In this document: positions 1-37,100 of the stretch, in pieces | Layout: every line of letters starts with the position of its first letter | How positions within the stretch are numbered: the stretch's first letter is position 1 | Origin: a virus | Reading direction: 5' to 3' (one strand) | Virus record (IMG/VR): IMGVR_UViG_3300043540_000945 | Span: 1-37,100 of that record | DNA length: 37,100 bases | Program-made: the position numbers and the translations under genes | The notes under the pieces: model-generated | Databases searched by the model: none | Seen by the model: the letters and a program-made list of their open reading frames with translations, nothing else | What the model was told of the DNA's origin: nothing

Positions 1-1236
1 ATGGCTAAAGTAGCATCCCTTGTACGGTACGCAAATCTACCGGGTCACGGCTGGCGTCGTGGCACCCTCATTCAATCCAAGAACGGTCGCATAAAGGATG
101 GCTGGATGCTCTACAACGGCACTGAGTTCGAGTGCCCGGATGGAACCTACCAGATTCGCCAGTACGACGGTGGCAAAGCGAAGTACACCAGCGTCGGCAA
201 CGACCTCGAACAGGCTCAGGCGGTACTCGACCAGCTTCAGGCGAAGGTACAGTACCAAGAGCTTGAAGTTAAGCTTGGGGTAAAGCTGCCCAACACTCCA
301 AAAGCCCCGGTGAAGACGCTGACCACCCTCCGTGAGGCGTTCACCAAGAAATATGCTCACGGCTCCTCCGACACCATCTACAACTACACCGAAATCCCCA
401 AGGAGTTCGTGAAGCTGATGACGGCTGCGGAGAAGACCACGCCCGACCAGTTGACCGAGGACGATGTGATTGCCTTCGACCGCCACTTGGAGTCGCTCGG
501 CAACTCGAAGACGACCCGCTCCGGTCGCTACGTCACCCTCCGCTGCTTCCTCCGCTACTGCGGTCTCGACCTCCAGAAACTCATCAGCCCGGAGTGGAAC
601 CTGAAGCTGAAGAAGAAGCCGAAGCTCGAAGTCGAGAACTACTCCGAGGAGGAGTTGACCAAGTTGTACGCTGCCTCGTCCGAGCGTCACCGCCTCATCT
701 GGATGACCTACCGAATGCTCGGTCTGCGTGAGGAAGAGTTGGCGTTCGCCGAGTGGGCTGACGTGGACTTGGAGAATGGCATCTGGACGGTTCGCTTCAA
801 GCCAAAGGGCAGCTACGATTGGAACCCCGAACTGGAGTGGAAGTCGAAGGACTCCGAAGAGCGTGACATCCCGATTCCGGCGAAGCTGCTGGACGAACTC
901 AAAGCTCTGCGGAAGTACAACAAGTCCGCTCGTTTCGTGTTTCCCACCCGTGGCGGTCGTCCGGACATCAAGCTGTTAAAGGCACTGAAGAGCGACTGGC
1001 GTGAAGCAGGTCTCAACTGCGGCCACTGCCGTGGATGCGTTGAGCGTGGCGAGTGCTCGAAGGCGAAGATTAAGACTTTCAGAAGCACCTACCTGACCAC
1101 GATGCTTCGCCACTGCAAGTCGAGCCGTGACGTACAACGTCTGGCTGGTCACTCCTCGCTGACCACGACGGAGCGTTACCTTCGTCCTGCTGGGATGGAG
1201 AGCCTACAGGCAGCAGCGAACGCTGCCTTCGCCTAG
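1..1236 (+). CDS. int: Tyrosine recombinase (phage integrase)
   Basis: Site-specific recombinase expected to integrate and excise the phage. The 411-residue protein has an N-terminal arm-binding-like region, a SAM-like core-binding domain (about 105-200) and a C-terminal catalytic domain. Catalytic candidates are R243 (in GLREEEL), a lysine near 281-283, R361 (in KTFR, where the usual first histidine of HxxR is a lysine), H384 (in LAGHSS) and nucleophile Y393 (in ERYLRP). A cluster C340-x2-C343-x2-C346-x5-C352 sits just before the R361 motif and could bind a metal; from memory, similar inserts occur in acidobacterial integrases. The window begins at the ATG, so its promoter is not visible. 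Its TAG overlaps the TAG of the opposing gene in the palindrome CTAG. Confidence 0.93.
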   Translation: MAKVASLVRYANLPGHGWRRGTLIQSKNGRIKDGWMLYNGTEFECPDGTYQIRQYDGGKAKYTSVGNDLEQAQAVLDQLQAKVQYQELEVKLGVKLPNTPKAPVKTLTTLREAFTKKYAHGSSDTIYNYTEIPKEFVKLMTAAEKTTPDQLTEDDVIAFDRHLESLGNSKTTRSGRYVTLRCFLRYCGLDLQKLISPEWNLKLKKKPKLEVENYSEEELTKLYAASSERHRLIWMTYRMLGLREEELAFAEWADVDLENGIWTVRFKPKGSYDWNPELEWKSKDSEERDIPIPAKLLDELKALRKYNKSARFVFPTRGGRPDIKLLKALKSDWREAGLNCGHCRGCVERGECSKAKIKTFRSTYLTTMLRHCKSSRDVQRLAGHSSLTTTERYLRPAGMESLQAAANAAFA

Positions 1237-1427
1237 AACTGACGGGAGCGTAACCACTCGGCGGTTGTCTTCGGGTTTAACCGAATGCAGCCGCCGATTC
1301 TTATTGCGGGGAGTTTCTTCTTGGATACGTAACGGTACAGGGTCTTAGTTGAGACCTGTGTGATGTCGGAAAGCTCCTCTACCGTGAGGCACCGACCCCA
1401 ACCCTCGACCTTTTCAATGATGTCCAC
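1233..1427 (-). CDS. Excisionase-like MerR/HTH_17 DNA-binding protein
   Basis: A 64-residue protein of the small excisionase or DNA-binding family. It reads LTVEELSDITQVSTKTLYRYVSKK followed by LPAIRIGGCIRLN and a final EWLRSRQ helix, the usual layout of a winged HTH_17 domain. It lies tail to tail with the integrase, so it probably controls integration direction. The start is GTG at 1427, placed directly after TATTAC-ATAGGT with no Shine-Dalgarno sequence, which suggests a leaderless message. An alternative role is a general small repressor. Confidence 0.75.
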   Translation of the reverse strand: MDIIEKVEGWGRCLTVEELSDITQVSTKTLYRYVSKKKLPAIRIGGCIRLNPKTTAEWLRSRQF

Positions 1428-1464
1428 ACCTATGTAATACCGAAGGAAAGGTGATTTTGGCCGG
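1428..1464 (-). promoter_or_regulatory. Class 2 promoter motif before the excisionase-like gene
   Basis: On the minus strand CCGGCCAAAA is followed after exactly 15 nt by TATTAC-ATAGGT and then the GTG start codon. The same arrangement with the same spacing occurs at 4864-4899 and 32458-32494. TATTAC would be a -10 box; taking GGCCAA as the upstream hexamer gives a 17-nt spacer. Confidence 0.65.
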
Positions 1465-1465
1465 A

Positions 1466-1498
1466 ATAAAAATGGGGGCGGTCATGTCAGCCGCCCCA
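1466..1498 (-). terminator. Rho-independent terminator, leftward
   Basis: On the minus strand GGGGCGG, a 9-nt loop and CCGCCCC form a strong stem, followed by CATTTTTATT. It lies about 40 nt downstream of a class 1 promoter motif with no coding frame between them, so it appears to end a short RNA. Confidence 0.75.
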
Positions 1499-1535
1499 CT
1501 TAGGAGAAACAGAAGATTTACACGTTCTGTCTACC
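1466..1535 (-). ncRNA. Candidate small RNA with anti-Shine-Dalgarno segment
   Basis: Leftward unit made of a class 1 promoter motif (1531-1563), a 5' hairpin (ACAGAA/TTCTGT, arms at 1525-1530 and 1509-1514), a linker reading TTTCTCCTAAG (1509-1499 on the minus strand) and a terminator. Length would be about 70 nt. No start codon with a useful frame lies inside. The linker is perfectly complementary over 11 nt to CTTAGGAGAAA at 7115-7125, the ribosome-binding site of the first rightward early gene, and over 10 nt to that of the leftward gene starting at 3361. Alternative reading: on the plus strand the same bases look like a hairpin plus Shine-Dalgarno leader with no ATG after it. Confidence 0.5.
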
Positions 1536-1563
1536 TATGGGTTCGGTAGTTGTTTTCTTACGC
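1531..1563 (-). promoter_or_regulatory. Class 1 promoter motif driving the candidate small RNA
   Basis: Minus-strand match in full 33-bp register: GCGT, 9 nt, ACTACC, 6 nt, ATAGGTAG. It is followed by a hairpin and a terminator rather than a gene. Confidence 0.65.
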
Positions 1564-1595
1564 TGAATATTTTTCAGGGTGTATACTCCGGGCTT

Positions 1596-1799
1596 ATGAA
1601 CCTCGACCAAATAGTAAGTGAACTCCAGAAGGAGAGGCAGAGGATTGACGCTGCCCTCAAAGCGTTAACGGGTGGTACCGCGTCGGCTCCGACGAAGAAG
1701 GGGGGGTATGTCGGAGGCGACTCGGGAGAAGCTCCGCAAGATAGCAAAGGCCAGATGGGCGGAGCGGAAGAAAGCAGCCAAGGGGAAGAAGGGAGCTAA
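1596..1799 (+). pseudogene. Small acidobacterial-type protein, probably frameshifted at a G7 run
   Basis: As written the frame gives 67 residues: MNLDQIVSELQKERQRIDAA and a T/K-rich linker, then an atypical G/E/S-rich tail. At the run of seven G (1700-1706) the +1 frame continues as GGMSEATREKLRKIAKARWAERKKAAKGKKGAK. That basic stretch matches my memory of a common family in which an N-terminal I-x-x-L coiled helix precedes an arginine- and lysine-rich RWAxxKKA tail. A six-G run would join the two halves in one frame. Either this is a disrupted gene, an assembly homopolymer error, or slippage is used. Upstream, TATACT lies 8 nt before the ATG with no Shine-Dalgarno sequence. Function unknown; possibly nucleic-acid binding. 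Confidence 0.55.
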
Positions 1800-1988
1800 G
1801 CTCCCTTCGTTGTCCTCACTTGCCAGCCACAGCCCCTCCAGTTCAATCACCTGCATGTCGGCGGGTGCTTTGATGCTCCGCATACATTCAATGGCGAAAC
1901 GACAGCGGCTGTTGTAGTCCATGTACGGGCTGGGCTTCCCTACCCGCTTTACTCTAGTCCGTTGCTTTGGTGAATCTTCCATTTTCAT
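1665..1988 (-). CDS. Hypothetical protein at the end of the leftward operon
   Basis: A 107-residue frame beginning MKMEDSPKQRTRVKRVGKPS. The first 60 or so residues look like a normal soluble small protein; the remainder is antisense to the plus-strand gene at 1596 and may be a run-on. It starts inside the end of the preceding leftward gene with GGAAGAGGG just upstream, so translation is probably coupled. No family recognised. Confidence 0.5.
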   Translation of the reverse strand: MKMEDSPKQRTRVKRVGKPSPYMDYNSRCRFAIECMRSIKAPADMQVIELEGLWLASEDNEGSLAPFFPLAAFFRSAHLAFAILRSFSRVASDIPPLLRRSRRGTTR

Positions 1989-2250
1989 CCCTCTTCCACT
2001 TCTTGGTTCGTTTCAGGCTTACCTTCAGGTCGTTCCATGTCCGCTTGGCAGACTTGGACATCTTCTTCCGGGTCTCCGGCTTGTGCTTCTTCCCCTTCCA
2101 GTCGCCTCGTGGGCCGGAGAACGGGTGTTTACCTCTCGCTCGTCCTCCGGCACTACGGGAGCATCGGTAGGAGCAGAAGCGTCCTGAGCCAAACTTCCCG
2201 TAGTGCCACATCCGGCACTTGGGGTTCTCGCATGGACGACCGTTATGCAT
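1954..2250 (-). CDS. Small zinc-finger protein with NUMOD3-like motif
   Basis: 98 residues. The N-terminal half carries C-x4-C and a second pair in GSGRFCSYRCSRS, an FCS-type treble-clef or zinc-ribbon pattern. It is followed by GKKHKPETRKKMSKSAKRTW, which resembles the NUMOD3 helix found in homing endonucleases and DNA-binding proteins. No nuclease core is visible, so a DNA-binding or regulatory role is more likely than cleavage. The start overlaps the previous gene's end by 8 nt (ATGCATAA), indicating translational coupling. A related finger with the same YGSGRFC core is encoded at 4497-4832. Confidence 0.65.
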   Translation of the reverse strand: MHNGRPCENPKCRMWHYGKFGSGRFCSYRCSRSAGGRARGKHPFSGPRGDWKGKKHKPETRKKMSKSAKRTWNDLKVSLKRTKKWKRDENGRFTKATD

Positions 2251-2740
2251 TCATCCACGCTTCGAGGCATTTGTAGATGTACTTCTTGCCTGTGTCGTAC
2301 ATCTCGTCGGTCATACCCTTCTCGCCCTTCTCGTACAGGGCTTCGAGCTTCTCAAGCTCCTTCTGTACCTGTGAGGGTGACATCGGCTTAATCGGGTGGG
2401 CTTCCGGCTTTGGTTCTTCCGGCTTGGTCACCTTGATAGGGGCGAGACCACGGGTGGTGGCACAGAGGACAGCGGAACCACTGCGAATCTCCCCGGTGGG
2501 TTCCACCAGTCCGAACTTCTTCAACTCGGTGCCACGACCGCTGACGGTGTTGAAGGGCACGCCCATCATTTGGGCGACTTCCTTCATCGACAAACCGTTG
2601 TGCTCGATGATGAGGTTGAGCACCTGACTACGCTGCTGCTCACGGTCTTGCATGTTGCGACGATTGGCAGCACGGCTCTGCTCATTGCCTTGGTGCTTGT
2701 TACTGCATGGGTCAATAATCTTTTCAATCAGAGTATTCAT
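2243..2740 (-). CDS. Winged-helix DNA-binding regulator
   Basis: 165 residues. Residues about 36-95 (QRSQVLNLIIEHNGLSMKEV, then MMGVPFNTVSGRGTELKKFG) form a clear helix-turn-helix followed by a wing, as in MarR-like or HTH_24-type proteins. The C-terminal third is a proline/lysine linker followed by a charged helix (QKELEKLEALYEKGEKG) that could mediate oligomerisation. The start has a good ribosome-binding site, GAGGAG, 9 nt before the ATG. It sits mid-operon among other small helix-turn-helix genes, so it is probably part of the lysogeny or early control circuit. The exact target is not evident. Confidence 0.75.
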   Translation of the reverse strand: MNTLIEKIIDPCSNKHQGNEQSRAANRRNMQDREQQRSQVLNLIIEHNGLSMKEVAQMMGVPFNTVSGRGTELKKFGLVEPTGEIRSGSAVLCATTRGLAPIKVTKPEEPKPEAHPIKPMSPSQVQKELEKLEALYEKGEKGMTDEMYDTGKKYIYKCLEAWMNA

Positions 2741-2796
2741 TCTGAGTCTCCTCGTTATCTCGTGACCAGTTCACGGAGACCCTTCAATCAGTTCGG

Positions 2797-3003
2797 TTAA
2801 TCCACCAACTCCGTCACAGCGAAGCGACGGTAGCCGATGAGGAACACTTTGTTGGTTTCTTCCAGACGCTGAAGACAGGTATGAACGGTTCGGAGTGGAA
2901 TGTTCAACTGTGCGGAGATGTGGATACAGGCGGTCTCAACGAACCCATCGCCATCGGCGTGGGACTTGAACCACTCGTATACCTTCATGTCGTTACTGTT
3001 CAT
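2797..3003 (-). CDS. Small winged-helix protein
   Basis: 68 residues: MNSNDMKVYEWFKSHADGDG leads into ISAQLNIPLRTVHTCLQRLEETNKVFLIGYRRF, which reads as a complete winged helix with recognition helix and short wing. It overlaps the preceding gene's 3' end by 11 nt and is followed 56 nt later by the next regulator gene. Probable DNA-binding regulator of unknown target. Confidence 0.65.
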   Translation of the reverse strand: MNSNDMKVYEWFKSHADGDGFVETACIHISAQLNIPLRTVHTCLQRLEETNKVFLIGYRRFAVTELVD

Positions 3004-3220
3004 GGCTCACCTTCTTGGCGGCTGGGGAACCACTGCCACGGGGACGGCTGCACCCGTGCTCCTTGGCGATGCGTGCCACCTGTGTGGGGTTGAGACCAAG
3101 CTTGTAACCGATTTCCGTATAGCTCTGGTTCGGGAACGCCTTGATGTGGTTGACCACCATTGCTGCGAAGTCATCCTTCAGGCGTTTAAGCTCGGCGTTA
3201 AGTTTTTCCTTGCGGGTCAT
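2993..3220 (-). CDS. Small helix-turn-helix protein, paralogue 1
   Basis: 75 residues, with a basic N-terminal helix and then VNHIKAFPNQSYTEIGYKLG and LNPTQVARIAKEHGCSR, a helix-turn-helix. The same pattern (I-K-x-x-P-x-x-S/T-Y-x-x-I-x-x-x-x-x-V/L, then x-R-x-A-x-x-x-G-I/C-x-R) occurs in the proteins at 5718-5927 and 32511-32732. The start lies directly against the stop of the upstream gene. Likely DNA-binding protein of the early regulatory set. Confidence 0.7.
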   Translation of the reverse strand: MTRKEKLNAELKRLKDDFAAMVVNHIKAFPNQSYTEIGYKLGLNPTQVARIAKEHGCSRPRGSGSPAAKKVSHEQ

Positions 3221-3361
3221 CTAGTTCACCTCGGTGTTGTCGTCATCCACATCAATCATGTAGTCGGGGTCGATGACGAACTGGTAGCGGGACAGGTTGT
3301 TGGTGTGGTTGGACTCGGAATCCATCAGGGTCAGGATGTCCTCTTGCGAATAGTTGCTCAT
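3221..3361 (-). CDS. First gene of the leftward operon, 46-residue acidic protein
   Basis: A short frame, MSNYSQEDILTLMDSESNHT and onward, ending in the strongly acidic tail DVDDDNTEVN. The ATG is preceded by CTTAGGAGAAG at good spacing and by a hairpin leader and class 1 promoter motif, so expression is well supported although no family is recognised. It may be an inhibitor or adaptor of a host protein, but this is a guess based only on size, charge and position. Confidence 0.7.
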   Translation of the reverse strand: MSNYSQEDILTLMDSESNHTNNLSRYQFVIDPDYMIDVDDDNTEVN

Positions 3362-3370
3362 AGTTTGCTT

Positions 3371-3397
3371 CTCCTAAGGAGGGCGTTCACACCCTCT
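3371..3397 (-). promoter_or_regulatory. Leader hairpin and ribosome-binding site of the leftward operon
   Basis: Just after the promoter motif the message folds as GAGGGTG-tgaa-CGCCCTC (arms 3390-3396 and 3379-3385), then reads CTTAGGAGAAG (AGGAG at 3371-3375). The rightward operon leader at 7100-7125 has the same layout with a different stem sequence. Confidence 0.6.
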
Positions 3398-3430
3398 CTA
3401 CCTATGGGTGTGATATTGCAAACTTTGCAC
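3398..3430 (-). promoter_or_regulatory. Class 1 promoter motif of the leftward operon
   Basis: Minus-strand match in 33-bp register: GTGC, 9 nt, AATATC, 6 nt, ATAGGTAG. It lies back to back with the rightward motif at 3469-3499, so the pair forms a divergent control region. Confidence 0.65.
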
Positions 3431-3468
3431 ATTCATTAGCGATGGGATTTTTCGGGTTTAGCTTATCG

Positions 3469-3499
3469 GCGTATGCCAGCCAATACAGAACCCTTAGGT
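3469..3499 (+). promoter_or_regulatory. Class 1 promoter motif directly abutting a start codon
   Basis: GCGT, 9 nt, AATACA, 6 nt, TTAGGT, then ATG at 3500. The register is identical to the other sites. It overlaps an upstream in-frame ATG at 3473, which argues for starting the gene at 3500. Confidence 0.65.
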
Positions 3500-3946
3500 A
3501 TGAAGCGAATGAGCCATGAGCAACGCCGGAAGCGTCGGATGGAGGTGCTGAAACTCCTCAAGGCTGGTGTGCCTATTGACGACGTTGCCAAGAAGTTCGG
3601 CCTGTCTCCGGGCTACATCCGTGTGGTAATCCGTGACCCGCACATCAAACGTGTTCGCAAGCCGTGGAACAAAGCTAACGCTAAGAAGTACACCGACGAA
3701 CAACGGGAGCAGAACCTGAAGGACGCTCGTGATAAGTTCGATGAATGGCGTGCCAAACACCTGAAGACCTGTGCCGACCTGCCGGGTGGTGAATGCTGCC
3801 CGTCCTGCCATGATGACCAAGGACTCTACCTGCTCGAAGTGAAGGGTATGTGCTGGTACATCTGCTGCGAGAAGCTCCACGCCAACTACGAGAAGCTTGG
3901 GTACAAGACGAAGACAATTCTGTACAGCCACGCAACCTGCTTCTAA
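3500..3946 (+). CDS. Helix-turn-helix protein with C-terminal cysteine cluster
   Basis: 148 residues from ATG 3500; an ATG at 3473 would lie inside the promoter motif. The N-terminus is basic (MKRMSHEQRRKRRMEVLKLL), followed by AGVPIDDVAKKFGLSPGYIR, a helix-turn-helix of the resolvase or HTH_23 type. A charged middle (DEQREQNLKDARDKFDEW) is followed by C-A-D-L-P-G-G-E-C-C-P-S-C and a later C-W-Y-I-C-C, which could form a zinc-binding fold. Transcribed opposite to the leftward operon and ended by a strong hairpin at 3950-3990. No Shine-Dalgarno sequence is present. Probably a regulator; it is the natural counterpart of the leftward operon in a switch, but that is inference. Confidence 0.65.
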   Translation: MKRMSHEQRRKRRMEVLKLLKAGVPIDDVAKKFGLSPGYIRVVIRDPHIKRVRKPWNKANAKKYTDEQREQNLKDARDKFDEWRAKHLKTCADLPGGECCPSCHDDQGLYLLEVKGMCWYICCEKLHANYEKLGYKTKTILYSHATCF

Positions 3947-3949
3947 AAG

Positions 3950-3990
3950 TAAGAGCCGGGTGGAGAAAGAGTTAAGCCACCCGGCTCTTA
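3950..3990. terminator. Hairpin terminator between convergent genes
   Basis: A perfect 13-bp stem (AAGAGCCGGGTGG and its complement) with a 13-nt loop. On the minus strand it is followed by CTTACTTTTAG, so the better U-tract is leftward; it may act in both directions between the genes ending at 3946 and 4011. Confidence 0.7.
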
Positions 3991-4010
3991 GTGTGTGATG
4001 GGTGTACCGA

Positions 4011-4208
4011 CTATAGGCTTAGCGGAATGAGGAACCCACCACCCTCGTCAGGAGCACCGTTCTTGAACGTGAACCACGGTAGCGGAGGCTGGAGCTTTCG
4101 TTGCCCAATGGTAGGCACCGTCACGTTATCCGCCCTGACATCTTGTTGTGGGTTCGGATTGAGCGTCGGATTCCGCTCCCTCATCCTTACGGGTAGAGGC
4201 ACCCACAT
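4011..4208 (-). CDS. Hypothetical small protein
   Basis: 65 residues, MWVPLPVRMRERNPTLNPNP and onward, proline- and asparagine-rich, ending GGGFLIPLSL. No family recognised. Support comes from position: its stop is followed at once by the hairpin terminator. Against it, there is no clear ribosome-binding site for the first ATG. An alternative start at residue 9 has AAGG only 2 nt before it. Confidence 0.4.
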   Translation of the reverse strand: MWVPLPVRMRERNPTLNPNPQQDVRADNVTVPTIGQRKLQPPLPWFTFKNGAPDEGGGFLIPLSL

Positions 4209-4354
4209 AACTTGTTTGCAGCGAACTTCCGGACTATCGCTGCGGGTCTCGGTGTGGAAAGGTTATGGTCTGTTTTCCTCCGGAACCGAGGTACAAATAA
4301 GAACCCGGTATTTCAAATACCTCGCGCTACCTGATTTTTGGGTATTAGCTATAC

Positions 4355-4564
4355 ATGACCCCAGAAGACGCCTTCAGAGCCTCCCTGAGCCGCTACCACG
4401 AACGGGTGAGGGTCTCGGGTACCCGGAAGCCTCCGCTGCCTCCTATAAGCGAATCTAGGCGGCTACAAGCCAACCTAGAGCACGACCTCAAGTACGCTAA
4501 CGACCCGTGGTTCCGGCTTGAGCTACTGAAGCTTTCTTCCTCTTCGGAAGCCGACCAACTATAG
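4355..4564 (+). CDS. Hypothetical small protein, probably leaderless
   Basis: 69 residues, MTPEDAFRASLSRYHERVRV and onward, basic and helical in its first part, with a C-terminal LELLKLSSSSEADQL. No family recognised. Upstream, TATTAG lies 6 nt before the ATG with no Shine-Dalgarno sequence, the same geometry as the leaderless-looking gene at 1427. Its 3' end overlaps the convergent gene at 4497-4832 by 68 nt. Confidence 0.5.
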   Translation: MTPEDAFRASLSRYHERVRVSGTRKPPLPPISESRRLQANLEHDLKYANDPWFRLELLKLSSSSEADQL

Positions 4565-4832
4565 CCATGCGGTCACGCCACTTCTGCACCTCCTCCGGGT
4601 GCTTGCGGCGTTCCGCCCACATCCGCTGGGAAGCCTCACGAATCTTCTGCAACGCCTCCTCGGTCTGTTTCCTAGGCCCGTTGCGTGTCCACGGGTTGGA
4701 ATAGGCACGGGCACACTTCTTGTTGCAGAAGCGACCGGAACCATAGGTCTTGAGCATGGGTTTATGGCAGCGTTCGCAGATGCCCGGTTTGGCGTACTCG
4801 GAGAGCGGGATACGGGATGGGGTAATGGCCAT
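4497..4832 (-). CDS. Small zinc-finger protein, paralogue of the 1954-2250 product
   Basis: 111 residues from ATG 4832. Residues 19-48 give C-x2-C and a second pair in YGSGRFCNKKCARAYS, the same FCS-type finger seen in the leftward operon. A basic helical segment follows (EEALQKIREASQRMWAERRK), like a NUMOD3 or DNA-binding helix. The longer frame starting at 4910 would run through a promoter motif on the other strand and has no ribosome-binding site. TATTAG sits 5 nt before the chosen ATG, so the message may be leaderless. Likely nucleic-acid binding; function unknown. Confidence 0.6.
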   Translation of the reverse strand: MAITPSRIPLSEYAKPGICERCHKPMLKTYGSGRFCNKKCARAYSNPWTRNGPRKQTEEALQKIREASQRMWAERRKHPEEVQKWRDRMAIVGRLPKRKKASVAQAGTTGR

Positions 4833-4863
4833 ACAAACTAATACTGAGAATTTCAAAATAATT

Positions 4864-4899
4864 CCGGCCAAAATCGACCCGCCCCCGGTATTACATAGG
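4864..4899 (+). promoter_or_regulatory. Class 2 promoter motif driving a second candidate small RNA
   Basis: CCGGCCAAAA (4864-4873), exactly 15 nt, TATTAC-ATAGGT (4889-4900). No plausible gene follows; a terminator ends 61 nt later. Confidence 0.6.
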
Positions 4900-4961
4900 T
4901 GTACACCCAATGTACAATCTCGTTAGCCACCCCGGCTCAGAGTGTAGAGCCGGGGTTTTTT
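4899..4961 (+). ncRNA. Candidate small RNA, about 60 nt
   Basis: The short unit between the class 2 motif and a textbook terminator contains a 5' hairpin, TGTACA-cccaa-TGTACA (4900-4916), then a single-stranded linker (AATCTCGTTAGCCA) and the terminator hairpin. The layout (5' hairpin, linker, terminator) matches the candidate RNA at 1466-1535. No clear target found. Confidence 0.5.
4930..4961 (+). terminator. Rho-independent terminator, rightward
   Basis: CCCCGGCTC, 8-nt loop, GAGCCGGGG, then six T. Perfect 9-bp GC-rich stem. There is no rightward gene upstream within reach except the candidate small RNA. Confidence 0.9.
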
Positions 4962-5003
4962 ACTTGGCTCGGCTTTGCTAGAATCTACTCGCAATGCTCA
5001 CCT

Positions 5004-5078
5004 TCAGAGAATGGGTTCAAGACTGACGCCTTGTGTGGTAATCAGCCACTCGCCTACTTTGGTGATGGGCTTACTCAT
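5004..5078 (-). CDS. Possible 24-residue ORF
   Basis: MSKPITKVGEWLITTQGVSL and onward. Its ATG overlaps the preceding stop as ATGAGTAA and is preceded by GAGGAG in the upstream frame. Support is only the coupled arrangement; function unknown. Confidence 0.3.
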   Translation of the reverse strand: MSKPITKVGEWLITTQGVSLEPIL

Positions 5079-5169
5079 CTTCATTCTCCTCGGGAACTTC
5101 TCCCAGTAATTCTGCGAAAATCCAATCTATCGCTTCGTCCAGTTGCTCTTGATGGGGTAGAGACCCCAT
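5071..5169 (-). CDS. Possible 32-residue acidic ORF
   Basis: MGSLPHQEQLDEAIDWIFAE followed by LLGEVPEENEDE: a short amphipathic helix with an acidic tail. It overlaps the 25-residue frame upstream in another frame. The composition is protein-like, but no ribosome-binding site is clear. Confidence 0.35.
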   Translation of the reverse strand: MGSLPHQEQLDEAIDWIFAELLGEVPEENEDE

Positions 5170-5204
5170 TGCGGCATCGGTTCAAACTTGCGGGTCTCGG
5201 TCAT
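5127..5204 (-). CDS. Possible 25-residue ORF coupled to the replication-like gene
   Basis: MTETRKFEPMPQWGLYPIKS then NWTKR. The ATG overlaps the stop of the upstream gene (ATGA), the usual sign of coupling in this phage. No function can be assigned. Confidence 0.35.
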   Translation of the reverse strand: MTETRKFEPMPQWGLYPIKSNWTKR

Positions 5205-5713
5205 AACGCATCCACCTCGGGGTCGAACGTCCGCTTAGGCTCATCCAACTCGTCTTCCTCGACCTCAAACACCTTGCGGGTGACTTTACGAGCGGAGGTC
5301 GGCATCGGCGTCGGAATATCAACCTCATCAACAGCGGGAGCTTTGGACTTCTTCTTGAGGTTGGACAAGGCTTCGATGGCGGCTACCTGCTCAGGCGTAT
5401 ACCCGGCGAGGACGCAGCAACGCTCCCAGTTCAGGTGGTAGCGGTTGGATACGGTACGGGAACCCGGCTCCTTCTCCAACAGGCGGAGCTTAATCAGGAC
5501 GGTGACGGCATCAATCGCTTGCGACTTGGAGGGCAAGGCGGCATCCCGCTGGATACGCTGGTAGGACGGCCAGCAGACGTTCTCTTCGTTCAGGCGATGG
5601 GCGATGGCGGTCAGCACCTGCTTCTCGGTGCAGCCGAAGACAAGCTCTTCCTCGTCTACCGTCTCCTTGAAGCGGGGCATGGCGAACACGACATCAGTGA
5701 ATCGGTTGGCCAT
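5201..5713 (-). CDS. Winged-helix protein resembling replication initiators
   Basis: 170 residues. The N-terminal 100 residues (VLTAIAHRLNEENVCWPSYQ, RIQRDAALPSKSQAIDAVTV, LIKLRLLEKE and SNRYHLN) match the HTH_36-type winged helix found in phage O-like and plasmid Rep-like initiators. The C-terminal half is acidic and proline-rich and probably disordered, possibly a docking tail for a host helicase. It is the only replication-like gene in the window and its operon starts next to a palindromic iteron array, so an origin-binding role is the best guess. A transcription regulator is the main alternative. The start has AGGAG 8 nt upstream. Confidence 0.6.
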   Translation of the reverse strand: MANRFTDVVFAMPRFKETVDEEELVFGCTEKQVLTAIAHRLNEENVCWPSYQRIQRDAALPSKSQAIDAVTVLIKLRLLEKEPGSRTVSNRYHLNWERCCVLAGYTPEQVAAIEALSNLKKKSKAPAVDEVDIPTPMPTSARKVTRKVFEVEEDELDEPKRTFDPEVDAL

Positions 5714-5717
5714 AGTC

Positions 5718-5927
5718 TTACTCCTGCTCCGGCTTGTCTTCGACCAGCTTGGCGAGGAGGGCCTCGCTCAGGACATAACGCTCACGACGACGGATGCCGT
5801 ACTTCAAGGCGATACGGCTCACGGTGGGCACGGAGATGCCGAGCTTGTCGGCGATGCTCTTGTAGGTCATGTCAGGGTGAGCCTTGATGTACTCAGCCAG
5901 ACGGCGGTGGACTTCTTCGATGTTCAT
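5718..5927 (-). CDS. Small helix-turn-helix protein, paralogue 2
   Basis: 69 residues: MNIEEVHRRLAEYIKAHPDM then TYKSIADKLGISVPTVSRIA and LKYGIRRRERY. A clear helix-turn-helix related to the proteins at 2993-3220 and 32511-32732. First gene of its operon, facing the iteron array, with AGGAG about 10 nt before the ATG. It is the best candidate for binding the nearby repeats. Confidence 0.72.
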   Translation of the reverse strand: MNIEEVHRRLAEYIKAHPDMTYKSIADKLGISVPTVSRIALKYGIRRRERYVLSEALLAKLVEDKPEQE

Positions 5928-6028
5928 TCTCTGTGTCTCCTAGTTACTTCTCTCGTGTCTAATGAATGAGCAGGAAGTCCGGAAACACTTACGCCAGTTA
6001 TCGGAGGGATTTTTCAAAAGCACATCTT

Positions 6029-6185
6029 GTGGTAGCTATACACTACCACTAGGTGTTGTGGTAGCTATTTACTACCGGGGTGGTAGCTGGGGACTACCAC
6101 GTGGTAGCTATTTACGACCACGTAGTAGCTATTGACTACCACGTGGTAGCTATTTACTACCGGGGTGGTAGTGCGGGGCTACTCT
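6029..6185. repeat. Palindromic iteron array, about 21-bp period
   Basis: Unit GTGGTAG-N7-CTACCAC with N7 usually CTATTTA. Copies begin at 6029, 6058, 6080, 6101, 6122 and 6143, with a degenerate copy at 6165. Successive spacings are 29, 22, 21, 21, 21 and 22, close to two helical turns, so bound proteins would line up on one face. Typical of a replication origin, partition site or operator cluster. Confidence 0.85.
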
Positions 6186-6196
6186 AATACTAAATA

Positions 6197-6244
6197 GAAC
6201 ACATCATTGAACACGTCATGGAATACATCAGGGAATACGTCATG
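6197..6244. repeat. Four tandem 12-bp repeats
   Basis: Consensus GAAYACRTCAKG at 6197, 6209, 6221 and 6233, beginning about 12 nt after the iteron array. The arrangement resembles the short direct repeats of a duplex-unwinding region next to iterons. Confidence 0.75.
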
Positions 6245-6363
6245 AAGTTTGTAGGGAAAGGCCAGCCAGCTACAACTTGACTGAGAAGGTACTTGAAGGC
6301 GCGTATGGGGTTTCCCGTGATGGAAGGCGAGCGTTAGCGAGCGGGGAGAGAACGGCAGTTCCG

Positions 6364-6384
6364 GTGGTAGTAAATAGCTACCAC
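6364..6384. repeat. Outlying iteron copy, inverted spacer
   Basis: GTGGTAG-TAAATAG-CTACCAC, a perfect palindrome arm pair with the spacer in the opposite orientation to the main array. Confidence 0.8.
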
Positions 6385-6496
6385 CTACCCTAAGGACGAA
6401 GCTCACGGTCACCACGCTGAAGGGCGGAGCCGAGGTAGCAAGGTAGGTGAGGTGTGAGGCCCGTGGGACGGCGAGCGAAGCGAGCCGGGTAGGAGG

Positions 6497-6517
6497 GTGG
6501 TAGCTATTTACTACCGT
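6497..6517. repeat. Outlying iteron copy
   Basis: GTGGTAG-CTATTTA-CTACCGT, the same orientation as the main array and about 330 bp from it. Confidence 0.8.
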
Positions 6518-6711
6518 CACCACCGCACCTAAATTATTTTGGCGTCGAGTGTGTCAATAGAGACACACTTTTGTGTCCGCCCGTCCACAAGCGGTGGAGA
6601 ACGCCCTCCGGTCGCAGCTACGCTGCCTTGGCGGTGCCTCGGAGACCGGGCGTAAGCTCCTGTACGGCGTCCTCCGTGCTCCTATCCGCATCGGCAAGCC
6701 ACCTATCCGAG

Positions 6712-6823
6712 CTAAACATAACTAAGTGAGGGCGTGCTGCGTTCGCAAGTCATTGCATACGCAGCCATTCTCCCTGTTGTGGTGCCGAATCATCAGTTCG
6801 GCGACATGACTAAACATAGCTAA
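6712..6823. repeat. Direct repeat pair enclosing two hairpins
   Basis: CTAAACATARCTAA occurs at 6712-6725 and 6810-6823. Between them lie a hairpin GCTGCG/CGCAGC with an inner GCAA/TTGC stem and symmetric 3-nt internal loops (6736-6765), and GCCGAA/TTCGGC (6784-6802). Confidence 0.65.
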
Positions 6824-7080
6824 AGCACCCCGCATAATGCGTATGCCCCCGCCAATTAACGCTGCCCCCGCCCGTCTCAGCGTAGCTGAGGTCGGCGACT
6901 CCTCCTTCTTCCACGATATGTGCGGGTTCTAGGCTGTGAGGGGGCAGGGCAAGGGACTCCTTTTATGGATTTAGACCGGGGGTAGGCTCCCCCCGGCGTT
7001 CTCGTCCGGCTGCTAGGCCATGACCGCATAAGCTAATTTCGATAATTCGTAAGCGCAACCTCACTCCAACCACTTTCTCG

Positions 7081-7125
7081 TCTACCTAGCCCTTAGGTAG
7101 AGCGGTTCCCGCTCCTTAGGAGAAA
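7081..7125 (+). promoter_or_regulatory. Partial class 1 promoter motif and leader of the rightward operon
   Basis: TCTACC, 6 nt, TTAGGTAG (7081-7100) matches the downstream half of the class 1 motif; the upstream GCGY box is not in register. A hairpin GAGCGG-ttc-CCGCTC (7100-7114) follows, then CTTAGGAGAAA (7115-7125) as ribosome-binding site for ATG 7132. Confidence 0.55.
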
Positions 7126-7131
7126 GTAACC

Positions 7132-7683
7132 ATGTTCATCAAGTACACCAGCCAAGGCAAAGACCAAGTTCTTAGCTTCCCTTCCGGCTCCTACCTCGTC
7201 CCCGTAGAAGGCGGCTACGAGGTTCGCCAGTCTGAGGTAGTTGATTTCGTTTCATACTCCAGCCGTTCGCTGGATGAGTTAGCCGCTGAGGCTCCTGAGT
7301 GGCTCAAGAAGGCGATGGATGCCCTAGACGGTTTGGAGAAGTCGGAGCTTGAAGACCCGGCCCCCGAACCACAGGCTGAAGCACCCGACGCCACCGCCAC
7401 CCGCTCCTTCAACGAGCAGTGGTCGGCTAAGCAGACCGTAGACGACCTCTACAACATGCCGCTGGATGAGCTTCGCAAGAAGGCGGAGCAGTACCTGTCC
7501 ACTCCGGTCAGCCGTCTCGAACTGGAGGGTCTGAGCACCCGCATCGCCAAGCTTGAGGCAACCACTGACTATCGCCTCCGCAAGCTGGAGCGTGAACTCG
7601 CCGACCAGATTTACAGCCGCTCGTGCCACCAACAGGCGGAGGTGTTTAACACGTTGCTCGATAAGTTCAAGGAATCCAAGTAA
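7132..7683 (+). CDS. Early coiled-coil protein with scaffold-like motif
   Basis: 183 residues, first gene of the rightward operon. The first 60 residues look like a compact beta fold (MFIKYTSQGKDQVLSFPSGS). An acidic, proline/alanine-rich linker follows, then DLYNMPLDELRKKAEQYLS (about 106-124) and a long helical segment rich in heptads (LSTRIAKLEATTDYRLRKLE). The LYNMPLD segment recurs at the C-terminus of the scaffold-like protein at 16295-17254, with 14 identical bases. It may bind the same partner as the scaffold, for example coat or portal, or simply be a shared interaction helix. Function otherwise unknown. Confidence 0.65.
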   Translation: MFIKYTSQGKDQVLSFPSGSYLVPVEGGYEVRQSEVVDFVSYSSRSLDELAAEAPEWLKKAMDALDGLEKSELEDPAPEPQAEAPDATATRSFNEQWSAKQTVDDLYNMPLDELRKKAEQYLSTPVSRLELEGLSTRIAKLEATTDYRLRKLERELADQIYSRSCHQQAEVFNTLLDKFKESK

Positions 7684-7922
7684 TGGTCACCATCACGCAA
7701 GACCCCACCAACCCGGAGCGTCTCGTCCTGTCGGCGACCGTTACGGTCTACCTCGACAAGGCGTTGCTCCAGACGTTGGACGAGGAGGTTACCCGTGCCA
7801 TCCGTGAGCAAGCCATTCGTGACCTTCGCTCGAACTCGACCGTCAAGAAGTTAATCGCCAAGGCAGCTACCGAGAAGCTCCTTGCCATGCTCGGAGCGAC
7901 CGCTCCGGAGGAGACCAAGTAA
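7683..7922 (+). CDS. Hypothetical small early protein
   Basis: 79 residues, MVTITQDPTNPERLVLSATV and onward. A beta-rich first half is followed by a helical second half (LRSNSTVKKLIAKAATEKLL). Its start overlaps the previous stop (TAATG) and its last codons form part of the repeated AAGGAGACCAAG-type junction that serves the next gene. No family recognised. Confidence 0.65.
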   Translation: MVTITQDPTNPERLVLSATVTVYLDKALLQTLDEEVTRAIREQAIRDLRSNSTVKKLIAKAATEKLLAMLGATAPEETK

Positions 7923-8128
7923 TGCGTTACAAGCCTTCAAACCTGAAGAGTCGGTCTTCTCACCATAAGTGGTACCTCCGTAAGTTGTTGAAGCAATTTA
8001 ATGACCTGAGGTTCTGGCTGAATGCTCCTATCCCTGCTCAGGGTGCCCTTGTGGTTAAACTCCACCGCCACATTGACAAACTCGCTGAAGTTCAACGTAA
8101 ACGTGCTAAGTCCAAGGAGACCAAGTAA
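7922..8128 (+). CDS. Hypothetical small basic early protein
   Basis: 68 residues, MRYKPSNLKSRSSHHKWYLR and onward; strongly basic and ending RKRAKSKETK. The charge suggests nucleic-acid binding, but no domain is recognised. Start overlaps the previous stop; the 3' end carries the AAGGAGACCAAG junction. Confidence 0.6.
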   Translation: MRYKPSNLKSRSSHHKWYLRKLLKQFNDLRFWLNAPIPAQGALVVKLHRHIDKLAEVQRKRAKSKETK

Positions 8129-8422
8129 ATGTCCGATATTTTCACCAATTCAGGTTCTATGAACGTCGGCGATGTCCAAGCCGCCTACTGGAACTCGCCT
8201 CTCAGCCGTACCGAAGCACAGAACATCTTCGACGACTACGCCCGTGCTATCGCTGGACAAGGCGAGACCATCGTGAAGGTGGATGCCGCCATCGCCTTCC
8301 TGTTCGACCGCTTCGGTATCAAGCCTGAGGAGTTCCAAGCGTGGCTTGCCAAGAAGGCGGAAGAAGCCGCTCAGGCTCCGGCCCCGGAAGAGCCGAAGTC
8401 GTCGCTCATCGTGGAGGGGTAA
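8129..8422 (+). CDS. Hypothetical early protein
   Basis: 97 residues, mostly helical (YWNSPLSRTEAQNIFDDYAR, then VKVDAAIAFLFDRFG) with a C-terminal alanine/proline/glutamate tail. Begins directly after the previous stop with AAGGAG 13 nt upstream. No family recognised. Confidence 0.65.
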   Translation: MSDIFTNSGSMNVGDVQAAYWNSPLSRTEAQNIFDDYARAIAGQGETIVKVDAAIAFLFDRFGIKPEEFQAWLAKKAEEAAQAPAPEEPKSSLIVEG

Positions 8423-8424
8423 CT

Positions 8425-8634
8425 ATGTACAACTTTGCACCCGGTTTTCCGAACTCCTTCTACATGAAGGAACAGAACGAGAAGTTTGAAGAATGGATTA
8501 AGTCAGGGTTTGGCCACGTATTCAGTGCCTCTGCCTTGCTTGACTCCACTCCTCGCTTTACCGCTTACCAGTTGTATTCGCTCATGGGTGCGGCATGGAT
8601 GGCTGCTCTGAGTGCAAACAAGGAGACCAAGTGA
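8425..8634 (+). CDS. Hypothetical small early protein
   Basis: 69 residues from ATG 8425, which has GGAGGGG just upstream: MYNFAPGFPNSFYMKEQNEK and onward, with a hydrophobic C-terminal helix (SLMGAAWMAALS) before NKETK. An earlier in-frame start would overlap the preceding gene and is less likely. Confidence 0.6.
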   Translation: MYNFAPGFPNSFYMKEQNEKFEEWIKSGFGHVFSASALLDSTPRFTAYQLYSLMGAAWMAALSANKETK

Positions 8635-8798
8635 TGAAAGCCAAGGTCATCGCCGCCCCTACCCCGCTGCGTGAGACGGTCGCAAGCCGCCTCTACACCA
8701 TCCTGAACCCTGACTCGTCGGTGGACTTCGCCGACCTCGCTGAGTCCGACCGTGACGAGTACCGCTCGATGGCGGACTACCTTCTCGGAGGCGAGTGA
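8634..8798 (+). CDS. Hypothetical 54-residue early protein
   Basis: MKAKVIAAPTPLRETVASRL and onward, ending in an acidic segment (SSVDFADLAESDRDEYRSMA). Start overlaps the previous stop (TGATG) and has the AAGGAGACCAAG junction as ribosome-binding site. No family recognised. Confidence 0.55.
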   Translation: MKAKVIAAPTPLRETVASRLYTILNPDSSVDFADLAESDRDEYRSMADYLLGGE

Positions 8799-8953
8799 TG
8801 CTCGGAGCACCCAAAGGTTGTCAAGAAGTCCTCGCCGTTGTCGGTGGGACTCTCTACCGCTGTCACGTTGAAGTTGTACCCGGCACTGACCGCTGCCATC
8901 ACCATCAGTCTGAAAAGCAACAAGGAGACCAAGTAAATGAAAGTGCAAGTAGC
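8798..8953 (+). CDS. Small early ORF with conflicting frame evidence
   Basis: From ATG 8798, coupled to the previous stop as TGATG, the frame gives 51 residues (MLGAPKGCQEVLAVVGGTLY and onward, histidine-rich end). The +1 frame, ending at 8936, encodes KVVKKSSPLSVGLSTAVTLK followed by a hydrophobic stretch and SNKETK. That frame has the GC-rich third positions seen in the other genes and the same KETK end as its neighbours, but no start codon of its own near the expected place. Either a small frame change occurs near CCC-AAA (about 8810-8815), or the ATG frame is real and the KETK match is only the next gene's ribosome-binding site. Confidence 0.4.
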
Positions 8954-9218
8954 CCGTATCGCCCCTAACCAGATTCCGTCGAACGACCTATCCATGCTTC
9001 AGCCGGAAGCCATCCTCGCTACGTGGAACCTTCCCGCTGATGCTCAGGTCATCAACGTCACCCCGGTGTACCTCGGTTACGGAGCCGCTGAAGAAGCCAG
9101 CTACGACGTGAGCATCCAGTCCGATTCGTATGCCGAGGTTGACGCCCCGGTGTTCTTCACCCCCGACATCGACCCGCTGAAGGTCGCTGCCTACCGTGCT
9201 GCACAAGGATGGTCGTAA
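8937..9218 (+). CDS. Hypothetical early protein
   Basis: 93 residues, MKVQVARIAPNQIPSNDLSM and onward, with alternating hydrophobic stretches suggesting a small beta-rich fold, and an acidic C-terminal half. Preceded by AAGGAGACCAAGTAA. No family recognised. Confidence 0.65.
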   Translation: MKVQVARIAPNQIPSNDLSMLQPEAILATWNLPADAQVINVTPVYLGYGAAEEASYDVSIQSDSYAEVDAPVFFTPDIDPLKVAAYRAAQGWS

Positions 9219-9463
9219 TGAACCCGTTCGACAACCTCAAGACCGGACAGTTCACCCCGGAGATGTTTGCCACACCGGAAGAGAAGGCTGCGAAGCTGGA
9301 GGAAAGCCGTAAGCCTATGCAAGTGCAGACGCCCGACATCCGTATTGATGCTTCGGAGTCTTGGTCTATCCCGCTGGAGACCCTTCAGGCGTTCTGGAAG
9401 TTCGTCTATGAAGCTCAACCCGGTCTCATCGAGCGGTTCAAGTACAGCCAAGGAATCAAGTAA
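9218..9463 (+). CDS. Hypothetical early protein
   Basis: 81 residues from ATG 9218, overlapping the previous stop (TAATG): MNPFDNLKTGQFTPEMFATP and onward. The charged helical centre is followed by ASESWSIPLETLQAFWKFVY, an amphipathic aromatic helix. Its 3' end carries AAGGAATCAAGTAATG, the coupled start of the glycosyltransferase gene. Confidence 0.62.
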   Translation: MNPFDNLKTGQFTPEMFATPEEKAAKLEESRKPMQVQTPDIRIDASESWSIPLETLQAFWKFVYEAQPGLIERFKYSQGIK

Positions 9464-10881
9464 TGCCGAACTCAAACTACACGCTCGTAATTACAAGCTG
9501 CAACCGACATGACCTGTTGCAGGTCACGCTGGAGTCATTCTTCTCCTGTATCGACATCGAGCCTCGTGAAGTCCTCATTGTTGAAGACTCCACCACCCCG
9601 ATGCCGGAATGGTTGAATACCGACGTATGGCGTACCCGTTGCGTCCGTTGGCTTCAGAACGAATGCCGAATGGGGCAGATTTACTCCATCGACCGTGCCT
9701 ATGGTGAGGTCAAGACCGACTACATCTTCCACTGTGAGGATGACTGGAAGTTCACCATGAAGGGCGACATCATCACCAAGTCCAAGCAGATTCTGGAACA
9801 GTTCGGGAACGTCATTATGGTCTCGCTACGTGGCGACACCGGATGGCACCCGCTGATGTGGGACAACCGCTTCTCGTTCGCCATCGCTGAGCCTTACTGG
9901 CGTGAGTGTTGGGGTGGGTTGGCTTTCAACCCCGGTCTCCGTCGTCTCGCTGACTACAAGCGTATTGGCTCCTACGGCAAGCACACCGCCTATGGCACTC
10001 ACGGTCTCGGTCACGAGTCCCACCTGTCGAAGATGCATCTCGACATGGGCTATGTCATCGCCGACCTCGGCAAGCCATACATCGAGCACATCGGCGACGG
10101 TCGCTCCCGTGCCATCGAGCCGCTGGAGAACCGAATGCCGAAGATTCTCATCGCTGTTCCGGCGTGCTTCAAGTTCGAGTATGGGGCTTGGGAGTCTGAA
10201 CTCAGCCCCTCCTACGACCCAGCGAAGGCTTGGGAAGGTCGTCCCTATGGCAAGGACATTCACATCAGCGGTAAGAATGACCGCATCGAGGCTGTCCGTG
10301 AGACATGGGCGAAGGACATTGAGCCGTTCAAGGAACACGTCACGCTGAAGTTCTTCTATGGCAAGCCGGACTCCGGCGTTCCCCGTGAACTGCTGGAGGA
10401 CGAGGTTCTGCTCCCCTGCCCGGATGACTACGAACATCTTCCGCACAAGACCATTGAGATTGCACGCTACGCCGTGCGTGAGAACTACGACTTCGTGTTC
10501 AAGTGCGACGACGATACGGCTGTCCACATCGACCGCCTTGTTCATGAGTGCCTGAGCAACCGCTTCGACTACGCCGGATACGAGCACAGTGGAATCTGCA
10601 CGGGTGGACCAGGATATTGGCTCAGCCGCCGTGCCTGTCAGGAAGTTGCTCGTAATGGAAACCCTGATTGTTGGGCTGAGGACGTGTGGGTTGGTAAAAC
10701 CCTCATGAAAGTCAACATCTACGCCTTGATGTTCGACTCCCACCGCCCCGGTCACTCCGCTCACTGGTTCTTCGGCGATACCTTCGACCCGACCAAGGAA
10801 CCTGAGAACACCGTTACGATGCACGCTATTCAACCAGAGGTTATGCGTGAGTGGTGGAAGCACAAGGAAGGTTTGAAATGA
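9463..10881 (+). CDS. Two-domain glycosyltransferase (GT2-like plus GT31-like)
   Basis: 472 residues, both halves resembling GT-A fold sugar transferases. The first (1-224) begins YTLVITSCNRHDLLQVTLES, has an acidic VEDS segment and the metal-binding-like HCEDDWKF (90-97), as in GT2-type enzymes. The second (from M225) begins PKILIAVPACF and contains the DxD-like KCDDDTAV (347-354), then GGPGYWLSRRA and EDVWVGKTL, which match the GT31 beta-1,3-galactosyltransferase signature. The two probably add consecutive sugars to a glycan or other acceptor. An O-methyltransferase gene follows, overlapping by 4 nt. Possible acceptors are host surface polysaccharide (seroconversion), a virion protein or modified DNA; the sequence does not decide. 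Confidence 0.8.
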   Translation: MPNSNYTLVITSCNRHDLLQVTLESFFSCIDIEPREVLIVEDSTTPMPEWLNTDVWRTRCVRWLQNECRMGQIYSIDRAYGEVKTDYIFHCEDDWKFTMKGDIITKSKQILEQFGNVIMVSLRGDTGWHPLMWDNRFSFAIAEPYWRECWGGLAFNPGLRRLADYKRIGSYGKHTAYGTHGLGHESHLSKMHLDMGYVIADLGKPYIEHIGDGRSRAIEPLENRMPKILIAVPACFKFEYGAWESELSPSYDPAKAWEGRPYGKDIHISGKNDRIEAVRETWAKDIEPFKEHVTLKFFYGKPDSGVPRELLEDEVLLPCPDDYEHLPHKTIEIARYAVRENYDFVFKCDDDTAVHIDRLVHECLSNRFDYAGYEHSGICTGGPGYWLSRRACQEVARNGNPDCWAEDVWVGKTLMKVNIYALMFDSHRPGHSAHWFFGDTFDPTKEPENTVTMHAIQPEVMREWWKHKEGLK

Positions 10882-11432
10882 CTCTGCTCTGTGAATTAGC
10901 CAAGAAGTATGGCACAGACAAGTTCCCGTCCTACACCAGCTTCTACCACCTCCTCCTTGCTCCCCGCCGTCAAGTAGTGAAGAGTATGTTGGAGATTGGT
11001 ATCGGGTCAGTGGCTGCGATGTCGCACGTACCGAACTACAAGCCCGGTGCATCGCTGCGTATGTGGGCTGAGTATTTCCCGAACGCCAACGTTCTTGGCG
11101 TGGACTACGACCCCACGACCATGATGGAAGCCGACCGCATCCATACTCAATTACTCGACCAGAACAGTCGGAGCCAGTTGATTAGCTTGGCTCGTGATAA
11201 CAGCTTCGACTTCATCATTGACGATGGGAGTCATGCGGAGAACCACCAGCTTCAGACGTTGGAGCTTCTGTTCCCATGCCTCACGCCCGGTGGTCTCTAC
11301 ATCATCGAGGACGCCAACCGCCCGGAAGTCTTGAGTGACCAAATTTCAATGGACAACTCCATTGTCTGGTGTCACCCAACCGACGACAAGAAGCATGTCG
11401 GAAGACTTCTCGTGATTGGAAAGGAAGAGTAA
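10878..11432 (+). CDS. SAM-dependent sugar O-methyltransferase-like protein
   Basis: 184 residues from ATG 10878 (ATGA overlap with the glycosyltransferase stop). MLEIGIGS (37-44) is the SAM-binding loop; SLRMWAEYFPNANVLGVDYD supplies the second strand acid; FDFIIDDGSH follows and PGGLYIIED is the post-IV segment. The order KYGTDK, LEIGIG, SLRMW-x-x-YFP, GVDYD, DDGSH resembles the MycE/macrocin-type sugar O-methyltransferases. With the preceding gene it forms a small glycan-modification cassette. Confidence 0.78.
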   Translation: MTLLCELAKKYGTDKFPSYTSFYHLLLAPRRQVVKSMLEIGIGSVAAMSHVPNYKPGASLRMWAEYFPNANVLGVDYDPTTMMEADRIHTQLLDQNSRSQLISLARDNSFDFIIDDGSHAENHQLQTLELLFPCLTPGGLYIIEDANRPEVLSDQISMDNSIVWCHPTDDKKHVGRLLVIGKEE

Positions 11433-11608
11433 TGCCCATCCGTACATTCAAGTGCAAATACTGCGGTCGCACGTTCGAGAAGATTTACCTCAGCCGTGAG
11501 ACCTACGAGGAGACCATCATCGAAGTCTGCACCTGTAACAACTTTGCCGATGCTGTCGGCGTGGAAATCCCCGCCCGGAGAAATCCCGAACATGGATTGC
11601 AACGATAA
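11432..11608 (+). CDS. Small zinc-ribbon protein (FmdB-like)
   Basis: 58 residues: MPIRTFKCKYCGRTFEKIYL, then VCTC. One C-x2-C pair and a later C-T-C give a short zinc ribbon like FmdB-type regulators. ATG overlaps the methyltransferase stop (TAATG). Role unknown; many phages carry such ribbons before terminase. Confidence 0.65.
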   Translation: MPIRTFKCKYCGRTFEKIYLSRETYEETIIEVCTCNNFADAVGVEIPARRNPEHGLQR

Positions 11609-12122
11609 CCAAATACCGAAGTCTTATGTAGACCACCAGAAGCTGGCACATCTGAAGACTCACCCTTTGTGGGACGAGATGACAGATAAGCAGAAGGCGT
11701 TCGTGGTGGCCTACATAGAGAACGACGGGAATAAGACCGAGGCGGCAAAGGTCGCCTTCAATCCGGGTTCGGAGAAGGCGGCTCAGACTCTCGGTTCCAG
11801 AATGCTCCGGAAGTACGGCATCCGTATGCTGCTTGCCGAGTATTACGGTCATGATGTGCAGACCGCTCATGTTAGCCGTGGCGAACTGCTCAGCCTCATC
11901 TCGAAGCGTCTCCGTAAGGCGGCAACAGATGGTTTGATGCGTGAGTTCAACCAGCTTGCTGGCTTGTATGCGGAAGTAAAGGGCTGGAAGGCACCGTCTA
12001 CAGGTGGACGAAAGAATGTGAAGCCACCAGAGGAGCCTGACGTTCTCACAGGTGACGAGCAGGAAGACGTGATGAAGCTTGTATACAAGCTTGAGCAGCA
12101 AAAGCGAGGAAACGATGAGTAA
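11592..12122 (+). CDS. terS: Terminase small subunit
   Basis: 176 residues from ATG 11592, overlapping the zinc-ribbon gene. Residues 28-80 (WDEMTDKQKAFVVAYIENDG, then NKTEAAKVAFNPGSEKAAQT) match the Terminase_2 type helix-turn-helix domain that binds the packaging site; a helical oligomerisation region and a charged tail follow. A class 1 promoter motif lies inside the first codons (11599-11631), so a second, shorter message may also be made. It is followed by a small gene and then the large subunit, the usual order. Confidence 0.85.
   Translation: MDCNDNQIPKSYVDHQKLAHLKTHPLWDEMTDKQKAFVVAYIENDGNKTEAAKVAFNPGSEKAAQTLGSRMLRKYGIRMLLAEYYGHDVQTAHVSRGELLSLISKRLRKAATDGLMREFNQLAGLYAEVKGWKAPSTGGRKNVKPPEEPDVLTGDEQEDVMKLVYKLEQQKRGNDE
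11599..11631 (+). promoter_or_regulatory. Class 1 promoter motif at the start of the packaging genes
   Basis: GCAA, 9 nt, AATACC, 6 nt, TTATGTAG in exact register. It marks the switch from the early operon to the structural block and lies within the first 14 codons of terS. Confidence 0.6.
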
Positions 12123-12324
12123 GAAAACGAAGGTACAGACGGTTGATTTGGGGAAGAAGGGCAGTTTCAAGGTTCGTAAGGGTGCCCTTCACAAGGCTCT
12201 TGGTGTTCCCGAGGATGAAGCCATCGGTCAGGAACGTATCCGCAAGGCAATGAACTCGAAGAACCCAGAAATCCGCAAGATGGCGGAGTCCGCAGCGGGT
12301 CTTACCAGCATGAAGAAGAGCTAA
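12115..12324 (+). CDS. Hypothetical small basic protein between terminase subunits
   Basis: 69 residues from ATG 12115, with GAGGAAAC upstream and an 8-nt overlap with the terS stop: MSKKTKVQTVDLGKKGSFKV and onward, lysine-rich, ending AAGLTSMKKS. The content resembles small basic phage proteins sometimes packaged with DNA, but no family is certain. Confidence 0.65.
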   Translation: MSKKTKVQTVDLGKKGSFKVRKGALHKALGVPEDEAIGQERIRKAMNSKNPEIRKMAESAAGLTSMKKS

Positions 12325-12328
12325 GTTA

Positions 12329-12361
12329 GCGTCAGGTGTTGACTATCCGCCTCCTTAGTAG
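12329..12361 (+). promoter_or_regulatory. Class 1 promoter motif directly before terL
   Basis: GCGT, 9 nt, ACTATC, 6 nt, CTTAGTAG, then ATG at 12362. No Shine-Dalgarno sequence lies between motif and start. Confidence 0.6.
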
Positions 12362-13972
12362 ATGGATACCAACGCACAAGAGCTACTAGCTAAGGCTCAG
12401 AAGACTGTCGAAGAGCGTGAACGCTGCCTGAAGGACAAGCTGTACCTCGCAAAGTCTCTCGGCTACGACTTCGTTGAAGACGTACACCAAGAGCTTTTCG
12501 ACCAGTACCTCCAGATGGACGCAAGCAAGCCGCTTGCTCTGCTGTCCCCCAACAAGAACATGCTCATTCTGTGGCCTCGTGGACACTTCAAGTCCACCAG
12601 CATCACGGTTGAGATTGTTCAGTTAATCCTGAACTACCCCGACATCCGCATTGTCATCATGCGTTCGACCAAGGAAGCCACCGAAGAGTGGCTTACTGAG
12701 ATTCTGTCCCACTTCACAGGTGAGGCAGAAGGTTCACGCTTGCGTGAATTGTTCCCCGAGTTCTGCGGAACACGCAAGCAACTGAAGGCGACCGCCTCCA
12801 AGTTCGTTGTTCCCAACCGTAAGCGTAAGCAGCTTCGTGAATCGACCGTCACTGTCGCCTCTCAGAAGTCGAACACCACGGGTAAGCACTTCGATGTCGG
12901 CTGCTTTGACGACTTGGTGACCGCACAGAACTACCAGAACCCCAAGTTGCTTGAGAAGGTCACCAACGCCTTCTATCACCTGATTCCGCTTATCGCTGGT
13001 GAGAACGGCTACATGTACGTGACGGGTACCCGCTACGCATTCGGTGACCTGTACGAGACCATCATCCGTAAAAACACCAACAATACTTGGAAAATTAGCG
13101 TTAAGACGTGTTGGACTGACGACGGTAAGGGTGTCCGCTTCCCACAGCGGGTCATCACCACCAGTTCTGGAGATGTAAAGGTCATCGGCTTCACCCGTGA
13201 GGCTCTCCTGCAAATCATGCAGGACGAACCCGGCATGTTCTCCAGCCAGTATTTGAACCGTCCGGTGTCGGAAGCCTCTTCCACCTTCAGCGATGCACAC
13301 CTAACCGGGTCTTTAATCGACCCGGTACACGCTCCGCCACTGTCGGCACCTGTTTTGTTCATCGACTTAGCCTCGACCACAGCCAACAAGTCGGACGACA
13401 GCGTGATTCTCGTCGGAAAACTGGACACCAAGGCAACGATTTACTGCGTTGACGGTCGTGGAGACCGCTGGGAGCCGATGCAGCTTGCCTACAACATCCT
13501 TGAGATGGTCGTGAAGCACCGTCCGATGAAGGTGATGTTCGAAAACACCGCTCCTTGCCAGTATTTCGTGGCTACTCTTCGCATGGTGGCTCAGGAGAAG
13601 GGCATTCACGTCCCTATCGACTTCATCAAGGTCGATAACCGACCGGACGCCAAGATTATTCGCGTCAAAGGTGTCCTGAACTACCTCAGCCGGGGTCGTT
13701 TGAAGTTCTTCAAGGGCATCTCGTGTTGGGACAAGATGAAGAAGCAGTTCATCAACTTCACCGGAGACAAGCACAACCACGACGACTACCCGGATACGGT
13801 CGCTTTGATGTGCAACTTCTTCTCCGGCACTACGCCACCTCCCCCACCCCCGGTCTCGAACAACCAGATGGTTGCCCTGCTCTCCCGAGACGTGAACACA
13901 GAGCGGATGTTCTTGCAAGAAGAACAGGTAAACGTGAGTGACGGGGACATGGGTTCCGACTTTGCGTGCTGA
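12362..13972 (+). CDS. terL: Terminase large subunit (ATPase-nuclease)
   Basis: 536 residues, the DNA-packaging motor. The N-terminal ATPase carries a Walker A-like LWPRGHFKST (70-79), a coupling segment RSTKEATEEW, and a Walker B-like HFDVGCFDDL (about 175-185). The C-terminal RNase H-like nuclease starts at VLFIDLAST (about 331-340), with later acidic positions in VDNRPDAK and DDYPDTVALM (about 470-480). Length is normal for the family. The start is ATG 12362 immediately after the promoter motif, so the message appears leaderless. Confidence 0.93.
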   Translation: MDTNAQELLAKAQKTVEERERCLKDKLYLAKSLGYDFVEDVHQELFDQYLQMDASKPLALLSPNKNMLILWPRGHFKSTSITVEIVQLILNYPDIRIVIMRSTKEATEEWLTEILSHFTGEAEGSRLRELFPEFCGTRKQLKATASKFVVPNRKRKQLRESTVTVASQKSNTTGKHFDVGCFDDLVTAQNYQNPKLLEKVTNAFYHLIPLIAGENGYMYVTGTRYAFGDLYETIIRKNTNNTWKISVKTCWTDDGKGVRFPQRVITTSSGDVKVIGFTREALLQIMQDEPGMFSSQYLNRPVSEASSTFSDAHLTGSLIDPVHAPPLSAPVLFIDLASTTANKSDDSVILVGKLDTKATIYCVDGRGDRWEPMQLAYNILEMVVKHRPMKVMFENTAPCQYFVATLRMVAQEKGIHVPIDFIKVDNRPDAKIIRVKGVLNYLSRGRLKFFKGISCWDKMKKQFINFTGDKHNHDDYPDTVALMCNFFSGTTPPPPPPVSNNQMVALLSRDVNTERMFLQEEQVNVSDGDMGSDFAC

Positions 13973-13976
13973 GGTA

Positions 13977-14009
13977 GCGCAAGAAACCAAATACCAAGGT
14001 CTTAGGTAG
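13977..14009 (+). promoter_or_regulatory. Class 1 promoter motif before the portal gene
   Basis: GCGC, AAGAAACCA, AATACC, 6 nt, TTAGGTAG. The best match to the consensus; AGGAG of the ribosome-binding site follows at once. Confidence 0.7.
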
Positions 14010-14023
14010 GAGCTAGAGAACCT

Positions 14024-15991
14024 ATGCCGGGATTTGAGTACCTACCACAGGCCGTTGATTTGGGTAAAGCCCTCAGCCCCATCACGCCTGATGAAGTAAG
14101 AACTGAGGAAGACCAGCTTTGGAGCGACGAAGTAGCCCTTGGCATCGTCGTAGCCGACGTTGACGCTGGTATCGCTTACGAGCAGTCGAAGAATTTTGTA
14201 ACAAACATGGAAGTGGCGGACGACCTTGTACGCCAGTACGTCCGTGTCCGGATGTGGCCTAACTCCGACAAGCCCCGCTCCGCTCTTGGAGTGCCTGTCG
14301 TCGTAGAAGCCATCGAGAAAATCATGCCAGCTATCCACCTGAGTATCTGGGGTACTGGCAAAGACCCCTTCTTGGTCTCGCCTGTCGGTCGCACCAACGC
14401 CAACACCGCCCGTGCATGGCAGCACCTGCTCCGCTGGGCCGTGAAAGCCTCCGGACTGAAGGAAGGCTCCCGTCTCACCATGAAGTCTGCTCTTACCTAC
14501 GGCTTCACCGTTGGTACATGGGGCTGGGAGTTCGAAGAGAGCAAGCCGGAACGCTACAAGATGAGCGACGACGGCAAAACCGTCGTTCAGGATGACTCGG
14601 TTGAGACCGAGTACATTCCGAAGCCCTCGTTCGAATGTGTCAACCTCCGTAACTTCGTCTTCGACCCGGCGTGCTCGACTCAGGACATCCGTAAGGGCCG
14701 CTTCATCGCCAAGCGTCTGACCATCACCGCTCAGGAACTCTCTGAGATGCGTGAGGACGACACCTACAAGAACATCCCGAGCGACGAAGAACTGGCTACC
14801 ATCCTCGCCCTCAAGCAGGAGAACACGATTGACTCGATGCAGGGTCTCAAGGGCAACGAAGTCCGTGAATTCCAAGCCCAGAAGGACACGGTTGAAGTTT
14901 CCAAAGACCCGATGGCTCAGAGCCTCGAAATCATCGAGTATTGGACGAAAGACCGCATCATCACCGTACTCCAGAAGAAGATTGTCATCCGCAACGAGAA
15001 GAACGAGTTCGGGAAGCTCCCGGTCGTCTCTTGTGCGTTCATCGACATCCTGAACTCGGCGTTCGGCTTCGGCGTTGCCAAGCTGCTTGCTGGTGAACAG
15101 CGTCTCCAGCAAGGTGTTCTCAACACGTGGATTGACGGACTCGCTCTCAGCCTCCAGCCACCCTTGCAGAACATCAAGGGCATGAGCACGGGCAACCAGA
15201 ACATCACCATCGCTCCGGGCAAGCTCATCAACACGGAGAACGAACTCAAGCCGCTGCCTATCCCGTCCGTGACGGGCGAAGCGATGACTGCCATCGAAGC
15301 CTCTGAAGAGCGTGCCAACCGTCGTGTTGGTGCTAACGGTGGTTCGAACGTCCCAACTCAGGCTCTCCGTACTGGCACTGGCGTTCAGGCGTTCAATGGC
15401 GACGTTATCCAGCGTCTCCAATACTTCTGCGAAATCTTCCTTGAGCTTGTGCTGGTACCGACGCTCGAAGCTTTCCTTGCCCTCTGCAAGAAGAAGCTGA
15501 CACCTGAGCAGATTAACCAGATTCTGAGCGAAGAAGACGGCAAGGCGTATCAGGGCAACATCCTCGACATCTACAACGCAGACATCAAGGTTGAAATCCT
15601 TGCTGGCGTCAAGCTCACCACCCGTCAGGCTGCTGCCCAGCTTGCTCCGCTCGTCCTCCAGATGGTGCAGAGCGATGCCGTGCATCAGGCTCTGCTCGTC
15701 CGTGGCGAGACCTTTGACCTTGGGGAGTTCTTGAAGGAATACCTCGAACTCATGGGCTGGCCAGTAGACGCCCTCGTTGTTCCGGCTACCCAAGAAGACC
15801 TACAGCGTGCTCAGCAACTGAACCCGGCTGCTATCAAGGCTCAGTCCGACCAGCAGCTTGAAGCTCAGAAGCACCAGAACGCTCTCGACCTCGTAGACGC
15901 CAAGGGTTCTATCAACGCTGAGACTCGAATCGCCACGAAGCTCGTAGAGGCTCACCTCGACAACGCACGTGAGGACTTCAATGGACAGTAA
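14024..15991 (+). CDS. Portal protein
   Basis: 655 residues, within the range of podovirus portals. It follows terL and precedes the scaffold and coat. The central region has the typical portal pattern of a wing and stem (FGKLPVVSCAFIDILNSAFG, then VAKLLAGEQRLQQGVLNTWI) and a later helical crown (AAIEASEERANRRVG-like and long glutamine-rich helices to the C-terminus, QQLEAQKHQNALDLV). Forms the dodecameric DNA entry ring at one capsid vertex. The start has AGGAG 11 nt upstream. Confidence 0.88.
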   Translation: MPGFEYLPQAVDLGKALSPITPDEVRTEEDQLWSDEVALGIVVADVDAGIAYEQSKNFVTNMEVADDLVRQYVRVRMWPNSDKPRSALGVPVVVEAIEKIMPAIHLSIWGTGKDPFLVSPVGRTNANTARAWQHLLRWAVKASGLKEGSRLTMKSALTYGFTVGTWGWEFEESKPERYKMSDDGKTVVQDDSVETEYIPKPSFECVNLRNFVFDPACSTQDIRKGRFIAKRLTITAQELSEMREDDTYKNIPSDEELATILALKQENTIDSMQGLKGNEVREFQAQKDTVEVSKDPMAQSLEIIEYWTKDRIITVLQKKIVIRNEKNEFGKLPVVSCAFIDILNSAFGFGVAKLLAGEQRLQQGVLNTWIDGLALSLQPPLQNIKGMSTGNQNITIAPGKLINTENELKPLPIPSVTGEAMTAIEASEERANRRVGANGGSNVPTQALRTGTGVQAFNGDVIQRLQYFCEIFLELVLVPTLEAFLALCKKKLTPEQINQILSEEDGKAYQGNILDIYNADIKVEILAGVKLTTRQAAAQLAPLVLQMVQSDAVHQALLVRGETFDLGEFLKEYLELMGWPVDALVVPATQEDLQRAQQLNPAAIKAQSDQQLEAQKHQNALDLVDAKGSINAETRIATKLVEAHLDNAREDFNGQ

Positions 15992-16256
15992 CCGAATCAT
16001 GCAGGTGAAGCTGCGTATCGCCAGTCTGGTCAACAACCCGGACTGGCCTTACGCCAAGAAGCTTGCTGAGGAAACCATCAAGGCAATGGAACGTGAAGCC
16101 ATTGACGAGGAAGACGACGCCAAGGCTTCGGGTCTCCGCCGTGATGCGAGAGGTGCCCGTAAGTTCTGGAACACCTTCCTGAACCAACTAACCATAGCGG
16201 CTCAGATAACGAATGAGCCGACCAACGACGACTTTTTAGAAGTTTGTGACATGTAA
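15981..16256 (+). CDS. Hypothetical protein after portal
   Basis: 91 residues from ATG 15981, overlapping the portal end: MDSNRIMQVKLRIASLVNNP and onward. Entirely helical and charged (AKKLAEETIKAMEREAIDEE). Conserved position between portal and scaffold suggests a head-assembly helper, but no family is recognised. Confidence 0.65.
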   Translation: MDSNRIMQVKLRIASLVNNPDWPYAKKLAEETIKAMEREAIDEEDDAKASGLRRDARGARKFWNTFLNQLTIAAQITNEPTNDDFLEVCDM

Positions 16257-16258
16257 AT

Positions 16259-16276
16259 CGACCTAGTAACAGGTCG
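16259..16276 (+). other. Hairpin before the scaffold gene
   Basis: CGACCT-agtaac-AGGTCG, in the 38-nt gap after the 91-residue gene, followed by AGGAGAAGAG as ribosome-binding site. No U-tract, so an RNA stabilising or processing element is more likely than a terminator. Confidence 0.45.
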
Positions 16277-16294
16277 GTAACAACAGGAGAAGAG

Positions 16295-17254
16295 ATGTCA
16301 GACCAATTGCAGCAAGAAGTAGACCTGTACTCCCTCAGCCTTGATGACCTCAAGAAGCTTGCCCATGAGGAAGCTAACAAGCAGGTAGGACAGGCACAGG
16401 AACCCGAGAAGAAAGAGCAACCCCGTGATGAGCAGGGACGCTTCTCCAAAGCTGATGAAGAGCACCCTGAGGTAGAGGAACAGGTAGAGGAAGAACCTGA
16501 AGTTGAAGAGGTGAAACCTCGCAAGCTGTACCGCCGTGTGGTTGACATCGGCGAAGGCGTTGACCCGGAAGTTTTTGAGGCTGAGAGCCTTGAAGAGCTT
16601 GTGGACAAAATTGCCGAAGCGAAGAAGCACGCCACCAAGAAGATTCGCGAACAGGAAGCATCGCTCCGCAAGTTCAAGGAAGCTGAAGCTCCGAAGCCAC
16701 GCACGTTCACCGAAGACGAGGAGTACGTCTTTTCACAGGAACTGTTGGCGAAGCCGACTCAGGCGTTCGCAAAGATGTTCAAGGAAATGGTCGGGATGGA
16801 AATCACGGAGTTCAAGTCCGTGGCGGAGAAGACCCGAGCTTTGGAAAACGCTCAGATGGTAAATCAGGTTCTGACCAATTTCATCGCTACGCATCCCGAA
16901 TATGAGGATACAAAGCGGAACTCCGACCTCATGCAGTTAGCAATGTCCGGTCGAGAGTTCTCCGCCGAGAACCTTGAAAAGGCTTATCAGTCTCTCGTAG
17001 CCAAAGGATTGTTGGACACGAAGGACGGGAAAGCAAGCTCTGTGCAGGAAGAACCTGAGCAGCCTAAGACGGGGATTACGTCGGAAGGTAGCGTCAAGAC
17101 TCCACCGCAGGGAACGAAGAAGGCAAGTGGCCTCAGCACTAAGAACCGCCCAGCGGTTCCGGTAAAGAGCACGACACCTTCTGAGGACGAACTCTACAAC
17201 ATGCCTCTCGACAAGCTCCAAGAGCTTGCCAACAAGCAGTTGTCAGGTCGTTAA
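16295..17254 (+). CDS. Scaffold-like capsid assembly protein
   Basis: 319 residues, acidic in its first half (EEHPEVEEQVEEEPEVEEVK) and helical later, with no globular core, directly before the coat gene: the usual profile of a podovirus scaffold that lines the procapsid and is expelled. It starts with LYSLSLDDLKKLAHEEANKQ (about 11-30) and ends with LYNMPLDKLQELANKQ, two versions of one motif. The C-terminal copy also occurs in the early protein at 7132. Such terminal helices often bind coat protein in scaffolds, which is inference here. Confidence 0.78.
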   Translation: MSDQLQQEVDLYSLSLDDLKKLAHEEANKQVGQAQEPEKKEQPRDEQGRFSKADEEHPEVEEQVEEEPEVEEVKPRKLYRRVVDIGEGVDPEVFEAESLEELVDKIAEAKKHATKKIREQEASLRKFKEAEAPKPRTFTEDEEYVFSQELLAKPTQAFAKMFKEMVGMEITEFKSVAEKTRALENAQMVNQVLTNFIATHPEYEDTKRNSDLMQLAMSGREFSAENLEKAYQSLVAKGLLDTKDGKASSVQEEPEQPKTGITSEGSVKTPPQGTKKASGLSTKNRPAVPVKSTTPSEDELYNMPLDKLQELANKQLSGR

Positions 17255-17279
17255 CTTCAAACTTTTCAAAAGGTGACCT

Positions 17280-18266
17280 ATGGCACTACCTACTGCTGCC
17301 TCCGTTGTATCGTCTGGTCTCGGTGCGTATCCGACTGTTTACTACGACCGCGTTAGCCTCGACGTTTTGAAGAGCAACCTCTTCATGTACCCCGCTTGCG
17401 ACCAGAAGACCATGCCGGACATGTCCGGTGTCGCAATGCAGATTTTTGACTACACCGCTCCCGGTGCGAACACCACGGCTGTGACCGAAGGTACGCCCGG
17501 TGCTGGTCAGTCTCTGACCCAGAACACCCGCACGCTCAACCTGTCGAACTACGCTGACTTCATCAGCTTCTCGAACAAGGTTGTTCTGACTGCTATCAGC
17601 GACACCGTTGCTGAAGGTGCGGCTCTTCTCGCCTATCGTGGTGCTCTGTCTGTCGATACGGTCATCTCGACCGCAGTTGACACGGAAGCCAACGGCGACT
17701 CCGCAACCCGCATTGAAATCAACCACGGCAGCTACATGACTGCTGCTATCGCCCGTCAGGCTGCTTGGCAGCTTCGCTCACTGAATGTGAAGCCGAAGTC
17801 GAATGGCCTGTTCTTCGGCATCATCCACAGCCTCGCTGCATACGACCTCGTTAACGACTCGTCTGCTGGCGGCTACCTCGACCTACAGAAGTACAGCGAT
17901 ACTCTGGCTCCTGAGAACCCGGCGTTTGCTGGTATCAAGGGTCAGCGCATCGGTAACGTCGGTGGCGTTGAGTTCTACGAATCCAACGCGGTTCCGACCG
18001 AAACGAACTGGCAGTCGAGCAGCAAGAACGCTTACCACACCTACGTGTTCGGTCATCAGGCGTTCATCGCTTCGAGCCTCGGCAAGACCAACCTCAACCA
18101 GAAGAACTTCTCGGTTCAGGTTCGCCGTTACGACCAAGGCAATAGCATCGACGTGGCTGGCTTGATTGCGGCTGCGGCCTTCTACAACTTCTTCTTCGGC
18201 GTTGTGAAGACCACGGGCAGCACCAACAAGTTCCGTCGTATCCGCTCCGAGTCGAGCATCGGCTAA
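17280..18266 (+). CDS. Major capsid protein (N4 gp56-like)
   Basis: 328 residues, HK97-fold coat protein. The N-terminal SLDVLKSNLFMYPACDQKTM and MPDMSGVAMQIFDYTAPGAN, then TAVTEGTPGAGQSLTQNTRT, NLSNYADFISFSNKV match the N4gp56 family pattern (YxxxxL, MPxxxG, LTEG-x-P, YGDY). The mid part DTVISTAVDTEANG and the C-terminal beta segment complete the fold. Ribosome-binding site AAGGTGA; a strong terminator follows the stop, consistent with high expression. Confidence 0.88.
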   Translation: MALPTAASVVSSGLGAYPTVYYDRVSLDVLKSNLFMYPACDQKTMPDMSGVAMQIFDYTAPGANTTAVTEGTPGAGQSLTQNTRTLNLSNYADFISFSNKVVLTAISDTVAEGAALLAYRGALSVDTVISTAVDTEANGDSATRIEINHGSYMTAAIARQAAWQLRSLNVKPKSNGLFFGIIHSLAAYDLVNDSSAGGYLDLQKYSDTLAPENPAFAGIKGQRIGNVGGVEFYESNAVPTETNWQSSSKNAYHTYVFGHQAFIASSLGKTNLNQKNFSVQVRRYDQGNSIDVAGLIAAAAFYNFFFGVVKTTGSTNKFRRIRSESSIG

Positions 18267-18291
18267 TACGCCTGTAAAGGCACTAACCATC

Positions 18292-18322
18292 GAGGCACGG
18301 GGTCTCTACCTCGTGCCTCTTT
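18292..18322 (+). terminator. Terminator after the coat gene
   Basis: GAGGCACGGGGT-ctct-ACCTCGTGCCTC, a 12-bp stem with one G-T pair, then TTTG. The short U-tract may allow partial read-through to the next small gene. Confidence 0.75.
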
Positions 18323-18338
18323 GACTAGGGGAAAAATT

Positions 18339-18545
18339 ATGAGCGTACCCTTGTTCATTCACATTATGTCCACTGGCGACATCTGGGTGTCGAACAACAT
18401 CAGCGATACACCATCGGGAACTGTTTTGGCGACGATGCGCGTGTTGGATGACACCAAGTTGCAGAAGATTGGAACCGTTTCCGGTAACTCCGGAAGCTAT
18501 GCTTGCTCCGGCCACACGGGCAAGTGGGGTTCTGAGTACAAATAA
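18339..18545 (+). CDS. Hypothetical 68-residue virion-region protein
   Basis: From ATG 18339, with AGGGGA upstream: MSVPLFIHIMSTGDIWVSNN and onward; beta-rich, with an SGNSGSYACSGHTGKWG end. A TTG start at 18321 would lie in the terminator and is rejected. Bracketed by two terminators, so it is probably expressed by read-through. A head decoration role is possible by position only. Confidence 0.6.
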   Translation: MSVPLFIHIMSTGDIWVSNNISDTPSGTVLATMRVLDDTKLQKIGTVSGNSGSYACSGHTGKWGSEYK

Positions 18546-18575
18546 CCTGTTCATCCGTCAGTCTAGGGACGGAAC

Positions 18576-18616
18576 CGAAGGACACGAGGCGAACCTGCTT
18601 CGTGTCCTTTCGTTTT
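18576..18616 (+). terminator. Terminator before the next class 1 promoter
   Basis: GGACACGA and TCGTGTCC arms within a longer, nearly complementary 12-bp stem, then TTTCGTTTT. It ends the coat transcript just before a new promoter motif. Confidence 0.8.
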
Positions 18617-18618
18617 AA

Positions 18619-18651
18619 GCGTAAGGAATCGAATACCAGACTCTCAGGTAG
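18619..18651 (+). promoter_or_regulatory. Class 1 promoter motif
   Basis: GCGT, AAGGAATCG, AATACC, 6 nt, TCAGGTAG in exact register. It begins 3 nt after a terminator, a clean end-start junction between transcription units. Confidence 0.7.
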
Positions 18652-18659
18652 AGGAACAC

Positions 18660-18971
18660 ATGGACGACATCGTTGTGCCGAGCTTCTATGTGGTGAACCG
18701 AACGCTGCCCAAAGAGCAAGCGTTCATGGTCATCCATGCTCTGAGCATCACGCCCGTCCAATGCGCCATTATCAGCGACCCTCTGGATTGCAACCTTGCC
18801 ATTGAACTGTCCCCGAGCGTTGTACGAGCCGCGACGGACAAAGATGCTCTGGCCTTGGCTGCACTACTGGCTGAAGACAGTAAGCGTCCGGTGTTGGTGG
18901 TTGGTGAGGCGGACTTCCTCGATGCCGTCTACAAGGACGGCAAACGAGAGGCTATTGCGAAGACATGTTGA
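18660..18971 (+). CDS. Hypothetical protein
   Basis: 103 residues, MDDIVVPSFYVVNRTLPKEQ and onward, with an alternating hydrophobic and helical pattern (DKDALALAALLAEDSKRPVL) suggesting a small alpha/beta fold. Ribosome-binding site GAGGAA. Its last bases overlap the next start. No family recognised. Confidence 0.68.
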   Translation: MDDIVVPSFYVVNRTLPKEQAFMVIHALSITPVQCAIISDPLDCNLAIELSPSVVRAATDKDALALAALLAEDSKRPVLVVGEADFLDAVYKDGKREAIAKTC

Positions 18972-19519
18972 TTCAACCTGACAAGTCCGAACTCGGAGAC
19001 CTGAAGCTAGACCCCAAAGAATCGGTTTATCGGGAGCGTGAGGAGCTTTTGAAGCTCGCCTCCAGTCGCAAAATTGACGGACAGGAGGAGCTTGAGGACG
19101 CTGAGCGTTCGGCTGGCCCGAGAATGGCGTGGCAAGAAGTCATCCGCCGTCTTCGTAAGTGCAACCCAAACTTGTTGTTCCTTGACGCTCAGGGTGGTGG
19201 CCACATCGCTATCTATCGTCCCAAGACAGGACAGGAGCGGGAGAACATCGAGTTGCTGGACGACACCCGCCCAGCTTGGTGGAACGACCACATGTACGTG
19301 ACCGGGTTTCCCAAGCACGAGATGCCGGAGTTCCCTCACGTAATTCTCGATACCTCCAACCTGCCAGTACGTGAGTACAGAGGTTGGCGTTCCGTGTTGA
19401 TGGCTCTGATTAAGTCGGGGGCTATCAGCTACACCTCAGCCATTCAGCAGTTTGGAGAGCCAACAGACAGTCGTTCCGGTCGTTGGCATGAACAGTTACG
19501 GCCTTATAAGCCGAAATAA
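18965..19519 (+). CDS. Hypothetical protein of the head-tail region
   Basis: 184 residues. A charged helical N-terminus (KESVYREREELLKLASSRKI) is followed by WQEVIRRLRKCNPNLLFLDA, an IAIYRP strand, an aromatic PAWWNDHMYVTGFPKHEMPE loop and REYRGWRSVLMALIKSGAIS, ending with a basic tail. I recall the GWRxVL-x-x-LI-x-x-GAISY motif from other environmental phages, but not its function. The start overlaps the previous gene by 7 nt. Confidence 0.68.
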   Translation: MLIQPDKSELGDLKLDPKESVYREREELLKLASSRKIDGQEELEDAERSAGPRMAWQEVIRRLRKCNPNLLFLDAQGGGHIAIYRPKTGQERENIELLDDTRPAWWNDHMYVTGFPKHEMPEFPHVILDTSNLPVREYRGWRSVLMALIKSGAISYTSAIQQFGEPTDSRSGRWHEQLRPYKPK

Positions 19520-19528
19520 AGGAGCATT

Positions 19529-19945
19529 ATGAGTGACATTAAGAATCAAACGTTAACCCTGACCCCGGAAGCCCTTCAGGCGATGATTTCGTCTGCGGTA
19601 GCCACGGCTATCCAAGAGGCGAAGAAGCCAGCCCCTCCGAGCGAGCAGGAGCTTGCGGCTGTTCGTCAGGCGAACGAGCTTCGTGCTGAGACGGCCAACA
19701 ACGTCGTGAAGGAGATGGAACGCAAGCGGTTTATCCAGATGACCTGCTCCCACAAGCACGCCACTGGCGAGTCCCACTGTGTCCACGTCAAGGAAGAGGT
19801 TGGTGCCGGGTACATCCTGTGCCAGAAGTGTCAGGCGAAGATTCGCACGTTCGTTGAGCCGGAAAAGCAGACGGACAAGAACTCCTTCTACGACACCGAG
19901 AAGTTCAACCTCCTGTTCCAAGAAATCAGCCGTACCGACATGTAA
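19529..19945 (+). CDS. Hypothetical protein with zinc-binding-like centre
   Basis: 138 residues. The N-terminal half is helical with a proline linker; residues 72-112 hold C-S-H-K-H, a later H-C-V-H and C-Q-K-C, enough ligands for a zinc site. Ribosome-binding site AAGGAG. Position suggests a connector or packaging accessory, not provable here. Confidence 0.65.
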   Translation: MSDIKNQTLTLTPEALQAMISSAVATAIQEAKKPAPPSEQELAAVRQANELRAETANNVVKEMERKRFIQMTCSHKHATGESHCVHVKEEVGAGYILCQKCQAKIRTFVEPEKQTDKNSFYDTEKFNLLFQEISRTDM

Positions 19946-19950
19946 TTGGT

Positions 19951-19965
19951 GGGTGCCTAGCACCC
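19951..19965 (+). other. Hairpin after the zinc-like gene
   Basis: GGGTGC-cta-GCACCC with flanking TTGG/CCAA partial pairing and no T-run. It lies between a stop codon and a class 1 promoter motif; possible weak or factor-dependent terminator. Confidence 0.45.
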
Positions 19966-19971
19966 AAAGTA

Positions 19972-20004
19972 GCGCAAAAAACCCAATACCGAATGCCTCT
20001 GTAG
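19972..20004 (+). promoter_or_regulatory. Class 1 promoter motif overlapping a long palindrome
   Basis: GCGC, AAAAAACCC, AATACC, 6 nt, CTCTGTAG. The downstream half lies in a perfect palindrome, CCGAATGCCTC-tgta-GAGGCATTCGG (19989-20014), which also covers the only ribosome-binding-like sequence (GAGG) before ATG 20018. Confidence 0.65.
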
Positions 20005-20017
20005 AGGCATTCGGAAC

Positions 20018-21046
20018 ATGTCGAACAGCACCATTACGCTCAAACAAACAATTGATTTTTGCAGTACCCATGCAGATTTAGTCCCCTTGGTAGGGGTCGG
20101 CGGCATCACGAACGAACCCGCCATCAGCATCTGCAACGACACCCTCGCAGACCTGCTGACCTTCCCCAACGATTGGAAGTTCAACAGCATCTTCATGAAC
20201 CTGCTCGTACTCACGCCCAACAAGCAGGACTACATCTTCGGCGGTGCCTCAGCTTTCACTCTTGGTTCGTCCTCGTCCGGTGCTTGCATCGACCTTGCCT
20301 CGAACTCCGCCATCACTGTTTCTGGTGGCGTTGTCACCGTTAAGACAACTGATGGACACCGCTTCAACGTTGGCGACACCGTGTACCTCACTGGCGTGAA
20401 GATGACTACGGGTGATGCCACCAAGTACACCTCCACCTTCACCGACGATGGCAGCACATCCACTTGGTCTGGTGGGTGGGTCATCACCGCCAAGACTTCA
20501 ACGAGCTTCAGCTTCGCTGCGACCGCAGGACAGAACAACGCTGACGTAGGTGGAGCACCCGGCATCACTGACTTCGGTTGGATTTCCGAGGCTGCGATGG
20601 TTGAGATGAACAACAACTCTTCCCCGCAGAACGTGAAGCACCTGAAAGCTGTGAAGGGTATTCCCGTCTGGTCGAAGGTGGCTGACCCCGAGAAGGTCGC
20701 CATGATTCAAGACCGTGGAGACGGCACCCTCTTGTTCCGCTTCTACTACGTCCCCGGCACAACGCTCTGGGGCATCAAGCTGGTCTACCAAGGCAAGGCT
20801 CCTCTGAAGACTGACCTCTCTCAGACTTGGGCACCATTCCCCGACCACTACGGGGCGGTGATTCGCCAAGCCGTTCTCTACCGCATGTACCGCTACATCA
20901 ACAGCCCTCGTGCTGAAGCCGAGTACCTGAAGCTCCAGCAGGAGATTCAGAAGGCTCAGGGCTTTGACGACAACGAAGAGTCGAACGTGTACCTCCAGCC
21001 GGAAGACACGCTCATTGACGTTACGACTTACTGGACAGGGTTCTAA
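20018..21046 (+). CDS. Head-to-tail adaptor / tail tubular protein A-like
   Basis: 342 residues. The helical N- and C-terminal parts resemble podovirus adaptors: CNDTLADLLTFPNDWKFNSI near the start and SQTWAPFPDHYGAVIRQAVL, YRMYRYINSPRAEAEYLKLQ at the end. Between them is a serine/threonine-rich beta insertion (about 70-180) of the Ig-like or decoration kind. The gene pair with the nozzle-like protein downstream supports a tail-adaptor role at the portal. The start lies in a hairpin-protected leader. Confidence 0.72.
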   Translation: MSNSTITLKQTIDFCSTHADLVPLVGVGGITNEPAISICNDTLADLLTFPNDWKFNSIFMNLLVLTPNKQDYIFGGASAFTLGSSSSGACIDLASNSAITVSGGVVTVKTTDGHRFNVGDTVYLTGVKMTTGDATKYTSTFTDDGSTSTWSGGWVITAKTSTSFSFAATAGQNNADVGGAPGITDFGWISEAAMVEMNNNSSPQNVKHLKAVKGIPVWSKVADPEKVAMIQDRGDGTLLFRFYYVPGTTLWGIKLVYQGKAPLKTDLSQTWAPFPDHYGAVIRQAVLYRMYRYINSPRAEAEYLKLQQEIQKAQGFDDNEESNVYLQPEDTLIDVTTYWTGF

Positions 21047-21048
21047 CT

Positions 21049-22869
21049 ATGGCCATCAGCAGAAAGCTTGAAGACGGTGGCCTCTACATCAACAGATGGC
21101 AGATTGGCCTCTATAAGCAGCGTTCTCCGCTGTTCACCCCGATGTCCTCGATGGGCATCCAGCTTGTGAACCGTTTGGACTCGTTGTGGGACGGTCAGAA
21201 CATCGACATCAGCCACAACTTCACATTGGTGCGTCGTCCGGGCTTCACCCGCTACTGCTCCACAGCATTCGGGGCTTCCGATTACCCGTTGTCGTTCTTC
21301 TCGTTCAAGAACACCAGCGGAACCATCAAGCTGATGGTCGATACACCGACGAAGCTGTACTGGTTCAACACATCGAGCATCACCGCCGTCATCACTAAGA
21401 ACACGACCGCTCAAGGAAGCATCACGAAGGTCGGCAACATGCTGTACTACTGTGACGGCAACGACAGCGACACCAAGAAGTGGGATGGTACGACCTCGTG
21501 GAAGTGGGGTGTGGTAGCTCCAGCTACGGCTCCTACTATCAGCTTCAGTGCAGGTTCCCTCTCACCTAAGAGCGGGTACAAATACGTTTACTGCTACAAG
21601 AACTCGACTACGGGCAGCTTATCTACAGCTTCGCCTGTCTCGGCGTCTACCTTGGCAGCGACGAACAAGAACTTCACGATTCAGGGTGCTTCATCCGCTG
21701 ACTCTCAGGTGGACAAGGTTGAAATCTACCGTACCGCTGATGGTGGCTCGGTCTACTACTACCTGACCACAGTGAACAACGGTGGCACGTGGTCTTACAC
21801 AGACTCCAACCCCGACTCGGCTCTTAACACGTTCAAGGTGGCTCCGCAGAACAACCTCAACGACCCGCCTCCGAGTGGTATCAGCGTGTCCTGCTTCCAT
21901 CTCGGTCGTATGTGGGTGGCGGCTGGCAACAAACTCTACTTCGGTGCTGGGCCGGACGTTACGAACGGCGTGCCTGAAGAGTGTTTCCCCCCGGCGAACG
22001 TGTTTACGCTTCCGGCGAAGATTACCGCTATGGCGTCCACGTCGTCTGGTCTCGCTGTGTTCACTGAAGACGACGCCTACGTTGTCATCGGTAGCAGCAC
22101 CGCAAGCTTCGTACCGAAGCTGTGGCAGGAAAACTTCGGCGTAAAGAGTCCCAACTGCCTCGTGCAGGACGGTGACATGCTCATCATCTTCACGAGCAAC
22201 CGACAGCTTTACCAGATTGTTGACGGGCTGCAAGAGATTGGCTTCCCGATTCAGGCTCAGTTGGGTGCATTCAACCCGGCGACGACTTACCTGACGCTCC
22301 ACCGCAGCGGTGCGGATGAAGGTCTGTTCATCTCTGATGGCAGCAGCAACATGTACCGCTACTCGTTGGCGATGAACTGCTGGTCTACCGTCTATCAGCC
22401 AGTGGGTGGTGTTGGCTGCATCTCCAGCCTTGAGACCACCACGGCTACGTACAAGCTGTTGCTCGGTCGTCCGACCGCTTCCGGTTACATCCTCGGTCGC
22501 GACACGACGGTGTTCAGCGACGACGGCACAGCGTACCCGGCGTGGGCAACGGTCGGCTCTCTTGTGCTTTCACCTCCGGGTGAAGTCGCCAAGATTGACG
22601 CAGTTCTGTTGGAAATGATGCCCAACGGCACATACCCAACGGTCTCGGTATTACTGAACGAGGTAAGCGGTTCGTTCGTTCCGCTTCCCAACCCTGTGCC
22701 AGACCCACCGGAGTTGTCGGCGAGTCCGAGCACCACGCTGCTCATGAAGCGTCACTACTTGAAGGCAGCACAGACACCACTACCGCAGCTTGTACGCCAC
22801 ATGCAGGTGAAGTTCACCTTCGCAACTGAGGCGGCTGCTAACGAACTACTTGGATTGGCCATACAGTAA
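21049..22869 (+). CDS. Nozzle-like tail protein (tail tubular protein B-like)
   Basis: 606 residues, dominated by beta structure with repeated blades such as GNMLYYCDGNDSDTKKWDGT, LGRMWVAAGNKLYFGAG, TSSGLAVFTEDDAYVVIGSS and DMLIIFTSNRQLYQIVDGLQ, the pattern of a beta-propeller tail nozzle. An inserted fibronectin-like domain (PTISFSAGSLSPKSGYKYVY to about 255) lies near the front. It starts 3 nt after the adaptor gene and overlaps the fibre gene by 1 nt. Forms the short-tail conduit. Confidence 0.75.
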   Translation: MAISRKLEDGGLYINRWQIGLYKQRSPLFTPMSSMGIQLVNRLDSLWDGQNIDISHNFTLVRRPGFTRYCSTAFGASDYPLSFFSFKNTSGTIKLMVDTPTKLYWFNTSSITAVITKNTTAQGSITKVGNMLYYCDGNDSDTKKWDGTTSWKWGVVAPATAPTISFSAGSLSPKSGYKYVYCYKNSTTGSLSTASPVSASTLAATNKNFTIQGASSADSQVDKVEIYRTADGGSVYYYLTTVNNGGTWSYTDSNPDSALNTFKVAPQNNLNDPPPSGISVSCFHLGRMWVAAGNKLYFGAGPDVTNGVPEECFPPANVFTLPAKITAMASTSSGLAVFTEDDAYVVIGSSTASFVPKLWQENFGVKSPNCLVQDGDMLIIFTSNRQLYQIVDGLQEIGFPIQAQLGAFNPATTYLTLHRSGADEGLFISDGSSNMYRYSLAMNCWSTVYQPVGGVGCISSLETTTATYKLLLGRPTASGYILGRDTTVFSDDGTAYPAWATVGSLVLSPPGEVAKIDAVLLEMMPNGTYPTVSVLLNEVSGSFVPLPNPVPDPPELSASPSTTLLMKRHYLKAAQTPLPQLVRHMQVKFTFATEAAANELLGLAIQ

Positions 22870-25800
22870 TGAACAGAGACTGGCAAGAAATCGCCGATGG
22901 AATTGCACTGGACTTCAACCCGCAGAACGGGCGAGTCTGGGTGCCGGGTCGTGGCTTCGTCAAGACGACGGAAGACGACCTCTACAATCAGGTGCAGGAT
23001 GTTCAGGCTCAGGTGACGAACGTGGTTACGACAGTGGCCACCGCCTCCACCAGTCTGGTGCCTCTTCAGGTTGTTAGCTGCACCGCTACCGAGAGTCCAA
23101 TCAAGCGTCAAGACCGTACCTTCTCCGAAGTGTCGGTCTCGTTCGTCACGAACCCCGCTGATACGAACTACGCTGAAGTCCGCGTGTGGTTCACGGGATA
23201 CCTCGGCTCCAGCAACCCGACGCTGATGGCGGAAGGCTCTGCTTCCCCGCTGACGTTCATCTGTGAGACTACAGGCGAAACGGTCACGGTAACGGTACAG
23301 GCGGTAAGCTCTGACGGAACCCCGGCTGACTTCGACCTGTGCCCGACCACCACTGTTGTACTTGATGGTGTGGTGTCGGCTCCTCCGGCTCCCAGCATCA
23401 GCGGAAGCTTGACAGCTATCCCGCTTGGTCTCCAGTTCAGCTTCAATCAGGTAAGTCTTGGTGGCACTCAGGATGTCATCGACTCCTACCGTGTCTACCA
23501 CAACAGCACTAACAACAGCGGTACCGCTACGCTCTTCCAGACGTTCAAGCATGACCCGACTGCGGCTGGCTCCATCGTCGTGCAGGAGAGCTTCGGCTCA
23601 GGTGGAATCGCTCAGTATTACTGGGTGTCGGCAGTCAACACGGTGGGTCTGGAATCAACGAAGACCGCTGCACAGTCCACGACCGTCTACTCTGGTCTCG
23701 CCTCGCTCGACTCTGACGTAGCTGATGGTCAGATTTACTTCAAGTCTGACGCTCGTTACGGGCAGCATGGCGTATACCTCGAAACATTCGACCATGACCC
23801 GTCACTGTTCTACACCCTTGCGGCTGGTGACTTCACCCTTACTACCTACCCATCAAACGGTGTGGCTGGTGGCAAGGTGCTCAACTCAGGCAAGCAGATT
23901 TGGGCGGTATACCCGCAGAACATCCCGTTCGATGCCTCAAAGCTCTACCGTATGCGTACTCGTGTTCGCAAGCTGCCTACTTACCACATCACCACGAGTG
24001 GTGGCTCAGGCACGCTGAAGTATTACATCGACAAGGGTATCTCAACCAACGGACTGAGCTACACGCTCAGCGTTCAGGTCGTAAATACAGGCACGAAGTC
24101 TGTGGTGGTCGCTGACAACATCCACAGTCAGACCGTGACGGTCGCTGCTGGTACGGCACAGAACGTCAGCATCAACACCACAGGCGATGGCGTGGGTGCC
24201 CTCCAGATTCGCTTCCAAGCTCTTGCGGCTGGTGACTCTCTGGACTTCTACGTTGGCACCCCAAGCATCGTGCGTAACGACACCAGTGCTCAAATCCTGA
24301 GCGGTGGTGAACTCACTTACACGTCTACATGGCAGATATGGAGTGGTGCCACGGTTGGAGTGACTGACAATAGCTCGTCCACTTCGACCTGTTACGTTGG
24401 TCTCGAAGGTGTGGGTGCGGACGGCACAACGCTGGTAAACTACACTGGCTCCAATACCACAAGCTCTCAGCACTACTTCTGTGCTTCGGGCGTCAACACC
24501 CCCGTCAGCACAAGCTGGTCTGTCTACACAGGCTTCATCAAGGGCAATGGCGCAAGTGCTGCATACCTGTCTGCTGGAGCAAGCACGGGTGCAGGTAACC
24601 CGGCTGACCCAAGCCAGATGCACCCGAATGTGCGCTACGTCCGTCCGTTGTTCATTCTGAACTACACCGGACAGCATGACATTTGGGAAATTGACGAGAT
24701 TGCTCTCGATTTGATGCCCGACAGTCTGGATTCAATTCCTGACGGCAGTGACTTCACTCGTACCCCTCGTGGTGCCTTCCCCTCGGTTGGTGCAGGCCCA
24801 TTGGGTGCGGCCCCCAACGCCACAACCACTGACTCGAAGGTTAACTATCAGGTTGGTGGCAGATACACATGGGATGGCGTGAGCGCCATCCCGGCTGGTG
24901 TCAACCTGACGTATTTCTACGCCCGTTGGGAAGGCTACATCGTTCCCCCAACCTCAGGCACTTACACCATCGGTGTGAACTCTGATGACGGCTGCAACCT
25001 GTACATCGCTGGTGTTCCCTTGGTCGTTAACCTGACCAACGATTGGCAGGGTGCCAACTGGACGACCCTGACTTACACGCAATCAGAAACGGTTCCGCTC
25101 CAAGCCGGAGTTCGTTACCCCATCGTGCTTGAATGGCAGAACGCTACCGGGCCGGGCGGTGTCCAGTTGCTTTGGACTCCTCCGGGCGGCTCAGTTGCGC
25201 TGATTCCTTCGTCTGTTCTCACAACCAGCACGAGCACGATGACTAACAACCTCAGCGGTCGCTGGTGGAATGGTACGTCCTCGCTCTGGTACCCCACAGG
25301 CAACCACTACATCGACTTTAGCCAGTCGCACCCGAACAAGACTCTGGACTTCGTGGGTGATGGAAGCTCGTATGCTCGTACCCTTGCTTCCTTCGTCACG
25401 GACGGTGTTCCGTACACCAACATGGGTGCATGGAACAGCGGTACCAGCTATGCAGTCGGTTCGCAGGTTAGCTACAGCGGAAACTTCTGGCTGTGCATTG
25501 TAGCCAACTCGAACTCTGCCCCGACAACCACAAACACGAACTGGTTACTGATTGGGCCTCAGAGCCTTGACAACCTGCAAGACGGAACCACCCGCTTTGG
25601 TGGCATCCAGATTTCAACGGGTGACGGGTTCCAGCTTCTGACGAACCCTGACTTCGCTGGTGGCTCCACGACTGGCTACTACGTCTACGACAACAACAGC
25701 ACGGGCAATGTCACCATCGCCACCGAGTCGGACAACACCGCCCCGAACTCCAGCGGCTACCGCCTGAAGATTGTTACTTCGGCTGGTGGAACAACACCGG

Positions 25801-26978
25801 GTTGGGGTGGCTGGAGCCGTCAGATTAACGTTGACTCCGGCACGTGGACGACGCCAAACACGTACCATCGTGGTTCGACAATTCTGTGGCGTATCCGTGC
25901 CTACATTCCGGTTGGATACACACTCAACTGGGCTTCAAACGCAACAGGCACTGGTGCGACCTTCACTTGGCTTACCTCTCAAGCTGGTACAGGTGGGTGG
26001 TTCGACTACTGTGCGAAGCAGGTCATCGGCTCAAGCGGTTCGTTCTCGTCCACGGGCTTCTTCTACCTGACTGGTAGCACGACCCCGGTGACGTGGTACG
26101 TGGCGGTGTGCTCTGCGGTCTGCACGACACACCCGAGCTACTACAACCGTGACCTCGACTACGTTCAGGATGGTGGAACCTACCGTCGTCCATTGTACGT
26201 TTCGGCGTCGGGTACGTTCGCCATTTCGACCGGGTTCAACGACCAAGGCTCGATTGCACCGAACCAGCCCATCATCATCAGCTACACCACGACCACAACG
26301 AGCATCAGCTTGTCGTGGACGAGCCAGAGTGTTCTCCGTGCTGACGGCACAACGCTGACGTTGAACTCCGGCTCCCAGAACTACACCGGGTTGAGTTCGA
26401 GCACGACGTACTACATCTATCCGTACATCAACGTGTCGAACGGCAACATCGGGTTCACCAACCCGAACCCACCAGCCACGTCACCAAGCTCTACCTATTC
26501 GGTTCAGGCGAGCTATGACGGACGTGTGCCCGTGAATGTCATCAAAATCACCACCCCGGCTTCCGGTGGAGGCGGTGGTACAGGTGGTGGTGGCGACATC
26601 TGCCCTGAAGCCAACGAGCTTGTCGATGTCGAAGGCAAGGGTCTCATCAAGGCTGAAGAAGTTAAGGTCGGCGACATGATTAAGGGCAAGTGCTTCATCC
26701 ACGGAACCGATGAATATCGCACGGTCATCGCTACGAGCGGAGCCAACTGCCGTGCATGGCGTATGTACAAGGGTCACCGTGTAAGCCCGACCGAACCTGT
26801 GTGGGACGGCAAGGCTTGGACTCCGGCCTTCAAGATTCCGGGGGCTACGTTCGATGACTTCGCTGGACGCAAGGTGAACATCACGGTCGAGTCCAACGAC
26901 TACAACGAAGCCAACTACTATCTCATGGGTGGAGAAGAGCCTGTGCTCATTCATAACCTGCCCATGAACCCTTGCTAA
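22869..26978 (+). CDS. Large tail fibre with PA14, carbohydrate-binding and C-terminal Hint domains
   Basis: 1369 residues. An N-terminal attachment region is followed by fibronectin-like modules (about 90-280), further beta-rich domains, a PA14 domain (about 657-785: FYARWEGYIVPPTSGTYTIG, then VNSDDGCNLYIAG and QLLWTPPGG), a carbohydrate-binding-module-like W-x-x-G-x-x-YAVGSQVSY-x-G-x-x-W segment (about 856-900), more beta domains and a glycine-rich linker. Residues 1245-1369 read as a Hint domain: C1245-PEANELVDVEG, AEEVKVGDMIKG, the GHRVSPTEPVWDGKAW block, and IHN at 1361-1363. Probable receptor-binding protein that may cleave itself before C1245. The main alternative is a degenerate Hint domain. 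Confidence 0.8.
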   Translation: MNRDWQEIADGIALDFNPQNGRVWVPGRGFVKTTEDDLYNQVQDVQAQVTNVVTTVATASTSLVPLQVVSCTATESPIKRQDRTFSEVSVSFVTNPADTNYAEVRVWFTGYLGSSNPTLMAEGSASPLTFICETTGETVTVTVQAVSSDGTPADFDLCPTTTVVLDGVVSAPPAPSISGSLTAIPLGLQFSFNQVSLGGTQDVIDSYRVYHNSTNNSGTATLFQTFKHDPTAAGSIVVQESFGSGGIAQYYWVSAVNTVGLESTKTAAQSTTVYSGLASLDSDVADGQIYFKSDARYGQHGVYLETFDHDPSLFYTLAAGDFTLTTYPSNGVAGGKVLNSGKQIWAVYPQNIPFDASKLYRMRTRVRKLPTYHITTSGGSGTLKYYIDKGISTNGLSYTLSVQVVNTGTKSVVVADNIHSQTVTVAAGTAQNVSINTTGDGVGALQIRFQALAAGDSLDFYVGTPSIVRNDTSAQILSGGELTYTSTWQIWSGATVGVTDNSSSTSTCYVGLEGVGADGTTLVNYTGSNTTSSQHYFCASGVNTPVSTSWSVYTGFIKGNGASAAYLSAGASTGAGNPADPSQMHPNVRYVRPLFILNYTGQHDIWEIDEIALDLMPDSLDSIPDGSDFTRTPRGAFPSVGAGPLGAAPNATTTDSKVNYQVGGRYTWDGVSAIPAGVNLTYFYARWEGYIVPPTSGTYTIGVNSDDGCNLYIAGVPLVVNLTNDWQGANWTTLTYTQSETVPLQAGVRYPIVLEWQNATGPGGVQLLWTPPGGSVALIPSSVLTTSTSTMTNNLSGRWWNGTSSLWYPTGNHYIDFSQSHPNKTLDFVGDGSSYARTLASFVTDGVPYTNMGAWNSGTSYAVGSQVSYSGNFWLCIVANSNSAPTTTNTNWLLIGPQSLDNLQDGTTRFGGIQISTGDGFQLLTNPDFAGGSTTGYYVYDNNSTGNVTIATESDNTAPNSSGYRLKIVTSAGGTTPGWGGWSRQINVDSGTWTTPNTYHRGSTILWRIRAYIPVGYTLNWASNATGTGATFTWLTSQAGTGGWFDYCAKQVIGSSGSFSSTGFFYLTGSTTPVTWYVAVCSAVCTTHPSYYNRDLDYVQDGGTYRRPLYVSASGTFAISTGFNDQGSIAPNQPIIISYTTTTTSISLSWTSQSVLRADGTTLTLNSGSQNYTGLSSSTTYYIYPYINVSNGNIGFTNPNPPATSPSSTYSVQASYDGRVPVNVIKITTPASGGGGGTGGGGDICPEANELVDVEGKGLIKAEEVKVGDMIKGKCFIHGTDEYRTVIATSGANCRAWRMYKGHRVSPTEPVWDGKAWTPAFKIPGATFDDFAGRKVNITVESNDYNEANYYLMGGEEPVLIHNLPMNPC

Positions 26979-26987
26979 AGGACAGTC

Positions 26988-27338
26988 ATGATTAAGAGAT
27001 GGTTTTTCAGCGAATTTTTCTTGGACGATGACCATGACCACTTGGTTCCCGTAGCTAACGCCTATGGGAACCGTTGGCATTGCCCCCGTCTGCCTGAGGG
27101 TGAAGGTGGGTATGCTCTCATCGAGATGCTCACCAGCGTCCACCAGATTGAGGCAGCACGCCAAGACCCTCGTGTGACGGTCTGCCCTACCGCCATGAGT
27201 CCGACACCCGTGCCTCAGAACATCATCGACGCCTACGCCTCGTGGGGTGCGACTCCGGGTATGACGATGGGACAGCTTCTGGCTACGTTGGCTGAGCAGG
27301 AGCCGATGTACGAGATGAACATCCTCCCGACGCTGTAA
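26988..27338 (+). CDS. Hypothetical protein after the tail fibre
   Basis: 116 residues, MIKRWFFSEFFLDDDHDHLV and onward, with a compact alpha/beta pattern and no membrane segment. AAGGAC 6 nt upstream serves as ribosome-binding site. Position could fit a fibre chaperone, but no family is recognised. Confidence 0.62.
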   Translation: MIKRWFFSEFFLDDDHDHLVPVANAYGNRWHCPRLPEGEGGYALIEMLTSVHQIEAARQDPRVTVCPTAMSPTPVPQNIIDAYASWGATPGMTMGQLLATLAEQEPMYEMNILPTL

Positions 27339-27379
27339 GCGTATGTAATCAACTTCGAAGCCCTCGTTTAGAGGGCTTT
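27339..27379 (+). promoter_or_regulatory. Hairpin leader with degenerate class 1 motif
   Basis: GCGT, 9 nt, ACTTCG matches the upstream part of the class 1 motif, but the TTTAG box is about 4 nt further downstream than usual. AAGCCCTC-gttta-GAGGGCTT (27358-27378) forms a perfect 8-bp hairpin that hides the GAGGG before ATG 27380. Confidence 0.45.
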
Positions 27380-27832
27380 ATGAAGAAATTTGAAGTACGA
27401 CCACTGAACCCGGACAAGGAAGGTCAGTTGTACATCGACTGGCTGAAGATGGCCGACATCCTCCAGAACAACCTCGTTGACTTTGGGGTGTACAGCTATC
27501 CCAGCATCATCAACCTGACCGTGACCGCCGACGAGCAGCCTGTGCTGATGAACAGCGTCCACCCGGTCTGCATGATGGAGGCTCTAGCTCCCCAGCCGGG
27601 TATCGCCCCACGCGACGAGGCTATGGCTCTCCGTCGTCTCCTAGAAGGTGTCCGGAACCTCGCCAAGAATTACGGCATGGGTGAGATTTGGTTCACCTGT
27701 GTAGACCCCACTTTGCACAAGTTTATTGAGAAAAAGGGTTTCAAGCTGGTCTCTACCCCGGTTTACAAGCTGGTCATCGACTCAGACTCCGACCCTCTGA
27801 AGGAAGCCCGTCCTGAAGGGCACAAAAATTAG
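27380..27832 (+). CDS. GNAT acetyltransferase-like protein of the ejection cluster
   Basis: 150 residues. The C-terminal half (EAMALRRLLEGVRNLAKNYG, then GEIWFTCVDPTLHKFIEKKG and FKLVSTPVYKL) follows the GNAT pattern of a long helix, strand and K/N-x-GF motif. The usual Q/R-x-x-G-x-G/A acetyl-CoA loop is not convincing, so enzymatic activity is doubtful. GNAT-like proteins occur beside ejection proteins in several podoviruses. Confidence 0.5.
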   Translation: MKKFEVRPLNPDKEGQLYIDWLKMADILQNNLVDFGVYSYPSIINLTVTADEQPVLMNSVHPVCMMEALAPQPGIAPRDEAMALRRLLEGVRNLAKNYGMGEIWFTCVDPTLHKFIEKKGFKLVSTPVYKLVIDSDSDPLKEARPEGHKN

Positions 27833-27853
27833 CAATTCCGCCCCCTTTAGTAG
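27820..27853 (+). promoter_or_regulatory. Variant class 1 promoter motif before the ejection protein genes
   Basis: GCAC, AAAAATTAG, CAATTC, 6 nt, then CTTTAGTAG. The match is good, but the last box is shifted about 2 nt. It overlaps the end of the preceding gene. Confidence 0.45.
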
Positions 27854-27868
27854 GGAGTAGCACGCAAT

Positions 27869-28864
27869 ATGAAAAGAATTTGGAATAAGGTCGTGTACTA
27901 CGACGACCCCCTTCTCGGGCTGGCCATTGACTGGGTTGAATCCGACTGGGAATGGGTGGAAGACGACGCTCCGGTAGCCCTCTGTAAGGGTGACGAGACC
28001 GCCAAGCAGACTGAGCTTATGCAGCAGCAGAACATGGCTCAGCAGATGGCGTTCAACCAGCAGTTGATTGGCATCTTCAACAAACAGTACGCCGACCAGA
28101 AGGCTGTCCTCGACTACCTCAAGGGCAAGTTCCAGCCCATGATTGACAACCCGACCGGATACTCGGACTCGGCTCTGGCTGCGATGCGTACTTCTGCTAC
28201 TGACCAGCTTTCTAACCAGTACCAGAACGCTCGTTCTGCCCTTCAGGATTATGAGTTCCAGAACGGTGGACGTGACCTTCCGAGCGGTGTGAACTCCCAG
28301 CTTATGGCTTCGTTGTTGAACTCCGAAGCTTCTGACAAGGCATCGACTCAGAACAACATCACGATGGCTGACGAGAACCTGAAGCAGATGAACTACTGGA
28401 ACGCAGTGAACGCCCTTCAGGGCAACGCTGCGATGTTGGCTCCCCAGAGCTATGCCGGGGCGGCTACGTCCGCTGCTGACTCCGCTGTGGGTGCTGGTAA
28501 CTCCGTTGCGAACCTGTCACAAGCCTACGCTCAGTCGAAGAAGGGCTTCTGGTCGAACCTCGGCAACGCCTTTGGTTCGGCTCTTGGCTCCGGTCTTGGC
28601 GGTTGGCTTGGTGGTATGGGTACGAAGATTCCGGGTATGTGCTGGGTGGCGGCTGCGGTGTTTGGTGAAGACCTCATCACTGGCATTCGCGTCAACCTTG
28701 TCCGCAATTACCTGATTAACGATTTCGGCAAGCGTTGGTACGGCTTCCCACTCGTCTGGCTGTATGCCAAGACTGGTAAGTGGGTGGCTCGTCAGCGTGT
28801 GCTCGTGAAGATGCTCAAGCCTGTATTCGAGCTTGCTCTGCGTAAAGCTCAGGAGAAGAACTAA
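27869..28864 (+). CDS. Internal virion (ejection) protein
   Basis: 331 residues. A glutamine/methionine-rich helical region (TELMQQQNMAQQMAFNQQLI), long coiled segments, a glycine-rich hydrophobic stretch (NAFGSALGSGLGGWLGGMGT, about 231-250) and a C-terminal CWVAAAVFGEDLITGIRVNL motif followed by a basic amphipathic region. This C-terminal pattern is common in phage pilot or ejection proteins that travel with the DNA into the host envelope. Start has GGGAG upstream; overlaps the next gene by 1 nt. Confidence 0.7.
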   Translation: MKRIWNKVVYYDDPLLGLAIDWVESDWEWVEDDAPVALCKGDETAKQTELMQQQNMAQQMAFNQQLIGIFNKQYADQKAVLDYLKGKFQPMIDNPTGYSDSALAAMRTSATDQLSNQYQNARSALQDYEFQNGGRDLPSGVNSQLMASLLNSEASDKASTQNNITMADENLKQMNYWNAVNALQGNAAMLAPQSYAGAATSAADSAVGAGNSVANLSQAYAQSKKGFWSNLGNAFGSALGSGLGGWLGGMGTKIPGMCWVAAAVFGEDLITGIRVNLVRNYLINDFGKRWYGFPLVWLYAKTGKWVARQRVLVKMLKPVFELALRKAQEKN

Positions 28865-30639
28865 TGAATGACTCCCCACTCTACGATGATGTAAATGGTG
28901 GCATGGCTCCGGACGCTTCTGGTGAAGCTCCGGCCCCTGCTGCTTCTCCTGCTCCTGCTCCGGCTGCTGCTCCCAACCTCGCCAGTGCAGTGCAGGACAT
29001 GGCTCCTCCTGATGTGCCGATGCCAACTCAGCAGATGCCTCAGGCACTGACTGACGCCATCAACCAGCAGGGCGACCAAGCTGCTCAGGACTTGCCCCGC
29101 TTCAAGCGTACTGTGAAGTCCACGCTCGGTGGAATGCTCATGGGTCTGCTCAACGGTGGTATCCCCGGTGCTGTCGCTGGTGGTACCGACCCGGTGCAGA
29201 TGCAGAAGGTCGTACAGGGCGAGAAGGACACCTTCGACTCGAAGGTTAAGTTCGCCTCGGCTCAGGCTGCTGCGATGGCCGCTGAAGCTTCCATCAAGGA
29301 CAAGCAGCTTCACCAGATGGATGAAGACCACCAGATTTTTGTTACCAACAATGGCATCGAGCAGTTGAAGCAGATGCAAGCGTTAGGTCTCACCCCGACG
29401 ATGGTGGTGCCGAACAATACAGGCGGTAAGGAAGCCATGACTGGCCTTCAGCAGTTGACGGCCACTCACGGTGCCGTGCCTCCGATGTTCACCATCAACC
29501 TCGGCAACAAGATTGTCGGCTTTGACCTGAACCAGTTGACTCAAGCTCCGCAGATTCTTGATGAAGTGAACAAGTACCGTTCGACCACCGGACAGTCCCC
29601 AATTAACGCTCAGGGTTGGGCACAGCTTCCACAGCAAGTGAAGAACGACATGACGAATGCCGCTCTGAACTTCACGAACCCGCTGCCCTCGGAACAGAAC
29701 CTGACCGTCTACAAGAACTACCTCGCTACGGCGAAGGCTGCTCCTGATTCACCAGACAAGGCTGGGAAGGTTTCTCAGCTTCAGGGAATCGTTGACGGTA
29801 TGCAGAAGGTTCTCGATGAGCAGCAGACTCGTGCTCAGAAGCAGAAGGTAGCTGACATCAACTCTGAGACTCCGGCTCTGGCGAAGCGTGCTGGTGCGGT
29901 TGCGTATGCGTCCGAAGCTGGACGCCAGAAGGCGGCTTTGGTCGCCAGTGGCGGAGCACAGGATGCCAATGGCAACTGGAACATGTCGAGCACCCCGGTT
30001 CGTTTGGTCGAAGGATTCCAAGACCCGAGCCAGTTGACGAAGCGTAGCAAGGACTACAACGCCACGCTCGACGCTGCTGACCGCTACTCGATGCAGAAGT
30101 ATGGACAGCACTTCGACGTTGCGAAGGCTTCGTCTGACTACAAGTTCGCTACGAACCCTCAGACACAGAACACGCTCAAGTACCTGAACTCGTTGACGGG
30201 TTCTGACAACAAGAGCGGCAACCTTGGTGCTCTGGTTAACATGTCCGACCAGATTACCCGTACTCAGTTCCCACCCATCAACGACGTTGCCGCGTGGGCA
30301 CGTCTGAAGAGCGGTGACCCGGCGATGGCTTCCTACGCTACGGCGGTCACGGAAGTCGCCGACCAAGTGGCAAAGATTCTGCAAGGTGGTGGCTCTGGTA
30401 ACGGAACCTCTGACGCCAAGCTGAAGCAAGCCGCTGAACTGTTCGAGAAGGGCTTCAACAAAGACCAGATTAAAGGCGTGTCGGAGACCCTCCGTACCCT
30501 GCTGGCAAACCGCAAGGGTGAACTCATCGGTGACAACACCTACCTCAAGCGTTGGTTTAGCCCCAACGGTGGTGGAGCACCGACTCAGCAACAGCAGACA
30601 TCAGGACAGCCTCAAGGCAATCGTCCTCCGGGGTGGTAA
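28864..30639 (+). CDS. Internal virion protein
   Basis: 591 residues. An alanine/proline-rich, disordered N-terminus (GEAPAPAASPAPAPAAAPN) is followed by a glycine/hydrophobic segment (LGGMLMGLLNGGIPGAVAGG, about 83-102) and long glutamine- and lysine-rich helices to a disordered GGGAPTQQQQTSGQPQGNRP tail. Consistent with a packaged ejection protein. No lysozyme or transglycosylase motif is seen. Confidence 0.68.
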   Translation: MNDSPLYDDVNGGMAPDASGEAPAPAASPAPAPAAAPNLASAVQDMAPPDVPMPTQQMPQALTDAINQQGDQAAQDLPRFKRTVKSTLGGMLMGLLNGGIPGAVAGGTDPVQMQKVVQGEKDTFDSKVKFASAQAAAMAAEASIKDKQLHQMDEDHQIFVTNNGIEQLKQMQALGLTPTMVVPNNTGGKEAMTGLQQLTATHGAVPPMFTINLGNKIVGFDLNQLTQAPQILDEVNKYRSTTGQSPINAQGWAQLPQQVKNDMTNAALNFTNPLPSEQNLTVYKNYLATAKAAPDSPDKAGKVSQLQGIVDGMQKVLDEQQTRAQKQKVADINSETPALAKRAGAVAYASEAGRQKAALVASGGAQDANGNWNMSSTPVRLVEGFQDPSQLTKRSKDYNATLDAADRYSMQKYGQHFDVAKASSDYKFATNPQTQNTLKYLNSLTGSDNKSGNLGALVNMSDQITRTQFPPINDVAAWARLKSGDPAMASYATAVTEVADQVAKILQGGGSGNGTSDAKLKQAAELFEKGFNKDQIKGVSETLRTLLANRKGELIGDNTYLKRWFSPNGGGAPTQQQQTSGQPQGNRPPGW

Positions 30640-32286
30640 ATGGGTGACCTAAATCTTAGTGGTGGTACTGACACTGGCTTCAATGACCAGCCGCAACAGG
30701 GTTCTGCTCCACAGTGGAACCCTATCGCTGCTATTCGCCAGAAGTATCCGAACATCGACCTGACTGACGACCAAATCTTGACTAACCTTCAAGACCCGGC
30801 GAAGTTCCGCTCTGCGTTCCCTGAGTATTCCAGCGTGTCGGACGACGACATCAAGAAGAACATGGGCAGCTTCGCTCATTACGCTATGTCGAACCCGAAC
30901 GTGATGGCTCCTCCATCCATGCCGAAGCCTCAAGTACAGATGGCTCCGAGTGGACTTGGAAACATCACCAGCATGTTCGAACTGCGTAAGCCGGGTGACC
31001 CGACCGACCAGCCTCCAACCAAGTTTGAAGCTGTGCCTGAGGAACAGACGGTCGAAGGTCACAAGAAGGCTGTTTACGCTCGTGAAGATGCAGAAGGCCC
31101 AGTGGGTCAGGTTGCCATCGGTCTCGCCAAGGCTGGTGGAACACTCGCCAAGCCTGTAGATGATGCCATCAAGGTTGCGGTCGGCGACACTGACCCGACC
31201 GACTACACCGAAGCTCGTGGCGGTCTCCAGACCGCTGGCAAGGTGACTGGTATCGCTGGAGCTATAGTTCCGGCTGCGGTAGAAGCCCCAGTCGCTACGG
31301 CTCTGGGTATGGGCACAGGTATGCTAGGCTTCCACGTCGGCAAGAAGGCTGGTGAGAAGCTCGGTCTAAACGACCAGCAGAGCGAACTGCTTGGCGACAT
31401 CTTCGGTCTGCTCGGTGGTGCTGCTGGTGGTTATGGCGGTGCGAAGCTCCAACCCAAGGTATCGAACGCCCTCAGTGGTTTGATAGGTGGCGAAGCTGGT
31501 GCCGAAGGTGCCGAAGGTGCCGAAGCTGGTGCTGCGGCATCGGAGGCGAAGCCCGGAATCATCAAGCAGATTATCAAGGGTGAAGAGTCGGCTCAGCCGG
31601 GTGCTCAGTCCGCCATTCGCACAGGTGTGAAGTCCAGCGTGGAATCGACCGGAGCCGATGAGGCTGCTGTCGGTGCCCTCGACAAGGAACCAATCCTGAA
31701 GGGCAACCGCTCCATCGTGGACGACCACCTCGATGCAATCTACAAGTCAGAGAAGGCTGCGTACAAGCAGGTGGACGACACCGTGGGCTTTGACCTGAAA
31801 CAGGAGAAGGCTCAGCTTGCCAACGACAAGTACAAACTCAGCCAGTTGGGCAACACCGACGCTGACATCAACGCCCGTGGCAAGCTCATCGAGGCAATCA
31901 ACGATTCACAAGACCGCATTACTGCGGCTGAAGCGAAGCTGAAGGCTGCTGGAATCGACCCGAAAGCTCCAGACATGATTCACCAACAGCGTATGGCTGG
32001 AATGGAGTTCAAGAAGGCTCTTGTGAAGAACACGAACCCGGACGGGAGTGTGAATGTGGATGGTCTGCTGAAGTCGAGCCAGAACCTCCGCTTCTCGAAG
32101 TATGGCGACCGCCTACAGCAATTCTTCGGAAGCAAGGAAGCTGCTGACAACTACATGTCACAATTGACAGAGGCTCAAAAGGTTGGAGCATCCGCTGTGA
32201 AGATGCAGAAGCTGGCCAAGCTGGTAGCCGCTGCATACGTCGGCCACAAGGTACTGGGTGGGGTGGAAGCTATTTTCGGGAAGTAA
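30640..32286 (+). CDS. Internal virion protein with glycine-zipper hydrophobic region
   Basis: 548 residues, ATG directly after the previous stop. Residues about 200-275 are rich in glycine and alanine with long hydrophobic runs (AGKVTGIAGAIVPAAVEAPV, then GMGTGMLGFHVGKKAGEKLG and GLLGGAAGGYGGAKL), typical of segments that insert into membranes during DNA delivery. The rest is helical with charged coiled stretches. Probably the third ejection protein. Confidence 0.68.
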   Translation: MGDLNLSGGTDTGFNDQPQQGSAPQWNPIAAIRQKYPNIDLTDDQILTNLQDPAKFRSAFPEYSSVSDDDIKKNMGSFAHYAMSNPNVMAPPSMPKPQVQMAPSGLGNITSMFELRKPGDPTDQPPTKFEAVPEEQTVEGHKKAVYAREDAEGPVGQVAIGLAKAGGTLAKPVDDAIKVAVGDTDPTDYTEARGGLQTAGKVTGIAGAIVPAAVEAPVATALGMGTGMLGFHVGKKAGEKLGLNDQQSELLGDIFGLLGGAAGGYGGAKLQPKVSNALSGLIGGEAGAEGAEGAEAGAAASEAKPGIIKQIIKGEESAQPGAQSAIRTGVKSSVESTGADEAAVGALDKEPILKGNRSIVDDHLDAIYKSEKAAYKQVDDTVGFDLKQEKAQLANDKYKLSQLGNTDADINARGKLIEAINDSQDRITAAEAKLKAAGIDPKAPDMIHQQRMAGMEFKKALVKNTNPDGSVNVDGLLKSSQNLRFSKYGDRLQQFFGSKEAADNYMSQLTEAQKVGASAVKMQKLAKLVAAAYVGHKVLGGVEAIFGK

Positions 32287-32446
32287 GGTGCTTCCGCTTG
32301 AACCACCAGTCCCAGATGTACATGGCTACAAAAGCCAGAACGCAGAGGATAAGCACGCCCGTTGAGGATACGTTGTGAAGGAGCATGATAATCAGCACCA
32401 CCGTGATGATGCTCAACAACGTGTTGGTTTCTTTTAGGTCAGTCAC
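32270..32446 (-). CDS. Small membrane protein, two predicted segments
   Basis: 58 residues from GTG 32446, with GGAGG 6 nt upstream. TLLSIITVVLIIMLLHN and STGVLILCVLAFVAMYIWDW are two hydrophobic segments, followed by a basic tail (KRKHLTSRK). A class 2 promoter motif lies just before it. It could be a holin, an anti-holin or a superinfection-exclusion protein; its leftward orientation in a rightward block favours expression in the prophage. Confidence 0.6.
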   Translation of the reverse strand: MTDLKETNTLLSIITVVLIIMLLHNVSSTGVLILCVLAFVAMYIWDWWFKRKHLTSRK

Positions 32447-32457
32447 AGGAGACCTCC

Positions 32458-32494
32458 ACCTATAGAATACGGCGGTTCCTAAGGTTTTGGCCGG
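32458..32494 (-). promoter_or_regulatory. Class 2 promoter motif before the small membrane protein
   Basis: Minus strand: CCGGCCAAAA, exactly 15 nt, TATTCT-ATAGGT, then GGAGG. Spacing identical to the other two class 2 sites. Confidence 0.65.
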
Positions 32495-32510
32495 AAATCT
32501 TTCGTAATGG

Positions 32511-32732
32511 TTACCGACTGGTCTCAACCTTCTGGCGTCGTCTGATACCAGCCCGTTTGGCGTAGCGTACCACGGTGATTTTAGCTACATGGTACGCCTC
32601 GGCGATTTCTCTATACGAGAGGTCGGGGCGGGTACGTATAACCCCTACTATCTCAGCAGATAGGTTCAGTTTCTTAGGAGGTAGTACCACTCCACAGTGG
32701 GGGCATACCTCCGGTGTATCAAAGCGGCTCAT
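32511..32732 (-). CDS. Small zinc and helix-turn-helix protein, paralogue 3
   Basis: 73 residues from ATG 32732: MSRFDTPEVCPHCGVVLPPK, a C-x2-C knuckle, then IVGVIRTRPDLSYREIAEAY and HVAKITVVRYAKRAGIRRRQ, a helix-turn-helix of the same family as the 2993-3220 and 5718-5927 products. The ATG abuts TTAGGT of a class 1 motif, so it seems leaderless; the longer start at 32747 would lie in the promoter. Likely DNA-binding regulator expressed from its own promoter. Confidence 0.68.
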   Translation of the reverse strand: MSRFDTPEVCPHCGVVLPPKKLNLSAEIVGVIRTRPDLSYREIAEAYHVAKITVVRYAKRAGIRRRQKVETSR

Positions 32733-32763
32733 ACCTAAGGGTCTCAAATTCAGTTACATGCGC
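32733..32763 (-). promoter_or_regulatory. Class 1 promoter motif abutting a start codon
   Basis: Minus strand: GCGC, ATGTAACTG, AATTTG, 6 nt, TTAGGT, ATG. Same register and same ATG position as the site at 3469-3499. Confidence 0.65.
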
Positions 32764-32807
32764 TGGTTTCTCCAATATGGGTGCCGTTTATAGGGGAGTT
32801 CCCCTAT
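32760..32807 (+). promoter_or_regulatory. Leader hairpin and weak class 1-like motif of the lysis-region genes
   Basis: GCGC, 10 nt, AATATG, then TTTATAGG further downstream than usual. ATAGGGG-agtt-CCCCTAT (32790-32807) forms a 7-bp hairpin, followed by a second TTTATAGGAG. It repeats the pattern of promoter, 5' hairpin, AGGAG seen in the early leaders. Confidence 0.45.
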
Positions 32808-32829
32808 GTCGCCTTTATAGGAGCTACTG

Positions 32830-33234
32830 ATGTTCGTAGACCCAATCACACCCATCGACCACTACGGCCCTGCGATTGGAGCCGTGATTCTCTGTGCTGG
32901 ACTGTTCATCTGGCAGCAGGTCAATTCCATGAAAATGCAGGACCTGATAGAGAAACACGTGGATGACGACGCTACCAATTTTGCCGCTGTGCGTAAGGAC
33001 GGTGAAGAACTGAAGGAATTGGTCGCCTCCACGGTTAGCTCCCAAGAGAAGATGGCTATGTCGATTAACCACCTCGCAGAAGCCGTCAAGCAGCAAGCGG
33101 AAGTTCACTCCGAACAACTTGCTGAACTCCGTGCTAATAGCAAAGACACCGCCAAGCTCATCGAGAACCAGACGATGTTTGGCCAGAGCTTTCAGAAGCT
33201 GGTGGACAAGCTGATTAGCAGAATGGGCGACTAA
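32830..33234 (+). CDS. Membrane-anchored coiled-coil protein
   Basis: 134 residues. One hydrophobic segment near the N-terminus (GAVILCAGLFIWQQV, about 17-31) is followed by about 100 residues of charged helix (SINHLAEAVKQQAEVHSEQL). Type and position suit a lysis accessory or envelope protein, for example a holin-associated or spanin-like partner, but no specific signature is present. Ribosome-binding site AGGAG. Confidence 0.62.
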   Translation: MFVDPITPIDHYGPAIGAVILCAGLFIWQQVNSMKMQDLIEKHVDDDATNFAAVRKDGEELKELVASTVSSQEKMAMSINHLAEAVKQQAEVHSEQLAELRANSKDTAKLIENQTMFGQSFQKLVDKLISRMGD

Positions 33235-33246
33235 GGACGGTTTTGA

Positions 33247-33408
33247 ATGGAGCGGTTGGAAGACTCGACCTTCACGGTTTTGAACGCTACAGCCTTGCAG
33301 ATTCAGGAAAAGGTGGAGGAACTCTTCCGTCTGCTCGATGAACACCCCGAGAAATCCCGGTCAAAGTTGAAGGAACTGTTCGATGGAATGGCTCAAGAAA
33401 ATCGGTAG
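33247..33408 (+). CDS. Small helical hypothetical protein
   Basis: 53 residues: MERLEDSTFTVLNATALQIQ, then EKVEELFRLLDEHPEKSRSK. Amphipathic helices only. ATG 33247 has AAGGACGG upstream and the frame overlaps the next gene by 26 nt, so coupling is likely. Function unknown. Confidence 0.55.
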   Translation: MERLEDSTFTVLNATALQIQEKVEELFRLLDEHPEKSRSKLKELFDGMAQENR

Positions 33409-33697
33409 CTGGCTCAAATCAATCCCCTCAGAACCCACAGGCACAGGCTCCGCCTCTCGTGTAGTCCTCCTCCTCCTCCTCCTGCTCGTCGCCACCGTCT
33501 GTGGTGTCCTCATCGCCTTCGTGGCTATCCAACACACCCTGCCCTCCAAGGACGTTCTGGAAGGGCTTGCAGCCCTTGCCAGCGTAGGTATGGGCAGCTA
33601 TGGGGTGAACAAGTGGGTGACCAAGGACAAGCAGGACGCTCCTGCTGAAACCCCCGCCGACCCTCCGGCTGCTGGTACCTCCTCCGAAAAGGGGTAA
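33383..33697 (+). CDS. Possible holin: small membrane protein
   Basis: 104 residues. A basic/amphipathic N-terminus (MEWLKKIGSWLKSI) precedes a long hydrophobic segment (VVLLLLLLLVATVCGVLIAF, about 27-46), then a weaker one (LAALASVGMGSYG) and a charged, proline-rich tail. The size and layout fit a holin, and it sits with other small membrane genes, but no endolysin neighbour is recognisable. Confidence 0.5.
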   Translation: MEWLKKIGSWLKSIPSEPTGTGSASRVVLLLLLLLVATVCGVLIAFVAIQHTLPSKDVLEGLAALASVGMGSYGVNKWVTKDKQDAPAETPADPPAAGTSSEKG

Positions 33698-33730
33698 GCG
33701 TCAGCTTTTCGCTACCCACCTCTTAGTGAG
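33698..33730 (+). promoter_or_regulatory. Class 1 promoter motif
   Basis: GCGT, CAGCTTTTC, GCTACC, 6 nt, TTAGTGAG in exact register, overlapping the ribosome-binding site GTGAGGA of the next gene. Confidence 0.62.
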
Positions 33731-33737
33731 GAAAAAC

Positions 33738-33953
33738 ATGAATACCCAACTTATAGATAGAGGGGTCGTGTGGCAATGCTCCTACGACCGTGGCTGGTGG
33801 ACTGCGACCGATGGGAAGCAGGTCATCAAGGAACGTGAATTCGAGACGCTGGAAGCTTCCGTAAAGGCTTCAGACCCTAATAACCCACGCATTGACGGCG
33901 TGGCATTCGCTGACTTTGTGCCCGGAATGGGCGCAATTGTGGGCAAATTTTGA
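33738..33953 (+). CDS. Hypothetical small protein
   Basis: 71 residues from ATG 33738, GAGGAAAAAC upstream: MNTQLIDRGVVWQCSYDRGW and onward, a small beta-rich domain. A GTG at 33726 would overlap the promoter. No family recognised. Confidence 0.6.
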   Translation: MNTQLIDRGVVWQCSYDRGWWTATDGKQVIKEREFETLEASVKASDPNNPRIDGVAFADFVPGMGAIVGKF

Positions 33954-33961
33954 GGTAGACG

Positions 33962-34375
33962 ATGCAAGACAAGGATTATTACAAGCAATACTACGAGAAG
34001 AACAAAGAGCGGTTAAAGGCTCGTTCTCGTCAGTGGGCTTTAGATAATCCTGAACGTCGTCGGGAACAAGGTAAGAAGTCCGTCGAAACACGTAGGAAAC
34101 GGGGTGCCGCTACTAATAGAGCTTTCTACTATCAGTGGAGGTACAAGGAACCTATCGAGAACAAAGAAGCTCGGCTTAAAGAGCAGGGTTTCAAATGTGC
34201 CAACCCCAAATGTGGAAAGGTTCTTGACCTGACCACCGGGCACCAAGACCACAACCACGAGACAGGGGAACTACGTGGCGTTTTATGTAACGGCTGTAAT
34301 CGAGCACTTGGTTATCTAGGCGACAACGCCGACATAACCGCTGGATTGGCTGAGTACAGAAGTAAATTCAAATAA
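33962..34375 (+). CDS. Endonuclease VII-like HNH nuclease
   Basis: 137 residues. A basic helical N-terminus precedes the core, C79-x4-C84, GHQDHNHETGELRGVLC (93-109) and C112 (CNGCNRALGYLGD). That is the Endonuclease_7 (recombination endonuclease VII) signature: two zinc pairs around a D-H-x-H-x-T-G catalytic loop. Expected to cut branched DNA, resolving packaging or recombination intermediates. It may alternatively be a free-standing homing-type nuclease, since it sits between structural genes. Confidence 0.88.
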   Translation: MQDKDYYKQYYEKNKERLKARSRQWALDNPERRREQGKKSVETRRKRGAATNRAFYYQWRYKEPIENKEARLKEQGFKCANPKCGKVLDLTTGHQDHNHETGELRGVLCNGCNRALGYLGDNADITAGLAEYRSKFK

Positions 34376-34388
34376 TGAGGTAATTACG

Positions 34389-34799
34389 ATGGCGTCTACG
34401 GCGGCTATCTGTAACAGCTACAAACAAGAAATTCTCCAAGGTATCCACCAGTCGGCGGATGTCTACAAGGTCGCCCTGTACAATCCGGGCACACTGGACA
34501 AGACCACGACCGCCTACACCGCAACGGGTGAGGTTTCGGGTACTGGTTATTCTGCTGGTGGTGCCACGATGTCTGGCTTCACTGTCAGCATCTCCGGCGA
34601 CACAGCGTACATCGACTGGACGACCGACCCTTCGTGGTCTTCCAGCACCATCACCGCTTCGACCGCGTTGATTTACAACTCCAGCCGCTCGAACAAGGCC
34701 GTGGCTGTGCTGACGTTCACTTCGACCTCCAGCACGAACGGTACTTGGACGCTGGTACTTCCCGCAGCGGGTGCCACTGCCACTATCACATTGGCGTAA
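34389..34799 (+). CDS. Small virion-like protein upstream of the tailspike
   Basis: 136 residues: MASTAAICNSYKQEILQGIH, YKVALYNPGTLDKTTTAYTA, GEVSGTGYSAGGATMSGFTV and ALIYNSSRSNKAVAVLTF. I recognise this pattern as a widespread small beta-rich phage protein found near tail fibre genes, usually unnamed. Probably a virion or tailspike-associated component. Confidence 0.65.
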   Translation: MASTAAICNSYKQEILQGIHQSADVYKVALYNPGTLDKTTTAYTATGEVSGTGYSAGGATMSGFTVSISGDTAYIDWTTDPSWSSSTITASTALIYNSSRSNKAVAVLTFTSTSSTNGTWTLVLPAAGATATITLA

Positions 34800-34817
34800 C
34801 CCGAGAGGTGAGCCAAT

Positions 34818-37100
34818 ATGGCAATTTGGTATGTAGACCCCGAAGGGGGCAACGACGGCAACGCTGGTACTTCGTTCGCTACACGTGTACGAACCCTCAC
34901 CAGCGGTATCACCGGAGCTAAAGGTGCGACCACGGGCGACACCGTGCGTATCATCGGCTCTCCTGCCCCAACTTCGCTTGGACAAAACGCGACTTGGACT
35001 GATGGTTCTCAGACCGTCACGCTGACCTCTGCCGTCACGGCTTCAGTCTACAACGACGGTGCGTGGACTGCTGCCACCAACGTCACTTGCACGGCTCAGA
35101 CGGCAGGACGCAAGGAAGGCACCAACTGTGCTCAGATTGCCATTGCTGCTGCCTTCACCACGGGCAAGGCGGCTTACTTCGCAACGGGCACCATTAACGG
35201 TTCGACGTACCAGCAGATTAGCTTCTGGTTCCGTCAGACTTCCGGCACTCTCGCTACCGCAAACAACATCTCCATCGACCTCTGCACCGACACGCTCGGT
35301 GCTACGTCTGTTCACAAAGCGAGCATCCCCGCCGTTCAGGTATTGAACCGTTGGTTCGTCGTGACGGTGGACTTCGGTACCAACCTGAACTCTGCTATCC
35401 AGTCGGTGGCTCTGTACGTCAACACCACAGACCAAGGTGCCCAGACGTTTCAGGTGGACAACATCATCTTGTGCAAGGCTTCGTCTGCGAATGACAGCCT
35501 GACGCTCTCTTCGCTCATCAGCAAGAACACAGGTAATGAGCCTTGGCTCCCCATCCGCTCTATCAACGGTACCACCATCTTGCTTGATGACGCCCCAAAT
35601 GGCTCCCCGGCTGATGCTACTCAACCCGTGTATTCAGGAGTCACGGAGACCGTCACCCTCTACAAACGTGAGACCGTCAAGCCCGACATGCAGAACAGCA
35701 ATGCTGCCACGACATTCGGTGCCTCTGCTCTTAACAATTTGATTATCTCCGGTGGCTGGAACCGCACCGACATGTCCACTCAGACGCTGGACACCTACCT
35801 CGACGGTCGCAATGGTCAGGGATATGGAATAAAGCTGACCAATAACTGCACCGTCACCGGGGTCAACTGTGTTCGCTTCAGTGTTGGTTTCGCCATTATC
35901 GCGGGCAACTCTGGTAACTCCGTCACAGCGAAAGACTCCAATGGCAATCGCTTCGCTGCCATCGACATGGAGTACAGCACCTCCTCCCCGTACAACAACA
36001 CGCTAACCATCGACAACCTCTGCAACAACGGCTGTGCGAACGAAACGGCTGGGTATGGTCTGTTCACGCTGCGTGGGGTACACGACAACACATACACCAC
36101 CGTGAACGCCTTCGGAAATTGCTTCCAAGGTGTCTACTACAGTCAGACTGGAAACGTGACAACTCTTCCTTATTCGTCATGGCGTGAAGTCATAAGCATC
36201 ACGAATGCTTCTCGCAATCAGGACGGAAATATATGGCTCGACAGCATCGAAAACTCAATCATCACTTTGGGGAAAATTGATTACCCCGGAAACAACGCCA
36301 ACGCTATAAGTTTCGGTTCGCTACCAACGAGCACGTACTACACGACTCCATGCCGGAACAATAAGGTAACGATTGGTTCAATGCTGTTGTCTGGCACGGC
36401 TTGGGGAATACTTATAGGAAGCTCGTCAACAAACAACACCATTGACCTGACCGGGGCTTCAATCACTAACGGGCAGTATGGTATCTACTGCGAATGGGGG
36501 TGCTCGAACAACAAAATCATCGGGGGTTCATTCGCCACCAACAGTAGTGGTGACGTGTACGTGGAAGACAGCAACCTCATCATGGTGGGTTCGACTTTAG
36601 GTTCCACGACAAAGACCGTCTTTGCAGCTAACGCCAAAGGCAACGACAACTACATCAAGTGTCAGAAGTATGGTGGAACGGCCAACGACCACCGCCTCTT
36701 CTTCGACTACGGGACGATTCAGACAGATACGACCACACGCCACACGGCCTCGGGTGTTTCGTGGAAGGTCAGCCCGACCGATGCGACCTTCTGCGAAGCT
36801 GCATTCCCACTGCGTCTGCATTTGGCGAACATCGCCTGTGCTTCCGGTACTCAGGTCACCGTGACCTGTTATGTGCAGCGTAGCAACACGGGCCTGACGA
36901 TTGGTATCGGCGTGGACAAGAACCAACTTGCTGGTGTCTCCGCCACGACCGTGACAGCCTCTGGCTCTGCCAGTACGTGGGAACAACTGACGTTGACCTT
37001 CACCCCAAGCGAAGCGGGTGTAATCGAACTCTATGGCTTCGCCTACGGTGGTTCGACTTACAACGGATGGTTTGACGACTTAACGATTACACAGGCGTAA
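34818..37100 (+). CDS. Tailspike with right-handed beta-helix
   Basis: 760 residues, ending at the last base of the window with a stop codon. The start (MAIWYVDPEGGNDGNAGTSF, then ATRVRTLTSGITGAKGATTG and DTVRIIG) is the usual entry to a pectate-lyase-like parallel beta-helix; the middle has repeated short strands with N/G turns (NNLIISGG, NNTLTIDN, NSIITLGK, NNKIIGGS). The C-terminal 120 or so residues (VTVTCYVQRSNTGLTIGIGV, then WEQLTLTFTPSEAGVIELYG) form a jelly-roll, carbohydrate-binding-like domain. Probably binds or cleaves a host surface polysaccharide. Confidence 0.82.
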   Translation: MAIWYVDPEGGNDGNAGTSFATRVRTLTSGITGAKGATTGDTVRIIGSPAPTSLGQNATWTDGSQTVTLTSAVTASVYNDGAWTAATNVTCTAQTAGRKEGTNCAQIAIAAAFTTGKAAYFATGTINGSTYQQISFWFRQTSGTLATANNISIDLCTDTLGATSVHKASIPAVQVLNRWFVVTVDFGTNLNSAIQSVALYVNTTDQGAQTFQVDNIILCKASSANDSLTLSSLISKNTGNEPWLPIRSINGTTILLDDAPNGSPADATQPVYSGVTETVTLYKRETVKPDMQNSNAATTFGASALNNLIISGGWNRTDMSTQTLDTYLDGRNGQGYGIKLTNNCTVTGVNCVRFSVGFAIIAGNSGNSVTAKDSNGNRFAAIDMEYSTSSPYNNTLTIDNLCNNGCANETAGYGLFTLRGVHDNTYTTVNAFGNCFQGVYYSQTGNVTTLPYSSWREVISITNASRNQDGNIWLDSIENSIITLGKIDYPGNNANAISFGSLPTSTYYTTPCRNNKVTIGSMLLSGTAWGILIGSSSTNNTIDLTGASITNGQYGIYCEWGCSNNKIIGGSFATNSSGDVYVEDSNLIMVGSTLGSTTKTVFAANAKGNDNYIKCQKYGGTANDHRLFFDYGTIQTDTTTRHTASGVSWKVSPTDATFCEAAFPLRLHLANIACASGTQVTVTCYVQRSNTGLTIGIGVDKNQLAGVSATTVTASGSASTWEQLTLTFTPSEAGVIELYGFAYGGSTYNGWFDDLTITQA

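Follow-up and report, generated by a model that had tools for sequence, protein, structure and literature searches.

A possible short antisense RNA facing the leaders of two operons in a temperate phage with a probable acidobacterial host

The DNA analysed here (the window) is a stretch of 37,100 nucleotides from an IMG/VR virus record, and it comes from a temperate phage of soil type that is known from uncultured material. Its host is likely acidobacterial, because the integrase and the xis product are 60 and 65% identical to copies in a Terriglobia MAG; xis is also 58-65% identical to its copies in two relatives, L003 and L005. A protein family scan found the left arm to be rich in HTH proteins; those of 3473, 5718 and 2243 are HTH proteins of the phage. 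Iteron-like repeats (GTGGTAGCTATTTACTACC, 6029-6180) adjoin the O-like replication gene, and another set of repeats occupies the matching place in L003, which is a relative by its int gene. Several genes of the long rightward operon are 62-77% identical, at the protein level, to genes of one other IMG/VR record (the sister record, with the pieces L004, L006 and L008). Conservation in L004 also covers the non-coding DNA upstream of this operon (6960-7066), AGCGCAACCTCACT included, and this DNA is likely the operon's control region. Three places are compared below: the unit at 1541-1466 on the minus strand (P1), the leader of the 3361 gene (P2) and the leader of the 7132 gene (P3). The positions of all features are collected in Table 1.

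Table 1. Genes and sequence features at the locus, with positions in the window
Feature	Position	Strand	Details
Virus record	37.1 kb window		IMGVR_UViG_3300043540_000945
Tyrosine integrase (int)	1-1236		
xis-like HTH_17 gene	1233-1427	minus	PF12728, 5.9e-12; start GTG 1427
int terminator	1260-1305	plus	
Intrinsic terminator of P1	1466-1497	minus	GGGGCGGCUGACAUGACCGCCCC-CAUUUUUAU; stem GGGGCGG...CCGCCCC
Linker of P1	1499-1509	minus	TTTCTCCTAAG (RNA form UUUCUCCUAAG); complementary to ribosome-binding sites
5' hairpin of candidate RNA	1509-1530	minus	ACAGAA...UUCUGU; predicted fold
12-mer box of P1	1530-1541	minus	CCCATAGGTAGA
Leftward set of small HTH genes	from 3361	minus	first gene 3221-3361
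P2 target	3366-3385	minus	ribosome-binding site of 3221-3361 gene
Box in P2 leader	3397-3408	minus	CCCATAGGTAGA
O-like replication gene	5201-5713	minus	
P3 leader self-structure	7072-7127	plus	ACUUUCUC (7072-7079) pairs with GAGAAAGU (7120-7127)
Box in P3 leader	7090-7101	plus	CCCTTAGGTAGA
P3 target	7115-7125	plus	CTTAGGAGAAA; ribosome-binding site of 7132 gene; 11 nt perfect complement
Long rightward operon	from 7132	plus	glycosyltransferase, terminase, SU10-type portal, major head and tail genes

Read from 1541 down to 1466, the unit consists of a box, a hairpin, a linker and an intrinsic terminator. It folds at -28.1 kcal/mol (z -3.46), that is, more stably than its shuffles, and the terminator (-15.3 kcal/mol, tail TTTTATT) ranks with the more stable of those hairpins in the window that are followed by a tail. 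No ORF of at least 40 aa starts within it. An earlier note on this DNA had described a hairpin, a linker and a terminator in a leftward unit without a gene, and this description was confirmed: at the level of sequence, we are dealing with a short, terminator-bearing RNA unit devoid of an ORF, and its product looks like an RNA of 60-76 bases which ends in the terminator. The promoter motif that had been placed in the same unit was not recovered. No sigma-70 type promoter was found on the minus strand between 1 and 9000 (other promoter types being beyond the scoring), the heads of the leftward and rightward operons are likewise without a recognisable one, and in the place of the supposed promoter stands the shared 12-mer CCCWTAGGTAGA, which may serve instead. 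The window holds exactly three copies of this box, each in leader sense, and the box probably serves the phage as an operator or promoter element. A T7-like phage RNA polymerase promoter was considered for the box, as CATAGGTAGA resembles TATAGGGAGA; this identity was rejected, since no phage RNA polymerase gene was found among the scanned proteins. Neither the whole window nor the unit gave a match to C4 or another phage antisense family of Rfam (E up to 10), and the curated and permissive thresholds returned weak chance matches only.

The exact sequence of the linker is present only in the unit itself and, again on the minus strand, at 7115-7125, and one copy with a single mismatch lies on the plus strand at 3368-3378; three copies are to be compared with a chance expectation of 0.48, and this number was reached by 1 of 100 shuffles. 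The 11-nt perfect antisense match to the 7132 leader, as claimed before, is therefore exact. The 10-nt perfect match to the ribosome-binding site of the 3361 gene holds too, and the pairing there proved stronger than had been claimed: 1492-1511 faces 3366-3385 with 17 Watson-Crick and 2 G-U pairs over 20 positions, 13 of the pairs, one of them G-U, being contiguous. By these predictions, the 3361 leader is a stronger pairing partner than the 7132 leader. When the linker region (37 nt) was hybridised with 45 leaders, the two leaders named in the earlier note ranked first and second, whereas in some settings the leaders of 5718, 1665 and 2797 equalled their scores. Dinucleotide shuffles of the linker matched the energy for the 3361 leader in 1 case per 1000, for the 7132 leader in 3 per 1000 and for both in 1 per 1000. 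Upon co-folding with the terminator kept intact and a 5' end at 1530, both scores were reached by 0.5% of shuffles and by 1 of 487 natural segments, while with a 5' end at 1541 the joint score was matched in 4% of shuffles. All of these chance tests of linker pairing are post hoc, and a perfect 11-nt match in antisense to one leader or another is present in about 2% of the 70-nt windows in the phage.

In the predicted complexes, the terminator of the RNA and the hairpin of the leader both remain folded, flanking a duplex of 11-13 bp. Once accessibility is charged, the opening of linker and targets consumes most of the pairing energy, leaving a net -4.65 kcal/mol for the pairing with the 3361 leader; the ribosome-site pairing in the 7132 leader drops from the best position, and simple shuffles reach the scores of the two leaders in 29 of 150 and 57 of 150 cases, respectively. 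Outside leaders, at least 12 windows of 60 nt in the genome form a stronger hybrid with the linker than the one predicted for the 3361 leader. The self-structure predicted for the 7132 leader implies that its ribosome site would already be closed in cis. It should also be mentioned that the two leaders are not independent targets, because their ribosome-binding sites resemble each other. On this evidence, a short terminated leftward RNA able to bind the two ribosome-binding sites is compatible with the sequence, and its match is perhaps somewhat better than chance: the hybridisation and co-folding shuffles speak for this, whereas accessibility and the competing leaders weaken it, and palindromy and kinship of the leaders confound it.

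The earlier note had considered that CTTAGGAGAAA, which is what the linker reads as on the plus strand, might serve a plus-strand message as a normal ribosome-binding site. We did find, by eye, an ATT in the start position 9 nt after its GGAG, and the same spacing precedes the ATG at 3361 and 7132, but the frame has 16 codons only and a plus-strand gene behind 1499-1509 was rejected. Given the int terminator, a plus-strand message running through this site is less likely, so that such use is not clearly seen.

As far as our searches reach, the unit appears in one genome only, and comparative support is absent. It is missing from L003 and L005, the relatives sharing int and xis, no homolog is present in the int relative G377, and no copy was returned by pattern scans of IMG/VR or when 399 Terriglobia genomes were searched at the DNA level. 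The one 22-nt Terriglobia match lies inside a coding region, TrbL-like by our reading of the protein, and was taken as chance. The sister record (23.5 kb, without the int region) keeps a 7132-type leader with a conserved SD and holds no complement of at least 9 nt to this site of its own, a weak negative since no integrase was seen in that record; CCCATAGGTAG, found there at 104-114, falls within coding sequence and was also taken as chance. Two further observations concern L006. A stretch of 25 nt a little upstream of the unit (1548-1572) matches L006 350-373 at 92% (TTTTCTTRCGCTGAATATTT), and the stretch at 4011-4150 on the minus strand looks, by eye, conserved in L006 220-335, although one of the phages has an interrupted reading frame there; it is possibly a structured RNA.

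Our tentative first choice is that the unit encodes a co-controlled short antisense RNA comparable to P22 sar or P1 c4, with the 3361 leader as its main target. In this scenario, the minus strand at about 1541-1466 would form a short transcription unit of its own in the temperate phage, placed under the same control box as is found ahead of the leftward and rightward operons. The RNA made from it would carry the hairpin, the anti-ribosome-site linker and the terminator, and the linker would invade the CUUAGGAGAA sites, primarily that of the 3361 leader and also that of the 7132 leader. Such pairing might block 30S binding and thus damp both operons during or after their switch-on. The best argument that the pairing may matter is that 1492-1511 is nearer to the 3361 leader in the antisense sense (17 of 20) than in the same sense.

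A close second, which we likewise consider possible at most, is that the unit is an ordinary operon end or attenuator and its complementarity incidental. The hairpin at 1497-1466 would stop leftward transcription, coming from the 3361 leader (and from the unit's own box, if this is a promoter), before it enters xis; read-through would limit or time xis expression, and the antisense match would arise incidentally from the repetition of a leader module. Between 3400 and 1497, the search for minus-strand terminators returned this hairpin alone, and xis starts about 40 nt beyond it in the same direction. Irrespective of any further role, the leftward operon may hence end at this terminator, or xis may be attenuated by it. 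A leftward message ending there could itself pair, by its 3' end, with its own 5' ribosome site. The idea of a repeated module is in agreement with the architecture of the unit and of both leaders, in which the 12-mer is followed by a hairpin and then by CTCCTWAG, all in the same sense; in the L004 leader a hairpin also stands ahead of CTWAG. The stem sequence differs in each case, and equally stable folds were given by 2.6% (the unit), 1.5% (3361 leader), 5.5% (7132 leader) and 2.8% (L004 leader) of spacer shuffles. Moreover, CTCCTAAG of the unit matches CTCCTTAG of the two leaders at 7 of 8 positions in the same sense, and since CTCCTTAGGAG, carried by both leaders, is near-palindromic, any copy in the same sense will, for the most part, be antisense as well. 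Kinship of the three leaders and this palindromy may thus explain part, perhaps much, of the antisense match. Against this second reading stand the antisense likeness of the unit to the 3361 leader, which exceeds the same-sense likeness of that stretch, and the repeated element that xis itself carries upstream, suggesting a separate promoter. An antisense RNA acting on both ribosome-binding sites, as the earlier note proposed, is a reading compatible with the sequence, weakened by the kinship of the modules, by the gene content of the 7132 operon and by the absence of comparative support.

An inverted 42-nt repeat (ATTCCGGCCAAAATC-N10-CGGTATTACATAGGTGT, 83%) is found in this neighbourhood. One copy (1426-1467, minus strand) abuts the xis start, and the other (4861-4902, plus strand) precedes a second gene-less unit, which is small-RNA-like, shares its box with a gene start and has a strong terminator at its end (4929-4956).

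It is unlikely, in our estimation, that only a DNA-level site is present, with CTACC-N9-GGTAG and CCCWTAGGTAGA together acting as a repressor operator at the two operon heads and beside a rightward promoter of the 1596 frame, and with no trans-acting RNA arising from 1541-1466. The left half-site CTACC completes the motif at the box of the unit, and the equal spacing of 19 bp at 1531-1549 and 7082-7100 (the box at 7090), with a half site at 3397, points to such an operator, as do the many HTH proteins of the left arm and a promoter-like pair, TTACGC-N18-TATACT, seen by eye on the rightward strand at about 1558-1587. An operator would, however, leave the terminator and the linker unexplained, and the box is not conserved at the homologous position of the L004 leader. 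The small ORF at 1596-1800 on the plus strand, as judged by reading the sequence, apparently changes frame near 1700, where seven G stand in a row, and continues in the other frame as MSEATREKLRKIAKARWAERKKAAKGKKGAK; this is possibly an assembly slip or a frameshift, and neither half has a family match. Finally, the box and hairpin being in the same sense as in the leaders, the RNA could be a decoy that mimics them and titrates a protein binding there, which we regard as very improbable, as the box may lie outside the transcript and we know of no protein here that binds a box plus hairpin of this kind.

Returning to the antisense RNA, we consider its widest version quite unlikely, namely that one control box drives two operons together with a small RNA antisense to both of their ribosome-binding sites, making up a feed-forward brake which links the leftward and rightward operons of this probable acidobacterial temperate phage. 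It also needs to be mentioned that the earlier note spoke of two early operons and of lysis-lysogeny control; since the 7132 operon leads into terminase, portal and capsid (major head) genes, both descriptions are conjectural. What stood of the original observation are the sequence elements, the folds and the complementarity, while the promoter did not. If the antisense reading is true, one short RNA of the phage, induced together with its targets, would hold down the leading genes of two separate operons by covering their ribosome-binding sites, and control of the sar and c4 kind would extend to a phage group with probable Acidobacteriota hosts, for which we found no described small RNA. One linker and two leaders would then make a simple two-target test system, open to compensatory changes.

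We do not claim membership in the kind of sar and c4 for the candidate, because it lacks both a recognisable promoter and a match to any described RNA family and is known at the sequence level; by analogy, it would work as they do. Its predicted size of 60-76 nt matches that of sar (68/69 nt), c4 and OOP (both 77 nt; PMC12197685). OOP of lambda is likewise a phage RNA lowering early gene expression (PMC12197685), but its gene lies opposite cII and its pairing is in cis, whereas the pairing of the candidate would be short and in trans. Attenuator RNAs and those derived from 3' ends share with it a terminator placed upstream of a co-directional gene, here xis, and differ in that the candidate has an anti-ribosome-site linker and a box common to other operon heads. 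The c4 antisense RNA of phages P1 and P7 resembles it as a phage RNA directed, in trans, against a ribosome-binding site (PMC12197685), although the candidate does not match the Rfam C4 family and no antirepressor gene was identified among its targets. In sar of phage P22, a phage RNA of about 70 nt base-pairs with an mRNA of the phage and hinders the initiation of translation (PMC12197685); sar has a single target, ant, while the candidate would face two unlinked leaders with a short match to each.
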